Of a DNA stretch of 64,000 nt, positions 1-64,000 are shown in pieces. The stretch spans positions 124,001 to 188,000 of the forward strand of contig NZ_CP032489.1 of NCBI RefSeq assembly GCF_003600625.1, read 5' to 3'. Source of the stretch: Arachidicoccus soli. Its GTDB lineage: Bacteria > Bacteroidota > Bacteroidia > Chitinophagales > Chitinophagaceae. A program made the translations under genes and the position numbers. The notes under the pieces were generated by a model. That model had not been told where the DNA came from. It worked only from the letters and a program-made list of their open reading frames with translations, and did not search any database. The first letter of the stretch is position 1. Every line of letters starts with the position of its first letter.

Positions 1-471
1 GGTAGTTTGCATCATATTATCGAAAAAATCGCTTCCTTTGCAGGCATTAAAAATAGCAGTACTCGTCAATTGTTTGATGCATCAGGTGTCGCCTCTTTGA
101 ATAGTATCGGAAAAAATATTATAGAAGAAGGTGGTAGTTCTGAATCGATAAATAATTTTCTTGAAAAGAATAAGCCGGGATTTCTTAGTATAATTCCTGC
201 TAGTTTAGGTTTAAGTTTATTACTTTCAGGTGCGCATTCGCCAATGACAGATGCAAATAATATTCAACAACAATCAAATACTTATCAAATGCAAAAGAGT
301 AACAGTTTCCTCAAAACACTTCTTATCACCGTTATTGGTATGGTCATAATAGTGGCATTGTTTCGCAGTTGCTGGGGGAATGAGAAAGAACATGATCACG
401 TTAGAGGTAGTCATGAACAAGCGACAAGCATGATTATCACAAACAATAACATTGTAAATAATTTTATTTAG
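1..471 (+). CDS. DUF937-like membrane protein, 3' end only
   Basis: The reading frame is open from the first base of the window, so the gene starts upstream and only its last ~156 codons are seen. The visible part starts with an alpha-helical DUF937/YidB-like repeat region (FAGIKNSSTRQLFDASG, then GFLSIIPASLG). A Gln/Asn-rich linker follows, then one strong membrane helix (LLITVIGMVIIVALF) and a ~35-residue polar tail. Many Bacteroidota relatives carry an OmpA-like domain after the membrane helix; this one stops almost at once, so it is either a short variant or truncated. Function unknown; a cell-envelope role is inferred only from the membrane helix. Confidence 0.55.
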   Translation, partial: GSLHHIIEKIASFAGIKNSSTRQLFDASGVASLNSIGKNIIEEGGSSESINNFLEKNKPGFLSIIPASLGLSLLLSGAHSPMTDANNIQQQSNTYQMQKSNSFLKTLLITVIGMVIIVALFRSCWGNEKEHDHVRGSHEQATSMIITNNNIVNNFI

Positions 472-637
472 ATGCGATACACAGTATTATTGTTTTCGAC
501 ATTTTTAGGAGGTATGCAGCGATGCGTACCTTTTTTTACGGCCTAAACCCATTCACCGACTAATAGCTCTAACTCATCGAAAATGCTTTTTAAGTTCAGT
601 GATAGGCGATGTACATTTGTATTATAAAATTCTGAAA

Positions 638-1477
638 ATGGAAAACGAAGAAAAGAAAGCAGAAACCGGGAGCGATTACCAAGCTTCGCGCTTTGACAAA
701 TGGAATGAATTTCAAATGCACAAAAACCACAATAATGGTTTGACAGGATTGATTGTCATTATTGCTGGTATATTATTGTTATTGAGCCGACTGCCTCAAA
801 CCGAAGCCTTGTTCCCTGCTTGGTTGTTTGATTGGCCTATGTTATTAGTTTTAATAGGCGTTATAGCGGGGGTGAAGCATAGATTTTGTGGCGGTGGGTG
901 GCTGGTTCCCATTATTCTCGGTGTGTATTTTCTTTTGAGAGACAATAACCAGATTGGTGATAATATGAGTGTTTATGCGTTGCCTGCACTACTTATTTTA
1001 TTGGGCATTTTTATTATCATTAATAGAAATCGTCCACGCCGTTGTAAAGTTGGTATGCGCCGCTTTGATAGAAGGTATCATAGATTTAATAAGTTTGAAA
1101 ATCAATATCAGGATAAGCGTTCAAAAGTTTCAGATAATAGTAGTGAAGATGTAATCGATATTAATTCCGTTTTTGGGAGCAGTGAAAAAGTGATGTTTAC
1201 TAAAACTTTTAAAGGCGGCACCATCAATTGTGCTTTTGGAGGCGGTAAAATAAACCTTACACAAGCTGATATGGAAGACAAAGCTATTCTAAATGTATCC
1301 GTAACTTTTGGAGGAGCGGAAATTATTGTCCCCTCTAACTGGCATATACAAAATGAATTGACTGCTTTTATGGGCGGCATTGAAGACAAGCGAAGATCAA
1401 TTGTGGGGGATATTCAAAATAAAACACTCATTTTGCGTGGAAGCATTTTTTGTGGAGGCGTAGAGATTATGAATTGA
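638..1477 (+). CDS. LiaF-like membrane protein
   Basis: A 279-residue protein: about 30 polar N-terminal residues, then four closely spaced membrane helices (LiaI/LiaF-like, roughly residues 35-130), a basic Arg/Lys-rich linker, and a soluble C-terminal half with repeated FGG motifs (CAFGGGKINL, TFGGAEIIVP, FMGGIEDKR, FCGGVEI). That half is typical of the LiaF/DUF2154 beta-helical domain. In Firmicutes LiaF restrains a cell-envelope stress kinase. Here the gene lies just upstream of a LytS-type kinase and LytTR regulator, so a sensory or modulating role in that pair is a reasonable inference. The start is the ATG at 638, not the upstream GTG at 599, because the family N-terminus is short and polar. 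Confidence 0.75.
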   Translation: MENEEKKAETGSDYQASRFDKWNEFQMHKNHNNGLTGLIVIIAGILLLLSRLPQTEALFPAWLFDWPMLLVLIGVIAGVKHRFCGGGWLVPIILGVYFLLRDNNQIGDNMSVYALPALLILLGIFIIINRNRPRRCKVGMRRFDRRYHRFNKFENQYQDKRSKVSDNSSEDVIDINSVFGSSEKVMFTKTFKGGTINCAFGGGKINLTQADMEDKAILNVSVTFGGAEIIVPSNWHIQNELTAFMGGIEDKRRSIVGDIQNKTLILRGSIFCGGVEIMN

Positions 1478-1515
1478 TTAAATAAAGACATTTTATTTGG
1501 GTTAAAAAAGTATTC

Positions 1516-2601
1516 ATGCAAATAAAACTTCAGCGCATAAACATTAAGAGCAAAGGAGCTATCTTTCTTTCGATGGTTGCGTGTGTTCAGTTTTATTGGT
1601 TGTATTTTACAAAGGCTATTTCTCTGGAAGCTTCAGTGGTAGATGCTTTAGGGAGTACCTTAATATTGTATGCTTTATTTTTCTTTATAAAATATGCAAG
1701 ATCATTTAATTTCTCTACCCGTGTTAGTTATGCCGTGATGGGTTTTCAGAATTTAGCTTTTGCAATTCTTTGGATTTATTTTTGCCGATATACCTTGGTT
1801 GACCTCTTTTCTGCTCAAAAGAATTATGTCACTCTTTGGCAAACAAGCTTTTTTATTCGCGGCTTTATGGGGTGGGTAATTTTAGTATGCTTTAGCGCTA
1901 TCAATTTCTTGGCCGAGCAACTTAATCAGACTCGCGCCTCTATTATTGAAGAACAGCAGGCTCAACGGTTGCGGAAAGAAGCGGAACTCTTTAAATTGCG
2001 CCAACAATTGCAGCCACATTTTTTATTTAATAGTTTGAATTCTATTAACGCGCTGATAGGTCGTGAGCCAAAGAATGCAAGGCACATGATACAGCAGTTA
2101 TCTGATTATTTGCGAAGTACACTTAAAAAAGAGGATGATGTTTTTATCCCTTTTCAAGAAGAGTTAAATGATCTGAAGCTTTATTTGGCAATAGAACAAG
2201 TTCGATTTGGGCATCGTCTCATTATTGAAGAATATATTGAAGTGGATTGCGAAGATATAAAAATACCACCTTTTTTATTGCAGCCATTAGTGGAGAATGC
2301 TATTAAATATGGGTTATATGGGACCATTGGTCTCGTACATATTGTAATTAAGGTTATCAGAAAAAATGATGCACTTGTTTTTAGCATTACAAATCCTTAC
2401 GATTTGGATTCAGTAGCCACAAAGGGCACTGGATTTGGTTTGGAATCTATTCGGAGACGCTTATATTTATTGTTTGCCAGAAATGATCTATTAAAAATAG
2501 AACAAAAAGTAAATCCTATAGAGGTTGTTGAAAATGAGCAGGAAGTGCAATTGCAAACTTTTATGGCGACTCTTTTTATTCCTATAAGAAATAGTATTTG
2601 A
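1516..2601 (+). CDS. LytS-type sensor histidine kinase
   Basis: A 361-residue inner-membrane kinase. Four hydrophobic helices occupy roughly the first 130 residues, followed by a short coiled coil (EEQQAQRLRKEAEL) and a His_kinase domain. The phospho-acceptor His is in QPHFLFN (about residue 168), the N-box is PLVENAIKYG (about 257-266) and the G-box is GTGFGLESIRRR. No periplasmic domain of note is present, so the signal is probably sensed in the membrane or through a partner such as the LiaF-like neighbour upstream. It is followed 16 bp later by its LytTR response regulator, a standard Bacteroidota pair. Confidence 0.88.
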   Translation: MQIKLQRINIKSKGAIFLSMVACVQFYWLYFTKAISLEASVVDALGSTLILYALFFFIKYARSFNFSTRVSYAVMGFQNLAFAILWIYFCRYTLVDLFSAQKNYVTLWQTSFFIRGFMGWVILVCFSAINFLAEQLNQTRASIIEEQQAQRLRKEAELFKLRQQLQPHFLFNSLNSINALIGREPKNARHMIQQLSDYLRSTLKKEDDVFIPFQEELNDLKLYLAIEQVRFGHRLIIEEYIEVDCEDIKIPPFLLQPLVENAIKYGLYGTIGLVHIVIKVIRKNDALVFSITNPYDLDSVATKGTGFGLESIRRRLYLLFARNDLLKIEQKVNPIEVVENEQEVQLQTFMATLFIPIRNSI

Positions 2602-2617
2602 ACTTTTAAAATGTTTT

Positions 2618-3343
2618 ATGCGTACAATTATTATTGATGATGAACCATTGGCCCGATCACTCTTATTAGAATTGTTGGAGCCTGAAAAGGATATTGAAAT
2701 AGTAGCTGAATGTGGCGATGGCTTTGAAGCTTTAAAAGCTATCCAAGAACATCAGCCCGATTTGATTTTTCTCGACATTCAGATGCCTAAAATTACCGGC
2801 TTCGAGATGTTAGAGCTATTGGAAAGCCCTCCACGTGTAATATTCACTACCGCATATGATGAGTATGCACTCAAGGCGTTTGAAGTAAATGCATTGGATT
2901 ATTTATTAAAACCACTTAACCCTGAAAGACTAACCAGGGCGTTGCAAAAACTACGACAGCAAACAGACAAAAACCAGGAAAGTGTAAAAGGGAAAATGCT
3001 TCAGCTACCGGAACAAATGCAAAGAATTGTTGTGAAGGTGAATGGCAATATTAAAATTTTACCATTGCCTGAAGTGTTTTATTTAGAATCGGCCGATGAT
3101 TATGTAAAAGTACATACGAATGATAAATATTATTTGAAGCATCAGACTATGAATAATTTTGAGCAGCAGTTACCTATTCATCAATTTGTTCGGGTTCATC
3201 GTTCTTGTTTGGTGAATGTGCAACATATTCATAAAGTAGATTTATATGAAAAAGATCAATATTGCGTTGTATTACGAAACGATGTGCGGTTGCCTGTAAG
3301 CCGAAGTGGCTATGCCAAACTTAAAACGGTTCTGGGGATATAG
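2618..3343 (+). CDS. LytTR-family response regulator
   Basis: A 241-residue two-domain regulator. The N-terminal receiver has acidic residues IDDEP near the start, the phospho-acceptor Asp in LIFLDIQMPK (residue 53), the conserved Thr in FTTAYDEYA and Lys in YLLKPL. The C-terminal LytTR DNA-binding domain (about residues 130-241) has the typical ESADDYVKVHT and FVRVHRSCLVN segments. It takes the phosphate from the kinase encoded 16 bp upstream. The pair ends at a clear terminator (3365-3414), so the LiaF-like gene, kinase and regulator probably form one transcript. Confidence 0.9.
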   Translation: MRTIIIDDEPLARSLLLELLEPEKDIEIVAECGDGFEALKAIQEHQPDLIFLDIQMPKITGFEMLELLESPPRVIFTTAYDEYALKAFEVNALDYLLKPLNPERLTRALQKLRQQTDKNQESVKGKMLQLPEQMQRIVVKVNGNIKILPLPEVFYLESADDYVKVHTNDKYYLKHQTMNNFEQQLPIHQFVRVHRSCLVNVQHIHKVDLYEKDQYCVVLRNDVRLPVSRSGYAKLKTVLGI

Positions 3344-3364
3344 TGTTTGTGTTTTGTAAAAATG

Positions 3365-3414
3365 CCTGATATAGTTTGTGGCCTTCTGCCTTGCAAATTA
3401 TATCAGGTTTTTTT
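3365..3414 (+). terminator. Rho-independent terminator after the two-component operon
   Basis: A perfect 9-bp stem, CCTGATATA (3365-3373) against TATATCAGG (3399-3407), is followed directly by seven T residues. It lies 21 bp past the stop of the LytTR regulator. Confidence 0.85.
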
Positions 3415-3789
3415 GTTTAGCCGATCAATTGTCTGCTATTTTTCAATAATAGTGATAATAGCAAAGGATCTTTTTGCGATTACAAGCTGTATAGAGAAAT
3501 CGTAATATTCAATATATAAATGTTTATCTTTAAGGTTAATAATTTATGACCTGGATTATATATTCCGAGGAATGTTTTTATAGAAATGAACGATCTTGGG
3601 ATGTAGATTATGTTTGTTTGTCATATACGTTAAAATAAATAGGTTGATGTGTTCGTTATGGCGTCGAAGAATATGAAGGCTCCATAAGTTTCAGTAACTG
3701 TTTTTTTTAATAGCAGTTAGAGGTCTTTATTGTTTTAAGTTACTTATGATAGGTAATTGTATTTTCTATCGTTTAATAAAAATTAATAC
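3415..3789. other. Non-coding stretch before the GH3 gene
   Basis: About 375 bp of AT-rich sequence with no convincing reading frame, RNA gene or repeat. It separates the two-component operon terminator from the beta-glucosidase start and presumably holds that gene's promoter. I could not single out a convincing TAnnTTTG box. Confidence 0.5.
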
Positions 3790-6000
3790 ATGAAAAAGCT
3801 TTCTCTCGTTGCAATTTTAATTTTATTTGGCTCATTTCTTTTAGCACAGTCAGGTAATCAAATCATTAAGCATGTGATTGCTAAAATGACCTTGCAGGAA
3901 AAAGTACGATTATTAATTGGTGGCAACGATGTAAAATTTGAAGGAGCATATACCGACGTAACGAATAAAGTTCCCGGCGCTGCAGGATTCACTTACCCTC
4001 TTAGAAGATTAAATCTTCCTTCCCTGATTTTGTCTGATGGACCCGCGGGCGTGAGAATAGAGCCAATTAGAAACCATGATAGTTCTAAAACCTACTATGC
4101 AACGGGGTTTCCAGTTGCGACATTACTTGCATCTACTTGGGATACGGCATTGGTTTATAAAGTGGGAGATGCCTTTGGTAATGAAGTGAAGGAGTTTGGT
4201 GTAGATGTTATTCTTGCGCCCGCAATGAATATTCAGCGCAATCCTTTGGACGGAAGGAATTTTGAATACTATTCAGAAGATCCTGTGATTGCCGGTAATA
4301 TTGCGGCAGCTTTGGTCAATGGAATTCAGTCCAATGGAGTGGGTACTTCTATCAAACATTTTGTTGCAAATAATGTAGAAACAGATAGAACAACTTTAAA
4401 TGAAATAATTAGTGAACGAGCACTGAGGGAAATATATTTGAAAGGATTTGAAATTGCTGTGAAAAAAGCACAGCCTTGGACGGTAATGAACTCTTATAAT
4501 AAAATAAACGGAATTTATACATCAGAAAACTATGATTTGAACACAACGATATTGCGAAAAGAATGGGGTTTCAAAGGGTTGGTAATGACTGATTGGGGTG
4601 GTGGAAGACACCCTGTCGCGCAAGCGAAAGCGGGTAGTGATTTACTCATGCCAGGAACACAAAATCAATTTGATGAAATTATGGCTGCTCTTAGAAATGG
4701 TAGCCTTTCTATAGACGTTATTGATAACAATGTTGCCAAGATATTAGGTTTAATTTTAAAATCACCGTCATACAAACATTATAAATATTCCGAAGAACCT
4801 GATTTGAAAGCACATGCGAAAATATCACGCTTAGCAGCTTCTGAAGGAATGATTCTATTGAAGAATGAAGGCAATGCGCTACCATTACAAAATAATATTA
4901 GAAAGGTTGCACTCTTGGGCGATGCATCTTATAACACCATCGCCAATGGAACTGGGAGTGGAGAAGTACATAAACCCTATGTCGTTTCTATTTTTGAGGG
5001 GATGAAAAATAGCGGCTACATGATCGATAATCAATCAACCACTGCATCTGTAGATGCATTGGCTAGCAAAGATGATGCAGCCATTATTACTATTGGTAGA
5101 AACGCCGGAGAAGGCAGTGACCGTCCGGTGGATGGCGATTTTACATTAAAAGATAGTGAAAGAGAAGTGATTAAAAAAGTATCTACTGCTTTTCATGCAA
5201 AAGGGAAAAAAGTAATTGTAATTTTAAATATTGGCGGTGCAATAGAAGTGGCTAGTTGGCGCGACAATGTAGACGCTATTTTACTTGCTTGGCAACCTGG
5301 GATGGAAGCAGGTAATGCCATTGCAGATATTTTAAGTGGGAAAGTAAATCCTTCGGGAAAGCTAGCCATCACTTTTCCTATGAAATATTCCGATGAGCCA
5401 TCGGCAGGAAATTTCCCAGGTACAACTTTTCCAAAACAAGCACGTGCAGCTATCTTTGGAAGTAATTCAACCAATCGAGAAGTGGATTACAAGGAAGGAA
5501 TATTTGTTGGATATCGTTATTTCAACACTTTTAAAGTACAACCTGCTTATCCTTTTGGGTTTGGATTAAGCTATACTCATTTTAACTTTAGCGACTTAAA
5601 ATTAAGTGATTCCAGTTTTCATCACCATCTTACTGCCAGCGTTACCGTAAAAAATAGTGGAGATGTCGCAGGGAAGGAAGTAGTGCAATTGTATATTTCT
5701 GCTCCTAAAGGTGAAGAAGGGTTGGAAAAACCTGAAGAGGAATTGAAAGCATTTGCTAAAACAAATTTACTAAAGCCGGGCGAGTCACAAACTATCCAAT
5801 TTAGCATTACACCCAACGAATTAGCCTCTTTTGTAGAGAGCCATAATGCTTGGATTGCCGACAAGGGAGTATATACTTTAAGAATTGGTGCTTCTTCTGT
5901 AGATATAAGGCAACAAGCTAGTTTTGCTGTTCCTTCGGAAATTATTGTCGAAAAAACACACGCTATTCACTATCCAAAAAATATTCAAGATTTGCAATAA
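3790..6000 (+). CDS. Glycoside hydrolase family 3 beta-glucosidase
   Basis: A 736-residue secreted enzyme with signal peptide (KLSLVAILILFGSFLLAQ). The GH3 N-terminal TIM barrel shows SDGPAGVR, the KH pair in SIKHFVANNVETDR (K189, H190) and the nucleophile Asp in LVMTDWGG (D268). A GH3 C-terminal alpha/beta domain follows (EGMILLKNEG, GEGSDRPVDG), then a fibronectin-III-like tail from about residue 620. The family removes terminal beta-linked glucose or similar residues from oligosaccharides; BglX-like function is likely, but the exact substrate cannot be read from sequence. It stands alone between the two-component operon and purC, without SusCD genes. Confidence 0.92.
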   Translation: MKKLSLVAILILFGSFLLAQSGNQIIKHVIAKMTLQEKVRLLIGGNDVKFEGAYTDVTNKVPGAAGFTYPLRRLNLPSLILSDGPAGVRIEPIRNHDSSKTYYATGFPVATLLASTWDTALVYKVGDAFGNEVKEFGVDVILAPAMNIQRNPLDGRNFEYYSEDPVIAGNIAAALVNGIQSNGVGTSIKHFVANNVETDRTTLNEIISERALREIYLKGFEIAVKKAQPWTVMNSYNKINGIYTSENYDLNTTILRKEWGFKGLVMTDWGGGRHPVAQAKAGSDLLMPGTQNQFDEIMAALRNGSLSIDVIDNNVAKILGLILKSPSYKHYKYSEEPDLKAHAKISRLAASEGMILLKNEGNALPLQNNIRKVALLGDASYNTIANGTGSGEVHKPYVVSIFEGMKNSGYMIDNQSTTASVDALASKDDAAIITIGRNAGEGSDRPVDGDFTLKDSEREVIKKVSTAFHAKGKKVIVILNIGGAIEVASWRDNVDAILLAWQPGMEAGNAIADILSGKVNPSGKLAITFPMKYSDEPSAGNFPGTTFPKQARAAIFGSNSTNREVDYKEGIFVGYRYFNTFKVQPAYPFGFGLSYTHFNFSDLKLSDSSFHHHLTASVTVKNSGDVAGKEVVQLYISAPKGEEGLEKPEEELKAFAKTNLLKPGESQTIQFSITPNELASFVESHNAWIADKGVYTLRIGASSVDIRQQASFAVPSEIIVEKTHAIHYPKNIQDLQ

Positions 6001-6009
6001 TGTAAATGA

Positions 6010-6050
6010 GGAATATCATCTTGAAAATCCAACTGTCAAGATGATATTCC
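6010..6050 (+). terminator. Long hairpin after the GH3 gene
   Basis: A perfect 15-bp inverted repeat, GGAATATCATCTTGA (6010-6024) against its complement (6036-6050), starts 10 bp after the stop. It lacks a clean T-run, so it is a probable terminator or 3' end protector rather than a textbook one. Confidence 0.6.
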
Positions 6051-6172
6051 GCAATAATTGTTACTTGTTTTTGGGAATGAATAAATTAACAATAATAAAA
6101 TCACCTTCTCTTTAATTATCTCTTACTTTCCAACATTTCAGTTAATTTTACGGCTCAAAATATTTAGTTTTT

Positions 6173-7090
6173 ATGCCCCAGTTTCAATTTACTGATCAAA
6201 CAAATTTTTATAGAGGAAAGGTACGCGATGTTTATACAATTGGCGACGATACATTGGTAATGGTCGCTAGCAATCGTATTTCAGCTTTTGATGTTATTCT
6301 ACCAAAGCCCATTCCTTACAAAGGACAGGTATTGAATCAAGTGGCCGCACATATGTTGAAGGCGACTGAAGATCTTTGTCCCAATTGGCTTACAACAACG
6401 CCAGCGCCCAATGTCTCTGTAGGTAAAAAATGTGTTCCTTTTAAAATTGAAATGGTGGTACGCGGTAATCTCACCGGCCATGCTTGGCGAACTTATGCAA
6501 GTGGCAAACGTATTTTATGTGGCGTAAATTTACCAGAAGGGATGAAAGAAAATGATTTCTTTCCGACACCGATTATTACACCTTCTACTAAAGCAGAGGA
6601 AGGACACGATGAAGATATTTCCGAAGATGAAATAATTGCTAAAAATTTGGCAACACTTGAGGATTGGAATATTTTAAAGAAATATGCATTAGCTTTATTT
6701 ACAAGAGGAAAAGAATTGGCTGCGGCGCGTGGACTTATTTTGGTGGATACTAAATATGAGTTTGGTAAAATTGGGGAGGAAATAATCTTAATGGATGAGA
6801 TACATACACCCGATTCTTCACGCTATTTTTATGCAGATGGATTTGAAGATAGACAGTCAAAAGGGGAAAGGCAAAAACAACTCAGTAAAGAGTTTGTTCG
6901 TGAGTGGTTGATTGAGCATAATTTTATGGGAAAAGAAGGGCAAATTGTTCCCGAAATGTCTGAAGAATGGATAGACACAATTTCTAAACGTTATATAGAG
7001 TTGTACGAAGCTGTTACAGGCAAAAAATTTGCCCCCGAAAATTGGAGTGAAGAACAAACCTTTGAAGCCATCAAAAAAGCACTTAAATAA
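6173..7090 (+). CDS. purC: SAICAR synthase (purine biosynthesis)
   Basis: A 305-residue phosphoribosylaminoimidazole-succinocarboxamide synthase: CAIR + aspartate + ATP to SAICAR in de novo purine synthesis. The sequence shows the N-terminal YRGKVRDVY motif, [12 protein letters not shown], the [11 protein letters not shown] loop, [12 protein letters not shown] and [12 protein letters not shown], all hallmarks of the family. Length fits the longer version of the enzyme. The start ATG at 6173 is directly before the conserved N-terminus. It stands 28 bp ahead of the gamma-carbonic-anhydrase-like gene and could be co-transcribed with it. Confidence 0.95.
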
Positions 7091-7118
7091 AATTTATAAT
7101 TCATAAATCATCATTCAA

Positions 7119-7643
7119 ATGATTCTTTCTGTAAGAGGTAAAACACCAATAGTAGGAGATAATAATTTTGTTGCACCAAACGCTACTATTATTGGAGATG
7201 TGGAGACAGGCAAAGATTGTAGTATTTGGTTCAATGCTGTTATTCGTGGAGATGTAAATAGTATAAGAATAGGGAATAAAGTAAATGTGCAAGACGGTGT
7301 AATGATTCATTGTACTTACCAAAAAACAACCACTACCATTGGTAATAATGTTTCTATTGGACATAACGCTGTTATTCATGGTTGTACTATCCACGATAAT
7401 GTATTAGTGGGCATCGGTGCCATAATAATGGATGGTTGTATCGTACATTCTAATGCTATTATTGCAGCTGGAGCGGTTGTTTTAAAAAATACGATTGTTG
7501 AAGAAGGGAGTATTTATGGAGGTGTACCGGCTCAAAAAATAAAAGAGATTTCTCCCGATTTAATCGAACATGAAATTGAACGAATCGCAGATAGTTATTT
7601 GCAATATATGGAATGGTATAAGGATATGAAAATCGAAGGGTAG
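7119..7643 (+). CDS. Gamma-carbonic-anhydrase-like hexapeptide-repeat protein
   Basis: A 174-residue left-handed beta-helix protein made of hexapeptide repeats (for example IIGDVETG, NVQDGV, VSIGHNAVI). The three histidines expected to bind the metal in this family are present at H64 (MIHC), H82 and H87 (IGHNAVIHG). It belongs to the YrdA/PaaY/CaiE group, whose members range from weak carbonic anhydrases to thioesterase accessory proteins, so the activity is not certain. It ends 5 bp from the convergent rsgA stop. Confidence 0.85.
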   Translation: MILSVRGKTPIVGDNNFVAPNATIIGDVETGKDCSIWFNAVIRGDVNSIRIGNKVNVQDGVMIHCTYQKTTTTIGNNVSIGHNAVIHGCTIHDNVLVGIGAIIMDGCIVHSNAIIAAGAVVLKNTIVEEGSIYGGVPAQKIKEISPDLIEHEIERIADSYLQYMEWYKDMKIEG

Positions 7644-7648
7644 GGCAG

Positions 7649-8575
7649 TTAATAATTTTTCTTTTCCATAGTATCTAAGATATTACGATAGCTTATATAA
7701 CGCTCTACAGCAACTTCGCCTTTCTTAACTGCTGTGGTTACGGCACAACCAGGTTCTTCCAGATGCATACAGTTATTGAATTTGCAATTATGTATTAATG
7801 CTCGCATTTCTGGGAAGTAATGAGAGAGTTCTGTTTTTTCAATATCCACCAACCCAAACTCGCGAATGCCGGGCGTATCTATGATTTTGCCACCAAATGG
7901 TAGATTAAACATTTCGGCAAATGTAGTGGTATGTAAGCCTTTGCCGCTCCAGTCACTCACTTCCTGGGTTCGCAAATTTTTCTCGGGAAATATATTATTG
8001 ATAAATGTGGATTTGCCTACACCAGAGTGGCCGCTTAATAAAGTGGTTTTGTCTTTTAATGTATTTTGCAAGTTGCTCAAACCTTCCTTCGTTTCCATGC
8101 TTAGTGGAATAATTTTGTAACCGATGGAAGTATAGATTTCTGTCATTCGTTGCAGTTGCTCCTGCTCTTTCTTTTTGTATAAATCTGTTTTATTAAATAC
8201 AATAATTGCCGGTACATGAAACGCTTCAGAAGAAACTAAAAAGCGATCGATAAAACCAGCAGATGTTTTGGGATTTTTTAAAGTAGCAAAAAGTAATGCT
8301 TGGTCTAAGTTTGCCGCTACAATATGGTGCTGATTTTTGTTATGTGGTGATATACGTGCGATATAATTTTTTCTGTCTAATATTTTTGTGATAATTACCG
8401 TCTTTTCACTCTCCGTATCTTCCTCCACATTTACTTCGTCGCCTACAGCGATGGGATTAGTTGAAGTAATCCCATCTAACTTCATAACGCCTTTAAGCCT
8501 TGCGTTGTGTGTACTGCCATTACTGGTTTGTACAATATACCAGCTTCCTGTTGATTTATAAACTGTTGCCTGCAA
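7649..8575 (-). CDS. rsgA: Ribosome small subunit-dependent GTPase
   Basis: A 308-residue circularly permuted GTPase that helps late maturation of the 30S subunit. An OB-fold occupies about residues 1-70. The G4 motif (NKTD) comes before the P-loop (GHSGVGKSTFIN) and the switch Asp (DTPGIREFG), the order that defines the family. A C-terminal zinc-binding cluster follows (CKFNNCMHLEEPGC). It is single, convergent with the gene on its 3' side. Confidence 0.94.
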   Translation of the reverse strand: MQATVYKSTGSWYIVQTSNGSTHNARLKGVMKLDGITSTNPIAVGDEVNVEEDTESEKTVIITKILDRKNYIARISPHNKNQHHIVAANLDQALLFATLKNPKTSAGFIDRFLVSSEAFHVPAIIVFNKTDLYKKKEQEQLQRMTEIYTSIGYKIIPLSMETKEGLSNLQNTLKDKTTLLSGHSGVGKSTFINNIFPEKNLRTQEVSDWSGKGLHTTTFAEMFNLPFGGKIIDTPGIREFGLVDIEKTELSHYFPEMRALIHNCKFNNCMHLEEPGCAVTTAVKKGEVAVERYISYRNILDTMEKKNY

Positions 8576-8716
8576 GTAAAATTATTTAGAGCGAAGATAT
8601 TGTAATTGCTTGATTTTAAAGAAGCTGGGTTTTCTTAATTTTTATTCTAATAAAAGACTTTTAAAATATTGTTCTTTTCTACCTAACTTTAGAAAATGCT
8701 TTTTAAAATCAGTAGA

Positions 8717-9790
8717 ATGAATTTTTCTAAAATTACATTCAATATTTTTCTTTCGTGTGCTTTGTTGATTAATTCATCTTGTGCAAAATCATCTTCACAT
8801 AACAAATTGCCTGATAATACAGGCGATTCAAGTGGTACATTTTTTGTAAAAGGCGCTGACATTGGTTGGTTGCCACAAATGGAAGCAAGTGGTTATACAT
8901 TTTATAATAATAATGGGGTAGCGCAAGATTGTTTTCAAATATTGAAAGATCATGGTATTAATACAGTTCGTTTAAGAACTTGGGTAAACCCTTCAAATGA
9001 CCCGATTAATGGGCATTGCAGTACAGCTGAAACAATTGCAATGGCAGTACGCGCAAAGAAATGGGGTATGCACATAATGATAGATTTTCATTATAGTGAT
9101 AGTTGGGCAGACCCATCAAAACAAGTGAAGCCGGCAGCCTGGGTAGGTGACGATTTCCCGCATTTGCTTTCAGATGTGTATAAATATACCTTAGGTGTAA
9201 TGCAGGGTTTGAAAGATAAAGGCGTAACGCCAGACTGGGTACAAGTAGGAAATGAAATTGCTGGTGGCATGATTTATCCGGAAGGATCTACCGATCATTG
9301 GGATAGTTTGGCGCAATTGATTAACGAAGGTTATGCTGCCGTAAAAGCGGTTGACCCCACTACAAAAGTTATTTTACACGTAGATCAAGGCAACAACAAT
9401 CAACGTTTTAGAACTTGGTTTGATAGCGCCACTGTGCATCATGCTAAATATGATGTCATTGGCATGTCTTATTACCCTTATTGGTTAACCGGAAGTCCGG
9501 ATTATACTTTATCTATCGATGATCTTGGAAATAATTTAAAAAATATGGCCTCAAGATATGGTAAGCAAGTTATGGTAGTGGAAGTGGGTGGTGAAGATAA
9601 CCAACCACAAGATACTTACAATATGCTGATAGCAGTTCAACAGAAAGTTATGGAAGTGCCTGATAGCAAAGGGTTAGGCGTTATTTACTGGGAGCCTGAA
9701 GGTGCAAGAAGTTGGAGTCATTATGCGCTAAGTGCTTGGGGCTCTGACGGGAAACCTACTCATGCTTTGGATGCGTTTTTGCCAAATTGA
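8717..9790 (+). CDS. GH53 arabinogalactan endo-beta-1,4-galactanase (lipoprotein)
   Basis: A 357-residue surface or periplasmic lipoprotein. The signal sequence ends in the lipobox LLINSSC, and the mature enzyme is a GH53 TIM barrel (GADIGWLPQMEASG, VRLRTWVNP, IDFHYSDSWADP). The two catalytic glutamates are in VQVGNE (E180) and MVVEVGGE (E289). It should cut beta-1,4-galactan side chains of pectin. I chose the ATG at 8717 over 8696 because it gives a normal-length lipoprotein signal; the upstream ATG remains possible. Confidence 0.92.
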   Translation: MNFSKITFNIFLSCALLINSSCAKSSSHNKLPDNTGDSSGTFFVKGADIGWLPQMEASGYTFYNNNGVAQDCFQILKDHGINTVRLRTWVNPSNDPINGHCSTAETIAMAVRAKKWGMHIMIDFHYSDSWADPSKQVKPAAWVGDDFPHLLSDVYKYTLGVMQGLKDKGVTPDWVQVGNEIAGGMIYPEGSTDHWDSLAQLINEGYAAVKAVDPTTKVILHVDQGNNNQRFRTWFDSATVHHAKYDVIGMSYYPYWLTGSPDYTLSIDDLGNNLKNMASRYGKQVMVVEVGGEDNQPQDTYNMLIAVQQKVMEVPDSKGLGVIYWEPEGARSWSHYALSAWGSDGKPTHALDAFLPN

Positions 9791-9887
9791 GCGATGAGAG
9801 TGATATAATATTTTCCTATTTTCGTAAATGATTTGAATATGGAGTCTTTAATTTCGTTTCTTTATTAGCTTAAATTAAATCTGTTTT

Positions 9888-10364
9888 ATGATTAGAAAAA
9901 TATTGATTGCATTATTAATTGTATTTATTGCTATACAGTTTTTTCACCCCGCAAAAAATATTTCTACAATGCCTAATTCAAATGCCATCTCATTACATTA
10001 TGCGGTTTCGGATAGTGTGCAAGCAGTTCTGAAAGCGGCTTGCAACGATTGCCATACCAACAACACACGCTACCCTTGGTATAATAATATTCAGCCGACC
10101 ACCTGGTATTTGGCCAAGCATGTGAAGGATGGAAAAAGGCATCTGAATTTCGATGAATTTTATGCATATAGCTTTAAAAAGCAAGCACATAAATTAGACG
10201 AAGTTGCAAAAGAGATTAAGAAAGATGGTATGCCTTTGACATCTTATAATTTAATTCATACAGATGCAAGATTATCTGTTGCGCAGAAAAATCTACTCAT
10301 TAATTGGGCAGAAAATTTGAGTAAAGAAATTAAAGCTAAGGATACTACGGCTTTGCGCAAATAG
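9888..10364 (+). CDS. Haem-binding domain protein
   Basis: A 158-residue protein with one N-terminal membrane anchor or signal segment (ILIALLIVFIAIQFF) and a periplasmic domain with a single CxxCH haem-attachment motif (C52, C55, H56) followed by TRYPWYNNIQP. This is the small Haem_bd family (PF14376) common in Bacteroidota. It may act as an electron carrier or sensor; the actual partner is unknown. It is convergent with the leftward cytochrome c maturation genes, which fits its need for covalent haem attachment. Confidence 0.82.
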   Translation: MIRKILIALLIVFIAIQFFHPAKNISTMPNSNAISLHYAVSDSVQAVLKAACNDCHTNNTRYPWYNNIQPTTWYLAKHVKDGKRHLNFDEFYAYSFKKQAHKLDEVAKEIKKDGMPLTSYNLIHTDARLSVAQKNLLINWAENLSKEIKAKDTTALRK

Positions 10365-10371
10365 AAAGCTT

Positions 10372-10620
10372 TTAAGGATTGGGGTTGGGATTTTCATTCT
10401 TTACAATAAATTGCTCCCGTTTATACCATCTGTATCCAATATAGAATAAAAGACAAAGTGGAATGGTCATCAGGTATAAGATGCCTTTATTTAGCCCGGT
10501 TGCTGGACCGTCGCCCAATTGTTGTGCTGTCTTAGTACACAAAGCGCATTGTGCAAATGTTTGAGTGAATGTACATAAAGTAAGCAATACAATTAATACA
10601 ATATTTTTTAGCGGTTTCAT
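10372..10620 (-). CDS. Small CxxC membrane protein beside ccmF
   Basis: An 82-residue protein with a cleavable signal (TLCTFTQTFAQ), a CALC pair just after the cut site, a short loop, one membrane helix (YLMTIPLCLLFYIGYRWY) and a polar tail ending in NPNPNP. I do not recognise a characterised family. Its place 52 bp downstream of ccmF, same strand, suggests a part in cytochrome c maturation, for example thiol handling or a CcmD/CcmH-like helper. That role is inferred only. Confidence 0.65.
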   Translation of the reverse strand: MKPLKNIVLIVLLTLCTFTQTFAQCALCTKTAQQLGDGPATGLNKGILYLMTIPLCLLFYIGYRWYKREQFIVKNENPNPNP

Positions 10621-10672
10621 CTTTATAGCTCTTTTAAATTAAAAGATTAAATGTATGTATTAGACAATAAAA

Positions 10673-13138
10673 TTAAGTGGTAATCTCTTTGCCGATTCTT
10701 AATTTTCGCACACCTTGATAAACACTCATCCAGAATCCAATTACCATCACTATTACTCCCATCCATAATATACCAATAAATGGAAACTCTATTACCTTAA
10801 GGGTAAGTGCATCATTTAAAGAATTACTTTCTTTTACGCCTATCTCCAGCCTTCCGTCTTTGTCACTGAGTACTTTATTGAATTTTATAACCAAGCCTTG
10901 CGCCATCACGGTATCAGGAATTACTTTGGCTTCATCTTTTTTTATCATCACCATTGGAGTAGCGGGAAATTTACTGCCTTCTTTTGAAATTACTGTCATA
11001 TCCAATGTCATCAGCATTTCATCAGGAGTAATAGTGGGATACTTCGAATTGGGTTTATTGATGTCCACTTTATTTAAAACCAGCATACCATTGGAATAAA
11101 AGGTCGTATCGCCTACTTTTATCTCAGATGCTCTGAAAGTTGTTGTATCAGAGCCTTGTTTTTGCCAGGAACTTACATAAGCGTAAATATCCTTGTTCCA
11201 AAAATGCTTTGAATTAGGTGTGGCACCAAAGCCTTCCGCTTGGCGATTATTTTTTAACCAATAAGGATGAAGGGTAAACTCTTTTTTTGTTTTTTTATCT
11301 TGAAAGTGAATGGTAAAAACACGTTGTTTGGCACGCGTATTCATAGAGTCACCTACAAATGTTACCATATATTTTCCCATATCGATTGGAAGACCTCTAA
11401 AAAGAGTAATGTTTTCTGCAGGATCCTCCGTTTTCGTTTTTTCAAATAAAGGAATACCGGTAGTATTTTTACTAAGTATATGTTTTTTACTGGAAGATAA
11501 AAGTACGCCCAAAAGCACCATGCCAAACCCAATATGTGCTACTGAAGCACCTACTGTTTTTATCTTTCCGCGTAATACTAAAAATACATAACTAATGTTG
11601 CCGATAATAGCATAGAATGCTGAGAAGACAGCTATGTAAATGGCTATTAAAAAACCCTCCCCATGTTCTGTATAATCGATTTTTACAATTGAACAAAATA
11701 TAATTGTTACGACGAAAGCAATAATTGTCGGTAAGAGTAGTTTGCTTTTTAAATAAGCTTTTGTGGTGTCTTTGTATTTTAAATACTGTCCGAAAGCAGT
11801 TAAAGCACCTATCACAAAAACGATAAAAATTTGTACTTGATTGTAAGAAAATAACACATCTTCTGGCTGTGCTATTTTAGTTCCGAATATTTTATTGAAG
11901 ACTGGTATAGAGGTTTTTCCAATAATAATAATACCTGCCAAAAATAGAATTAATGAACCAATAAACATCCAGAATTCCCGACTGTACAAGCTTTCTTCTT
12001 TTTTGATGGTAGGCATATCTTTCTTCCTGAGAAAAAACAAAACCATCGCTGGAATGAAGAATATCAATATAAAAGATATAAGCTGCACGCTCATATCTGC
12101 ACCTGTAAATGCATGTACAGAAGTATCACCTAAAACGCCACTTCTTGTTAAATAAGTTGAATAAAGTACAAGGCTAAAGGATAGTATATAAAAAAGATAA
12201 GTTGTCTTAAGTGAGTATTTGGAATTCTTAAAAATAAGGTTGGTGTGCAATCCGGCTACCATTATTATCCAGGGCACCAGCGATGCGTTTTCTACCGGAT
12301 CCCAAGCCCAATAACCTCCAAAGTTGAGACTTTCGTAAGCCCATGCAGCACCCATCATTATACCTAACCCTAAAACGCCTCCGGAAAATGCGGCCCAAGA
12401 AATGGAATATTTTGTCCAACTATGATCTTTGTTGGTCAAACCGGCGAAAGCATAAGCAAATGGTACAATCGTTGAGGCAAAACCTAAGAACAAAATAGGG
12501 GGGTGTATCACCATCCAATAATTTTGCAGTGTAGTATTGAGCCCTTGACCATCTCTTAAAAATTGTAGATAATTTTGTTTAAATAGTCCCGTTGCCTGAT
12601 CTATGAAAATAGGTGCATTATCCAATATTCCTTTCTGCCGCATTAGCAAGAATGGGTCGCTACCAATCTTGAATCCAAAAACATATACACCGATAATCAT
12701 CGTCGCCAAACAAAATTGTGCAAAGCTGATAACAGTCATTACCGGGGCTTCCCATTTTTTTGCACGAATCATCAGAACGCAACCAAGCACACAGTTCCAG
12801 AAAGTCCATAACAAGAAACTACCTTCTTGTCCTTCCCATAAACAGCTGAAAATATATTCGGGTTGCAGTGTTTTGTCACTGTGATCCCAAGCGTAGAAAT
12901 ATTCGAAAAGATTGTGCGATAGTATGAAATAAATACAGGCAATGGTGGTAATTACAGCTACAACTTCTATGATGAATGCAGTTCTTGCAACTCTCAACCA
13001 GCTCTTTTTTTCTTCTGGAAGTACGGCCTTGTTAGATTTGTAAAATGCAATAGTAGCGATAAGTGTTATTATCAGCGAAACTATGCTTGCAAGGTGTCCC
13101 AGTTCTCCAGGGATTAAATGCTCACCTGTATATGTCAT
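10673..13138 (-). CDS. ccmF: Cytochrome c maturation haem lyase, CcmF/CcsA type
   Basis: An 821-residue polytopic membrane protein of the haem-handling family that ligates haem to apocytochrome c. It starts with several membrane helices and carries the tryptophan-rich WWD signature in GGYWAWDPVENASLVPW, followed by further helices and, around residues 560-780, a large extracytoplasmic domain before a last helix. The same pattern is seen in CcmF (System I). It lies downstream of ccmE on the same strand (69-bp gap), so the two probably form one transcript. No ccmA, B, C or H is in the window. Confidence 0.88.
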   Translation of the reverse strand: MTYTGEHLIPGELGHLASIVSLIITLIATIAFYKSNKAVLPEEKKSWLRVARTAFIIEVVAVITTIACIYFILSHNLFEYFYAWDHSDKTLQPEYIFSCLWEGQEGSFLLWTFWNCVLGCVLMIRAKKWEAPVMTVISFAQFCLATMIIGVYVFGFKIGSDPFLLMRQKGILDNAPIFIDQATGLFKQNYLQFLRDGQGLNTTLQNYWMVIHPPILFLGFASTIVPFAYAFAGLTNKDHSWTKYSISWAAFSGGVLGLGIMMGAAWAYESLNFGGYWAWDPVENASLVPWIIMVAGLHTNLIFKNSKYSLKTTYLFYILSFSLVLYSTYLTRSGVLGDTSVHAFTGADMSVQLISFILIFFIPAMVLFFLRKKDMPTIKKEESLYSREFWMFIGSLILFLAGIIIIGKTSIPVFNKIFGTKIAQPEDVLFSYNQVQIFIVFVIGALTAFGQYLKYKDTTKAYLKSKLLLPTIIAFVVTIIFCSIVKIDYTEHGEGFLIAIYIAVFSAFYAIIGNISYVFLVLRGKIKTVGASVAHIGFGMVLLGVLLSSSKKHILSKNTTGIPLFEKTKTEDPAENITLFRGLPIDMGKYMVTFVGDSMNTRAKQRVFTIHFQDKKTKKEFTLHPYWLKNNRQAEGFGATPNSKHFWNKDIYAYVSSWQKQGSDTTTFRASEIKVGDTTFYSNGMLVLNKVDINKPNSKYPTITPDEMLMTLDMTVISKEGSKFPATPMVMIKKDEAKVIPDTVMAQGLVIKFNKVLSDKDGRLEIGVKESNSLNDALTLKVIEFPFIGILWMGVIVMVIGFWMSVYQGVRKLRIGKEITT

Positions 13139-13207
13139 ATCAATGTATGCTTACGAATTGAAAAATAGAGATGTTTTATTCGATGAAATCACGCAATAAA
13201 ACATAGG

Positions 13208-13630
13208 TTATAAAACAGCCTTAGCACTTAAACTTTCCTTAATTGCATTCGGGTTGTCTTTATATTTCGACGGACATTTAAGCAGTATTCCACTTTGTTC
13301 TTTTATTTGAAAAACGCCATTTTGATCCATTTTTCCTTTCAATACAATACGTTCAGACTTCTCCATATCCGTAGGTTTTTCGAAATAATAAGCCACATTC
13401 ATTTTATTGCCTAAGGTATCTTCTACCTGAAATGTTAAGTAGTTCGGATTTCTTATCGGATCGTATTTAACCGTTTGCTTATCTAATTTAGCAATTACAG
13501 TAACAGTTTTACCCATTTTTGCTTTAGCAGAAGCCACTGTCTCATAAGTAGAAAAACTGCCCAATTGGCTAATCAACAAGGCTATTACAACAGCAATCGC
13601 CACCAGTGCCACAATATGTAATTTTTTCAT
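13208..13630 (-). CDS. ccmE: Cytochrome c maturation haem chaperone, CXXXY type
   Basis: A 140-residue CcmE-like protein: one N-terminal membrane anchor (IVALVAIAVVIALLISQL) and a periplasmic OB-fold that carries haem to CcmF. Classical CcmE binds haem through the His of an HXXXY motif. Here the matching segment reads LLKCPSKYKD, with Cys119 and Tyr123, a CXXXY variant like that described in archaea and some deltaproteobacteria. No His is available at that site. It is the first gene of the leftward ccmE-ccmF group. Confidence 0.85.
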   Translation of the reverse strand: MKKLHIVALVAIAVVIALLISQLGSFSTYETVASAKAKMGKTVTVIAKLDKQTVKYDPIRNPNYLTFQVEDTLGNKMNVAYYFEKPTDMEKSERIVLKGKMDQNGVFQIKEQSGILLKCPSKYKDNPNAIKESLSAKAVL

Positions 13631-13840
13631 TCCAAATAGTTTTGTTTGAAAGGTGTCGCGAAGGTACGTTAAAAATAGAGTGGAAAACTATTGCCTTCGT
13701 TAAAAATTGGGTATAAAGTAGTTCTTCTTTAAGCATAAAAAAATAATCCTTGGCTTGTTTTTTGATTATATGTAATAAAAAATTATTTGTAAAATATTGA
13801 AATAAAGTGTATCATTAAATTCTTAAGAAAAATTCCTTAC

Positions 13841-15067
13841 ATGAAGAGTATAATTAAGTGGCTAAGGACGCATTCGTCTAACATCGTTAACAGCATTGCA
13901 TTTTATCCGGCTATAATTGCTTGTATTTTTTTGTTGCTTTCTTGGGCAATGTTGGAAATGGATTTTTCTACATTTGGTAAAGAGCTAAAAGGAACACTTG
14001 ATTGGTTGTCATTAAGAGATGCTTCAACTGCAAGAACAATTGTTTCTACTATTCTTGCTGGTCTCATCTCTCTTACGGTTTTTAGTTTTTCGATGGTAAT
14101 GATTGTACTCAATCAGGCGGCTTCCCAAATGAGCAATCGTATTCTGAACAGTATGATTGAAAATCGTTTTCAGCAATTTGTTTTAGGGTTTTACATAGGC
14201 ACTATTGTGTATGCCTTATTCTTGTTAAGCACCATTAGAGATACTAATACAGGTATTTATGTGCCGGCATTGAGTATTTATCTGCTTATTATTTTTACGG
14301 TTATAAATATTTTCCTCTTTATCTATTTTTTGGACTATGTCACCAAAACGGTAAAATTTGAAACAATTATCAGGCGCGTGAAAGAAAGTACTTTAGATGG
14401 AATGAAAAATGTTTTCATTGCAGAAAAAGAAGAGAAAATAAATTGCGAAAAATTACCAAAGATGGAAATAGCTTCGCAGACATCTGGCTATTTTCAGGGG
14501 TTTGAAAGAGGCAGAATGGTTGAAATTGCAAAAGAAAATGATATTATTATTGATTTTGTGCATGAAATTGGCACTTATATCTTGGAAGGTTGTATAATAT
14601 GTAATGTTTACAATCAAAATAGTGTAAATAATACCCTTAAAAATGAAATAACTTCTCTCTGCGATTTCTTTATTGGAGAACCTATAAATCGCAATCCTAA
14701 CTATGGGTTTAGGCATTTGAGCGAAGTAGCCATTAAGGCGCTTAGCCGGGCAATTAATGATCCTGCAACAGCAGTTTTGAGTCTGAATGCTTTGTCTGAA
14801 TTATTTGCATTCCGATTGCATCATTGCCGCCCAACAGTATTAAAAGATAATGAAGGGAACCCAAGGGTGCAACTAAATACGCTCAGTTTTTCTGAACTTT
14901 TTGAATTGTGCATTCTTCCTGTCTGGGATTATGGTCGTTATGACCGATATATTCAGAAAGCATTGCTCGGTCAGATACATCAATTATTGGCATTAACTAA
15001 AAATGAGAACAATATTTTGATGATGAATAAATTGCTTATTGAAGTAAGAAACAAAATAGATAAATGA
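13841..15067 (+). CDS. DUF2254 membrane protein
   Basis: A 408-residue protein matching DUF2254: four membrane helices in the first ~170 residues (IAFYPAIIACIFLLLSWAML, LISLTVFSFSMVMIVL and two more) and a cytoplasmic remainder with the conserved ALSRAINDPATAVLSL segment. The family is widespread in bacteria without an established function. It has its own ~210-bp upstream gap and precedes an ABC permease gene by 85 bp. Confidence 0.8.
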   Translation: MKSIIKWLRTHSSNIVNSIAFYPAIIACIFLLLSWAMLEMDFSTFGKELKGTLDWLSLRDASTARTIVSTILAGLISLTVFSFSMVMIVLNQAASQMSNRILNSMIENRFQQFVLGFYIGTIVYALFLLSTIRDTNTGIYVPALSIYLLIIFTVINIFLFIYFLDYVTKTVKFETIIRRVKESTLDGMKNVFIAEKEEKINCEKLPKMEIASQTSGYFQGFERGRMVEIAKENDIIIDFVHEIGTYILEGCIICNVYNQNSVNNTLKNEITSLCDFFIGEPINRNPNYGFRHLSEVAIKALSRAINDPATAVLSLNALSELFAFRLHHCRPTVLKDNEGNPRVQLNTLSFSELFELCILPVWDYGRYDRYIQKALLGQIHQLLALTKNENNILMMNKLLIEVRNKIDK

Positions 15068-15152
15068 TTGTGATTTTGTTTTTTGAAAATTTTTATTGAT
15101 TGTAACACTTCTACATTTTCTCATTTTGCAATGATTCAATTATCTTCACTTT

Positions 15153-16232
15153 ATGAAAGAAAACAGAGAAGGAAGTCGATCTATATTTAAGCGCCTTTTA
15201 AAAAACAAAGGAGCTTTCTTAGGATTGATTATTATTTCCCTTTCAATATTTATCTCTGTTTTTGCTTATTTCTTAGCGCCCGATAACTCACCAAATTGCA
15301 ATCGTATGATCCCAGAGATTGCCAATCAAAGACCCGGTTTTACTATGGAATTTCTCCGGTTGAAAAAGGAGCGCCATTCTACAAATAATTCTTTTTTCAA
15401 CACCTTATTATTTGGGCAGGAAAGCAATACTCAGCTGATTCCTATTATTGCCAATGAAAAAAATGATTCGGGTTATGTAATTAAAAAATATATTGATGAA
15501 GGCGTAAGTGAAACATTGTTTTTCCCGTTTGATAAAATAATGCAACCAGCGATTGGCAAGCAAACTTTTTATTTGGGAACAGACAAATTTGGCCGAGATA
15601 TTTTGAGTCGAATTTTATTGGGTACGCGTGTAAGCCTTGCTGTAGGCTTAATTGCTGTTTTGCTTTCACTCACTGTAGGTGTTTTCTTGGGCGCAGTGGC
15701 AGGATATTTTGGTGGTCGTGTAGATGATTTTGTATTGTGGCTCATTAATGTAGTCTGGTCGATACCCACGCTATTATTGGTTTTTGCTATTACCTTGGCA
15801 TTGGGAAAAGGGTTTTGGCAAGTGTTTGTGGCAGTTGGTCTCACACTTTGGGTAAGTGTGGCTCGACTGGTACGCGGACAAGTTTTGGCACTAAAAAAGC
15901 TCGAATATGTTGAAGCTGCTAAAGTGCTGGGTTTTAGCCACACAAGAACAATTATAAAACATATACTTCCTAATATTCTTGGACCGGTAATGGTGATTGC
16001 TGCCAGCAATTTTGCTTCAGCAATTGTGATAGAAGCAGGTTTAAGTTTTCTTGGGCTTGGCGTACAACCACCTCAACCCAGTTGGGGATTGATGATAAAA
16101 GAAAACTATAATTTTATTATTACCAATAATCCAATGTTAGCACTTACTCCTGGTATCGCAATTATGTTGTTGGTACTGGCTTTTAATCTTCTCGGCAACG
16201 GCTTGCGCGATGCGACTGATGTAACAGAATAA
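15153..16232 (+). CDS. ABC transporter permease, OppC/DppC type
   Basis: A 359-residue inner-membrane permease of peptide/nickel-type importers. It starts with the N-terminal OppC helix (GAFLGLIIISLSIFISVFAYFLAP), then an unusually long ~95-residue extracytoplasmic segment, then five more helices. The EAA loop that contacts the ATPase reads EAAKVLGFSHTRTIIKHILPN. No partner OppB, substrate-binding protein or ATPase is encoded nearby, so it probably works with subunits from elsewhere. A long hairpin (16238-16283) follows. Confidence 0.87.
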   Translation: MKENREGSRSIFKRLLKNKGAFLGLIIISLSIFISVFAYFLAPDNSPNCNRMIPEIANQRPGFTMEFLRLKKERHSTNNSFFNTLLFGQESNTQLIPIIANEKNDSGYVIKKYIDEGVSETLFFPFDKIMQPAIGKQTFYLGTDKFGRDILSRILLGTRVSLAVGLIAVLLSLTVGVFLGAVAGYFGGRVDDFVLWLINVVWSIPTLLLVFAITLALGKGFWQVFVAVGLTLWVSVARLVRGQVLALKKLEYVEAAKVLGFSHTRTIIKHILPNILGPVMVIAASNFASAIVIEAGLSFLGLGVQPPQPSWGLMIKENYNFIITNNPMLALTPGIAIMLLVLAFNLLGNGLRDATDVTE

Positions 16233-16237
16233 AATAG

Positions 16238-16283
16238 ATTCCTTAAGAGATGAGGTAGAATCATACATCTTCTCTTAAGGAAT
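16238..16283. terminator. Shared hairpin between convergent genes
   Basis: A 13-bp perfect inverted repeat, ATTCCTTAAGAGA (16238-16250) against TCTCTTAAGGAAT (16271-16283), lies between the permease and the convergent VWA gene. It likely serves both directions, although T-runs are weak. Confidence 0.65.
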
Positions 16284-16301
16284 GTAAATCAAAATACGCA
16301 T

Positions 16302-18275
16302 CTATTTCCCAGAGGAATATTGTTTTTCGGTCGCATTATGGGAGGGATGATGGTAGATTAGAACATGTGGTTGATAATTGTTCACTGCTTCATTACCTTT
16401 TAAATCTTTAGCAGTCTTTACCAATTGTAAAAAGGCCGTTCTGTAACCTTCACTGTCCTTGCCTTTTGCATTTTCTGCTAGTTTTATAACATTCGAATAG
16501 TTTGCATTTTGTTTAAAAGCAGATTCTTTTAGTAGCATACCAAATTCAGCTACGGCTGCAGCAAAACGAAAATCTTGGCTGCAATTTTCCAATGGAGTAA
16601 TTTTGTTTTCAACGACTTTGGTCATCAATTTGCTTTTGTTTCCTTTTGGTGTTTTGTAACGCAATTTTACAGTGAGCAACTCATCTTTTGCAGGACTATT
16701 TTCAAGAATATTTTTTTGATATTTTAATGGGTCGATATTTTTGAGTAAAGTATCTTTTACTCCTGTTGGAATAATTTCGTAAAAAGCAGTAACGGTGTGC
16801 CCCGAACCCATATCTCCCGCATCTTTTTTATCATTATTAAAATCTTCACTTTTTAAAAGACGATCTTCATAGCCCACAAGGCGATAGGCTTGTACGAATT
16901 GTGGATTAAACTCTATTTGCAGTTTTACATCTTTTGCCACTGTGAATAATGTGCCGCCAAATTCATTCAACAACACCTTTCTTGCTTCTTGTACATTATC
17001 GATATAGGCATAATTACCATTGCCTTTATCAGCGAGAATTTCCATTTTGCTGTCTTTGTAATTGCCCATTCCGAAGCCGAGTACGGTTAAGAAAATACCG
17101 GAATTTCTTTTGGATTTGATCAATTTTTCCAATTCCTTATCACTCGACATTCCTACATTAAAATCTCCATCAGTAGAAAGAATAATCCGGTTATTACCAT
17201 TCTTTTTAAAATTTTCTGATGCAATTTCATAAGCTTTTTCAATGCCACCTGCGCCATTGGTAGAGCCACTTGCCATTAAACTGTTGAGCACATCTTTGAT
17301 TTTTATTTTATTTTCTCCGGAAGTAGAAGGCAAGGCTACGCCTGCATTTCCGGCATAAGTCACAATTGCTACATGATCTTCTGGCCGCAATTGATCCGTC
17401 AATAGTTTTAAGGAGGAAATTAATAAGGGTAATTTATTTTGGCTGGACATTGACCCGGAAACATCTATCAAAAATACCAGATTACTTGGGGGTAAATTTT
17501 CAGTTGCAACTTTTTCTGCCTGCAAAGCAATTTGTACCAATTGATGTTGATGGTTCCAAGGTGCATTCGACACTTGTGTGATAATATTTACGGGATTTTT
17601 ACCAGTTGGTTGCGGATAATTATATGCAAAATAATTAATCATTTCTTCCACTCTTACAGCATCTGTTGGCGGGAGGTTTCCTGTATTGATGAATCTGCGA
17701 ATATTACTATAACTTGCTGCATCTACATCGATTGAGAAGGTGGAAAGTGGGGTGGTTCGGGCATATTTGAAAGAATTTTCGGCAAGGTCCGCATAACGCT
17801 CATCATTTTGTTGAGGACTTGGATAGAAGTATTGATTTGAATTTGCAACCAGCCCCGCAACGCGCCCTTTTAGTGATTGATTAATGCTTTGCATAGGTAT
17901 TGACATTGTTTTTCTATTATATATGAGTGCCGCTTTTGCCTGCGCCACGTAACCTACAGCGACTACATCAAATAAAGAATCTGAAGTAAGATTGAGTTCG
18001 ACATTAAGTATTTTATTTTTTCCAATCAATACTTCTTTAGATAGATAACCTACCGCGGAAAAGCTTAGATATTTTCTATTTTGCGGGATCTGGATTGAGT
18101 AGTTTCCGGTATTATTTGTAATCGTGGTTGTAGAGGCTGGAATTGATTTGACAAGTACACCTGAAATGGCTTTCCCATTTTTATCAGTAACCCTTCCACT
18201 AATAATTTTATTTGATTTTGAGGCGAAGCTAAGGCAAGTAAAAATTACCGCTACGACTATAATTAAATTTTTCAT
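16302..18275 (-). CDS. VWA domain protein with SusC-like motifs (YfbK family)
   Basis: A 657-residue secreted or anchored protein. Order: signal peptide (about 1-19), a CarboxypepD_reg beta-sandwich (about 24-95), a SusC-like stretch with DVVAVGYV (103-110) and LKGRVAGL (135-142), the YfbK-type region N-terminal to VWA (about 165-255), a VWA domain with intact MIDAS (DVSGSMS, D271), and a C-terminal DUF3520-like domain to the end. VWA domains bind protein partners through a metal. It is divergent from the sigma/anti-sigma pair, whose second member carries the same two SusC-like motifs, so the three genes may act together at the envelope. Confidence 0.82.
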   Translation of the reverse strand: MKNLIIVVAVIFTCLSFASKSNKIISGRVTDKNGKAISGVLVKSIPASTTTITNNTGNYSIQIPQNRKYLSFSAVGYLSKEVLIGKNKILNVELNLTSDSLFDVVAVGYVAQAKAALIYNRKTMSIPMQSINQSLKGRVAGLVANSNQYFYPSPQQNDERYADLAENSFKYARTTPLSTFSIDVDAASYSNIRRFINTGNLPPTDAVRVEEMINYFAYNYPQPTGKNPVNIITQVSNAPWNHQHQLVQIALQAEKVATENLPPSNLVFLIDVSGSMSSQNKLPLLISSLKLLTDQLRPEDHVAIVTYAGNAGVALPSTSGENKIKIKDVLNSLMASGSTNGAGGIEKAYEIASENFKKNGNNRIILSTDGDFNVGMSSDKELEKLIKSKRNSGIFLTVLGFGMGNYKDSKMEILADKGNGNYAYIDNVQEARKVLLNEFGGTLFTVAKDVKLQIEFNPQFVQAYRLVGYEDRLLKSEDFNNDKKDAGDMGSGHTVTAFYEIIPTGVKDTLLKNIDPLKYQKNILENSPAKDELLTVKLRYKTPKGNKSKLMTKVVENKITPLENCSQDFRFAAAVAEFGMLLKESAFKQNANYSNVIKLAENAKGKDSEGYRTAFLQLVKTAKDLKGNEAVNNYQPHVLIYHHPSHNATEKQYSSGK

Positions 18276-18442
18276 ATATGTTGAGATTTAATGTGTAAGA
18301 AATAATGTTTCTTGCTTATGATGCAATAACTTTTCTTATTGCATAGATGATCGTAAAATATTTTAAGAAGAGTAAAAAGGAAATAATCGAAGTCAAAGTC
18401 TTTTCATTTTTTCAATTATACATTACCTTGTGCAGGTCTTTT

Positions 18443-19021
18443 ATGCAATTTGTAAAATCTACATTTCAACAAGGATCAGCGACGGATAATGAGTTGATTG
18501 CTTTATACAAAAAATCGGCTGATACACAAGTATTGGCAGTTTTGTACGAGCGATATATGGCGTTGGTGTTTGGTGTTTGTCTGAAATATTTGAAAGACGA
18601 AGAAGAAAGCAAGGATGCTGTTATGCAGATCTATGAAAGCTTAACAGATAAATTGTTGCGGCATGAAGTGCAGAATTTTAAAAGTTGGTTACATGTACTT
18701 ACCAAGAACTTTTGCCTGATGGAATTGCGCAAGACATCGAAACACCAAACAATTTCACTGGACGAAGGTTTTATGCAATTTGATGCGGAACTGCATCATG
18801 AAAATAGTATAGAGAAAGAGATACAATTTTCTATTTTGGAAAAATGTTTGGAGTTGCTAAACGAAGAGCAGAAAAAAACAGTGCAATTATTCTATTTAGA
18901 AGAGAAATGTTACAAAGAAGTAGCAGCGCAGACGGGCTATCAAATTGACAAAGTGCGCAGCTATATTCAAAATGGAAAGCGAAATTTAAAAATTTGTATG
19001 GAGAAAGATAGTGGTGAATAA
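18443..19021 (+). CDS. ECF-type RNA polymerase sigma factor
   Basis: A ~192-residue sigma-70 family protein. Region 2 runs through YERYMALVFGVCLKYLKDEEESKDAV, and region 4 through LNEEQKKTVQLFYLEEKCYKEVAAQTGY with an HTH near the C-terminus. It should direct RNA polymerase to a small regulon. The frame is open back to 18347; I prefer the ATG at 18443 (QFVKSTFQQG), which gives the usual ECF length. Its stop overlaps the start of the next gene, the arrangement expected for a sigma factor with its antagonist. Confidence 0.85.
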   Translation: MQFVKSTFQQGSATDNELIALYKKSADTQVLAVLYERYMALVFGVCLKYLKDEEESKDAVMQIYESLTDKLLRHEVQNFKSWLHVLTKNFCLMELRKTSKHQTISLDEGFMQFDAELHHENSIEKEIQFSILEKCLELLNEEQKKTVQLFYLEEKCYKEVAAQTGYQIDKVRSYIQNGKRNLKICMEKDSGE

Positions 19022-20276
19022 GGACGAAAAAAACATCGAAAATATTAAGGCCTATCTCAATGAAGCGCTGGATGCTAAAGCAATGCACAACTTGGAAAAG
19101 CAGGCTTTGGATGACCCGTTTTTTGCTGAAGCTTTAGATGGATTATTGCAAAATCCTCAAGCATCTGCCGAAGGGTTATCCTCTTTACAAGCGCAATTAA
19201 AGAGTAGAACAGAAATAAAAAACAACGAAAAAGAACACAATTTTAATTGGCGCCCATGGTTGTCGATTGCAGCAGTATTATTCATATTTATTGGCGTTGC
19301 GATATTTTTTTTAAATAGAAATCAACCGCAAAAAAACATTACAGATGAGGTGGTAAAAAATGTAAAACCTGAATCAGTTTTACCCAAAGATTCGTCCACT
19401 CAAATTGCCATTATACAACCCAAAAGTAAAGCCGGAAATAAAGTTCAAAAGAATGCAATTCATGCGCATAACATGACAGAAATAATAGCTGGCGCAAACA
19501 CAAATAATAAGAATAACATTCGTGATGTCAGCAAAAACATAGTTGCTATACAAGCAATGAAAAGCCCTCCTTTGAAAAGTGCAAAAAGATTATTAATCGA
19601 CAGCAATATGGTAGCAAAAGAGAGCGTCTCTAATTTATTGGAAGGCCGCGTTGCCGGCTTGGCAATTGAAAATGCGAGTCATAATCAGTTATTCTTTCAA
19701 AAGGAAAAGTTAAGTGAAGAATTTTCAACAGTGAAAATTGTAGATGCAAAGACTGGAAAACCTATAGTAGGTGCAATTGCTCAATATAATGGAAATTTCA
19801 ACCCTAGTGTTTCTGATAGTCTGGGTCAGTTTGTAATTCCGGATAGTGTTAGAAGTATAGATATAAATGCAGTTGGTTATGTTGCACTGAATACGCCTGT
19901 TTATAAAAATGAGGTTATTCCTTTGTCGTCCTCGGGTCGTTCTTTAAACGATGTAGTAGTTGTTGGTTACGGAGTACAGAAACGAAAAATAGATATTAAA
20001 GAAAATGATCCTCCTAAGCCTATTGTGGGTTGGAAAAAGTTTAGTGCATATGTGCTGCAATCTATACTTGCAAATTATGCCATTGGCGATTCAGGCGTAG
20101 TGAAGATTGGTTTTATTATAAATGATGATGGCACATTAAGTAATTTTAAAATTTTAAAAGGATTAAATAATGAGCGAAATAAACAAGCGATTGAGATATT
20201 GAAAAATGGCTCTTTATGGATTCCTATAAATAAAAATGTGCCCACTTATACTTCGTATGAAATTGTCTTTCCTTAA
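19011..20276 (+). CDS. Anti-sigma-like membrane protein with TonB C-terminal domain
   Basis: A 421-residue single-pass protein. A cytoplasmic N-terminus of ~80 residues leads to one helix (WLSIAAVLFIFIGVAIFFL), an Asn/Lys-rich periplasmic linker, the SusC-like motif LLEGRVAGLAIE, a CarboxypepD_reg-like domain (VDAKTGKPIVGAIAQYN), the SusC-like LNDVVVVGYGVQKRK, and a TonB C-terminal fold at the end (GVVKIGFIINDDGTLSNFKILKGL). The start is GTG at 19011 or 19014, overlapping the sigma gene by about 10 bp, so translation is probably coupled. Likely role: regulates the upstream sigma factor from the membrane. That role is inferred from position and topology. Confidence 0.7.
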   Translation: MVNKDEKNIENIKAYLNEALDAKAMHNLEKQALDDPFFAEALDGLLQNPQASAEGLSSLQAQLKSRTEIKNNEKEHNFNWRPWLSIAAVLFIFIGVAIFFLNRNQPQKNITDEVVKNVKPESVLPKDSSTQIAIIQPKSKAGNKVQKNAIHAHNMTEIIAGANTNNKNNIRDVSKNIVAIQAMKSPPLKSAKRLLIDSNMVAKESVSNLLEGRVAGLAIENASHNQLFFQKEKLSEEFSTVKIVDAKTGKPIVGAIAQYNGNFNPSVSDSLGQFVIPDSVRSIDINAVGYVALNTPVYKNEVIPLSSSGRSLNDVVVVGYGVQKRKIDIKENDPPKPIVGWKKFSAYVLQSILANYAIGDSGVVKIGFIINDDGTLSNFKILKGLNNERNKQAIEILKNGSLWIPINKNVPTYTSYEIVFP

Positions 20277-20345
20277 TTGTTTATAGTGGCGTTTTTTATC
20301 ACATAGCTAAGTGTTAATGAAATTTCATTGTGTTTAAATTTTGTA

Positions 20346-21380
20346 TTAAAGGTTCCAGATTTTCTCTGCCTTTCTGCCAATTATCCAAAATGATAATGCC
20401 AAAATAATAAAGAATACTGCTTTGGGCATGCTATCCCAGAAATATTCGAAATATCTGGTATAAATATTAATGAATAAAAAACTGACGCCAAAATTGCGTA
20501 ATACAGCGTTATCTTTTTTCCAAGCCCAATAAGTGACTATTACTGAAATGATGATAGATAAAGCTGCCCAAGGCCATAAGTAAATTTGCTTTACATTATT
20601 CCACTGTTCAATATTGCCATAATTACCATAAACAGAAACCGCCCACAAAGAAATGAAAAACAGTAAAATCCAATAATAAAAGCTGAGGTTATAAAACTTT
20701 TTAAGCCATGGAATCTTTTTTATGGTATCAATTAGAAATATAAAAATACTACTGAATAAGAGTAAGCGCAATGGAAGATTGAGTCCCCAAAAATAGGGAT
20801 GCCAATTGGTTGGAACACTGGTACAGGTAATAAAACAACTACTAATGCCTAGCAACACAAATAGCCAAACCAGAAAATTCTTTAGCCAATAGGTTATAGC
20901 GATATATAAAGAAGTTGCTATTAAAAACACACTTATATAATAAATATTACCATTTCCTATTAGTTTGGCAATATTGGCCGAGGTAAAAGCTGTAAATGCA
21001 ATACCCAAAAGTATCAGACCTTCATTGGTAAATATTTTATTGGGTCTTTGTTGCTTTCTTTTGTCGGCAAAATAAAAGAATATTGCGGCTAACGAGCCGC
21101 ATAAAATAGCTAAAATAGCATTTGGCGCATTATAAATTTTATCCACCATTCTTTCGAAAAAGCTAATTAGGTTTTTGTCTGCAAAAGTGGCAACTACTGC
21201 TACGATTCCGCAAACAATAGCTGCTACAAATGCGTACTGCGCAACAGCCATCCAATTAAATTTCCTGATGGTGAAACTTTTTTTGAGCTCGACAGACTTC
21301 TCTTCTGATAATAATTCTTTTTGCCTCCACTCATCAATAATTCCCTCCAAAAATTCTGCTTGCGATTGGTTTAGATCCAT
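20346..21380 (-). CDS. DUF2157-like multi-pass membrane protein
   Basis: A 344-residue protein with a ~45-residue cytoplasmic N-terminus containing a charged helix (SQAEFLEGIIDEWRQKELLS) and about ten hydrophobic helices. The N-terminal pattern followed by evenly spaced helices resembles the DUF2157 family, which has no known function. It lies 11 bp downstream of the Lrp/AsnC-type regulator on the same strand and may be co-transcribed with it. Confidence 0.6.
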   Translation of the reverse strand: MDLNQSQAEFLEGIIDEWRQKELLSEEKSVELKKSFTIRKFNWMAVAQYAFVAAIVCGIVAVVATFADKNLISFFERMVDKIYNAPNAILAILCGSLAAIFFYFADKRKQQRPNKIFTNEGLILLGIAFTAFTSANIAKLIGNGNIYYISVFLIATSLYIAITYWLKNFLVWLFVLLGISSCFITCTSVPTNWHPYFWGLNLPLRLLLFSSIFIFLIDTIKKIPWLKKFYNLSFYYWILLFFISLWAVSVYGNYGNIEQWNNVKQIYLWPWAALSIIISVIVTYWAWKKDNAVLRNFGVSFLFINIYTRYFEYFWDSMPKAVFFIILALSFWIIGRKAEKIWNL

Positions 21381-21391
21381 AATAATAAAAA

Positions 21392-21868
21392 TTAGACTTC
21401 TTCTTCCAATACTTGAACATTGCGGTTAAAACTTTCTTCTAACGAAATTAAAGTTTCAGTACGTTCAATGCCTTTGATGTTTTGTAATTTATCATGCAAA
21501 ACGTGTTTGAGTTGTTGTATGTTTTTACATACGATCTCAGCGAACATGCTATAAGTGCCGGTTGTATAATTGAGCCGAACTATCTGAGGTATTTTCGCTA
21601 ATTCTTTAGCCACATCTTCATACATTGAACTTTTCTGTAAATAAATGCCAACAAATGTAATCACATCAAAGCCCAGTGCTTTTATATCAACAGTTAATCT
21701 TGTTCCAGTCACGATGCCCGATTCTTGTAATTTTTTTATTCTTACATGAATGGTACCTCCTGAAACAAATAATTTCTTTCCTAAATCGGCATAGGATATT
21801 TCGGCATTCTCAGCCATTGATTGAATAATCTGATAATCCAATTTGTCTAAATTTAATTTCTGGCTCAT
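21392..21868 (-). CDS. Lrp/AsnC-family transcriptional regulator
   Basis: A 158-residue regulator. The N-terminal HTH (LDYQIIQSMAENAEISYADLG, then VSGGTIHVRIKKLQESGIV) is followed by an AsnC/RAM ligand-binding domain with the GTYSMFAEIVCKN segment. Such proteins sense amino acids and bind DNA as octamers. It diverges from the structured RNA at 22.0 kb, with about 110 bp between its start and the RNA promoter; whether it controls that RNA is unknown. Confidence 0.9.
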   Translation of the reverse strand: MSQKLNLDKLDYQIIQSMAENAEISYADLGKKLFVSGGTIHVRIKKLQESGIVTGTRLTVDIKALGFDVITFVGIYLQKSSMYEDVAKELAKIPQIVRLNYTTGTYSMFAEIVCKNIQQLKHVLHDKLQNIKGIERTETLISLEESFNRNVQVLEEEV

Positions 21869-21951
21869 TTTTTCATTTATTTAGAATACTATTCAAATAT
21901 AATTACAAAAAATTAAATAAATTCTAAATTATTTTATTTTTTGTTGAATAA

Positions 21952-21983
21952 TTTGAAATATTGGTTTTGGCATTTTATCTTTG
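21952..21983 (+). promoter_or_regulatory. Bacteroidota-type promoter for the tRNA-like RNA
   Basis: TTTG (21952-21955), 20 bp spacer, TATCTTTG (21976-21983): a full match to the TTTG / TAnnTTTG promoter of the major Bacteroidota sigma factor. Transcription should begin near 21990. A 6+1+6 palindrome, AAGAACAGTTCTT (22001-22013), sits between the predicted start and the RNA body and could be an operator. Confidence 0.7.
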
Positions 21984-22019
21984 CATTGTCTTTATAAGAA
22001 AAGAACAGTTCTTAAACAT

Positions 22020-22181
22020 TGTGGGGTGATGAAACTTTTGGCAGACATGCCCTCTCGTCTCGAGGGTGGAGATCACAGGATAAACGAAGTGTAGAGCCTC
22101 TCGCGAGAGAGACCGGGGTTGACCACCGGACTTTGTACTTTTGCTAACTGCTCCGTGTAGGTTCGACTCCTACCCCTACAG
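22020..22181 (+). ncRNA. tRNA-like structured RNA with giant variable arm
   Basis: The stretch folds by hand into a complete class II tRNA cloverleaf. The acceptor stem is 7 bp with one G-U (22020-22026 with 22174-22180). Two linker bases precede a D-arm (ATG/CAT stem, 22029-22031 with 22046-22048; loop with TTGGCAGA as in tRNA-Leu). One base leads to a 5-bp anticodon stem (22050-22054 with 22062-22066). The T-arm is GTAGG-TTCGACT-CCTAC (22157-22173), joined directly to the acceptor; CCA is not encoded. Between anticodon and T-arms lies a ~90-base variable arm closed by TGGAG/CTCCG, with further stems (22088-22094 with 22144-22149, CTCT-AGAG, CCGG-CCGG). The anticodon loop TCGTCTC has C, not U, at position 33, so normal decoding is doubtful. 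A consensus promoter and a strong terminator frame it. It matches no RNA class I know. Confidence 0.6.
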
Positions 22182-22188
22182 CAGCTTG

Positions 22189-22229
22189 AACGCTCAGATT
22201 ATTGATTGTCAATAGTTTGGGCGTTTTTT
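22189..22229 (+). terminator. Strong terminator after the tRNA-like RNA
   Basis: A 17-bp stem with three G-U pairs (22189-22205 with 22209-22225), 3-base loop, and a T6 tail. It begins 8 bases after the tRNA-like 3' end, marking the unit as a separately transcribed small RNA. Confidence 0.9.
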
Positions 22230-22440
22230 ATTTAAATGTGCTGCAAATTGTAGTGCAAATTTTATCATTTTCGCTGCAAAACTTCCTTCCGAAAAGAAAA
22301 TAAATACAACCTCTCTTATTTTTGAAAATAGTATATCTTTATTGTCATTGATTGCACTCGAAGTATAAAACACCAAAAACTTATGCAAAATGAGAAAAAT
22401 AATATTTCCCTTTTTATTTTTATACAAATATGAATAAATA

Positions 22441-23566
22441 TTTAGTCCAATAAATGTTTTATTGGATTTTTTGTTGTAATTTTGGACTAAACAATAAATC
22501 ATATTATGTCGTTACCCAAACAAATACATATAGTAGAAAGTATCGGAGAATTGCGCAAACTACAAAAGGCTTCGATTCCTATGATTGCCAATAGGATAAA
22601 AGCCCTAATAGAGTTTAAGAAGCATGAGCAAAAAGGCATTTCCAAAAGAGCCGTAGCCGATAACATTGGCGTAAATCAAAACAGTGTGCAAACTTGGCGC
22701 ACGATGTATATAAATGGAGGGATAGAAGCGGTTTTAAACTATCAAAAGCAGGCCGGCCGTCCATCAGGCATTACCAAAGCAGAGCATAAACAAATAGAAG
22801 CAAAATTAAAAGATCCTAAAAATGGCTTACGGGGCTATGTAGAGTTATTGGACTGGATGGAATCGGAATTTAATAAAACCTTTGCGTACAATACTGTTTT
22901 AAAATATTGCTATCGCCATTTTAATTCCAAGATAAAGGTAGCCCGCAAAAGTCATATCAAAAAAGACGAAGAGGCTGTGTCCACTTTTAAAAAAACTTTA
23001 GTCAAACCTGTCAAAAAATAGCTTTAAAATCACCTGTAAAGTATAGTGAAATAAACTTGTATTTTCAAGATGAGAGCCGTTTTGGCTTATTTACTAAAAA
23101 TGGAAAAGCCCTAACCGCAAGAGGTGTCAAGCCTATCTGTCCCTTTCAACAAGTATTCCAGTCCACCTATTTATTCGGAGCGTTTTCGCCCATTACCGGC
23201 GATAAATTGCTGCTGGAACTGCCCCATTGCAACGCCGATTGGTTTCAAATATTCTTAGATCATTTATCAAATCTCCATCCAAATGAATATAAAATTGTAG
23301 TATTGGATAATGGAGCTTTTCATCATGCCAAAAAATTAAAAATTCCCGAGAATATTTCACTGCTTTTTTTACCACCTTATAGTCCGGAACTAAACCCTGC
23401 AGAAAAAATGTGGGCAAGGTATAAAAGGACTTTTACCAATAGGCTACACAAATCATTGGAGCAACTAAGTATATTCATAGAAGAAGTGGTAAAAAATACT
23501 TCAAAAGATACCGTCATTTCTACTTGTGCATATAGCTATATTTTTGAAGGATTATTTTGGACTAAT
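22441..23566 (+). mobile_element. IS630-family insertion sequence
   Basis: About 1.13 kb. The left end shows TTTAGTCCAA and the right end TTGGACTAAT, inverted copies with one mismatch at the tip; each is flanked by TA (22439-22440 and 23567-23568), the target duplicated by this family. A second TTGGACTAA lies inside the left end (22482-22490), and CCAATAAA/TTTATTGG form a hairpin there. The transposase is split into two frames but its catalytic triad is intact. Confidence 0.8.
22506..23021 (+). CDS. IS630 transposase, N-terminal frame
   Basis: A 171-residue frame carrying the DNA-binding part: helix-turn-helix segments around GISKRAVADNIGVNQNSVQTWR and a second region (GLRGYVELLDWME, NTVLKYCYRH). 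It ends in TAG at 23019 shortly after two A-runs, A7 (22989-22995) and A6 (23013-23018). Slipping back one base at either run joins it to the catalytic frame without meeting a stop. This may be programmed -1 frameshifting or a fixed one-base deletion. Confidence 0.82.
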   Translation: MSLPKQIHIVESIGELRKLQKASIPMIANRIKALIEFKKHEQKGISKRAVADNIGVNQNSVQTWRTMYINGGIEAVLNYQKQAGRPSGITKAEHKQIEAKLKDPKNGLRGYVELLDWMESEFNKTFAYNTVLKYCYRHFNSKIKVARKSHIKKDEEAVSTFKKTLVKPVKK

Positions 23567-23569
23567 TAA
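23057..23569 (+). CDS. IS630 transposase, catalytic DDE frame
   Basis: A 170-residue frame in the -1 phase to the frame above; the phase is open back past the A7 run, so the real product is a fusion. It has the full DDE triad: first Asp in YFQDESRFG, second in VVLDNGAFHH, and Glu in YSPELNPAEKMW. It has no start or ribosome site of its own that I can see. The stop codon lies in the right terminal repeat and flank, common in this family. Confidence 0.82.
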   Translation: MYFQDESRFGLFTKNGKALTARGVKPICPFQQVFQSTYLFGAFSPITGDKLLLELPHCNADWFQIFLDHLSNLHPNEYKIVVLDNGAFHHAKKLKIPENISLLFLPPYSPELNPAEKMWARYKRTFTNRLHKSLEQLSIFIEEVVKNTSKDTVISTCAYSYIFEGLFWTN

Positions 23570-23578
23570 CATTTCACT

Positions 23579-23893
23579 TTGGTATTATTCTTTCTAAATG
23601 CTAAAGCATTTTCACAACGACAAAGAATTAATATCGATTATGCAGAAGTCCTTTTCCCCGATTTGAATTATTTTGGAGATAGAATAGGAGCGACACTTGG
23701 GGGGGCAATAAGTAATTCATATATTGACATATTCCCTGATAATATTTTAAAAGTTTACCTTAATGGTAAAATGATTTCAATATTTAAACTGAATCAGGTT
23801 TTCAAGAAAATATCAATTGGAACTAGAGAAGGAGATTCAACACTTCTTATTCTTGCCTCTGAAATAACTGGTAATAATGAAATTGCCCGTTAA
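23579..23893 (+). pseudogene. Small secreted-protein gene with 5' end disrupted by the IS
   Basis: The frame gives 104 residues from a TTG, opening inside what looks like the core of a signal peptide (VLFFLNAKAFSQ), followed by a mature domain of unknown family (RINIDYAEVLFPDLNYFG). No ATG precedes it on this side of the IS. An ATG AAT AAA (22430-22438) sits right at the left IS boundary and could be the old start, though a precise excision would leave an in-frame TAA there. So the IS apparently separated the gene from its start region. Expression, if any, would depend on read-through from the IS. Confidence 0.5.
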
Positions 23894-24026
23894 AATTAGA
23901 TTATCATTATTTAGTAAGCAAAGCAAAGCATTAAAAAATGATTTAGATATTCTTATTGTAGATAATGACTTGACTATAAGCGTTTATAAAAGTAAAAACG
24001 TTGTTGCGAAAGATTTTTCATTTTGA
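23877..24026 (+). CDS. Possible small protein of unknown function
   Basis: A 49-codon frame starting at an ATG that overlaps the end of the previous frame by 17 bp and ending in TGA at 24024. The product is mixed charged and hydrophobic (LPVKIRLSLFSK, then DILIVDNDLTISVY) without a recognisable domain. The overlap suggests translational coupling with the preceding gene, but this could equally be a gene fragment. Nothing else is seen between 24027 and 24165. Confidence 0.3.
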   Translation: MKLPVKIRLSLFSKQSKALKNDLDILIVDNDLTISVYKSKNVVAKDFSF

Positions 24027-24165
24027 GCAGTTTCATTTATTCCCTATCGGTAGGTTTATCAACCTATTGAAACAATATGATGGGTAACACTAGTCATTAC
24101 GATAAAAATATAATGTAATTGCTAATTTTATAGAAACAGTATTATATACTTTCTCCAATAGTAAA

Positions 24166-24519
24166 TTAAACCTGCATAAATACATCTGCGGGTAAATTAA
24201 AAAACTGTTTCAACTTCTTTGCCATACTTAGGGTTATTTCCCTGCGCCCCGACAAAATGGAAGAAACATAGCCCTTGCTGCCGATAATAGGTTCCAGATC
24301 TTTATTCTTTAATCCTTGTTCCTGCATTTTATCTTTGATAAGTGCTAATACATCCACTTGTGGAAGTGGGTAATGTTTATCCTCATAATCTTTTATCAAT
24401 AAGAGTAACACGCCAAGTTCATCATCTTCCGGTGTGTTTGGTTCTGCATGAAAAATTTCCATTGCGCGTTTTACTGCCTTTTTATAATACGCTTCGTTAT
24501 ATATTACTTTCCAGTTCAT
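24166..24519 (-). CDS. higA: HigA-family antitoxin
   Basis: A 117-residue protein. The N-terminal half is the acidic region typical of HigA antitoxins (AEPNTPEDDELGVLLLLIKDYED), and the C-terminal half is an XRE-type helix-turn-helix (GLKNKDLEPIIGSKGYVSSILSGRREITLSMAKKL, read as two helices around a turn). It binds and neutralises the toxin encoded just upstream and should repress the shared promoter. It starts 11 bp after the toxin stop, in the toxin-first order of HigBA loci. Confidence 0.88.
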   Translation of the reverse strand: MNWKVIYNEAYYKKAVKRAMEIFHAEPNTPEDDELGVLLLLIKDYEDKHYPLPQVDVLALIKDKMQEQGLKNKDLEPIIGSKGYVSSILSGRREITLSMAKKLKQFFNLPADVFMQV

Positions 24520-24530
24520 CGTTTTATCTT

Positions 24531-24842
24531 TTATAAGTTTAGATTATATTGTATCGTTGCTACATTAATTTTATCGTATTCCTTATGCGTTCCAAACCAA
24601 ATTGTGTAACACGCTCTACGCCTAAAGTTTATTGACACAACCAACCTGTATTCATTACCTTTTATATTAAATACTACCCTTTGATTATTTACTAAACTTG
24701 CATTTCCGTACAACTCTTTCAATTCATTAAAGTTGGCAAATTCTTGTTTCAGCATTTTATGATACCAATCTAATAATTGATTTTTTGCTTTTGGGTATTT
24801 TTCTACATAATAGCTAATAGTCTTTCGGTTGATTATGTTCAT
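24531..24842 (-). CDS. higB: HigB-family toxin
   Basis: A 103-residue RelE-fold mRNA interferase of the HigB type. Diagnostic segments are KNQLLDWYHKML, FNIKGNEYRLVVSINF and WFGTHKEYDKIN; the basic residues around the last strand are those expected for mRNA cutting on the ribosome. First gene of the leftward higBA pair. It looks intact in length and motifs, unlike the second copy 300 bp away. Confidence 0.88.
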   Translation of the reverse strand: MNIINRKTISYYVEKYPKAKNQLLDWYHKMLKQEFANFNELKELYGNASLVNNQRVVFNIKGNEYRLVVSINFRRRACYTIWFGTHKEYDKINVATIQYNLNL

Positions 24843-24877
24843 ACTGCAAAGATATAAAAAGTTTTCAAATTGTAAAT

Positions 24878-25160
24878 CTATGATTTCTCTAATAATAAGT
24901 TTCCATCAATATGTAAATGTTCGTGTACGGCTTTAAGAAAGGTTACATCGGGTTTGCGTTTACCATCGAGTATTTGGGATAATTTGGCAGTACTTATGTT
25001 GAATATTTCAACAAGTTTGGCTTGGGTAATATTCAATCGCTTTTGCCATTTTTTCTATTTGGTCATCTTTGGCATCGGTAACATTTTTTTCGCCTTTATT
25101 CATAAGGTTGTAAACCTTGTATAATGTTTCTTTCTATTCTCTGTTGTTTGTAATTTTCAT
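24878..25160 (-). pseudogene. Decayed HigA-type antitoxin
   Basis: On the minus strand an ATG at 25160 opens a frame that meets a TAG after eight codons (KITNNRE, stop), resumes as KETLYKVYNLMNKGEKN, and needs a frameshift after EKMAK to continue as LNITQAKLVEIFNISTAKL and SQILDGKRKPDV to a TAG at 24878. Joined, the pieces make a HigA-like XRE antitoxin. The two lesions mean it cannot make a whole protein. It directly follows the truncated toxin gene. Confidence 0.75.
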
Positions 25161-25345
25161 CTTATTATATTGAAACAATAACGCCCATTTCCCATCATAT
25201 CGACACTATTAAAAGTATTGCGCATATCTGTAAGATTGTCCCAATTTGCTTTTTTTGCTATACTGTGCCACGAGTTAAGTGGTTCGGCTGCAATGCAATG
25301 TTGTGAAGCATACTTTTCAATGGTTGTTTTTGTGATAATTACCAT
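25157..25345 (-). pseudogene. Truncated HigB-type toxin
   Basis: A 62-residue frame matching the N-terminal part of HigB toxins (VIITKTTIEKYASQH, NSWHSIAKKANWDNLTDMRNTFNSVD in two blocks, YCFNI). It stops right where the family continues with its conserved KGNxYRL strand, so the last ~35 residues, including the catalytic end, are gone. The stop overlaps the ATG of the decayed antitoxin. With it this forms a dead higBA locus. Confidence 0.75.
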
Positions 25346-25500
25346 TTGTATAAAGTATATGAAATTAGTTAAACTTATTTTTTCGCCTAAGCACTACCCA
25401 CTACTTTCAAATTTTCTAGGCTGCGAATTGCCTTAATCATTACGGACTTGCAATCCTTTTTCCCGGTATTAGGTTTGTAAATATTTTTATACTAGAACCT

Positions 25501-25546
25501 AAGTAAAAAGCAGCATAGAAATTAATTCTTATGCTGCTTTTTACTT
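25501..25546. terminator. Bidirectional terminator 3' of tatC
   Basis: A 17-bp perfect stem (25501-25517 with 25530-25546) containing an A-run on one arm and a T-run on the other, so it can act on either strand. It lies 15 bp past the tatC stop. Confidence 0.8.
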
Positions 25547-25561
25547 ATAGAGTTTGTGACA

Positions 25562-26419
25562 TTAGCTCCATTCGCTTTTCTTATCCTTCTCTTCTTTTTC
25601 ACGATAAGCCCTTTTAGATACAAATACGCCAATTTCATATAAAGACATCAAGGGTATAAATACGAGCATTTGACTTATCCAGTCTGGACTCGGCGTAATG
25701 AAGGCAGCAACAATCAATAAGATTACAATAGCGTATCTACGCTTTTGTTTTAAAAATTTAGGGGTAATAATACCTACTTTAGTAAGTACATAAGCCATCA
25801 CAGGCAATTCGAATGCAACACCACAGCCCAAAATAATATCCATTAAATTGGATAAATAATCATTTAACGTAGGTCTTGTTGTAAGCATAGGCAAATCGCT
25901 TATCTGAAAACCTGCCAAGAAATTAAATGTGAACGGGCTTAATACAAAATAGCCAAAGGCCGCCCCTAAGAAAAAGAAGAATGTTACCCAAAAAATGGCA
26001 AATCTTGTGTTTTTGAGCTCATTGGTTTTTAAAGCAGGTTTTATAAATTTCCAAAACTCCCAAAAAATATAAGGAAAGGCGACAATGAATCCGCCTACAA
26101 ATGCAATCGTAAAAGTGCCTAAAAATTGACCACCGAATGTAGTAGACTGCATATCTACATGGATTGGAGGCATGCATAGCCCTGATACTTTTGTGATTTC
26201 GCCTAACCGACAAAATAATTTATAGCTTATAAAATTAGGATTAAGAGGTCCTGCGATAATATTCGCAAAAATCCATCCATGGAAACTAAAAATAACTATA
26301 GCTAAAACTAAAATAGCGAGTGCAGATCTAAGAATATGCCACCTCAATTCTTCAAGATGATCTATGAAAGCCATCTCTGCGTTGGAACCACCCCTGCGAT
26401 TTAGAAACCTTTGTAACAT
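25562..26419 (-). CDS. tatC: Sec-independent translocase subunit TatC
   Basis: A 285-residue inner-membrane protein with six helices, the receptor of the twin-arginine export system. Conserved features are MAFIDHLEELRWHI at the N-terminus, the FEFWKFIKPAL-like segment (FWEFWKFIKPALKTNE) and FELPVMAYVLTKVGII. A loop of ~35 residues between the first two helices contains CxxP, a usual Bacteroidota insertion. tatA is not nearby. It carries an extra charged C-terminal tail (KRAYREKEEKDKKSEW). Confidence 0.93.
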   Translation of the reverse strand: MLQRFLNRRGGSNAEMAFIDHLEELRWHILRSALAILVLAIVIFSFHGWIFANIIAGPLNPNFISYKLFCRLGEITKVSGLCMPPIHVDMQSTTFGGQFLGTFTIAFVGGFIVAFPYIFWEFWKFIKPALKTNELKNTRFAIFWVTFFFFLGAAFGYFVLSPFTFNFLAGFQISDLPMLTTRPTLNDYLSNLMDIILGCGVAFELPVMAYVLTKVGIITPKFLKQKRRYAIVILLIVAAFITPSPDWISQMLVFIPLMSLYEIGVFVSKRAYREKEEKDKKSEWS

Positions 26420-26483
26420 AATAGTTTTTCAAGATTTGAGGAGCAAAGGTAACTAGGAATCCACAATTTTGCCCATTAATATA

Positions 26484-27485
26484 TTAATCAATTTTTAAAA
26501 CAATTTTACCAAACCTTTCATGACTATTATCCATCGCCTGCATAGCGACTTCAACTTCGGAGAGTGAATAAATACTGTCAATTATTGGGTGTATTTTTTT
26601 TTCATGAATAAATTCAAGCATTTGTTCGAAATCTTTTTCTGAACCTAAAGTTGTGCCTAAAATGCTTATTTGTTTCCAAAAAATCTGCCGACCGTTAATT
26701 GCAGGAATATTACCATCTGTTCCTCCGAAAAATACGATTCGCGCCCCTGGGGCTGCGAGAGAAGTTAATTTTGCAAAACCTTCACCAAGCGCGCTATCGA
26801 TGATTATATCAAAATCTCCTGCTTCGGATTGCAAAGTTTCGTTCCAGTTTTCTATTGTATAATTGATTCCGCCTTTTGCACCTAAGTTTATTGCTTTTGC
26901 TATTTTTTCTTCTGAACTGGAAGTTACCCAAACCTCTGCACCTGCGGCTATTGCCCATTGTAATGCAAAAGTACCGGCGCCTCCACCTACACCCGAGATT
27001 AAGACCTTTTCACCGGGTTGCCAGTTGCCACGGATGAATAAAGCGCGGTAGGCTGTAAGGCCAGCTACCGGAAGAGCAGCTGTCTCTTCAAAAGATAAAT
27101 GTGCGGGTTTGGGATATACGTTTGTGATAGGTACAGCAATATATTGCGCAAAACAGCCATTTTCAGGTAAACCTATAATTGAAAATTCTTTACTCTGGAA
27201 TGCTTCTTTATTTCCCCAATTTTTTGCTGGATACAGTACCACTTCCTTTCCAATGATAGTATCGCTTATACTTTCTCCAACTGCTTCCACAATACCACAA
27301 CCATCAGAGCCTAAAACAATTGGAAATTTTAATCCGGCATACTTTCCTTTTTGTATCCATCCGTCCCTTTTGTTAAGGGATGCCGCTTTTAATTTTATCA
27401 ATACTTCTCCTTCTCCGGGAATGGGGTTTGTTATTTCTTCTATCGTTAACTGTTGTTCAATTCCTTTTAATATTGCTGCTTTCAT
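26484..27485 (-). CDS. MDR-family zinc-type alcohol dehydrogenase / quinone oxidoreductase
   Basis: A 333-residue medium-chain reductase. A GroES-like N-terminal domain (GEGEVLIKLKAASLNKRDGW, VLGSDGCGIVEAVG) precedes a Rossmann domain with the NAD(P)H loop GVGGGAGTFALQWA. The catalytic zinc ligands of alcohol dehydrogenases are not evident (the first position is in LNKRDG), so it is more like the zinc-free quinone-reductase or YhdH-like branch. Substrate unknown. Confidence 0.85.
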   Translation of the reverse strand: MKAAILKGIEQQLTIEEITNPIPGEGEVLIKLKAASLNKRDGWIQKGKYAGLKFPIVLGSDGCGIVEAVGESISDTIIGKEVVLYPAKNWGNKEAFQSKEFSIIGLPENGCFAQYIAVPITNVYPKPAHLSFEETAALPVAGLTAYRALFIRGNWQPGEKVLISGVGGGAGTFALQWAIAAGAEVWVTSSSEEKIAKAINLGAKGGINYTIENWNETLQSEAGDFDIIIDSALGEGFAKLTSLAAPGARIVFFGGTDGNIPAINGRQIFWKQISILGTTLGSEKDFEQMLEFIHEKKIHPIIDSIYSLSEVEVAMQAMDNSHERFGKIVLKID

Positions 27486-27563
27486 ACTATCTTTTTTCTA
27501 TTCAAAAATACAGATTGGGATGTTAAAGGGCTGTCATAATTCGCCCATTTGTGGTCTAAAGTT

Positions 27564-28205
27564 TTAATGATTTAACTTCTCAAAATATTTACAGGCTTCA
27601 CGAATACCGCATTCATCACATTTAGGTTTGCGCGCTATACAAACATAACGGCCATGCAAAATGAGCCAATGATGTGCTTTGTGAATAAGGTTTTTGGGAA
27701 TAAATTTTATTAGCTGCTTTTCAGCTGCTAATGGAGTTGTAGCATTTAAAGTAAGACCAATACGCGCAGAAACCCTAAATACATGGGTATCTACAGCCAT
27801 ATTGGGTTGTTCATCTACAACAGAAGTAATAACATTCGCAGTTTTGCGTCCAACACCGGGCAACGTAATAAGTTCCGAGACAGTCATTGGTACATTCCCT
27901 TCAAAATTTTCAACGAGCATGTTCGCCATGCCGATTAAATGTTTGGTTTTGTTGTTGGGGTAAGAGATGCTTCGAATCAAAGGAAATAATTCATCAAAAC
28001 TGGCTTTGCTTAATTTTTCCGCTGTTGGATAACGATGAAAAATGGCGGGAGTGGTTAGGTTTACTCTTTTATCGGTACACTGTGCAGATAAAATTACAGC
28101 AACTAAAAGTTGATACGGATTGTCGTATATTAATTCGGTTTCCGCATTGGGGGCATTTTTTTGAAAATAATCTATGATATAGGTGTAACGTTCTTTTCGA
28201 GTCAT
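27564..28205 (-). CDS. nth: Endonuclease III
   Basis: A 213-residue base-excision repair glycosylase/AP lyase acting on oxidised pyrimidines. It shows the helix-hairpin-helix LPGVGRKTANVI with the catalytic Lys, the catalytic Asp in AVDTHVFRV, and the 4Fe-4S ligands in C-x6-C-x2-C-x5-C near the end (CIARKPKCDECGIREAC). Length is typical. It is followed by the oxidoreductase gene 78 bp downstream on the same strand. Confidence 0.95.
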   Translation of the reverse strand: MTRKERYTYIIDYFQKNAPNAETELIYDNPYQLLVAVILSAQCTDKRVNLTTPAIFHRYPTAEKLSKASFDELFPLIRSISYPNNKTKHLIGMANMLVENFEGNVPMTVSELITLPGVGRKTANVITSVVDEQPNMAVDTHVFRVSARIGLTLNATTPLAAEKQLIKFIPKNLIHKAHHWLILHGRYVCIARKPKCDECGIREACKYFEKLNH

Positions 28206-28440
28206 TGTGCTAATATACGACTTTGAATAAGAAAATGTATTAAGCTACATAAGTGCAAGTCTCAAAGTACCTCTAAAATTTTTTTCTCAGAATATAGCAA
28301 TGGAAAACTATTGTTCAGTAATGCTTGTCCATAATGCATTTGCCTTAGCAATTCCATCATTTATTGTCAGTTTACAACAACGTTACTACTTGTGGCGCTT
28401 GTTTAACTTGCGAACATTCTATAAATATTGTAAGATGGTA

Positions 28441-28764
28441 CTATTTTTCTTTTTCTTTAGGATTGATAGAATCGACAATAAAAACTTCTTCATTATCGCG
28501 TTTCATAAATAAATTTTCGCGAGCATACTTTTCTAATGAAGCAGGGTTATTTTCAAGATTGTTTAATTCTTGTTGTGTTTTTTCAATCTCAGTTTGATAA
28601 AAAGTTTTACTTTTTTCTAATGAAGAAAGTTCTTTTTTGCGTTGAATTTGTACAAAGAAATCATTTCTATCATAAAAAAACATCAGGAAAAGAAATACTA
28701 ATATAGCAACAATATATTTGTTTTTAAGATAAGAAAGTATTTTTAAAGTCTTTTTCATCGACAT
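28441..28764 (-). CDS. FtsB/DivIC-like septum formation protein
   Basis: A 107-residue single-pass protein: cytoplasmic start, one helix (YIVAILVFLFLMFFY) and a periplasmic coiled coil (KKELSSLEKSKTFYQTEIEKT, then ELNNLENNPASLEKYARENLFM). The YARE(N/R)LFM(K/R)xxxEE ending is the family signature. It should join FtsL and FtsQ in the division complex. About 235 bp upstream, up to nth, hold no convincing gene. Confidence 0.85.
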   Translation of the reverse strand: MSMKKTLKILSYLKNKYIVAILVFLFLMFFYDRNDFFVQIQRKKELSSLEKSKTFYQTEIEKTQQELNNLENNPASLEKYARENLFMKRDNEEVFIVDSINPKEKEK

Positions 28765-28795
28765 TGAAATTTTATGTTGCTATCGCAAAGTAAAG

Positions 28796-29980
28796 TTATT
28801 TTTTTGTACAAAACAATGCTGCGAACATGGAATCACCATTCTGTGCATAACCTGTAATAGCTGCTTGTTTTATGCACTTAAGTGAGAAATTCTCTTCTAT
28901 AAATTGCACATTAGCTTCGTTTTCTTTTTCAAATACAGAGCAAGTGATGTATAAAAAATAACCGGTTTTATGTAGTTGTGGAACACAATTGGAAATAATT
29001 TTTCTCTGTAAAGCCTGGAATAATTCTATTTTATCAGCAGTAAAAATTGAAAGACTTTCGGGCGTTCTTGCCCAAGTGCCGGAGCCGGTACAGGGTGCAT
29101 CACAGATAATCAATTCATACTTTTTATCGGAAGGGATGGGTTTAGATAAATCTGCCACGAATATTTGATATTGATTAATATTCGCTTCTTTAAAACGCTG
29201 TTTAAGGTTGTTTAGAATAGCAGGTCTAATATCCGACACAGTCAGTTGGGTTTGCTGTAAAATGTCTTTTGCCAATATAGATTTACCCCCACTCGCAGCG
29301 CATGTGTCCCAAACGGAAATAGAATGTTTTTCAGGAAAATATTTTTTTACAATTTCTAAAAAAGCACCGGTATTTTGAGAGCTGATATCTTGCACAGTTA
29401 CTTCTTTATTTAGTCGTAATATCGTCTCAATTTTAGTATTATTTACAATGGAAATACAATTGCTGTTAATAACTTGAAAAGGAATGTTTTCTGTGGCTAA
29501 TTTTTGAAGGACGATTTTTTCATTTCCTGGTCTGATACGCAAAAATAGAAAAGGTTGTTGTAGGAAAGATTGCTGAAATGCACTCTTATCAATATTTTTA
29601 GATAGTGATTCGGGGAATGGAAAAATTCTCTCTAATTGAAATTCAGGATAAGTATTTTGTATAAAATGAATCCTTTCTTGCAAATTCGCAGATGAATATT
29701 GTAGCCATTCTTCGGGAAAACTTGTTGCTTCATTTTCAGATATGCCATCACAGATAAAGAGAGCGATTTTTAATTTCTCTTCTATAGAAAGATATTTTAA
29801 ATTATTGCCGATTCTAAAAAAAGTATAGCAAAAATGCGTGATTGCTTTTCTATCTCTTGAACCATGCTTTTTGTTTGCCGAGAAATATTTCTTCAGAAAA
29901 TATTGTAGAGGCTCTGTTCCATTATATTGTACAATTAAAGAAGCTGCCTGACTTATATGTTTTTGAAAATAATTATTCAT
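28796..29980 (-). CDS. RsmB/NOP-family RNA m5C methyltransferase
   Basis: A 394-residue SAM-dependent enzyme. An N-terminal NusB-like helical region (about 1-110) is followed by a Rossmann fold with SAM-binding DTCAASGGKSILAKD. The two catalytic cysteines are in DAPCTGSGTW and ITCSVFEKEN. RsmB itself modifies C967 of 16S rRNA; the exact target of this homologue cannot be fixed from sequence. It is 31 bp upstream of the FtsB-like gene. Confidence 0.9.
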   Translation of the reverse strand: MNNYFQKHISQAASLIVQYNGTEPLQYFLKKYFSANKKHGSRDRKAITHFCYTFFRIGNNLKYLSIEEKLKIALFICDGISENEATSFPEEWLQYSSANLQERIHFIQNTYPEFQLERIFPFPESLSKNIDKSAFQQSFLQQPFLFLRIRPGNEKIVLQKLATENIPFQVINSNCISIVNNTKIETILRLNKEVTVQDISSQNTGAFLEIVKKYFPEKHSISVWDTCAASGGKSILAKDILQQTQLTVSDIRPAILNNLKQRFKEANINQYQIFVADLSKPIPSDKKYELIICDAPCTGSGTWARTPESLSIFTADKIELFQALQRKIISNCVPQLHKTGYFLYITCSVFEKENEANVQFIEENFSLKCIKQAAITGYAQNGDSMFAALFCTKK

Positions 29981-30013
29981 GAGTTAGGGTAAATATCTAA
30001 AATATGAGAACAT

Positions 30014-30964
30014 TTAGTTTGTTTTTACCTCGATTGAATGCTGCCTTCTTTTTAATTCTTCAATACTTAAATCTAGTTCGTAACCAATGAGTAATACAAA
30101 TGAATTTACAAATATCAACATCATCATAACTAATATGGAACCGATAGTGCCATAAAATTTGCTATAGTTTGAAAAGTTTTGCGCCCAGAATGAAAATAAA
30201 GTTGTTGAGAAAATAAGTAAACAAGTGGCGATTATGGCACCTAAAGAAAATAGTTTTTTTCTTTTGTCCAAAGTGGGTGCATATTTATAAATAAAACAAG
30301 TACTGAATAAAAAAAGTGCTGCAATGACAAACCATCTCAAACTTTTTATAAGTAATTGTACTTTTAAATTGTGGATGCTTAATACTTGCATTATTCTTTG
30401 GAAAAGCATTCCCTGCCCCATTGAAATTATAAGCGTGCCAATGAAAAGCATAAATAATATCATTGTTAGTTTCATAGCTCGTAAGCGCTTCTTTATGAAG
30501 TTGGTTTTAGCTTTTTCTTTTAGGGATCTATCAAAAGTCCTGATGATACCCATCATAGCATTGGAGGAGTAAAAAATAGCTAGGATGAAACCTAAGGAAA
30601 GCATACCATTTTTTGTTTTACTAAAGATTTCTTCTAAAAATTTCAACATCAATTGCCTGGCGCCAATATTGGGTGTGAAATGTAGAATCATATTTTGCAG
30701 TTCAAAATAAAATAGTTTTGAACTGGTAATATAGGGTAGAAGCGTACACAAAAACAATAAACATGCCGGAACAGCGATGAGCAGGTTAAAAGAGATAGCT
30801 CCGGCGCGAACATTTAGCCCTTCCTCATTTACTTGTTCTACAAATAAAGCAGTCACATCATAGAAGGAAATATTCTTTGCTCCTGGCACTGAAATAGCCT
30901 TCAACATTTTTTTCAAAAGCTTGAGCGGTGGACTATCTAATAATTTTCTTTCGAAAGGGGTCAC
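30014..30964 (-). CDS. YihY/BrkB-family membrane protein
   Basis: A 316-residue inner-membrane protein with six helices, matching the YihY/virulence factor BrkB family: RAGAISFNLLIAVPACLLFL, LGFILAIFYSSNAMMGIIRTFD and the late FYGTIGSILVMMMLIFVNSF segments are characteristic. The family was once mis-called RNase BN; its true role is unknown. It lies 9 bp downstream of mltG, so co-transcription is likely. Confidence 0.88.
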   Translation of the reverse strand: MTPFERKLLDSPPLKLLKKMLKAISVPGAKNISFYDVTALFVEQVNEEGLNVRAGAISFNLLIAVPACLLFLCTLLPYITSSKLFYFELQNMILHFTPNIGARQLMLKFLEEIFSKTKNGMLSLGFILAIFYSSNAMMGIIRTFDRSLKEKAKTNFIKKRLRAMKLTMILFMLFIGTLIISMGQGMLFQRIMQVLSIHNLKVQLLIKSLRWFVIAALFLFSTCFIYKYAPTLDKRKKLFSLGAIIATCLLIFSTTLFSFWAQNFSNYSKFYGTIGSILVMMMLIFVNSFVLLIGYELDLSIEELKRRQHSIEVKTN

Positions 30965-30973
30965 AATTGTTTT

Positions 30974-31999
30974 TTATTGAATGTTACGCGCATCTAAGGC
31001 ATCCTGATATTCTTTTGCCTTTAAAGCATGGGATTTAAAATCTATACTAAAGTTATGATAACCGCTAAAATCGGGCTTTGCTACAAAAAATAGATAGTCT
31101 GTCTTTGGCGCATTTAGAACCGCTTCTATTGTCGCAGAATCCGGTGTGCAAATAGCACCTGGTGGCAATCCTTTGTTTATGTAAGTATTATAAGGCGATT
31201 TCACTTTTAAGTCTTCAAATAAAATTCTTTTAATGGTGAAATCATTTAGTGCGAATTTTATAGTAGGGTCTGCTGCTAATGGCATGCCGCGTTGCAAGCG
31301 GTTTAAATATACGCCGGCGATGGTGTCTTTCTCGCTGTTTTTAAGTGTTTCATCTTCAACAATGGAAGCAAGCGTAGTTGCTTGTTCGGGCGTTAATCCC
31401 AGTGCTGCAGCCCTTTCTCTGCGATTATTTGACTGCCAGAAGTTTTCTTTTGCTTTAGCAAATATGCTTAATATTTGAGGCATTGTATATTGCCATTTCA
31501 TATCGTAAGTGCCTGGAAGAAGGAGTGTTGTGAATGTAAATGTGTCTACACCAAAGGGACGTAATGAATCGTTGCTGCTAATAAATGCAAGACTTTTTGC
31601 TGAATCGCTAATAAAATTATTTCCTAACATTGCAGCAAAGCCTTTGAGCGTGCGTACTCTTTTGATGGTAAAATGGACAGTATCTTGGCGGTTATGTTTA
31701 AACATCTGAATTATGCTATAGATACTTTCTCCTTTTTTTATAGTAAACCTGCCGGGGGTAAGTGCAGTAAAAGCACCTGAATATTGTGCAAAGAAATTGA
31801 ATGCTTTAACATTGTCGATAATATCTCCTTTATTAATTTGTTCTTCAATTTGTGCTTGAAAGCTTAGGGTAGAAGCAGGATTAATATAAATATGTTTCAA
31901 CTTGCCATTGAATGAGGTAGCTCTTGAAAATAGAAGCCATGCAGCTATCAGCAGCGTTATTAAAATTATTATCGTGATAAGTTTGCCAAAAATTTTCAT
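30974..31999 (-). CDS. mltG: Endolytic murein transglycosylase
   Basis: A 341-residue single-pass inner-membrane enzyme that cuts nascent peptidoglycan and so limits glycan length. An N-terminal helix (ITIIILITLLIAAWLLF) is followed by a LysM-like region and the YceG domain. The catalytic Glu is in TLASIVEDETL, with the usual GVYLNRLQRGMPLAADPT and YNTYINKGLPPGAICTP downstream. VEDET replaces the more common VEKET. Confidence 0.93.
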   Translation of the reverse strand: MKIFGKLITIIILITLLIAAWLLFSRATSFNGKLKHIYINPASTLSFQAQIEEQINKGDIIDNVKAFNFFAQYSGAFTALTPGRFTIKKGESIYSIIQMFKHNRQDTVHFTIKRVRTLKGFAAMLGNNFISDSAKSLAFISSNDSLRPFGVDTFTFTTLLLPGTYDMKWQYTMPQILSIFAKAKENFWQSNNRRERAAALGLTPEQATTLASIVEDETLKNSEKDTIAGVYLNRLQRGMPLAADPTIKFALNDFTIKRILFEDLKVKSPYNTYINKGLPPGAICTPDSATIEAVLNAPKTDYLFFVAKPDFSGYHNFSIDFKSHALKAKEYQDALDARNIQ

Positions 32000-32050
32000 G
32001 GAATATGTTTTCGATTATGATAAATCATTAATTACCGCAAAATAACAAAA

Positions 32051-32076
32051 ATTCCCCGCCTTGTAAGGCAGGGAAT
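32051..32076. terminator. Hairpin between secG and mltG
   Basis: ATTCCCCGCCTT against AAGGCAGGGAAT, 12 bp with one C-A mismatch and a 2-base loop. It lies 33 bp past the secG stop and probably ends that leftward transcript. Confidence 0.6.
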
Positions 32077-32108
32077 AGGAATATTATTTTACAAACTGAA
32101 TTGTATTA

Positions 32109-32456
32109 TTATTTTGCAGGAGTAGCGGGTGTAGTTTGCTGAGGCGCAGCAGGAGCTGGCGCTTGTTGTTGTGCCGGAGCGCTTGTTGTATTCAATTGCT
32201 TTAAGGAATTCTCGTTTACGCTAGTTGACTTTCCGCTGAAAATAATAACAGAAAATAAGCACATAATACTTAAAATAGCGGCAAAAACCCAAGTGCCTTT
32301 TTCTAATACATTGTTGGTTTTCTTCACCCCCATTATTTGATTGCTAAAACCACCAATAGAACCTGAAAGGCCACCTCCTTCCGGATTTTGGATTAATACG
32401 AAAAAAGCCAACACGATACTTATAATAACTACTAATATAAAAAATAACAAAGACAT
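32109..32456 (-). CDS. secG: Preprotein translocase subunit SecG
   Basis: A 115-residue protein with two membrane helices separated by the family loop (LIQNPEGGGLSG, then SNQIMGVKKTNNVLEKGTW). The C-terminal ~35 residues are an Ala/Pro/Gln-rich tail, a frequent Bacteroidota extension. SecG assists SecYE in protein export. It follows the hypothetical gene by 10 bp and lptE by about 790 bp on the same strand. Confidence 0.92.
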   Translation of the reverse strand: MSLLFFILVVIISIVLAFFVLIQNPEGGGLSGSIGGFSNQIMGVKKTNNVLEKGTWVFAAILSIMCLFSVIIFSGKSTSVNENSLKQLNTTSAPAQQQAPAPAAPQQTTPATPAK

Positions 32457-32466
32457 AATTGTTTAT

Positions 32467-33222
32467 TTAACTCTGTAACGAATTTAGTTTGGATGCAAAA
32501 TAAGCTGATTTTTCGGGATATAACAAACTTAATTTTTTATAAATCTCAATTGCGTGGCTTTTTTTGTTCTGTTGCAATAGCACTTCTGCCATAGACTCAG
32601 TGACAGTTTCTTTGTTTTCTAACGAGGCAATGGCTTGTGCTGCCGCTCTTTTTTCCTCTTCTTCAGTTGTGTTTAATTGTGGTTCCCCAGAACTTGTTTT
32701 TTTAATATCCTTTAACCAATCGGTAAATTTTTTAACTTTTGTTCCCAAAGCATCCTGTTGCTTTGTGAAGATAATGCCTTGAGAAGCAAAATAATCTGTT
32801 TTAAAAAGAGGTTCAGTTTCGATTAAAAGTTTTTCATTATTAGTCACTGGTTTTTTGAATGCAGCCAATTGTTGCCCTAGCATTGAGGAAAGTCGGTTAT
32901 TTTGCAATTCATCCGTTTCTATGGAACCTGCTTCTGGTTGAACTTTTATTTCAGCTAATGGGATGTGAATTGATTCTTTATTGAAAAATCCATTCAATAG
33001 TAAAAAGTCCAATTGAGGAGTATAGCTAAAATGAAGAGCCGTTTTTTGCACTTGCTTTTCAAAACCTTTATCATTACTGACCCACATTTTTTTTGCTAAA
33101 AGTAGTTGTGCCAAACTGAAGTAAGGGTACCGCTTCGCCAATATCTCCCACTCTTCGACATGGGTATTTGCAAAATCAGGTTTGTTCAGAAGTTTTTTTG
33201 TTATATTGTTTTCGATACTCAT
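32467..33222 (-). CDS. Conserved protein of unknown function between lptE and secG
   Basis: A 251-residue soluble protein without signal or membrane helix. The middle carries Lys/Glu-rich linkers and the end a TPR-like helical pair (AEVLLQQNKKSHAIEIYKKL, SLLYPEKSAYFASKLNSLQ). Its location in the lptE-x-secG order is common in Chitinophagaceae as far as I recall, but no function has been established. Co-transcription with secG is very likely (10-bp gap). Confidence 0.7.
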   Translation of the reverse strand: MSIENNITKKLLNKPDFANTHVEEWEILAKRYPYFSLAQLLLAKKMWVSNDKGFEKQVQKTALHFSYTPQLDFLLLNGFFNKESIHIPLAEIKVQPEAGSIETDELQNNRLSSMLGQQLAAFKKPVTNNEKLLIETEPLFKTDYFASQGIIFTKQQDALGTKVKKFTDWLKDIKKTSSGEPQLNTTEEEEKRAAAQAIASLENKETVTESMAEVLLQQNKKSHAIEIYKKLSLLYPEKSAYFASKLNSLQS

Positions 33223-33244
33223 TAGTGGCTAAAATATATGATTT

Positions 33245-33754
33245 CTACCAGTTGGAGAAAATTTTATTAAACATGGCTTCCGAAAGGTTCTTAAGAATAT
33301 CGGGCATCAATTTGTTTTCAGCCTCTTGCAAACTTAAACTGGCTGCAAAGTCAAAATCACTGCTTACATCAAATTGTTTTGTATCTTTTTTGAAATTATC
33401 AATAAGTTGCATGTGCACTGAAACCGTAAGCCTGTTTTGACTTGCTTGATTTCCTGAAATACCTGAAGTCGAAACACTGTAAGAAGTAATGGTACTGTTA
33501 ATTACATAATCGGCATCATTATCATCCTTGCGGTTAAGTTTGGTTTGATTGGCTACCAATTGTACAAAGGCATCGGTAAGTTGCGAACTGAGCCGTGGAT
33601 TTACATAAGTCGCTTTATTTTCTATAAAGCCAATCTTTACAGTTTTTACACCGTCAGGTACACTTACATCATGAAAAGTATAGATTCCGCATGAGGAAAA
33701 TGATATACATAAAAAAAGAAAAAGTACTGCATAAATATTTTTAGTAGCGCGCAT
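33245..33754 (-). CDS. lptE: LptE-like LPS assembly lipoprotein
   Basis: A 169-residue lipoprotein: signal with lipobox SFSSC (Cys22), then the LptE-type start GIYTFHDVSVPDGVKTV and a central strand-rich region (YVNPRLSSQLTDAFVQLV). In the outer membrane LptE plugs LptD and helps insert LPS. Length and order match Bacteroidota LptE; identity is good but sequence conservation in this family is low. It is 22 bp upstream of the hypothetical gene. Confidence 0.82.
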   Translation of the reverse strand: MRATKNIYAVLFLFLCISFSSCGIYTFHDVSVPDGVKTVKIGFIENKATYVNPRLSSQLTDAFVQLVANQTKLNRKDDNDADYVINSTITSYSVSTSGISGNQASQNRLTVSVHMQLIDNFKKDTKQFDVSSDFDFAASLSLQEAENKLMPDILKNLSEAMFNKIFSNW

Positions 33755-33941
33755 GTTTCAATACGTTTAGTAAGCGAAGTTAAAACGAAAAAAGAAAGGA
33801 TGCTTTTGTTTTTGCGAAATATAAATTTTATAATTAAAATTTATATCTGTGAAACAAATTGTAAAGACGAGCCAAAGGCTCAGCAATAATCTTTTTTTAT
33901 TATCTTTATCTTGTAATATAATAATTAACTAAATGTTTAAA

Positions 33942-35045
33942 ATGAAAAAGTATTTCCTTCTATTGTTTTTGCCAATGGTAGCAATAACAATTTTTTCTTG
34001 TCAACAACAAAAAAAAGATAGTTATACCATCAATGGAGATGTTTCGGGTTTAACGGATCCTTATATCTATCTAAGTACTCGTGTTGGAGATTCCATGAGA
34101 GTGGATTCTGCTGCTGTAAAAGAAGGTAAATTTACTTTCACGGGTAAAGCTGATCAACCAACGATGGCTGCTCTTTATTTAAAAAATAGAAGGAGCGGCG
34201 TTCAATTTTATTTGCAAAATGCGGATATAAAAATTAGCGGCAATGTAGATTCTTTGAGCAATGCAAAAATTACAGGCTCTCCTACACAGGATGATTTTGA
34301 AGCGTACAAATCATCGATAAAAGAATATACAGTTCAAGAAGATAGTGCTTACTCAAAATATCAAACTGCTCGTCAGATGAATGATACTGCTACTACGGCT
34401 GTCATCGAAAAACAAGTAGATAGCTTGGATAAATTAATTGAAGTAAAAACAAAATCTTTTATTGCAGATCACCCCAAAAGCTATGTGAGCCTAGGCAGAT
34501 TACAAACTTTGACTTATTCAACTAGCTATGCTGATTTGAATAAGATGTTTACTTCATTAGATACTTCTTTGCAAAATTCGGAAACGGGTAAAAAATTAGC
34601 TGACCAATTGGCTACGATGAAAAAGACAGCTATTGGAGAAACAGCCATGCCTTTTACGCTTAATGATGTAAATGGCAAGCCCATAAGCCTTTCGGATTTT
34701 AAAGGCAAATATGTATTAGTAGATTTCTGGGCAAGTTGGTGTGGCCCTTGTCGTGCAGAAAATCCGAATGTAGTTAAAACATTTAACCAGTATAAAAATA
34801 AAAACTTCACTATCCTGGGTGTGTCTTTAGATGAAGATGCTGCTGCTTGGAAACAAGCAATTGACCATGACAAACTTGCTTGGACACAGGTTTCTGATTT
34901 AAAAGGATGGAAGAATGAAGTGGCTCAGGAATATGGTGTACGTGCTATTCCTGCTAACTTTTTAATCGATCCAAATGGTATAATTGTTGCACATAATTTG
35001 CGCGGAGAAGAATTGTCTAGCAAATTAGCTGAAGTGCTGAAATAA
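33942..35045 (+). CDS. TlpA-type thiol-disulfide reductase lipoprotein with DUF4369
   Basis: A 367-residue lipoprotein (lipobox TIFSC). The N-terminal DUF4369 beta domain (YTINGDVSGLTDPYIYLS) and a helical region precede a thioredoxin-fold AhpC/TSA-Redoxin domain with the active site WASWCGPCR (C267, C270) and the cis-Pro loop VRAIPANFL. It probably reduces disulfides in the periplasm, for example during cytochrome c maturation. It is the only rightward gene inside the leftward miaB-sigma54-lptE-secG run. ATG 33942 is chosen over 33933 because it gives a normal signal start. Confidence 0.88.
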   Translation: MKKYFLLLFLPMVAITIFSCQQQKKDSYTINGDVSGLTDPYIYLSTRVGDSMRVDSAAVKEGKFTFTGKADQPTMAALYLKNRRSGVQFYLQNADIKISGNVDSLSNAKITGSPTQDDFEAYKSSIKEYTVQEDSAYSKYQTARQMNDTATTAVIEKQVDSLDKLIEVKTKSFIADHPKSYVSLGRLQTLTYSTSYADLNKMFTSLDTSLQNSETGKKLADQLATMKKTAIGETAMPFTLNDVNGKPISLSDFKGKYVLVDFWASWCGPCRAENPNVVKTFNQYKNKNFTILGVSLDEDAAAWKQAIDHDKLAWTQVSDLKGWKNEVAQEYGVRAIPANFLIDPNGIIVAHNLRGEELSSKLAEVLK

Positions 35046-35069
35046 ATTTTGGAACTAAGTTTTAAATTG

Positions 35070-35101
35070 AATAAAGCCGCCCAGTTTTGGGCGGCTTTAT
35101 T
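35070..35101. terminator. Bidirectional terminator between convergent genes
   Basis: A 13-bp perfect stem AATAAAGCCGCCC / GGGCGGCTTTATT (35070-35082 with 35089-35101) with a 6-base loop lies between the TlpA-type gene and the convergent sigma-54 activator; its A and T ends serve both strands. Confidence 0.85.
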
Positions 35102-35122
35102 CATATAGGAAGTTAATCTTTA

Positions 35123-36406
35123 TTACCCCTCAATATTATATTCTTTCAACTTGCGATAAAGCGTACGCTCGCTAATACCTAAATCATAAGCTGCGTCTTT
35201 TCTTTTGCCACGATGTTTCTTGAGCGCTTTTTCAATTAATTCTTTTTCCTTATCCATGATATTAAGTGTTTCTTCCACTTCTTCATGAGCATGAATATTG
35301 GCATCAGATTGTGGTTGCAGTATTACTGGCTGCTGATGATTGTTGTATTCAGTTGGAGAAGAGGTGGCAAGGGCATTATTTGCATAATAGGGTTGAATAT
35401 TTGCATTATTAGGCTCATCGTCAAATTTATTCAATAAATTTTCTTTTGTATAATCATTCATTGAATTGGCAATGGAAGGATTCTTCAATAATTCTACAAA
35501 CATTTTTTTCAATTCGGTTACATCTTTTTTCATATCGAAAAAGAGTTTGTACAAAATTTCCCTTTCATTCGCAAACTCGCTGCCTGCATACTTTTGTGAA
35601 GCCAGTACAGGCAAACGATTGTTGTGCAGTTCAGGTAAAAATCGTTGAAGTTCTGCTGCATTTATATTAATAGATGTACTTAGAACAGAAATTTGCTCAG
35701 CTATATTTTTCAGCTCACGTACATTCCCGGGCCAAGGGTAATTTGTCAAAAGCTGAATTGCTTGTTCATCTAATTGCAGCGGTTGTTTTTTATATTTTTC
35801 TGAAAAATCTGCGACAAATTTTCTGAATAACAGATAAATATCTTCTTTACGGTCTTTAAGCGCCGGCACTCGAATAGGTACGGTGTTTAAGCGATAATAT
35901 AAATCTTCTCTAAACTTTCCTGACTGCGTAAATTCATACAAATCTCTATTTGTAGCTGCAATTACACGCACATCAGTCTTTTGAACTTTTGAAGAACCTA
36001 CTCGAATATATTCACCTGTTTCTAAAACACGTAATAGTCTTGCTTGTGTACCCAACGGCATTTCGCCTATCTCATCGAGGAAAATTGTTCCACCGTTTAC
36101 CGTCTCAAAATAACCTTTGCGGTGATCTACCGCACCGGTAAATGAGCCTTTTTCGTGCCCAAATAATTCGCTATCGATAGTCCCTTCCGGAATAGCTCCG
36201 CAGTTCACAGCAATAAATTGGTTGTGCTTGCGTGCCGATAAAGAATGAATGATTTGTGAAAATGCTTCTTTCCCTACACCGCTCTCGCCTGCGATTAATA
36301 CACTTAAATCCGTGTTGGCTACCTGAATAGCCACCTTTAAGGCATAGTTAAGCGCTTGCGCATTACCAATGATATCAAATCTGTTTTTTACTGTTTGTAA
36401 ATCCAT
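35123..36406 (-). CDS. Sigma-54-dependent transcriptional activator
   Basis: A 427-residue activator with no receiver or sensor domain before the AAA+ core, which begins near residue 15. Walker A is GESGVGKEAF, the sigma-54 contact loop GSFTGA lies in EKGSFTGAVDHRKG (Ser replaces Ala), Walker B is GTIFLDEIGEM and the arginine region is NRDLYEF. A long Asn/Gln-rich linker follows the AAA+ part, and a Fis-type HTH closes the protein (DAAYDLGISERTLYRKLKEY). It lies 66 bp downstream of miaB. Without a regulatory N-domain its activity must be controlled by expression or a partner. Confidence 0.9.
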   Translation of the reverse strand: MDLQTVKNRFDIIGNAQALNYALKVAIQVANTDLSVLIAGESGVGKEAFSQIIHSLSARKHNQFIAVNCGAIPEGTIDSELFGHEKGSFTGAVDHRKGYFETVNGGTIFLDEIGEMPLGTQARLLRVLETGEYIRVGSSKVQKTDVRVIAATNRDLYEFTQSGKFREDLYYRLNTVPIRVPALKDRKEDIYLLFRKFVADFSEKYKKQPLQLDEQAIQLLTNYPWPGNVRELKNIAEQISVLSTSININAAELQRFLPELHNNRLPVLASQKYAGSEFANEREILYKLFFDMKKDVTELKKMFVELLKNPSIANSMNDYTKENLLNKFDDEPNNANIQPYYANNALATSSPTEYNNHQQPVILQPQSDANIHAHEEVEETLNIMDKEKELIEKALKKHRGKRKDAAYDLGISERTLYRKLKEYNIEG

Positions 36407-36472
36407 TAAGTTGTAGATTTTAAATCTATGATTGGACTAATTAATATTATGGTTAGTAGCACCCTATACAAA

Positions 36473-37894
36473 TTAAACAACTTCTCCCAGCAAGGTTGCT
36501 TTATTGCATTCTTTTACTTTAATAGTGACATAGTCACCTTTTTTGAAGCGGTGATCACCTTTGGGAAATACAATTACTTTATTCTGTGAATTGCGCGCCA
36601 TCCAGTCGTTTGTGCTTTTTTTACTTTCTCCTTCAATTAATACTTTAAAGGTTTTACCTACATCCTTAAGGTTGCTGTTTAAAGAAAGTTGGTATTGCAA
36701 ATCCACCACTTCCTGCAATCGGCGTTTTTTTGTTTCTAAAGGCACATCGTCTTCATATCTACGAGCTGCAAGTGTCCCTGGCCTTTCACTATAGTAAAAC
36801 ATGTAAGCATAGTCGTATTCGCTAAAGCGCATAATACTGAGCGTATCTTGGTGGTCTTCTTCTGTTTCTGTACAAAAACCAGTGATCATGTCGCTGCTGA
36901 TACCGCAGTCGGGAATAATCTTTTTTATCTGTGCAACTTTAGCCATATACCACTCACGCGTATAGGTGCGGTTCATTAATTGCAAAATACGTGTGCTTCC
37001 GCTTTGAACCGGAAGATGGATATAATTGCAAATATTTTCGTATTTGGCAATCGTATGCAATACGTCTTCCGTAATATCTTTGGGATGCGAAGTGCTAAAC
37101 CGTATTCTTAGATCGGGATGTACCTGCGCTACCAATTCCAATAGTTTTGCAAAAGTGATTGTTTCATTTTTCTCTTCATCTAAAAAATAAAAACTATCTA
37201 CATTCTGACCAAGAAGTGTGACTTCTTTAAACCCTCTGTCGTATAAATCTTGTGCTTCTGCAACAATGGAAATTGGGTTACGACTGCGTTCGCGCCCGCG
37301 TGTAAATGGCACCACGCAAAAACTGCACATATTGTTGCAACCACGCATAATGGAGATGAAAGCAGATACCCCATTACTGTTGAGCCTGACTGGCGAAATG
37401 TCTGCATATGTTTCATCGCGGCTAAGCATTACATTTACCGCTTTTTGTCCGGTTTCCGCCTCTTCTACTAATGCGGGTAAGGCTCGATATGCATCCGGGC
37501 CTACAACTATATCCACAAGTTTTTCTTCTTCTAAAAATTTTGATTTTAAACGTTCTGCCATGCAGCCCAGTACGCCCACCAATGTTCCGGGCCTTGACTC
37601 TTTTATTTTTCTAAATTCGGTCAAGCGTTTACGAACTGTTTGTTCAGCTTTTTCGCGGATAGAGCAGGTGTTTACAAAAATTAAATCCGCTTCTTCACAA
37701 TTGCGGGTAGCACCAAAACCTTCCTTATTTAAAATAGAGGCTACAATCTCGCTATCGCTAAAATTCATTTGACAACCATAACTTTCTATATAAAATTTCT
37801 TGGTATAAATATTCTCATCATTTATAAAAGGCGCATACGCCTCTCCTTGCCTTATTTCAACAATTTCTTTTTGTTGGAGTTTCAATTCTTCCAT
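36473..37894 (-). CDS. miaB: tRNA-2-methylthio-N6-dimethylallyladenosine synthase
   Basis: A 473-residue radical-SAM methylthiotransferase that converts i6A37 to ms2i6A37 in tRNAs. The N-terminal UPF0004 domain has three cluster cysteines (SYGCQMN, VNTCSIR, LGCMAE). The radical-SAM motif CxxxCxxC is in [18 protein letters not shown], and a C-terminal TRAM domain follows ([12 protein letters not shown]). Length is normal. It heads the leftward run. Confidence 0.95.
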
Positions 37895-38103
37895 TAAAAA
37901 AATACATTTTTAGAATTGCAAAAGTAACGAAAATTGTAAGCAATGCCATATTGACAGATAATTAATATAAATTTAGCTTTTTCATAGCTACCTTTGTTTG
38001 TAATTTTAATTTTGAACTTATTTGGCTCAAAATTTTTGCTAAGACAATGATTTTCTTATTTATAGAGTGCGATGCAGACTCGAGGTAAAAAAAGGATTCG
38101 ATT

Positions 38104-39081
38104 TTGATAAAATTTATTAAACAGTTTTTCTTATTTCTAACTTTTATTTTATGTACAATTTTTTGTGCTACTGCACAAGATATTCCAGTTCGCACATTGC
38201 CATCTGAGATTTTTGTTACCGTTCGAAAAGCTGCGAAAGATACGATTCCCTGGAAATGGAAATATGGAGGTATGGGCAATCTAAATCTTTCACAAAGTTC
38301 GCTTAAAAACTGGGCTGCGGGTGGGGATAAATTTTCTCTTTCTCTTTCCACCTACATAAATGCATTCGCATATTATCGCAAAGGCAATCACACTTGGGAC
38401 ACAAATGTTGATTTTAATTTCGGTTATGTGCAGACGAGTTCATCAGGAGCTAGGAAGAATGATGATCGCATTTCCGGAACAACTAAATATGGACGTAAAT
38501 TGGATAGCTCAGGGAAACTCTCCGCCTCCTTTTTAATTAATGGACGATCTCAATTTTTTGATGGGCGCAAATATTTCAATAAAGATAGTTCGAAGCTTAT
38601 TTCTTCATTTATGTCCCCTGGTTATGCAGTAGTTTCCGCCGGACTTGATTATCAGCCTGATAATTCATTGTCTGTTTTTGCTTCGCCATTTACAACGAGA
38701 TTAACCGTTGTTCTCAATAAATATTTGGCTGCACAAAATTTGTACGGTATTGATGGACATCGTTATAAATTTGCTCCCGGCGCTTTTGCTTCAATTAATT
38801 ACAATAAAAATGTAATGAAAAATATTAACTATAAGGGGAATCTAAATTTATTTTCTGACTATACCCATAATCCACAAAACTTAGATATGGATATGAGTAA
38901 TTATCTAAACTTTAAAATTAATAAATTTATTTCTGCCTCCTATAGCTTAGATCTGATTTATGATGATGATGTTCGTTTGTTTGGTCCATTGGGAACAAGC
39001 CCTGGCTTGCAGGTGAAAAGTATGATAGGTGTCGGATTTTCCATGCCCTTTAAAACTGGCTATACACGTAATACCATGTAG
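38104..39081 (+). CDS. DUF3078 outer-membrane-associated protein
   Basis: A 325-residue secreted protein. The N-terminus is a clear signal peptide (FIKQFFLFLTFILCTIFCATAQ, read in one stretch with a small charged start). The mature part has the DUF3078 pattern (WKYGGMGNLNLSQSSLKNWAAGG) and repeated beta-strands ending in aromatics, suggesting a barrel. The start is TTG at 38104: an in-frame TAA lies at 38086 and no ATG occurs before the signal peptide, so a TTG start is the only good choice. Function unknown. Confidence 0.78.
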   Translation: MIKFIKQFFLFLTFILCTIFCATAQDIPVRTLPSEIFVTVRKAAKDTIPWKWKYGGMGNLNLSQSSLKNWAAGGDKFSLSLSTYINAFAYYRKGNHTWDTNVDFNFGYVQTSSSGARKNDDRISGTTKYGRKLDSSGKLSASFLINGRSQFFDGRKYFNKDSSKLISSFMSPGYAVVSAGLDYQPDNSLSVFASPFTTRLTVVLNKYLAAQNLYGIDGHRYKFAPGAFASINYNKNVMKNINYKGNLNLFSDYTHNPQNLDMDMSNYLNFKINKFISASYSLDLIYDDDVRLFGPLGTSPGLQVKSMIGVGFSMPFKTGYTRNTM

Positions 39082-39127
39082 TTTTTTTAATGTAGCTTCA
39101 CAATTCCGTTTACCAAATAGAACCTCC

Positions 39128-40006
39128 ATGCAAGTAGCCATATATGGTCGTGAGCTGCCCAACGAATATACTTCGGATGTCTTTACGTTATTGGAAGAGT
39201 TGAGCAAAAGTAATATCGAAGTGTTTCTATACAAAACGCTCTATCAACAGTATCCAGAAGTATCATCCTTATTCCCAATGCTTCGAGTTTTTAATAATGC
39301 AGAAGATCTAAACGGCGAAATAGATTTTTTGATAAGCCTGGGAGGAGACGGAACTATATTAGACGCAGTTGTGTTGGTAAAGAATAAAAATATTCCAATT
39401 TTAGGTGTAAATTTTGGACGTTTAGGATTTCTTACTGGAACAAGTAAAGAGGCCTTTGGGATGGTTTTGGAAGACTTGCTTAATAGAAATTACATTATTG
39501 ATAAACGTACACTTATTCATCTAGACGCTAACAGACCTCTATTTGGTGATTCTCCTTTTGCCTTAAATGATTTTACCATAACCAAACGTGATGCAGCACC
39601 TATGGTAAAAGTGCATACTTTCTTAAATGGTGAATTTATTAACACCTATTATGCTGATGGTTTAATTGTAGCCACTCCTACCGGCTCTACAGGATATAGT
39701 ATGAGTTGTAATGGCCCAATTGTTTTTCCTGATTCTTCTAGTTTTGTTATTACGCCAATTGCGCCTCATCATTTGAATACAAGACCCATTATTGTGCCGG
39801 ATGATAATGTCATATCTTTTGAGATTGAGAGTCGTTCAGAAGATTTTCTTTGTACTTTGGATGCCCGCCGTGAAATCGTAGATAAAAGAATTCATTTAGC
39901 AGTTAGAAAAGAGTCTTTTAAGGTAAAACTGATAAGGTTTAAGGAAAATAGTTTTTTATCTACTTTACGCAATAAACTGTCTTGGGGGTTGGATAAAAGA
40001 AATTAG
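39128..40006 (+). CDS. nadK: NAD kinase
   Basis: A 292-residue enzyme that makes NADP from NAD with ATP or polyphosphate. The key GGDGT motif is at residues 72-76 (SLGGDGTILDAV), with NFGRLGFLTG and TPTGSTGYSMSCNGPIV following as usual. The frame is open upstream to 39029, but that stretch overlaps the end of the DUF3078 gene, and the family N-terminus begins at QVAIYGREL, so I take ATG 39128. Confidence 0.94.
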   Translation: MQVAIYGRELPNEYTSDVFTLLEELSKSNIEVFLYKTLYQQYPEVSSLFPMLRVFNNAEDLNGEIDFLISLGGDGTILDAVVLVKNKNIPILGVNFGRLGFLTGTSKEAFGMVLEDLLNRNYIIDKRTLIHLDANRPLFGDSPFALNDFTITKRDAAPMVKVHTFLNGEFINTYYADGLIVATPTGSTGYSMSCNGPIVFPDSSSFVITPIAPHHLNTRPIIVPDDNVISFEIESRSEDFLCTLDARREIVDKRIHLAVRKESFKVKLIRFKENSFLSTLRNKLSWGLDKRN

Positions 40007-40783
40007 TCATATTGCATAAAAGAACATCTTTATCTTTTATGACTGCGCTCTTTGTATAATTGTGGTTATTTTGCATCCAATACATCAAAGCCATCGAGCT
40101 AAAGGGGAGTTAGGTTTTAATGTTAACGAAAAAAACGCATAAAAACCCTGACCTTAATTTCAATGATAGTATTGTTGAGTGGACTTTATGCGGGAGTTCT
40201 AATATTTTTAATTATGCGCCTGATCTTTCTAAGTGTTACTTAATTCCCTATGTAACTTTAGATGTTGCTATTTTATTTGTTAATCTATTTATTCCAAATA
40301 CAAGTAATAAAAAGTTCTTTTACATCCTTTTCGTACCGAACTGCAGTATAGTTTATTACCTGAAGATGGCAAAACTATGGATATGATGCGAAAATGTCTT
40401 CCAAGCTATAGGACTTAGGCAGGGGGCAAGAGAAAATAAATTTATTAGTTAAAGTTCTAGGCTTTCTGGTTGACCAAGCAGATTATATAGACAATCTGAA
40501 TAGTAAATATGTGGAATTAGTTATTTACTTGCCCGCAAATGAAAAGATGATTGCCGATAGGCCGCCTTTGTGCGGCAATTGCAAGATAGAAGTGTCGATC
40601 AAATTGTGGAAAAGAAATTTGATATGGAGCCAATAGTTTAGCGAATGACAGTTATATATTTATGTAAATTGGCGTTTACTATATTCTTATAAATGAAATT
40701 GTACAGAAGTATTTTAATAAATAAGAAAAACCTTATTTAATTATTTCATTACTTTTGCGCACCTAGTCACTTTTAAGCTGTAC
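40007..40783. other. 777-bp gap between nadK and uppS, probably decayed coding sequence
   Basis: No sound gene. The longest frame (40120-40386, 88 codons) has no domain or signal. In another phase after a stop near 40122 comes a plausible membrane segment (ISMIVLLSGLYAGVLIFLIM), cut short by TAA; later fragments shift frame repeatedly. A GCCGC/GCGGC hairpin is at about 40560-40575. In relatives an envelope protein gene often sits at this place, so a decayed gene is my best guess. The end of the gap holds the uppS promoter. Confidence 0.4.
40751..40758 (+). promoter_or_regulatory. Promoter -7 box for uppS-bamA
   Basis: TACTTTTG fits the Bacteroidota TAnnTTTG box and lies 25 bp ahead of the uppS ATG. 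No clear TTTG is seen at the matching upstream distance. Confidence 0.45.
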
Positions 40784-41533
40784 ATGGAAATGCATTTAGA
40801 TAATATAAATAAAGTACAACTGCCTAAGCATATTGCTATCATTATGGATGGTAATGGTCGTTGGGCGCAAGAAAAAGGAGAAGACAGGCTTTACGGCCAT
40901 TTTCATGGCGTAAACAGTGTTCGATCTGTTGCCGAAGGTGCATCAGAAATTGGTATAGAATATTTGACTTTATACGCTTTTAGCACTGAAAACTGGGATC
41001 GACCACAGCAGGAAGTCAACGGTTTGATGGAACTACTTATCCAGACTATAAGGAAAGAAGTTCCTACTTTGAATAAAAACAATATTCGTCTGCTGGTGAT
41101 TGGGGATCTATCGATGCTACCAAAAGACGCACAAGACGAAATGAATGAAGCGCTTGAAGAGACTCAACATAATTCGGGGCTTAAGCTTATATTAGCATTA
41201 AGTTATAGTAGTCGGTGGGAATTGGTATTAGCAATTAAAAATATTGCGAAAGATATAGTGAGTAGGCAACTTTCCCCGGAAGAAATTAATCAAACAGTTA
41301 TAGAAAAATATTTAACCACTTCAGGTATTCCAGATCCTGAATTGTTAATACGAACCAGCGGTGAGCATAGAGTGAGTAATTTTTTATTATATCAAATTGC
41401 CTATTCAGAACTTTATTTTACAGATACGAAATGGCCGGATTTTGATAAAGAGAAACTTTTTGAAGCGATTGTTGCATATCAAAATAGAGAAAGGCGTTTT
41501 GGAAAAACAGGTGAACAGATTAAAAAAGGATAA
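40784..41533 (+). CDS. uppS: Undecaprenyl diphosphate synthase (isoprenyl transferase)
   Basis: A 249-residue cis-prenyltransferase that builds the C55 lipid carrier used for peptidoglycan and O-antigen. The catalytic Asp is in IIMDGNGRWA (D22). Other signatures are YLTLYAFSTENW and the diphosphate-binding RTSGEHRVSNFLLYQ, with small departures (H and V for Q and L, Y for W). It is followed by bamA 181 bp downstream, a common order in this phylum. Confidence 0.94.
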   Translation: MEMHLDNINKVQLPKHIAIIMDGNGRWAQEKGEDRLYGHFHGVNSVRSVAEGASEIGIEYLTLYAFSTENWDRPQQEVNGLMELLIQTIRKEVPTLNKNNIRLLVIGDLSMLPKDAQDEMNEALEETQHNSGLKLILALSYSSRWELVLAIKNIAKDIVSRQLSPEEINQTVIEKYLTTSGIPDPELLIRTSGEHRVSNFLLYQIAYSELYFTDTKWPDFDKEKLFEAIVAYQNRERRFGKTGEQIKKG

Positions 41534-41714
41534 GTTTTTAAAAATAAAGAGTAAACTTTTATAAAATCACCCATAAAAATTATTTGATATAAAATATATT
41601 TACTCATTTAACAAAGACTTTTGAATAATACCGCTAATTTGCCACGCTTACAGTAGCTGAAACTTTTTGGCGTGGAATAAGAAAGCAAAGTTCAAAAAGC
41701 AATTTTAAAAATTA

Positions 41715-44492
41715 ATGCGAAAATCGACTCAATTAATATGTGTTCTGGTTATTCTTCTTTTTGGAGGAGGTTCAGTACAAGCGCAAATAAATACAGTTAA
41801 CCAGAATACAACCAAGCAGGTGTTATCATCATCCAACGGTGATTTGCAAACTGTTTTGAATCAGATAAATCCGCAGCGATATAAAATCGCAGGTATCACA
41901 GTTACCGGGAATAAGGTTTTTGATACCAATTTATTAATTTCCTCTTCGGGATTGTCAGTGGGTAGCTATATTACTATACCAGGGGGTGATGAATTGTCCA
42001 GAAGTATTCATCGTCTTTGGGTACAGAATTATTTTAGTGATATCACGTATTACCTGCTAAAAGTAGAAGGAAGCGATATTTATATTGAACTAAATGTTAC
42101 TGAAAGACCACGTGTTTCAAAATTTTATTTTAAGGGAGTAAGCAAAACCCAAAGTGACGATCTAAAAAGCAAAAGTGGTATTGTACCCGGTCATGTGATT
42201 ACTGACAATATGAAAATGACAGCAGTAGACGCCATACGTAAATATTTTTCAGAAAAAGGCTTTCGTCGTGTGAGTGTTGATATCAGTGAGAAGAAGGATT
42301 CTTCTTATCAAAACTCCGTAGTTCTTTATTTTGATATTAATAAAGGGGAAAAGGTAAAAGTTGGTCAAATAGAATTGTTTGGCAATGAAAATATGCCTGG
42401 GCATAAATTGAAGAAACAAATGAAAGGAACGAAAGAAGTTTCGCGCCTAACATTGTACCCGCTTCACGATACCTTTGATACTACTGGTTGGGGAACGCCA
42501 TATAAATATACTTTAAAAGATTATGTGCATGACCATGGCTACCTTACTTACACAAAAACAAGAAACCTGATTAGCCCCTATGTGTATCTCAATCCATTTG
42601 CATCTTCTAAATTTGATGAAAAGAAATATGCAGAGGATAAACAAAAAATAATTGATTATTACAACTCTAAAGGTTATAGAGATGCGCAAATTGTAAGGGA
42701 TTCGGTTTTTTATAATTCTAAAGGAAATTTAAATGTAGATATAAAATTAAAAGAAGGTCATAAATATTATTTCGGTAACGTAAGTTGGGTGGGAAATACT
42801 GTTTATTCCGATTCTCTGTTAAGTGCTATTTTGGATATTCGTAAAGGCGATACTTATAATAGAACACACATGAATGAACGCTTAGGTTTGGGAAATACTC
42901 CATCCTCTGACGGTGTTAGTGTGATGAATCTGTATTTAGATAATGGATATTTGTTTTTTAATGTCACGCCTGTAGAAGTTAAGGTATATAATGATACGAT
43001 TGACTATGTGATGAACTTGCGTGAGGGTCCCGAAGCTACAATTAAAAGAGTGAATATCGCTGGTAACGATAAAACAAATGAACATGTTATCCGTCGTGCC
43101 TTACGTACTTTACCCGGAGATAAATTTAGCAGAAGTGATATTATGAATTCTATTAGAGAATTGAGCGTATTAAAATTCTTTGATGAACAAAAAATAAACC
43201 CTGTTCCTACACCTAACGAAACAGATGGAACGGTGGATTTAACCTATAATTTAGTTGAAAAATCATCCGACCAATTGCAGTTAAGTGCAGGTTTTGGTGG
43301 AGGTATTGGTCTTACTGGGACATTGGGTGTTACATTTAACAATTTCTCGCTTAAAAATATTTTCAATAAAAAAGGATGGTCTCCTTTGCCAACGGGCGAC
43401 GGACAAACGCTATCACTTAACTTTCAAAGTAATGGTAAGGCCTTCCGTTCTTACAATGCACAGTTCGTAGAGCCCTGGTTGGGAGGAAAACATCAAAATG
43501 CTTTGAGCTTAAGTTTTTCTGATTCCAAATTTACCAACGGTTACAATTATCTTACGGGTAGGTATGATAGTAACGCCGATACTACTTTTTTCCGTACTAC
43601 AAGTATTGGTGTGGGCTTGAGTAAACAATTAAAATGGCCGGACCCCTATTTTTCTTTTGGGCTGCAATTAAATTATACAAGGTATAAATTGCACAACTAT
43701 TATATAGATCAGGTAAGTCTGCCTAATTTCCGTAATGGAGCTTCCAACGATATTAATCTGCGTATAACTTTATCACGTAGTTCTGTCAATAGCTTACAAT
43801 ATCCAACCGGTGGATCAAATATTTCAATGTATGCTCAGTTAACACCGCCATACTCTTCTTTTGATCCTTCTATTGCAGAGGCAACTGATCCTGCAAAAAA
43901 ATATAAATTTATCGAGTACCAAAAGTATCGTTTTACAGGAGATTGGTATGTGCCTATTGGACCTCCACATGGGGATGACAAGAAACAGTTTGTATTTAAG
44001 GCTTCTGTAAAAATGGGCTTCTTGGGAAGGTATAACTCGGATATGCCTATTTCTCCCTTTCAACGTTTTCAATTGGGGGATGCAGGTATGAGTACGACAT
44101 ATGCATTACTAGGATACGATATTATTTCACAAAGAGGTTATCCGGTTTATGAAACTTCAAATCCTCGTTATAATCCTGATCAACAGGGCGCTTCGCAATA
44201 TTTTACTATATTTAATAAATATACAATGGAGTTGCGTTATCCGCTTTCTTTGAGTCAAAGTAGTACTATATTTGGGTTGGTGTTTGCCGAAGCAGCTAAT
44301 GGCTGGTATTCCTTTAGGGAGTATAATCCGTTTCAGTTAAGACGCGATGTGGGTGTAGGTGCACGTTTTTATTTGCCGATGTTTGGTTTGCTAGGCTTCG
44401 ATTATGGTATCGGAATTGATAGAATACAACAAGGGCAGGGTATTGGGAAAGCTGGAAGGTTTACCTTCATGTTGGGTTATGAGCCGGATTAA
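41715..44492 (+). CDS. bamA: Outer membrane protein assembly factor BamA
   Basis: A 925-residue outer-membrane insertase. Signal peptide (LICVLVILLFGGGSVQAQ), about five POTRA domains (repeats such as YKIAGITVTGNKVFDTN, VKVGQIELFGNENM, YYFGNVSWVGNTVYSD, ATIKRVNIAGNDKTN) to about residue 510, and a C-terminal barrel beginning near LQLSAGFGGGIGLTG and ending in GRFTFMLGYEPD. The conserved barrel loop Arg lies in FPRF-like FQRFQLGD. It folds and inserts other barrels; the ompH gene follows. Confidence 0.94.
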   Translation: MRKSTQLICVLVILLFGGGSVQAQINTVNQNTTKQVLSSSNGDLQTVLNQINPQRYKIAGITVTGNKVFDTNLLISSSGLSVGSYITIPGGDELSRSIHRLWVQNYFSDITYYLLKVEGSDIYIELNVTERPRVSKFYFKGVSKTQSDDLKSKSGIVPGHVITDNMKMTAVDAIRKYFSEKGFRRVSVDISEKKDSSYQNSVVLYFDINKGEKVKVGQIELFGNENMPGHKLKKQMKGTKEVSRLTLYPLHDTFDTTGWGTPYKYTLKDYVHDHGYLTYTKTRNLISPYVYLNPFASSKFDEKKYAEDKQKIIDYYNSKGYRDAQIVRDSVFYNSKGNLNVDIKLKEGHKYYFGNVSWVGNTVYSDSLLSAILDIRKGDTYNRTHMNERLGLGNTPSSDGVSVMNLYLDNGYLFFNVTPVEVKVYNDTIDYVMNLREGPEATIKRVNIAGNDKTNEHVIRRALRTLPGDKFSRSDIMNSIRELSVLKFFDEQKINPVPTPNETDGTVDLTYNLVEKSSDQLQLSAGFGGGIGLTGTLGVTFNNFSLKNIFNKKGWSPLPTGDGQTLSLNFQSNGKAFRSYNAQFVEPWLGGKHQNALSLSFSDSKFTNGYNYLTGRYDSNADTTFFRTTSIGVGLSKQLKWPDPYFSFGLQLNYTRYKLHNYYIDQVSLPNFRNGASNDINLRITLSRSSVNSLQYPTGGSNISMYAQLTPPYSSFDPSIAEATDPAKKYKFIEYQKYRFTGDWYVPIGPPHGDDKKQFVFKASVKMGFLGRYNSDMPISPFQRFQLGDAGMSTTYALLGYDIISQRGYPVYETSNPRYNPDQQGASQYFTIFNKYTMELRYPLSLSQSSTIFGLVFAEAANGWYSFREYNPFQLRRDVGVGARFYLPMFGLLGFDYGIGIDRIQQGQGIGKAGRFTFMLGYEPD

Positions 44493-44787
44493 TAAAGGTT
44501 ATACAAAATAATCCTAAAGAAATAACGATTAAATCTTTTCTTACATATATGCATGTATAGATTGAGTATTTCATCAGGCAAAATGAACACAATAAATATA
44601 TAATTTCGCCAGTAGAGAATTTCTTTATTCCGATTCTCAATTAAAGAAAAATGACACTATTCTAACTGCATTAGGAATTAAGGCAAAATAAAATTGGCAG
44701 TATAATTTAAGTTCTTATATTTACACGCACTATTCACAGTACTGTTGAAGGTGCAATGAAAACAAAAAATAAAATTAAAACAAACGA

Positions 44788-45348
44788 ATGAAAAAGGTAA
44801 TTTTTTCCTTGGTGGCGATAATAGGATTAGGTATCGCTACAAACAATGTAAAAGCACAATCTTCGCTTAAAATCGGTGTATTTGATATAGACCAGATGGT
44901 AAGCGCTATGCCGGAAATGAAAGATGTACAAGTTAAAATGCAATCTTATCAAAAGGACACGCTTGGAGGCGAAAGAGATCAATTGAGTACTTTGTTGGAA
45001 AATCAACAAAACACGTATAAAGCCGATTCTGCCGCTAAAAAATCACAAGCTATTTTGGATTATGATAGAAATCAATTAGGTACACTCTATTCAAAATTGG
45101 TAAACTGGCAACAATATGTACAACAAGCTTCTCAGAATAAATATGGAGAATTGACTCAAGGTATGTACACAAAGGCCGCTGCAGCATTTAAGAAAGTCGT
45201 TGCGGCACAAAAAATCACATTGGTACTTAAACCTGATGTAATACAATATGCAGATGATAAGCAGATAGTAAACTTATTTATCCCTGTAGCTAAAGAGCTT
45301 GGTGTTAATTTGAATGCTGAAGGCAATAGCCCTGCTGAAGGAAAATAA
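44788..45348 (+). CDS. OmpH/Skp-like periplasmic chaperone
   Basis: A 186-residue protein with signal peptide (VIFSLVAIIGLGIATNNVKAQ) and a Skp-type body: a start strand (LKIGVFDIDQMVSAMP), two long helices (about 45-135) and the closing region (KKVVAAQKITLVLKPDVIQYA). Skp escorts unfolded barrel proteins to BamA, whose gene is just upstream. Relatives often have two copies in tandem; only one is here. A 295-bp gap before it shows no other gene. Confidence 0.88.
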   Translation: MKKVIFSLVAIIGLGIATNNVKAQSSLKIGVFDIDQMVSAMPEMKDVQVKMQSYQKDTLGGERDQLSTLLENQQNTYKADSAAKKSQAILDYDRNQLGTLYSKLVNWQQYVQQASQNKYGELTQGMYTKAAAAFKKVVAAQKITLVLKPDVIQYADDKQIVNLFIPVAKELGVNLNAEGNSPAEGK

Positions 45349-45366
45349 TTGGATAGAACTTTATCG

Positions 45367-45396
45367 AAAAAAAGCTACTTTTTAGTAGCTTTTTTT
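45367..45396 (+). terminator. Terminator after ompH
   Basis: AAAAAAAGCTACT / AGTAGCTTTTTTT, 13 bp stem with a 4-base loop and terminal T-run, 18 bp past the stop. Confidence 0.9.
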
Positions 45397-45577
45397 ATGC
45401 GAACAGGTATGATATTTTACCCAATCAGAATTCGAAAAATTGCTAATGACCAAATGGAGTGAAAGGCACAACAATTTTAAATTCATCCATAAGAGTTAAT
45501 CATGACTTTTACATTCTTATCATTCACTCTTGGATTATGAACTTTTAAGGTATTATTTGCTTATAATTTATAATATA

Positions 45578-45611
45578 GAAAGGGTCAGCTTACATGTAAG
45601 CTGACCCTTTC
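45578..45611. terminator. Perfect 15-bp inverted repeat, bidirectional terminator
   Basis: GAAAGGGTCAGCTTA then CATG then its exact complement. It lies 21 bp past the stop of the leftward RRM gene, for which it is the likely terminator. Confidence 0.7.
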
Positions 45612-45632
45612 CGTACGGTTATATAATACTAA

Positions 45633-45974
45633 TTAGTAATTATTTCTGTAACCACCGCCGCCGTTGTTACGGTCACGGTTGTATCCACCGCCGCCGCCGC
45701 CAAAGCTTTTCTTTTTGTATTCGCCACCAGCATTTTCTTGCTTTTGGTTTACTACAATTTTGCGACCGTCAACTTCAGTTTCGTGAAGACCAGAGATAGC
45801 AGCGTTTGCAGCTTCATCATCTGACATTTCTACAAAACCAAATCCTTTAGAACGGTTGTTGTTGAACTTGTCTGTTACAACTTTTGCAGAAATAACTTCA
45901 CCATATGGTGCAAATAATTCGTGCAAATCATCACTGGTTAATTTCCAGCTTAAGTTTCCTACGTAAATGTTCAT
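45633..45974 (-). CDS. RRM RNA-binding protein, glycine-rich tail
   Basis: A 113-residue single RNA recognition motif protein. RNP2 is IYVGNL at the start and RNP1 is KGFGFVEM. After residue 80 comes a Gly/Asn/Arg/Tyr-rich tail (SFGGGGGGYNRDRNNGGGG). Such proteins in bacteria are often cold-induced RNA chaperones. The frame is open to 46028, but the upstream part is hydrophobic and unlike the family; the ATG at 45974 is right before the RRM. The leader contains TGTTGATTCAACA (about 46067-46079), a palindrome of unknown use. Confidence 0.9.
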   Translation of the reverse strand: MNIYVGNLSWKLTSDDLHELFAPYGEVISAKVVTDKFNNNRSKGFGFVEMSDDEAANAAISGLHETEVDGRKIVVNQKQENAGGEYKKKSFGGGGGGYNRDRNNGGGGYRNNY

Positions 45975-46206
45975 TTTAATTTTTTTGAACTTGTTAAAAT
46001 AAAAACAGTAACCAAAGCCCAAAAACAATTACGTAAAAAACGTCCGTTAGAAGGATGGGAAAAACTGTTGATTCAACAACAAAGATATAGGTATTTCTGA
46101 TATGAACAACTTTTCTTTTTATTTTTCCTGTAAGTACCTGAGCAATAAGAAAAAGCACATTTTAATGAAAAAATGTGCTTTTAAAATATTTTTTGTTTTT
46201 ATTAAG

Positions 46207-47850
46207 TTATTTATCCGTTGGTTGATTGTCCCAATCTTTGCAATAATTGGCCCCCCAGAGTCTGTATCTTGCAATTTCCGGCTGAAGTCTATCTTTAAAA
46301 CTTTCATAATTCTTGTTAGCAGGCTCTGTCCAACCAACTTCTGCAAGTGCTGCCATTCTTGGGAAAATCATGTATTCAACTTTTTGGGGAGAAGACATAT
46401 ATTCTGTCCATACATTTGCTTGCACTCCTAAAATATGCTGATGCTCGGCAGCTGTCAAAGCATTCGGATATGGATTATAATTATAAACTTTTTGAATTGG
46501 TAAGAAACCACCAATTGTTAATGAATCTTCGGGCTTTGTTTGTGAATGGTCAAAATACATCCATCCGCTTGGCGACATTATTACATCGTGATTTTGTTTA
46601 GCGGCAGCAATACCACCTTCCTCTCCGCGCCAGCTCATTACAGTTGCTTTTGGTGCTAATCCACCTTCCAATATCTCGTCCCAACCAATAATTTCTCGGC
46701 CTTTACTATTGAGGTATTTTTCTATTCTTTGTATAAAATAACTTTGCAATTCTTCTGCATTTTTTAACCCTTTGTTCTTCATCAATTCTTGACAATAAGT
46801 AGATTTATTCCAATAATCTTTCGGACATTCATCGCCACCTATATGAATATATTTTGAAGGGAAAAGTTTGATAACTTCATCCAAAACATTTTCTATAAAT
46901 TTAAAAGTATATTCTGTAGGTGCATATACATCTGGGAATACACCCCAGGTTTGTTCAACCTGCTTTCCATCTTTTGAGCCAGCCCAAGTTGTGTTTTTAT
47001 TGATAACAGTTGATTGGTCGGGAAAGCAACTCAATTGTGGATAGGCTGCGATTGCTGCCGAAGAGTGACCCGGCATTTCAATTTCCGGAATAATCGTGAT
47101 ATAACGGTCGGCGGCATATTTTACAATCTCTCTTATTTGTTTTTGTGTATAAAAACCACCGGTCTTCTGATTGTCATTCCCATTTCCGGGATAACGACCT
47201 GTAATGGTACCGTTGCGCCATGCACCTACTTCTGTTAGACGTGGATATTTCTTTATTTCTATACGCCAACCCTGATCTTCTGTGAGATGCCAATGAAAAG
47301 TATTTAACTTGTGCAATGCTAAATAATCAATAAACTGTTTTACAAAATCAGCAGGCATAAAGTGACGGCCACAATCCAGCATCATTCCTCTATATGCCAG
47401 ACGTGGTGCATCCTTTATGACCACACCCGGTATATTTAACGTTGTAGATGCTGTCGTGGGTAATAGTTGAATCAGACTCTGCATGCCATAAAAGAGTCCT
47501 TCTTCACTACTCGCATCTATAGTAATGCTATTATCTGTAACTGTCAAGGAATATGCGCCCAAGGTGTCATTGGGTTGTTTCGGCGTTAAGTTGAAAATAA
47601 TTGAATTCTTTCTAGAAGACTCTTTACTTAATTCAATACCATAATATTTCTTCAAATAATTATTGAAAAAGGAGATAGTCTTTTCTGCTTTTTTAGCATT
47701 AGAAGAAAGAATTTTGGTGTTCTCTGCTGATAAGCTAAAAATAGTTTGCATAGGTGTCACGCTTTCCGGTTCAGGGATGATGCTGATGTTTTGCGCAAAG
47801 CTGGTTGCAAAAATGCAAATAGCCGCCATTGCACATAGTAAGTGTTTCAT
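46207..47850 (-). CDS. GH20 beta-N-acetylhexosaminidase
   Basis: A 547-residue secreted enzyme: signal peptide (LLCAMAAICIFATSFAQ), an N-terminal GH20b alpha/beta domain (about 20-140), then the GH20 barrel (RGMMLDCGRHFMP, NTFHWHLTEDQGWRIEIK split over two strands). The catalytic Asp-Glu pair is D340-E341 in HIGGDECPKDYW. It removes terminal GlcNAc or GalNAc from glycans or chitin fragments. It is divergent from the PLP protein gene. Confidence 0.93.
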   Translation of the reverse strand: MKHLLCAMAAICIFATSFAQNISIIPEPESVTPMQTIFSLSAENTKILSSNAKKAEKTISFFNNYLKKYYGIELSKESSRKNSIIFNLTPKQPNDTLGAYSLTVTDNSITIDASSEEGLFYGMQSLIQLLPTTASTTLNIPGVVIKDAPRLAYRGMMLDCGRHFMPADFVKQFIDYLALHKLNTFHWHLTEDQGWRIEIKKYPRLTEVGAWRNGTITGRYPGNGNDNQKTGGFYTQKQIREIVKYAADRYITIIPEIEMPGHSSAAIAAYPQLSCFPDQSTVINKNTTWAGSKDGKQVEQTWGVFPDVYAPTEYTFKFIENVLDEVIKLFPSKYIHIGGDECPKDYWNKSTYCQELMKNKGLKNAEELQSYFIQRIEKYLNSKGREIIGWDEILEGGLAPKATVMSWRGEEGGIAAAKQNHDVIMSPSGWMYFDHSQTKPEDSLTIGGFLPIQKVYNYNPYPNALTAAEHQHILGVQANVWTEYMSSPQKVEYMIFPRMAALAEVGWTEPANKNYESFKDRLQPEIARYRLWGANYCKDWDNQPTDK

Positions 47851-47941
47851 TGTAAAAGAATTTTTTATGGAATTTCAAATTTAATCCCAATTACTTAGAA
47901 ATACTAAGATTACCGCTCTTTTTTAAGGTGAATAAAAAAAT

Positions 47942-47949
47942 TACCTTTG
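47942..47949 (+). promoter_or_regulatory. Promoter -7 box for the PLP homeostasis gene
   Basis: TACCTTTG fits TAnnTTTG and is 17 bp ahead of the start codon. The upstream TTTG element is not obvious. Confidence 0.45.
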
Positions 47950-47966
47950 AATAAATAATTGAATAA

Positions 47967-48668
47967 ATGAACGATAGAGAAAATATTATTGCGGGTATAA
48001 AAAATACTAGAGAAGAAATAAATATTGCGTGTGAAAAATCCGGAAGGAATAGAAGTGAAGTAAAATTACTGTTAGCTACTAAAACTGTTTCTGCAGATAG
48101 AATACGCATAGCGATTGAAGCAGGTGAAAGACTTATTGGGGAAAACCGTGTGCAAGAATATTCGGAGAAATTTGAAGCGATAAAAGATTTGAATTGCGAA
48201 CGGCATTTTATTGGCCATTTGCAAACCAATAAAATAAAAGAAGTGTTGAAATATGTAAGTTGTATTCAATCAGTAGATAGAATAGAGTTGGCTGAAAAAC
48301 TAGATAGCCGATTACAATTTGAGGGACGAAGCATAAATATTTTTGTACAAATAAATACTTCATTTGAGGAGAGTAAATTTGGTATTCCACCCGAAGAAGC
48401 ATTTGCACTTATTAAGAAAATAAATAACTTGGATACCTTAAAAATAAAGGGTTTGATGACAATTGGTTTGTTTAGTGATGATGAGGTTTTAGTGAAGAAA
48501 AGTTACCACCTTTTGCGGGAAATAAAAGATAAAGCAATAGCGGAAGGGCTTATCGCTAAAGATTGTAGTGAATTATCAATGGGCATGAGTAACGACTTGG
48601 AATGGGCGATAGCAGAAGGTGCTACAATGGTACGTGTAGGATCGGCTATTTTTGGGAGGCGAAATTGA
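47967..48668 (+). CDS. YggS-family pyridoxal phosphate homeostasis protein
   Basis: A 233-residue single-domain PLP-binding barrel of the YggS/PLPBP family. The PLP lysine is in [12 protein letters not shown], and the other hallmarks are [23 protein letters not shown], and the end [27 protein letters not shown]. It buffers free PLP rather than catalysing a reaction. Confidence 0.93.
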
Positions 48669-48673
48669 CACTT

Positions 48674-49084
48674 CTAGCTGAACACTTCATCCATATTTGA
48701 AAAGGCTTTAAATTCAATAGGGTTGCCACTATAGTCAAATACAAACATTGTTAATTGTTCTCCCGTTTTCCCTTTATATCTTATTTGCGGTTGTATAAGA
48801 AATTCAATATTGGCTAATTCCAGTTTTTGCTGAATATTTTTAAAATCATTTATCGCTAACAAGCATCCAAAATGGGGAATCGGGACACTTATGCCATCTA
48901 CTTTTCCACAATAATCTAATACTGGGAAATCATCGCTTATATGTGCAGACAATTGATGTCCGAAAAAATTAAAATCCAACCAAGACTTTGTAGACCTACC
49001 TTCTTGGCAGCCTAAAAGTTCAACATAGAACTTTCTTGTAGATTCAATATCTTTTACTTTAAATGCGTAATGGAAGCTTTTCAT
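48674..49084 (-). CDS. VOC-family (glyoxalase-like) protein
   Basis: A ~136-residue vicinal-oxygen-chelate protein with paired beta-alpha-beta modules (FHYAFKVKDIESTRKFYVELLG at the start; MFVFDYSGNPIEFKAF at the end, with a metal-ligand Glu). The His in FHYAF and the Glu in PIEF are probable metal ligands. Small-molecule substrate unknown. ATG 49084 matches the family start better than 49093. It overlaps no other gene and converges on the PLP gene with a 5-bp gap. Confidence 0.82.
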   Translation of the reverse strand: MKSFHYAFKVKDIESTRKFYVELLGCQEGRSTKSWLDFNFFGHQLSAHISDDFPVLDYCGKVDGISVPIPHFGCLLAINDFKNIQQKLELANIEFLIQPQIRYKGKTGEQLTMFVFDYSGNPIEFKAFSNMDEVFS

Positions 49085-49252
49085 TTTGATCACATATTTT
49101 TAGTTTGTACAACATAAAAATATAAAAATCTATTCGCATTGTAAATAGCTGTCAAAAAGGGCTGGCTGTTTTAGAATAATTTTAAAATGGATTGTTGATG
49201 AGTTCTTTTACAGAATTTCACGTACCTTCCTTGTTTTATCATTTTTTATTGG

Positions 49253-50959
49253 ATGGAAAAACGCTGGAACATACTGCCAATTGATGAGGTCCATGAACGT
49301 GCTTTGCATGCAGTGCTTAAAATAAATACTGCTCTGTGCAGAATTTTAGTTCAACGTGGATTTAACACATTTGAAAAAGCGAAAAATTTTTTTCGCCCTG
49401 AGCTGAAGAGCTTGCATAGTCCTTGGCTAATGAAAGATATGGATAAGGCAGTAGCTCGTATTCTTCAAGCATTTGCAAAGGAAGAAAGAATTATGGTTTA
49501 TGGCGATTATGATGTAGATGGCACTACATCTGTGGCAGCTATGTATAGTTTTTTATCGACAATCTATCCGAAAGTAGAGTTTTATATTCCACATCGTTAT
49601 AAAGAAGGTTATGGTATCTCAAAGATAGGCATTGACTTTGCCAAAGAAAATGACATTACTTTAATCGTTTCATTAGATTGTGGTATTAAAGCGGTAGACC
49701 TGGTCGCATATGCCAAAACATTAGGCATAGATTTCATTGTCTGTGATCATCATTTACCTGATGCAGAAGTCCCGGATGCGATTGCTATTTTAAATGCAAA
49801 ACAGAAAGATTGTAACTATCCTTATAAAGAATTGTGTGGTTGTGGTGTAGGTTTCAAGCTGATGCAAGCTTTAGCCGAAAAACTAAATTTAACGGAAGAT
49901 TCCTATTTGCAATATCTTGATTTAGTAGCTACGGCCATTGCGGCGGATATTGTTCCTATCACGGGAGAAAATAGAATACTTGCCTTTTATGGTATAAAAA
50001 AAGTGAATGAAAATCCATCTACAGGCATCCAAGCTTTGCTGGATTTAGCAAAGAAAACACAAGGAGATATGGATATTACCGGGCTGGTATTTATCATAGC
50101 ACCACGCATTAATGCGGCAGGAAGAATGGATGATGCTAAGAAAGCCGTGCAACTGTTTATCGAAAAAGATTACGAGAAAGCTGTCCAATATGCTGAAATA
50201 TTGCATTCTGATAATGATGATAGAAGAGAAGCCGATGCCTCTATTACCGAAGAAGCTCTGAAATTGTTAGAAGAGGATGCAAATGCCATGAATAAAAAAA
50301 CGACGGTATTGTTTCAAAGCCACTGGCACAAAGGTGTGGTGGGAATTGTCGCTTCACGGTTAATTGAAACTTATTATCGGCCAACAATAGTATTAACCCA
50401 GACAGAAAATATTGTCGGTGGTAGTGCTCGTAGTGTACCTGGTTTCAATTTGTATGAAGCCGTACATGCTTGTCGAAAGCATTTGCTGGGTTATGGAGGT
50501 CACTTTGCTGCAGCAGGAATGACTTTGCTTCCGGAAAATGTGGAGGCTTTTGCTCAGGAGTTTGAATTAGTTGTAGCAAATTCTATTACTCCGGAGCTGC
50601 TTACTCCAGAAATAAATATTGATACGGAAATAAAGTTTTCAGATATTACTTTTTCATTTTATAATATTATTCAACAAATGTCACCATTTGGTCCGGATAA
50701 TATGCTCCCAACTTTTGTTTCACGTAATGTAGAAGATTCAGGCGGCAGCAAAATTGTAAAAGAAAAACATATTCGGTTTGTTTTAAAACAGGGTAGTTTC
50801 CAATTTTCAGGAATTGGGTTTAATTTGGCCGAAAAGTTTGATATTATTCTGACACACAAAAAAATAGATGTCGTATATAAAATTGATATCAACGAGTGGC
50901 AAGGTAATAAAACCCTCCAATTACGTATTATTGATTTTAAAGCGAGCGAAAATTCGTAA
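49253..50959 (+). CDS. recJ: Single-stranded-DNA-specific exonuclease
   Basis: A 568-residue 5'-3' exonuclease for recombination and mismatch repair. The DHH phosphoesterase core has YGDYDVDGTTS, SLDCGIK and CDHHLPD (D165-H167). The DHHA1 part has GYGGHFAAAGMTL, and an OB-fold closes the protein. Length is normal for Bacteroidota RecJ. Confidence 0.94.
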   Translation: MEKRWNILPIDEVHERALHAVLKINTALCRILVQRGFNTFEKAKNFFRPELKSLHSPWLMKDMDKAVARILQAFAKEERIMVYGDYDVDGTTSVAAMYSFLSTIYPKVEFYIPHRYKEGYGISKIGIDFAKENDITLIVSLDCGIKAVDLVAYAKTLGIDFIVCDHHLPDAEVPDAIAILNAKQKDCNYPYKELCGCGVGFKLMQALAEKLNLTEDSYLQYLDLVATAIAADIVPITGENRILAFYGIKKVNENPSTGIQALLDLAKKTQGDMDITGLVFIIAPRINAAGRMDDAKKAVQLFIEKDYEKAVQYAEILHSDNDDRREADASITEEALKLLEEDANAMNKKTTVLFQSHWHKGVVGIVASRLIETYYRPTIVLTQTENIVGGSARSVPGFNLYEAVHACRKHLLGYGGHFAAAGMTLLPENVEAFAQEFELVVANSITPELLTPEINIDTEIKFSDITFSFYNIIQQMSPFGPDNMLPTFVSRNVEDSGGSKIVKEKHIRFVLKQGSFQFSGIGFNLAEKFDIILTHKKIDVVYKIDINEWQGNKTLQLRIIDFKASENS

Positions 50960-50967
50960 AGTTTACT

Positions 50968-50998
50968 TTTGACTTTTAATATTTCGTAATTACATTTG
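50968..50998 (+). promoter_or_regulatory. Promoter of purA
   Basis: TTTG (50968-50971), 19-bp spacer, TACATTTG (50991-50998): a full Bacteroidota-type promoter. Transcription should begin near 51005. This places the in-frame start candidate at 50996 upstream of the transcript and decides for the ATG at 51029. Confidence 0.65.
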
Positions 50999-51028
50999 CC
51001 TTTTCAAATCAATTCACAATCAAATATA

Positions 51029-52291
51029 ATGGTAGACGTAATTCTTGGGCTTCAATGGGGTGACGAAGGAAAGGGTAAAATTGTAGATTACTTTGCACCC
51101 GGTTATGATATTGTCGCAAGGTTTCAAGGTGGCCCAAATGCCGGTCACACGCTATATGTAGAAGGCAAAAAAGTTGTATTACATCAAATACCTTCTGGTA
51201 TCTTTCATCAAGGAGCAGAAAATATCATTGGTGGGGGCGTGGTTTTAGACCCTGTTATTCTTAAAAAGGAATGCAATACTGTCGAAGGTTTTGGAATTGA
51301 TGTAAAGAAAAATTTATTTATTTCTCATCGTACCAATTTAATTTTGCCAACCCATCGCGCTTTAGACAAGGCTTCTGAAATGCAAAAAGGAGAGGGGAAA
51401 ATAGGCTCTACATTGAAAGGAATAGGGCCTGCATATATGGACAAAACAGGTCGAAATGCATTGCGCGTAGGTGACTTACTGAACAAGAACTTTACTTCCC
51501 AATATATAAAACTGCGTTTGAAGCATCAACGTTTGTTGGATAATTTTAATTTTACGGAAGATATCTCTACTTGGGAAGACGACTTTTTTGAAGCCGTGGA
51601 AACTTTACGCTCTTTCAAAATTATTAATGGTGAATATTATATAAACAATAAAATTGCGGCTGGGAAAAAAGTTCTAGCTGAAGGGGCTCAGGCTGCGATG
51701 TTAGATATTGATTTTGGAACTTACCCATATGTTACTTCATCAAATACTATTTCGGCCGGCGTTTGTACAGGGTTAGGTATTGCTCCTCAAAAGATTGAAA
51801 AGGTTTTGGGTATAACTAAGTCTTATTGCACGCGTGTAGGAAGTGGGCCTTTCCCAACAGAACTGGAAAATGAAATGGGAGAAAAGCTGCGCAAAATAGG
51901 AAGTGAATTTGGGGCTACTACTGGCAGACCACGCCGTTGTGGATGGATTGATTTGGTGGCATTGAAATATGCCTGTATGATTAATGGAGTAACAGATGTC
52001 GTAATGACCAAAGCGGATGTTTTAGACAGTTTTGAGCACCTGGATCTTTGTACTTCTTATACGATCAATGGGGAAGAGACGCAAGAAGTACCCTTACAAA
52101 TGGAAAAATTGCCATTGCAGCCAAATTTTAAAACCATGAAAGGCTGGAATGTGGATACGACAAACATTAAAAATGCCGATACATTGCCGGAGGATATGAA
52201 AAAGTATATTGCATTCATGAATGAATATTTGGGGGCACCGGTAAAGTATGTTTCTAACGGACCTGGAAGAGACCAAATTATTACCTTATAA
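51029..52291 (+). CDS. purA: Adenylosuccinate synthetase
   Basis: A 420-residue GTP-dependent enzyme: IMP + aspartate to adenylosuccinate, first step from IMP to AMP. Signature motifs are LGLQWGDEGKGK (P-loop-like), GGPNAGHTLY, TLKGIGPAYMDKTGRN, EGAQAAMLDIDFGTYPYVTSS and GATTGRPRRCGWID. The start at ATG 51029 gives the usual N-terminus (VDVILGLQWG) and fits the promoter position. Confidence 0.96.
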   Translation: MVDVILGLQWGDEGKGKIVDYFAPGYDIVARFQGGPNAGHTLYVEGKKVVLHQIPSGIFHQGAENIIGGGVVLDPVILKKECNTVEGFGIDVKKNLFISHRTNLILPTHRALDKASEMQKGEGKIGSTLKGIGPAYMDKTGRNALRVGDLLNKNFTSQYIKLRLKHQRLLDNFNFTEDISTWEDDFFEAVETLRSFKIINGEYYINNKIAAGKKVLAEGAQAAMLDIDFGTYPYVTSSNTISAGVCTGLGIAPQKIEKVLGITKSYCTRVGSGPFPTELENEMGEKLRKIGSEFGATTGRPRRCGWIDLVALKYACMINGVTDVVMTKADVLDSFEHLDLCTSYTINGEETQEVPLQMEKLPLQPNFKTMKGWNVDTTNIKNADTLPEDMKKYIAFMNEYLGAPVKYVSNGPGRDQIITL

Positions 52292-52373
52292 AAAAAATAA
52301 TAAAAAAAATTGCATAAAAATTTGTTCGATTAAAAAACTCGTTGAAATTTTACGGTAGAAATCTTGATGAACT

Positions 52374-52802
52374 ATGGCAACAAAATCAGATAAAGAAAAA
52401 AAAGGCGCTGCCCAAAAAAGCGCAGAGAATGCGAAGAAAGCTTCTCCAAAGAGTAAAAAACAAGATGATAATCTGGATGAGGATGATTTCGATTTTGACG
52501 AAGAAGAGGATACGCCTCGCAAAAAATCTTCTTCAAAAAAGAAAAATGAAGATGACGATGATGATGATTTGGAGGATGATGTAGTCGATGATTGGGATAA
52601 GGTTGAAGATGAGACTGATTGGGATCCTGACTTTGATGAATTCGATGTCCCAAAATCTAAATCGAAACCCGGATCGGATAAAAAACCTGCCGGAGGGAAG
52701 AAAGCCAGGCCTGAACCGGATGAGGATTTTAAATTCGATGATGATTTTGGTGATTTAAATTTATATGATGATGATTTTGAAGACAATGATGATGATTTTT
52801 AA
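52374..52802 (+). CDS. Highly acidic low-complexity protein
   Basis: A 142-residue protein with a Lys/Ala/Ser-rich first third (TKSDKEKKGAAQKSAENAKK) and then long runs of Asp and Glu broken by Lys-Ser patches; it ends in DDDF repeats. There is no signal, membrane helix or known fold, and it is likely disordered. Similar acidic proteins occur in Chitinophagaceae without a known role; a chaperone or charge-buffer function is guesswork. Several frames on the other strand are open here only because of the biased base content. Confidence 0.7.
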   Translation: MATKSDKEKKGAAQKSAENAKKASPKSKKQDDNLDEDDFDFDEEEDTPRKKSSSKKKNEDDDDDDLEDDVVDDWDKVEDETDWDPDFDEFDVPKSKSKPGSDKKPAGGKKARPEPDEDFKFDDDFGDLNLYDDDFEDNDDDF

Positions 52803-52947
52803 ATAAATCGTTATTATCGAATAATTAATTTGCACTAAGTAGATATCAAATATTTGCTCAGTGCTTTTTTATTTGTTAGATTTATGTAATTGGTGGAGTT
52901 TTTGCATCCTAATAATGAACCATTTTTTTAACCATAATATAAACGAT

Positions 52948-53634
52948 ATGAAAAAAATTAATTTAGTAGCAATTTTAATTGTTTTGTTTGCAGTAAAAGG
53001 CCTTTCACAAACGAATATAAACACGCAGCCTTTCATTGAGGTAAATGCTTCTGCCGATACATTAGTGGTGCCGGATGAAATTTATATAAACATTATTATA
53101 TCTGAAAATGACAACAAAAAATTATCTGTAGAGCAACAGGAAAGTAGGATGATTGCTGCATTTCAGGCAATGCATATCAATGTAGAAAAGGATTTGAGTA
53201 CAAGTGATATGATTAGTGATTTTAAGAATCGTTTTTTACGTTCTAAGGATGTGGTAAAAACAAAAACATATCAACTTAAGGTGGGCGATGCAATGACAGC
53301 TGGGAAAGTATTTGCTACACTTGAAGACTTAGGAATAGCGAACTCTTCTATTTCAAAGGTAGATTATTCAAATATGGATTTGCTAAAAAATCTATGTAGA
53401 GTAAAGGCTATTGAAAGCGCAAAAAATACTGCCGAGATGCTGGTAAAGCCTTTAAACCAAAAAGTAGGGAAAGCTATTCAAATTATAGATGCTAATAGCA
53501 CTCCTATTTATAACCCGCAAGTAAGAATGTATTCTATGGCAAAGGTTGCAGGAGCTGCGGATGAAACGCCGAATATTGATTTTGAAAAAATAAAGGTTCA
53601 GGTAAATGAGAATGTAAAATTTATTTTAGAATAA
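52948..53634 (+). CDS. SIMPL (DUF541) domain protein
   Basis: A 228-residue exported protein. Signal peptide (INLVAILIVLFAVKGLSQ), then a SIMPL domain with the typical start IEVNASADTLVVPDEIYINI and the alternating strand-helix pattern. Members are periplasmic proteins of unclear function, some linked to oxidative stress. The ORF opens upstream at 52861, but the ATG at 52948 starts the signal peptide. It ends 3 bp before the murF-alr gene, so they are probably translated together. Confidence 0.84.
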   Translation: MKKINLVAILIVLFAVKGLSQTNINTQPFIEVNASADTLVVPDEIYINIIISENDNKKLSVEQQESRMIAAFQAMHINVEKDLSTSDMISDFKNRFLRSKDVVKTKTYQLKVGDAMTAGKVFATLEDLGIANSSISKVDYSNMDLLKNLCRVKAIESAKNTAEMLVKPLNQKVGKAIQIIDANSTPIYNPQVRMYSMAKVAGAADETPNIDFEKIKVQVNENVKFILE

Positions 53635-53637
53635 GAA

Positions 53638-56088
53638 ATGTACACCATTAATAGAATAGCTTCAATTGTAGATGCATCGAGTGTTCTAGCTAATAAAGAA
53701 GCTGCGATTGAATACTTAATTACTGACAGCCGTAAAGTAACTTTTGCGGCTTCGTCTTTATTTTTTACGCTCAAAACTGAGCATAGAAATGCATTAGTTT
53801 TTTTGGATGACTTGTACCAGCAAGGGGTTAGAAATTTTGTAGTTCAAGAAGAAATTGACTTTTCAAAATATAAGGATGCCAATTTCTTAGTCGTAAAAAA
53901 CTCCTTGAAGGCTTTGCAAAAATTGGCACAGTTTCATCGTTTGCAATTCCATTATCCCGTTATGGGTATTACTGGAAGCAATGGCAAAACGATAGTAAAA
54001 GAATGGTTGAATTTCTTGTTGAGTGATTCTTATAAAATTGTGCGTAGCCCCCGCAGTTATAATTCTCAAATCGGTGTACCACTTAGTATTTGGCAGATGA
54101 ATGCCGAAAATGATCTTGGTATTTTTGAGGCCGGTATTTCTGAAAGGAATGAAATGGATGCATTAAGGAAAATTATACAACCTACGATTGGGATTCTTAC
54201 AAATATTGGGGATGCTCATGATAAAGGCTTTGAGAGCAGAAAGCAGAAATTACAGGAGAAACTAAGGTTGTTTCAGCATTCAAAAATTGTTTTTGCCAAT
54301 GCCGATGATGAAAATATTAAAGCCTCTATTGGAGAGGTTTTGAATACAGATATTTTTTCTTTTGGTAAAAATAAAAATGCTACACTTCATATTACAGCCG
54401 TTAAAAAAGAACAAAACAAAACGGTTATTGAGGGTGTCTTTGAGAACAATACCTTACATATTACAATTCCATTCCTTGACGAAGCTTCTGTGCAAAATGC
54501 GCTTATTTGCTGGGCTGTGGCACTTTATTTTAAAGTGAGCGAAAGCGTTATTATGGAAAAGATGGCGCAATTACCTGCAATAGATATGCGTTTACAGGTG
54601 CTTCCCGCAATTAATGGATGTACGGTTATCAACGATAGTTACAGCTTGGATATTGACTCTTTATCTGTTGGGCTGGATCTGCTAAATCAACAGTTATTGT
54701 CAAAGACAGTTATTTTATCTGATGTACACGAGGCAGAAGAAAGAACTTATATACAGATTTTAGATATATTGCACCATAAAAAAATTAGCCGCTTAATTGC
54801 TATCGGCAAGTTCTGGGAGTCATTAAAACCATTTATGGGTAGTAAAATCCCTATTATTGAGACCTACAATAGTACATTTGATTTTGTGCAACAATTTCAT
54901 GCTGGGCAATTTAAAAATGAATCTATTTTGTTAAAGGGTGCACGGTTGTTTCGTTTTGAAGATATCTTAAATCTGTTGGTAGAGAAAGTACATCAAACAA
55001 GATTGGAGATTAACCTTTCTAATATTGTTCACAATTTTAAGACCTATAAAAAGCGTTTACAACCTTCAACTAAAATGATGGCGATGGTAAAAGCCTTTGC
55101 CTATGGAAGTGGAAGTGTAGAGATAGCTAGTATATTACAATATCACAAGATTGACTATCTCGCAGTGGCATATGCTGATGAAGGTGTTGAATTGCGCAAT
55201 GCGGGAATTAATCTTCCAATCATGGTCATGAATATAGATGAATATGGTTTTGAAGCCATGTTGCAGCACAATTTAGAGCCTGAAATTTATTCGTTTAAGA
55301 TTTTGAAAGAGTTTACTGTATTTGTTCAAAAACAAGCTGTAGCGCAGTATCCTGTGCATTTGAAATTAGATACAGGCATGCATCGTTTGGGTTTTGAAGA
55401 GGGGGAAATTGATAGATTGATGGATGAATTGAAGGTGAATAAATCACTTGTGATAAAATCTGTTTTTAGTCATCTTAGTTCTAGTGAGGATGCAGCTGAT
55501 GATAATTTTACCATACTACAAGCAGAAATTTTCCGGCGCTGTTGTGATAAAATCCAAAATGTTGTACACTATAATTTTATAAGACATCTAGCTAATTCCG
55601 CGGGAATTGCGCGGCACCCAGATTTGCAATTTGATATGGTGCGTTTAGGTATCGGACTGTACGGTGTAGATACAACTGATAAAGGATTGGCATTAAAAAA
55701 TGTGGCTACTTTAAAATCTACCATTGCACAAATCAAGCACTTACAACCCAATGAAACTGTTGGCTATAACAGAATGGGTAAGATTTCGCAACCAACGACC
55801 ACGGCCACTATTCGTATTGGTTATGCGGATGGTTACAGTAGAAAGCTAAGTAATGGCGTGGGTTTTGTTTTAATCAACAATCATCAAGCACCTGTAATTG
55901 GGAATGTATGTATGGATATGACAATGGTGGATATTACCCATATTGACAATGTAAATGAAGGAGATGAAGTAGAAGTTTTTGGAGTAGATTTACCTGTGGA
56001 AAATATTGCTAAATGGAGTGATACAAATGTTTACGAGATATTTACTTCAGTGGGGCAAAGAGTAAAAAGGGTGTATGTTGAAGAATAG
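53638..56088 (+). CDS. MurF-alanine racemase fusion
   Basis: An 816-residue bifunctional enzyme. Residues ~1-450 are a MurF-type ligase that adds D-Ala-D-Ala to the UDP-MurNAc tripeptide (P-loop GSNGKTIVKEW, K117; EAGISERNEMD). Residues ~455-816 are a fold-type III alanine racemase (PLP Lys485 in MVKAFAYGSGS; LDTGMHRLGF; NVCMDMTMVDIT). The fusion is common in Bacteroidota and couples supply of D-Ala to its use. Note the ligase loop reads NDSYSLDIDSL rather than the usual NDSYNANP-type motif, so ligase activity in this half may be altered. Confidence 0.92.
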   Translation: MYTINRIASIVDASSVLANKEAAIEYLITDSRKVTFAASSLFFTLKTEHRNALVFLDDLYQQGVRNFVVQEEIDFSKYKDANFLVVKNSLKALQKLAQFHRLQFHYPVMGITGSNGKTIVKEWLNFLLSDSYKIVRSPRSYNSQIGVPLSIWQMNAENDLGIFEAGISERNEMDALRKIIQPTIGILTNIGDAHDKGFESRKQKLQEKLRLFQHSKIVFANADDENIKASIGEVLNTDIFSFGKNKNATLHITAVKKEQNKTVIEGVFENNTLHITIPFLDEASVQNALICWAVALYFKVSESVIMEKMAQLPAIDMRLQVLPAINGCTVINDSYSLDIDSLSVGLDLLNQQLLSKTVILSDVHEAEERTYIQILDILHHKKISRLIAIGKFWESLKPFMGSKIPIIETYNSTFDFVQQFHAGQFKNESILLKGARLFRFEDILNLLVEKVHQTRLEINLSNIVHNFKTYKKRLQPSTKMMAMVKAFAYGSGSVEIASILQYHKIDYLAVAYADEGVELRNAGINLPIMVMNIDEYGFEAMLQHNLEPEIYSFKILKEFTVFVQKQAVAQYPVHLKLDTGMHRLGFEEGEIDRLMDELKVNKSLVIKSVFSHLSSSEDAADDNFTILQAEIFRRCCDKIQNVVHYNFIRHLANSAGIARHPDLQFDMVRLGIGLYGVDTTDKGLALKNVATLKSTIAQIKHLQPNETVGYNRMGKISQPTTTATIRIGYADGYSRKLSNGVGFVLINNHQAPVIGNVCMDMTMVDITHIDNVNEGDEVEVFGVDLPVENIAKWSDTNVYEIFTSVGQRVKRVYVEE

Positions 56089-56341
56089 ACAACTATTGGT
56101 TGGTTGATCTTCGAACTTGAGCCACTTTGTGGATACAGTTTTTTCCCAGTCTTTTGCATTTCAGTTTTATTTTCTTTTATTTTCTTTTTTTCAGTGTTTT
56201 GATTAAATTCAGCGATACGCTAATTTGTACCTTTATACCTGTCTGCTATCAATTATAAAACAAAACCAGCACTAAACAATAATGCTTTTTCTGAAAAGCT
56301 TTATTATTAGAAAGTAAATAACTATGCTGCCTTTTTGTTCA

Positions 56342-58114
56342 TTAATGTACCACCAATTTTATCTCCGGGGCATCAATTAACGTCAACCCGTCTTTAATTA
56401 ATTTGGTCAATGTTTTATCATCTTCAGCACGTTGAGTTAAATGAGTTCGTATTTCATTGGCTAAAATGGATTGCATGTCTTCATGCAAGAGTATTTCTAA
56501 TATTTCCATAGGAGCTAACCAGTCTTCTGGATGATTTAGCTGTAGTAGATTCCAGTATTCAGCTAAACTGGCATAGTTATTTTTTTGTGTTCGAATAACT
56601 CTTATCTGTTGATATATTTTTTGAAGCGCCATAGTCTTTTCATTATATACAATCTTAGGTATATCATTATTCGCGGCTACAATAATTTCATAATTGTCTT
56701 TATCTGCATGACCATTGAAAACAGAAATTATTTTCTCTCCAACTGCCATATCATAGACACCCCAAGATGGGTGGAACAACTCTTCTTTTGTATGTTTATT
56801 TATTACTGAGCAATCTTCAAAACTTATGAGAATTGTTTTATTATTTTTTCTTAAAACAGAAATTACTTTTCCGGAAACTTCTATGCCGCTCTCAAACTCA
56901 ATTATGGTGCTATTTTTAGGGAAAAGACCTATTTGCCTTAATTCTATTTCATCAAAATCTTCTAAGGGCTTTTCATAATGATTTAATTTCCCAACGGGAG
57001 AAGAGAAGCCATCTTTGTGGTCGTCTTTTCCATGACCGGTTAATTGTTTATTGTCAAAACTTAATGCAGATGCTCCGGTTGTTTTAATAAAGGCGATATG
57101 ATTATTTTTAGATTCTATGACCCCCGTAAAGATGCCACTTACTTGTAACCCGGAGCTATAAACTGCCGTAGCTACATTGCGACTATCAATGGCTTTCTGG
57201 ATTCCTTCTATTCCACCGCGACGAAAGGCCATGGTATTGGCAAAGGCTTCTAATACATCGATTAAATTTTGGAAAGTAGGCGTTACAAATAGCTGTGGTT
57301 GTGCTTTTGTAATATCGTATGCTTGATTGGCTGTATCAATATTATACCAAAGTTTTTTAACTTCAGGCTGCATACAACTTACGCTTTCCCCGATAGAGGA
57401 AAGCAATCCTGCGCCATATATTTTTGGATTTTCGAGCGTTCCTATTAACCCGTATTCCACCGACCACCAATGCAGGCGACTCAAAAGCGCCATCTCAGAA
57501 GGCTCGCCTAAATTTTTAAAACAATAATCCAGATGATCTTCTGCTTTTTTTATAGCATTTTCGTTTGATTGGGGCGATTCCTTTAAAACAGATAAATCAC
57601 GAATTGCTTCATAGAGATCATAGTCTTTAGAAGAAAACATTGCCTTTGCTCCTATGGCACCAAAATAACTGAGATAATTATTATAATCCGGATCAGCGAT
57701 AATAGGCGCATGTCCGGCAGATTCGTGAATAATATCTGGCGTGGGTGTATAGGCAATATGATTGAGCTGACGTATGTCTGCAGCGATTACCAATACTTTG
57801 TATTCTTGAAATTCCATGAAAATTGCAGGAGGGATAAAGCCATCCACCGCCACCGCACCCCAACCTATTTCTGATAAATTATCATTCATAGTTTGTAGGT
57901 CTGGGATATGTTCAATACTTAATCCGGCTCTTTCTAAACCTTTAATGTAGGGATAATAGGCAACCTCTCTCAAGTAGCTGTAGTTTTGACGCATAACATA
58001 ACGCCATACGGCGTGGTCGATAGCTGTATATCGTTCATAATGTTGTGGCACAATATATTGCTTTAAATGTTTAGGTAATGCAGCTACTTGCGCGTTATTA
58101 AAATCATTGTACAT
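56342..58114 (-). CDS. Aromatic amino acid hydroxylase, long form
   Basis: A 590-residue protein. The N-terminal ~290 residues are a biopterin-dependent hydroxylase (phenylalanine 4-monooxygenase-like) with the iron ligands H130 and H135 in HESAGHAP and E220 in WWSVEYGL. The second half has no known catalytic motif; it shows several strand-rich segments (VSGIFTGVIESKNNHIAFI) and a helical end. Free-standing bacterial enzymes are about half this length, so the extension is notable. ATG 58114 is preferred to the TTG at 58135. Confidence 0.86.
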   Translation of the reverse strand: MYNDFNNAQVAALPKHLKQYIVPQHYERYTAIDHAVWRYVMRQNYSYLREVAYYPYIKGLERAGLSIEHIPDLQTMNDNLSEIGWGAVAVDGFIPPAIFMEFQEYKVLVIAADIRQLNHIAYTPTPDIIHESAGHAPIIADPDYNNYLSYFGAIGAKAMFSSKDYDLYEAIRDLSVLKESPQSNENAIKKAEDHLDYCFKNLGEPSEMALLSRLHWWSVEYGLIGTLENPKIYGAGLLSSIGESVSCMQPEVKKLWYNIDTANQAYDITKAQPQLFVTPTFQNLIDVLEAFANTMAFRRGGIEGIQKAIDSRNVATAVYSSGLQVSGIFTGVIESKNNHIAFIKTTGASALSFDNKQLTGHGKDDHKDGFSSPVGKLNHYEKPLEDFDEIELRQIGLFPKNSTIIEFESGIEVSGKVISVLRKNNKTILISFEDCSVINKHTKEELFHPSWGVYDMAVGEKIISVFNGHADKDNYEIIVAANNDIPKIVYNEKTMALQKIYQQIRVIRTQKNNYASLAEYWNLLQLNHPEDWLAPMEILEILLHEDMQSILANEIRTHLTQRAEDDKTLTKLIKDGLTLIDAPEIKLVVH

Positions 58115-58301
58115 AAATGGAACTTTATAAATCAATAAGCAAATTAAGGATTATTATTTAATAAAGCTAACAGTTGTGAGTTAAAATAATTTAACCTTCT
58201 TAATCGATATTTGTTGCTTATTAAAATGCAAAATGCGGAAGTGCTTATTCATTTGATTTAATATTTTCATTTATCGAAAAGGGGCTTTGCTTTTGAAGCA
58301 T

Positions 58302-58309
58302 TAACTTTG
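58302..58309 (+). promoter_or_regulatory. Promoter -7 box upstream of the 58.3-kb gene
   Basis: TAACTTTG fits TAnnTTTG and lies 32 bp before the ATG at 58342. The matching upstream TTTG is not at a standard distance. Confidence 0.4.
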
Positions 58310-58341
58310 CGACACAATTCCACCCAAGAACCCTACAAGTT

Positions 58342-59787
58342 ATGACTATTGTACATGATAAATCCTTAGCTACTAAACAGAAAGCCCTTACTATTAATTT
58401 AGATAAAAAAATTTATGGTTCTTTTGCAGAAATTGGTGCAGGACAAGATGTAGCCAGTAATTTTTTTAAAGCAGGGGCAGCATCAGGAACGGTTGCTAAA
58501 ACTATGTCAGCTTATGATAAAGAATTTTCTGATGTGATATATGGCTCACAACCCGATAAAAGATATGTGACAGAAGCAAGACTTTTGTCCATGCTTTATC
58601 ACGAATATGATTTATTGATACAGCGTTTAGGAGCTACCAAAGGAGAGAACACTACTTTCTTCTCCTTCGCAGATACTATTTCTGCTCTTAATTATCAAAA
58701 GTCTAATGATGGACATGGATGGATGGGTATAAGATTTCAGTTAGAGCCTAATGGCCAATATAATGAAGTCGTAATACATGTAAAACTTTTGGATAATCAA
58801 AACTATCTACAACAACAAGCGGTGGGGGTTTTAGGGGTCAATCTGTTGTATGCTTGTTATTATTATTATGCCGATTCAACCGTATTTTTACAATCCTTGA
58901 TGGATGACTTATCCAAAGATCGTATACAAATCGATATGATTCGTTTCGAAGGGCCAGATTTTTTGGGCGTAGATAATCGTTTGATGAGCCTGCATTTAGT
59001 AAAATTTGGGTTCTCTGACGTTGCTGTATTTGGTGCTGATGGCAAGAACTTACCACCTTCTGATGTCTTATACAAAAAACATGTGGTGGCTTTACGTGGC
59101 CGTTTTCGTCCAATTATCAATGTGCATATAGATATGTTGGATAGTGGTGTAAAACAGTTTTTGCAAGAACCCGATGTAAATGCCGCAAATGTATTGGTTG
59201 TTACTGAACTTACTTTGCAAGGATTGAAAGAGCGTAACGCAAAAGAATCTGATGATATAGATGAAAAAGATTTTTTGGACCGGGTTGATATTCTTTGTTC
59301 TTTAGGACAAACGGTCATGATTTCAAACTTCTACGAATACTATAAACTTGCTGCTTATTTGTCGAAATATACGAGATTAAAGATGGGAATGATACTAGGG
59401 TACCCAAATCTAGAGTATATTTTTTCTGAAGTCCATTATCAGGATTTACCGGGAGGAATACTTGAATCCTTCGCAACACTTTTTAGCCGGAATGTCAAAC
59501 TATTTATTTATCCAACACAGAAAGAAGGGGTAATTCAAAATTGCCTACAATTCCATCCACCTGTGCATTTAATCGACTTATATCGGTATTTAGTGGCTAA
59601 TAACAAGATTGAAGACATTACGCATTATAATGAAGATAATCTTCAATTTCATACGGATACTGTTTTAGCATTGATAAAACGTGGAGAAGCCGGTTGGGAA
59701 AAATTTGTTCCAGTTGAAGTGGCGCAAATGATTAAAGAGCGCTGTTTATTTGGTTATCCAGGTAAACTTGTGCCGGCAAATAATTAA
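58342..59787 (+). CDS. Large conserved protein of unknown function
   Basis: A 481-residue soluble protein with no signal or membrane helix. Conserved-looking blocks include KIYGSFAEIGAGQDVASNFF near the start, YVTEARLLSMLYHEYDLLIQ, GHGWMGIRFQLEPNG and a Pro/Gly-rich closing segment (ERCLFGYPGKLVP). I remember such proteins in databases under inconsistent names (including TonB-dependent receptor), which the sequence does not support: there is no signal, plug or barrel. Role unknown. Confidence 0.6.
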   Translation: MTIVHDKSLATKQKALTINLDKKIYGSFAEIGAGQDVASNFFKAGAASGTVAKTMSAYDKEFSDVIYGSQPDKRYVTEARLLSMLYHEYDLLIQRLGATKGENTTFFSFADTISALNYQKSNDGHGWMGIRFQLEPNGQYNEVVIHVKLLDNQNYLQQQAVGVLGVNLLYACYYYYADSTVFLQSLMDDLSKDRIQIDMIRFEGPDFLGVDNRLMSLHLVKFGFSDVAVFGADGKNLPPSDVLYKKHVVALRGRFRPIINVHIDMLDSGVKQFLQEPDVNAANVLVVTELTLQGLKERNAKESDDIDEKDFLDRVDILCSLGQTVMISNFYEYYKLAAYLSKYTRLKMGMILGYPNLEYIFSEVHYQDLPGGILESFATLFSRNVKLFIYPTQKEGVIQNCLQFHPPVHLIDLYRYLVANNKIEDITHYNEDNLQFHTDTVLALIKRGEAGWEKFVPVEVAQMIKERCLFGYPGKLVPANN

Positions 59788-59795
59788 CCGGCACA
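59769..59795. terminator. Hairpin between convergent genes
   Basis: TGTGCCGG (59769-59776) pairs perfectly with CCGGCACA (59788-59795); it overlaps the 58.3-kb gene's stop and faces the fucosidase stop. Confidence 0.55.
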
Positions 59796-59807
59796 TACAA
59801 TGATCTA

Positions 59808-61715
59808 TTATTGTGCTGACAATTCAGCAATGTTTGGCTTATTGCCGTCTGCAGTATGTAATATTTTGAAACAGAAATACCTTGCCTTTACAGGCTTTCC
59901 AATCGATATATTTTGTAAAATAGGATTTGATTGAATATTGCCGAATTCACCTTCAGCCACTTCTTGCCAATGTTGTTTATCATTGCTGATATAAAATTTA
60001 TATTGGTCTATATTTCCTACATTGCTTCCATCCTGCCTAGGTAAATAGGAGAATGAATGAATGGTTCTTTCATTGCCCATATCTATTTTTACTTCCTGTG
60101 GAAAATTTGCCGCTTTGCTTTGCCAAAATGTATTTTCATTGTTGTCAATCAATAAATGGGCATTATCTATATTGAGTACTTGCCAGTTTGCTTTACTCAT
60201 ATTGCTTTTGTTATTTGTAATTTTATCAACCATAATCTTAGGTTGGGAAAATAACGCAAAATCGCTAAGCGCGATACAAACAGGAGATTTGATAATACGA
60301 AGACGTATCCTTTTTGCAGTAACTTTATTAGCAAGCCTAATCAAACGATTACTGCCAATACTACTGGCACCTGCAAGGAAATGCCATTGATTATTCTGCC
60401 AAATATCAATAGCTAATGTATCAATTCGTTGTCCAAGTTTGGTATTTTCTTTCAAACGGATAATATCGAAAGTTCTTGCCTCAGGTAAAGTGATCAGTAG
60501 TTGAGGCGTATGCACCTGATCATCTGTTGCCCAATATGAAAATTGATTATTGTCTAATAAAAATTTTGTACCATAATGTTTTTGATCTTTTCCCCGAACA
60601 TTCGAAGCCGTTATTTTTGCACCTATTGCAAGATTGTTGCTAATTGTCTTATATAGTATATCACCAAATTCTTTTAAGTTGATAGAATCTGTTTTATAAA
60701 TTTTCCCATCAGTATCTGGTGGAATATTCAATAACATAGAAGCGCCGTGACCAACCGATAAAAAATAATGATTCCATAAATCAGTTGCACTGCGTACCTT
60801 ATTGTTTTCGTCTTTATGCCAGAACCATCCTGGTCGAATTGAAAAATCAACTTCGGCCGGCATCCAGTACTTTCCATTTCTCGTACCATTGATAGCTACT
60901 TTACTTAGAATCGTGCCATTAGTAGGTGGTTTCCCTGGAATTCTGGATTCCGGTGTATAGGTTTGCCAGCAAGGATCTCCGGCGAAACCCTTTTCAGTGC
61001 CTACCCAACGCAGGTCTGGACCAATATCGCCAAAAATCAAAGCTTGGGGCTGTAGTTTTTTTTCTAGTGCCCAAATACTCGGCCAGTTATAATAAGTGCT
61101 CCTGTCTATATTTCTCGTTTCGCGCGCCCCTCCGTAATAGCCATCGCCACCATTAGCGCCATCGTGCCAAACTTCAAATACAGAACCGTAATTTGAGAGG
61201 AGCTCAGCAATTTGTGCGCGATACATTTTTACATAAGCTTCTGTGCCATACTTTGGGGAATTTCTATCCCAGGGAGATACATACACGCCAAACTTCAACC
61301 CATATTTTCGGCATGCTTCTTCAACTTCTTTTACCATGTCTCCTTTGCCATTTCGGAAAGGACTTTGCGTAATGTTATGTTCAGTTGTTTTTGTTGGCCA
61401 TAAACAAAAACCATCGTGATGCTTGCATGTAAGAATAATTCCCTTAAATCCACCTTGTTTTATAGAGCGCACAATCTGATCCGCGTCAAAATCTTTGGGA
61501 TTGAATAAGGATGGATCCTCATCACCATACCCCCATTCTTTATTGGTGAAAGTATTGAGACCGAAATGTACAAATGCATAGATATTATTTTCTTGCCAGT
61601 CCAATTGGTTTTGATTGGGCAATGCGCCATAAGGCCTTGGTGGAGGCACTTTCTGAGAAAAAACACTTGTTGTGAATAATAAAAAAAGGGAATTGAGAAA
61701 TATTGCCTTATTCAT
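59808..61715 (-). CDS. GH29 alpha-L-fucosidase with discoidin-like C-terminus
   Basis: A 635-residue secreted enzyme with signal peptide (FLNSLFLLFTTSVFSQ). The GH29 barrel spans about residues 30-350 (HFGLNTFTNKEWG, LTCKHHDGFCLWPT), with the nucleophile Asp in FEVWHDGANGG (D185). After a short sandwich domain, the last ~140 residues look like an F5/8 type C carbohydrate-binding module (NTFWQSKAANFPQEVKIDMG). It should free alpha-linked fucose from glycans. A 491-bp non-coding region lies on its 5' side. Confidence 0.9.
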   Translation of the reverse strand: MNKAIFLNSLFLLFTTSVFSQKVPPPRPYGALPNQNQLDWQENNIYAFVHFGLNTFTNKEWGYGDEDPSLFNPKDFDADQIVRSIKQGGFKGIILTCKHHDGFCLWPTKTTEHNITQSPFRNGKGDMVKEVEEACRKYGLKFGVYVSPWDRNSPKYGTEAYVKMYRAQIAELLSNYGSVFEVWHDGANGGDGYYGGARETRNIDRSTYYNWPSIWALEKKLQPQALIFGDIGPDLRWVGTEKGFAGDPCWQTYTPESRIPGKPPTNGTILSKVAINGTRNGKYWMPAEVDFSIRPGWFWHKDENNKVRSATDLWNHYFLSVGHGASMLLNIPPDTDGKIYKTDSINLKEFGDILYKTISNNLAIGAKITASNVRGKDQKHYGTKFLLDNNQFSYWATDDQVHTPQLLITLPEARTFDIIRLKENTKLGQRIDTLAIDIWQNNQWHFLAGASSIGSNRLIRLANKVTAKRIRLRIIKSPVCIALSDFALFSQPKIMVDKITNNKSNMSKANWQVLNIDNAHLLIDNNENTFWQSKAANFPQEVKIDMGNERTIHSFSYLPRQDGSNVGNIDQYKFYISNDKQHWQEVAEGEFGNIQSNPILQNISIGKPVKARYFCFKILHTADGNKPNIAELSAQ

Positions 61716-61849
61716 TTTACTTTAATTTGGTAACAAGAAAAATAAGGGTTGAAGTTAATGAAAATACTTGGTTTATAAGGAGTCTGAATTGGTGAAAATT
61801 TATATCGATTCGAATCTTTAACCAGTGAATTATCGACTCAGGAAAAGCA

Positions 61850-62150
61850 ATGAGGGGGCTTCGCAACCCATAAGCACAGGCTAATGCCTCACTTAACGGT
61901 TGCAGGTTGATTCCTCAACCCGAAGGTTAAAGCAGTAAAGTACAGGTCCATTATGGAAGTTGCACGGCAGCACACTCCGTAAGCAATATTGGTGTCAGCA
62001 TTTTTTTTGGTCGGATGGTTACTTTGTCTGTTCAATAGGTGAAGCATCGCCTGAAACTATCCGTCTATACATATTATCACAAGGGTAAAAACCTTTGTGC
62101 CTTACATCCCATCCACGCAGGCGATGAATGGGTTTTACGGCAGGTTTTAT
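61850..62150 (+). mobile_element. Remnant of an IS200/IS605-family element
   Basis: In the + frame through 61975-62082 the C-terminal end of a Y1 transposase (TnpA) can be read: TLRKQYWCQHFFWSDGYF followed by VCSIGEASPETIRLY and a TAA near 62086. Upstream the frame is soon stopped, so the catalytic HUH and Tyr regions are lost. Flanking hairpins (GGTTG-CAACC at about 61905-61920; TTGCACGG with CCGTAAGCAA; CCCAT-ATGGG at about 62108-62132) resemble the subterminal structures of such elements. The exact ends cannot be fixed. Confidence 0.55.
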
Positions 62151-62154
62151 AAAA

Positions 62155-62184
62155 AAATCCGACTATTATATGATAGTCGGATTT
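62155..62184. terminator. Terminator 3' of the TetR gene
   Basis: A perfect 12-bp stem AAATCCGACTAT / ATAGTCGGATTT with 6-base loop, A-rich and T-rich ends, 23 bp past the leftward TetR stop. Confidence 0.85.
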
Positions 62185-62206
62185 GATTTTTAAGCAGCAG
62201 TGGAGT

Positions 62207-62797
62207 TTATTTTTTGAGCCCACCTATTAAAATGGAAATCATATTTTCTTCCAATTCATCGGGTGGGATTTGTGTTTTAGATCGATGCCAGGATTCTATA
62301 CCGTTTACTGCGTGTAATAATAACCAAATAGTAGAGGGGACATTTATTTTTTTTATTTCACCAGCTTCCACTCCTTTGGTTATAATTTGATTGAAGCGCT
62401 TACGGTAATTGTGTTTCATTGTTTGATAATTGGAAAGATAGGCGTCATCCAAATGTACCCATTCGCGATCAGCAACAATTACATTATCCGAATTTTCGAC
62501 CATTTGTCTGATTTGAAAACGCAAAACTGTTTCAACTTTTTTCAGATAACTATCTTTAGAAGCTTCTACAGATTCTAAATGTTCATTGTACGTTGCTGCT
62601 GTGTTGAAACAAATATCGTACAACAATTCTGATTTAGAACGGATATGATTATAAAGGCTTGCTGCTTCGATACCAATTTTTTCAGCTAGGTCGCGCATGC
62701 TTGCTGCTTTATATCCACGCTGCCTAAAAAGTTCAGAAGCTGCGTGTAAAATTACTTCTCTCTTTGTGATGTCTTTGTCCGTTTTGATTCTTGCCAT
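62207..62797 (-). CDS. TetR/AcrR-family transcriptional regulator
   Basis: A 196-residue repressor-type protein. The N-terminal HTH is clear (REVILHAASELFRQRGYKAA, SMRDLAEKIGIEAASLYNHI). The helical C-terminal ligand domain resembles the TetR_C group linked to fatty-acid or aromatic degradation. A palindrome (62846-62860) in the divergent intergenic space is a candidate operator, so it may control itself and the rightward 62891 gene and thioesterase. Confidence 0.88.
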   Translation of the reverse strand: MARIKTDKDITKREVILHAASELFRQRGYKAASMRDLAEKIGIEAASLYNHIRSKSELLYDICFNTAATYNEHLESVEASKDSYLKKVETVLRFQIRQMVENSDNVIVADREWVHLDDAYLSNYQTMKHNYRKRFNQIITKGVEAGEIKKINVPSTIWLLLHAVNGIESWHRSKTQIPPDELEENMISILIGGLKK

Positions 62798-62845
62798 AAA
62801 TACAAAATTAAAATAGGTTCCTCAAATATACGAATTTAGACTTAC

Positions 62846-62860
62846 ACAAATTTAATTTGT
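62846..62860. promoter_or_regulatory. Candidate TetR operator
   Basis: ACAAATTTAATTTGT: 7-bp perfect arms around one central base, between the divergent TetR and hypothetical genes. It overlaps the TTTG (62856-62859) of a possible rightward promoter (TTTG, 17 bp, TAACTTTTG at 62877-62885). Confidence 0.45.
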
Positions 62861-62890
62861 AGTTTTATTGTAAAAATAACTTTTGTTGAA

Positions 62891-63211
62891 ATGGATAATC
62901 TTGTAAATGAATTGATGGTAATATTGAATGCACCCATGCTGAAAGAACCTATTTCTGAAGAGGATTTAGTTAAGAAATTAGCCGTAATTGTGGAAAGATG
63001 GATAGAAAAGGATTTTAATCAATTTGTAGAAATACTGTACAGGGTTGATATAAATGAAAAGGTTTTGAAGGATAAGTTGAATAATGCTGCAATTGGTGAA
63101 ACAGGTGAAATAATTGCAAAGCTGCTTTTGGAAAGACAGAAACAAAAATTAGTTTTGCGCAATCAGTTTCATTTTTCGAAAGAAAATATTCCGGAAGATG
63201 AGCGTTGGTAA
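62891..63211 (+). CDS. Small conserved protein of unknown function
   Basis: A 106-residue soluble, mostly helical and charged protein (ISEEDLVKKLAVIVERWIEK, EIIAKLLLERQKQKLVLRNQ). No known domain is seen. It is 35 bp ahead of the thioesterase gene and may share its transcript. The possible promoter would put the transcript start almost at its ATG, which would make it leaderless or mean another promoter is used. Confidence 0.65.
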   Translation: MDNLVNELMVILNAPMLKEPISEEDLVKKLAVIVERWIEKDFNQFVEILYRVDINEKVLKDKLNNAAIGETGEIIAKLLLERQKQKLVLRNQFHFSKENIPEDERW

Positions 63212-63246
63212 TTTTTTACTTTACATTTTCAACAGTATTTTAAACC

Positions 63247-63654
63247 ATGTATCAATCAACAACGCAAATAAGGGTACGTTATGCGGAAACCGATCAGATG
63301 AATGTTGTATACTATGGCAATTATGCACAGTATTTTGAAGTAGGTCGGGTGGAAGCGATTAGGCAATTAGGCTATAGCTATAAAGCGATGGAAGAAAAGG
63401 GAATTATACTCCCTGTGGTGGAAATGCATGCCAAATATTTACGATCTGCGTCCTATGATGAACTGCTCACTATCGTCACGACTATCCAAAAGATGCCAAC
63501 AAATCACGAAATAATTTTTGAAAGTGAAATCTATAACGAGAACAAAAAACTGCTTACAAAAGGTACGGTACACCTTTATTTTGTAAATAAAAATAATTGG
63601 AAGAAAACCTATATGCCGGAAGAGTTAGAGGAACGGTTGAAAGCATTTTTCTAA
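63247..63654 (+). CDS. Acyl-CoA thioesterase, YbgC/4HBT type
   Basis: A 135-residue hot-dog-fold enzyme. The family signature with the active Asp is RYAETDQMNVVYYGNYAQYF (residues about 10-29), followed by the helix VGRVEAIRQLGYSY. It hydrolyses acyl-CoA thioesters; chain length and physiological role are not readable from sequence. It converges on the polyprenyl synthetase gene. Confidence 0.9.
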   Translation: MYQSTTQIRVRYAETDQMNVVYYGNYAQYFEVGRVEAIRQLGYSYKAMEEKGIILPVVEMHAKYLRSASYDELLTIVTTIQKMPTNHEIIFESEIYNENKKLLTKGTVHLYFVNKNNWKKTYMPEELEERLKAFF

Positions 63655-63669
63655 ACTGTTAGCAGGCGT

Positions 63670-64000
63670 TTAATATTTTCTATCCGTAGTAAATCTTACC
63701 AACTCTTCTAATGCATCTCTGATTTCCGAAGCCGGATAATGAAATAATAAATCAAGCGCCTCATCTCTAAATGTATTCATCTTTTGTTGTGCATATTCAA
63801 TTCCTCCGACTTTGTCAACTGCATCTAGGACAAACTTAATTTTATCTTTTTGTTTGTTTTGATTTTTGATAATGTAGATAATTTCCTTCCTTAGTGACGT
63901 ATCGCAATTATTTAATGTATATATAAGTGGTAAAGTCAATTTTTTCTCTTTAATGTCATTGCCTGTTGGTTTTCCAATTTTGGAAGAGCCATAGTCGAAT
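63670..64000 (-). CDS. Polyprenyl synthetase, C-terminal part
   Basis: The frame runs off the right edge, so only the last ~109 residues are present. The edge sequence reads FDYGSSKIGKPTGNDIKEKK, the region after the second Asp-rich motif of trans-prenyl diphosphate synthases, followed by LTLPLIYTLNN and a helical end (DEALDLLFHYPASEIRDALE). These enzymes make the octaprenyl- or similar chain of respiratory quinones. Product length cannot be judged from this part. Confidence 0.88.
   Translation of the reverse strand, partial: FDYGSSKIGKPTGNDIKEKKLTLPLIYTLNNCDTSLRKEIIYIIKNQNKQKDKIKFVLDAVDKVGGIEYAQQKMNTFRDEALDLLFHYPASEIRDALEELVRFTTDRKY

Follow-up and report, generated by a model that had tools for sequence, protein, structure and literature searches.

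A widely conserved tRNA-shaped RNA of Bacteroidota that looks built for aspartate loading and not for codon reading

The gene at 22020-22181 (+ strand) of the window, the whole stretch of DNA that was analysed (64,000 nt from Arachidicoccus soli), encodes a tRNA-shaped RNA that is widely conserved and apparently undescribed so far. Judged by its conserved bases, the RNA unites the tRNA-Asp code for charging and the tRNA-Asn code for amidation in a molecule whose loop is unlike those of decoding tRNAs, and it looks as if it was built for aspartate loading, not for codon reading. Its probable role is that of a dedicated carrier, outside decoding, for asparagine synthesis by AspRS and then GatCAB under AsnC control. 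The observations from which this reading starts are the RNA gene itself, its covarying fold, its conserved bases, an AsnC-type neighbour and the co-occurrence with GatB.

The RNA gene and its parts

By sequence inspection, the class II tRNA-like RNA gene has its own promoter and terminator, and it was found by blastn as a single copy in the complete 4.10-Mb genome. All of its parts lie on the + strand. A putative Bacteroidota-type promoter (21952-21983) has a -33 element TTTG (21952-21955) and, after 20 nt, a -7 element TATCTTTG (21976-21983). The -7 motif TAnnTTTG was present in 48/61 intergenic regions between the AsnC-type gene and the RNA gene, and TTG stood 17-24 nt 5' of it in 34/61. A TTGAATAATTTGAA element, which overlaps the promoter, may be the AsnC operator. 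In the leader (21988-22019) and in homologues, GTTCTT was often seen by eye shortly 5' of the acceptor stem.

With its ends placed by the tRNA fold, the mature RNA would run from U1 to G73 (22020-22181), and it is followed by a genome-encoded C74 (22182), as are the listed tRNA genes of the genome. The 5' acceptor strand UGUGGGG (22020-22026) pairs over 7 bp with 22174-22180 and is joined by a 2-nt linker to the D arm (22029-22048), which by hand numbering has a 3-bp stem AUG/CAU, A14 A15, G18G19 and C20 A20a G20b, with no U20a. The anticodon arm CCCUC-UCGUCUC-GAGGG (22050-22066; 5-bp stem, 7-nt loop) holds G34 U35 C36 at 22057-22059 and C38 at 22061, and its stem covaries in the wider set of homologues. 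The variable-arm domain (22068-22154, 87 nt) is branched: a closing stem GGAG/CUCC (22068-22071/22151-22154), a CAG/CUG stem (22076-22078/22148-22150), an internal loop GAUAAA/CUAA (22079-22084/22144-22147) and a 10-bp stem (22087-22096/22131-22140) lead to a variable hairpin and a hairpin with conserved GGUUGACCAC. The T arm GUAGG-UUCGACU-CCUAC (22157-22173, 5 bp) and the discriminator G73 (22181) complete the RNA. An intrinsic terminator, with a stem and U run, is located at 22189-22229, and the 243-nt stretch including it had a folding z of -2.99.

Directly 3' of the RNA gene, at 22506-23569, a presumably IS630-like transposase is spread over two frames, one with the HTH and one with the DDE_3 part by Pfam. 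A HigB-type toxin and HTH antitoxin pair was seen at 24166-24842.

Comparative support for the fold

The cloverleaf was not the minimum free-energy fold of the single RNA sequence (z -1.25), and folding energy could not by itself have established it; the proof comes from comparison across homologues. In 20 diverse members, the window RNA included, 539/540 cells in 27 pairs were standard pairs and 12 pairs were doubly changed, values reached by 0/500 shuffles, and pairing fell to 51-61% when the partner strand was slid. With 65 distinct rows, double changes were found in 24/27 pairs and in 260 cells, where shuffles averaged 62 (0/500 as high); this set represents 40 class- and order-level loci, two of its rows are ordinary tRNAs, and its alignment was fitted to the covariance model and so leans to it. 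Together with the cloverleaf, the L-shape contacts of tRNA (U8-A14, 15-48, G18G19, T loop) were present, and the pairs covaried.

In the variable arm, five of the seven pairs of the main inner stem were doubly changed among 30 long forms. The inner helices were supported, with two exceptions: the outer pairs of the last hairpin, and the apical hairpin, in which 38.7% of cells paired and whose changing sequence maintains no fixed pairing. Short forms (e.g. L054 7691-7802, 112 nt) retain the closing stem, the 3-bp stem and the conserved GAUAAA/CUAA internal loop. Two other pairings were rejected. A GGCA/UGCC hairpin in the D-anticodon region, preferred by RNAalifold, had no double changes, whereas the anticodon stem has them in the wider set; a pairing of the GUC loop with the conserved variable-arm UUGACC was discarded by inspection, as it has only 3 bp and is missing in short forms.

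The first-pass annotation had placed here a stand-alone tRNA-like RNA with a giant variable arm, and its sequence, promoter and terminator were confirmed; the proposed class II cloverleaf was borne out by covariation in both the 20 and the 65 rows. Its branched drawing of the variable arm is supported for the inner helices, and not for the apical hairpin and the outer pairs of the last hairpin. Homologues with covarying stems, for which it had called, were found by blastn and the covariance model and held against shuffles. A match to a known RNA family, which it had named as a refuting outcome, did not turn up in the searches with Rfam, RF00005 and ARAGORN. ARAGORN called no tRNA in the 64-kb window, and Rfam at gathering scores gave no match to the RNA; at E up to 10, only three unrelated weak matches were obtained in 21900-22300, with no match to a tmRNA model. 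An RF00005 scan of the genome reported 42 places, and the RNA at 22020-22181 was not among them. On homologue loci, ARAGORN called one copy (77 nt, 71 bits) in one set of 40 and zero in another 40. No paper on such an RNA was found in the open-licence PMC literature.

Distribution of the family

When 98 relatives were searched by blastn, copies were found in 5/5 congeners (84-93% identity) and in 39/54 other genomes of the same family (E 1e-13 or better). The homologues are mostly 108-212 nt long, and their variable arms measure about 35 to 140 nt. From 20 members we built a covariance model and applied it to the order and class samples; genomes with a best cmsearch E at or below 1e-18 were scored as RNA-positive (RNA+), which gave 107/198 genomes in the order sample and 49/295 in the class sample; raw match tallies that include tRNA-Leu were left out of these counts. 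The scores split into the family, at 84 bits or more, and ordinary tRNA-Leu, at 62 bits or less: all 20 places checked in the lower group were tRNA-Leu (56-62 bits; anticodon GAG in 18, CAG in 2). Two loci between the groups (L152 and L153, 71 and 70 bits) are outside the RNA+ counts and inside the base counts below. That the closest ordinary relatives by the model are tRNA-Leu, mostly with GAG (L357-L376), hints that the RNA arose from tRNA-Leu.

A pattern scan of named genomes returned at least 120 matches, and 80/80 of those listed were Bacteroidota by title; Chitinophaga, Terrimonas, Niabella, Segetibacter, Dyadobacter, Cyclobacterium, Algoriphagus, Fulvivirga, Emticicia, Neolewinella and others were among the genera of the matches listed, and Chitinophaga pinensis and Dyadobacter fermentans among the species. 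Some loci contain tandem arrays of 3 to 5 copies (L128:4961-5859, L129:4436-5314, L131:4333-5227, L126:4693-5062). Long and short variable-arm types alternate in the L128 array.

Conserved bases

For base counts, 145 members were merged to 132 distinct rows, of which 128 had a parsed anticodon loop and 4 were unparsable; the rows left out were those of two ordinary tRNAs, a viral copy truncated at the end of its contig and two that had been trimmed, and one extra end base was trimmed from two rows. U1-A72, G2-C71, G73, C74, A14 and A15 were each found in 132/132 rows and U8 in 131/132, an invariance that is partly ascertained, as rows were chosen by family similarity and the viral rows mostly via a pattern fixing GTCTC and D-arm letters. 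Acceptor pairs 4-7 vary across the 132 members, and so does position 10 (A10 in 103/132, G10 in 17/132). In the anticodon loop, G34 was present in 125/128, U35 and C36 in 128/128 and C38 in 126/128; the departures include C34 in the G425 copy and A38 in the G517 copy.

The GUC triplet in the loop is the aspartate anticodon. Five strong aspartate determinants, G73, G34, U35, C36 and C38, are given in a review of tRNA identity (PMC9976931), and the family has this set; it has neither G1-C72 nor a fixed G10, which counts against the RNA as an asparagine carrier. According to the same review, U1-A72 confers amidation of Asp-tRNA, and G1-C72 and U20a prevent it (PMC9976931). With U1-A72 in 132/132 rows and position 20a being A in 129/132 and U in 1/132, the family shows the signature of a GatCAB substrate (U1-A72, no U20a). 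In the same genome, an ordinary tRNA-Asp has the loop CUGUCAC, and the tRNA-Asn has U1-A72 and, by our hand numbering, U20a.

Canonical elongator tRNAs have U33 and a purine at position 37. This combination is found neither in the family, where position 33 is U in 93, C in 24 and G in 11 of 128 rows (non-U33 in 35/128) and position 37 is U in 117, G in 6 and C in 5, nor in the window RNA, which has C33 and U37. The absence of U33 noted in the first-pass annotation is correct for the window RNA and lineage-specific only, while the lack of a purine at 37 that it had also remarked is general in the family (pyrimidine in 122/128, the other 6 being G). With position 33 free to vary and a pyrimidine at 37 in nearly all members, decoding is unlikely.

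The AsnC-type neighbour

An AsnC-type regulator of 158 aa (21392-21868, - strand; Pfam AsnC_trans_reg) is divergent from the RNA gene, with 151 bp between them. AsnC is its closest match, ahead of Lrp and the other relatives: its best PDB match was E. coli AsnC (2CG4, 119.6 bits; Lrp 2GQQ, 34.9), and its best NCBIfam model was AsnC at 161 bits, which is under the equivalog cut-off of 227 (Lrp, 47). One Lrp/AsnC-cluster gene was found upstream and divergent in 61/80 loci at a distance of 88 to 233 nt (median 154), on the same side and strand every time. It was not found in the other 19/80 loci, which counts against the proposed carrier. No conserved gene was seen downstream of the RNA across the 80 loci. 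In E. coli, AsnC is an activator of the divergent gene asnA and a repressor of its own gene, and asparagine dampens its activity (PMC8707732, PMC4482635).

Beside the AsnC-type gene, at 20346-21380, lies a 344-aa membrane-protein-like frame, which is similarly placed in other loci of the genus and had no Pfam match at E 0.001.

Co-occurrence with GatB

In profile searches, the genome itself had GatB (545 bits), AsnRS (605 bits) and GlnRS (743 bits) and no AsnA match; the best AsnB match had an E of only 6e-12 and was taken as absent (E above 1e-30). As AsnRS and GlnRS are both present, there is no canonical tRNA that GatCAB must serve. Throughout, GatCAB was scored by GatB alone and AspRS was assumed to be universal, and the co-occurrence lists were compiled by hand, genomes missing from the match lists being counted as without the gene. 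GatB-positive (GatB+) genomes include fragments with E under 1e-70 (153 genomes, 150 over cut-off), and GlnRS-positive (GlnRS+) genomes are those with E under 1e-60 (123 genomes, 122 over cut-off).

In the order sample (n=198), 102 genomes had both the RNA and GatB, 5 the RNA only, 51 GatB only and 40 neither (p 2e-11). Among the GlnRS+ genomes at least 90% complete (n=104), the counts were 74 with both, 0 with the RNA only, 4 with GatB only and 26 with neither (p 1e-20), that is, GatB in 74/74 genomes with the RNA and 4/30 without; by genus state, the same comparison gave 50/0/4/18 (p 2e-13). These p-values are inflated by shared ancestry. The 75 GlnRS-negative genomes, which need GatCAB for Gln, had no RNA-GatB link (25/2/41/7, p 0.47): the link is confined to GlnRS-positive genomes. 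In the class sample, GatB was over the cut-off in 49/49 RNA+ genomes and in 216/295 overall. In genus g105, one genome had the RNA and GatB and a congener had neither; AsnA was present in both.

The four near-complete GlnRS+ genomes with GatB and without the RNA indicate that GatCAB can persist without it. Five RNA+ genomes had no strong GatB match; four are under 90% complete, and the fifth, G167, which is also without GlnRS, probably has an assembly gap. Presence of the RNA was not associated with a lack of AsnA/AsnB (21/107 RNA+ against 12/91 RNA-negative genomes, p 0.25), which gives the proposed carrier no support; the test is weak, as the AsnB model probably also catches paralogues.

Phage copies

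The RNA was found on 31 IMG/VR contigs (87.6 bits or more). In 10/31, other tRNAs were on the same stretch, and 6 of these had a tmRNA as well (ARAGORN): L322, L326, L331, L338, L341 and L343 combine tRNAs and the RNA with a tmRNA that encodes a tag ending in VGADYAVAA. In an unannotated 636-kb record of an uncultured phage, matched by a third viral copy, the RNA was among nine tRNA calls; two other viral copies had no match in phage records, the window's RNA had no relevant match there, and one member tried against plasmid records had no match. A second viral pattern returned 8 contigs, with the RNA in none. The phage copies keep U1-A72, G73, the loop and the variable-arm features, the loop being part of the search pattern. 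No AsnC-cluster gene was found in the examined stretches of the 31 viral contigs, which counts against an asparagine carrier. Phages seem to treat the RNA as part of the stable RNA set of the host, or as a metabolic gene.

Some of the same viral contigs carry another tRNA-like RNA, distinct from the first (L323:9979-10112 (-), L323:4587-4706 (-), L344:3170-3299 (+), L346:5951-6100 (+)). It is 120-150 nt long, has an acceptor AGTCAGG/CCTGACT, A73 and a Leu-like D arm and T arm, lacks a clear anticodon arm, and scores only 34-46 bits with the family model.

Discussion

From these observations we infer transcription, AsnC control and every biochemical step of the following proposal. AsnC would control transcription of the RNA from its own promoter, and the transcript would be processed at its ends and receive CCA as a tRNA does. 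AspRS would aspartylate it, as the presence of G73, G34-U35-C36 and C38 should make it chargeable, and GatCAB would convert Asp-RNA to Asn-RNA because U1-A72 is present and U20a absent, ordinary tRNA-Asp being spared by its G1-C72. Two features, the variable-arm domain and the odd loop with its pyrimidine 37 and frequent lack of U33, would exclude the RNA from the ribosome and so prevent insertion of Asn at Asp codons; in addition, the domain may keep an AspRS-GatCAB complex together. Asparagine would finally be released and used by AsnRS, which is the weakest step of the proposal. We lean, if only slightly, to the broader view that many lineages of one bacterial class make asparagine on a never-decoding RNA cofactor, that an asnC-RNA pair replaces asnC-asnA and that phages carry an RNA-encoded metabolic gene.

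The main rival is the Bdellovibrio route, in which a non-discriminating AspRS and GatCAB make asparagine on the ordinary tRNA-Asn, with the RNA involved in asparagine metabolism in some other way, e.g. as a riboregulator or decoy. Bdellovibrio and Legionella have AsnRS, GlnRS, GatCAB and one AspRS, which charges tRNA-Asn, and no Asn synthetase, and the clades listed as having such a gene set include Bacteroidetes (PMC4206432). The tRNA-Asn of the genome has U1-A72 as this route would have it; however, it also has, by hand numbering, the U20a reported as an amidation antideterminant (PMC9976931), and the AspRS and GatCAB determinants of the RNA and its tight tracking with GatB would be left unexplained. 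We consider this route unlikely. Alternatively, the amino acid of an Asp- or Asn-loaded RNA could be passed on outside the ribosome, to a lipid, the cell wall or a peptide. tRNAs are known as donors in such reactions, and a loop unfit for decoding together with charging determinants would suit one, yet no conserved transferase gene adjoins the RNA and the downstream gene is not conserved, which makes this an improbable explanation.

As for translation, the GUC anticodon and the phage stretches on which the RNA accompanies tRNAs and a tmRNA would fit a true tRNA-Asp isodecoder, phage-borne like other tRNAs, that reads GAC/GAU despite its odd loop and variable arm. We hold this to be very improbable, given the pyrimidine at 37 in 122/128 members, the non-U33 bases in 35/128 and the ordinary tRNA-Asp already in the genome; the links to GatB and AsnC would have no explanation, and such an isodecoder, if amidated, would misread Asp codons. 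The least credible of the alternatives, to which we give hardly any weight, is a tmRNA-like rescue RNA or a decoy of translation factors, as suggested by a tRNA-like shape with an extra domain: neither Rfam nor ARAGORN found a match to a tmRNA model, a separate tmRNA is beside the RNA in 6/31 viral contigs, and no GatB link would be predicted. Among the four guesses of the first-pass annotation, a charged but non-decoding tRNA is accordingly favoured, and the tmRNA-like rescue RNA is disfavoured. That interpretation is supported in part, the aspartate identity set, the GUC anticodon, the U1-A72 signature, the AsnC neighbour and the GatCAB link having been absent from it.

If the RNA is a dedicated asparagine carrier, it would be purely a metabolic cofactor in living bacteria, kept apart from decoding to avoid misreading and with a clear regulator, an RNA counterpart of an amino-acid carrier protein, and phages would be spreading an RNA cofactor. 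It would also be a missing RNA family for annotation and provide a natural class II scaffold with room for large insertions.

Comparison with known systems

The RNA would work like a known pathway, yet it matched no known RNA family tested. In PMC4206432, tRNA-dependent asparagine synthesis on tRNA-Asn is described for Deinococcus, Thermus, Bdellovibrio and Legionella, and this route is the closest precedent, with the same two proposed enzymes and chemistry, the U1-A72 signature and the gene complement (AsnRS, GlnRS, GatCAB, no Asn synthetase). That 2014 survey lists 18 genera, with Bacteroidetes among the clades, that have AsnRS, GlnRS and GatCAB and no asparagine synthetase, which was taken as consistent with the tRNA-Asn route. 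For Bacteroidota, the RNA is a concrete alternative to tRNA-Asn as carrier, found where GatCAB would otherwise seem unneeded. In contrast to that route, the carrier here would be a separate, apparently non-decoding RNA that has an aspartate anticodon and that an ordinary, discriminating AspRS could charge.

The RNA shares G73, the GUC anticodon and C38 with tRNA-Asp, but it has U1-A72 instead of G1-C72, a class II body, a Leu-like D arm, a pyrimidine at 37 and often no U33. It resembles the class II tRNA-Leu of Bacteroidota in its D arm ATG(A)AA..TTGGCAGACAT and long variable arm, and differs from it in having G73 instead of A73, another anticodon and the variable-arm domain. As in the asnC-asnA pair of E. 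coli, an AsnC-type gene is divergent from a proposed asparagine-making function; here the target would be an RNA gene, not the synthetase gene asnA. Enlarged arms and odd anticodons are also found in two other kinds of natural tRNA, allo-tRNAs and selC tRNA-Cys, and GUC is among the anticodons of the 8/4 allo-tRNAs (PMC7609411); the acceptor branches of these tRNAs are 8/4 or 9/3, whereas the RNA has the normal 7/5 branch.
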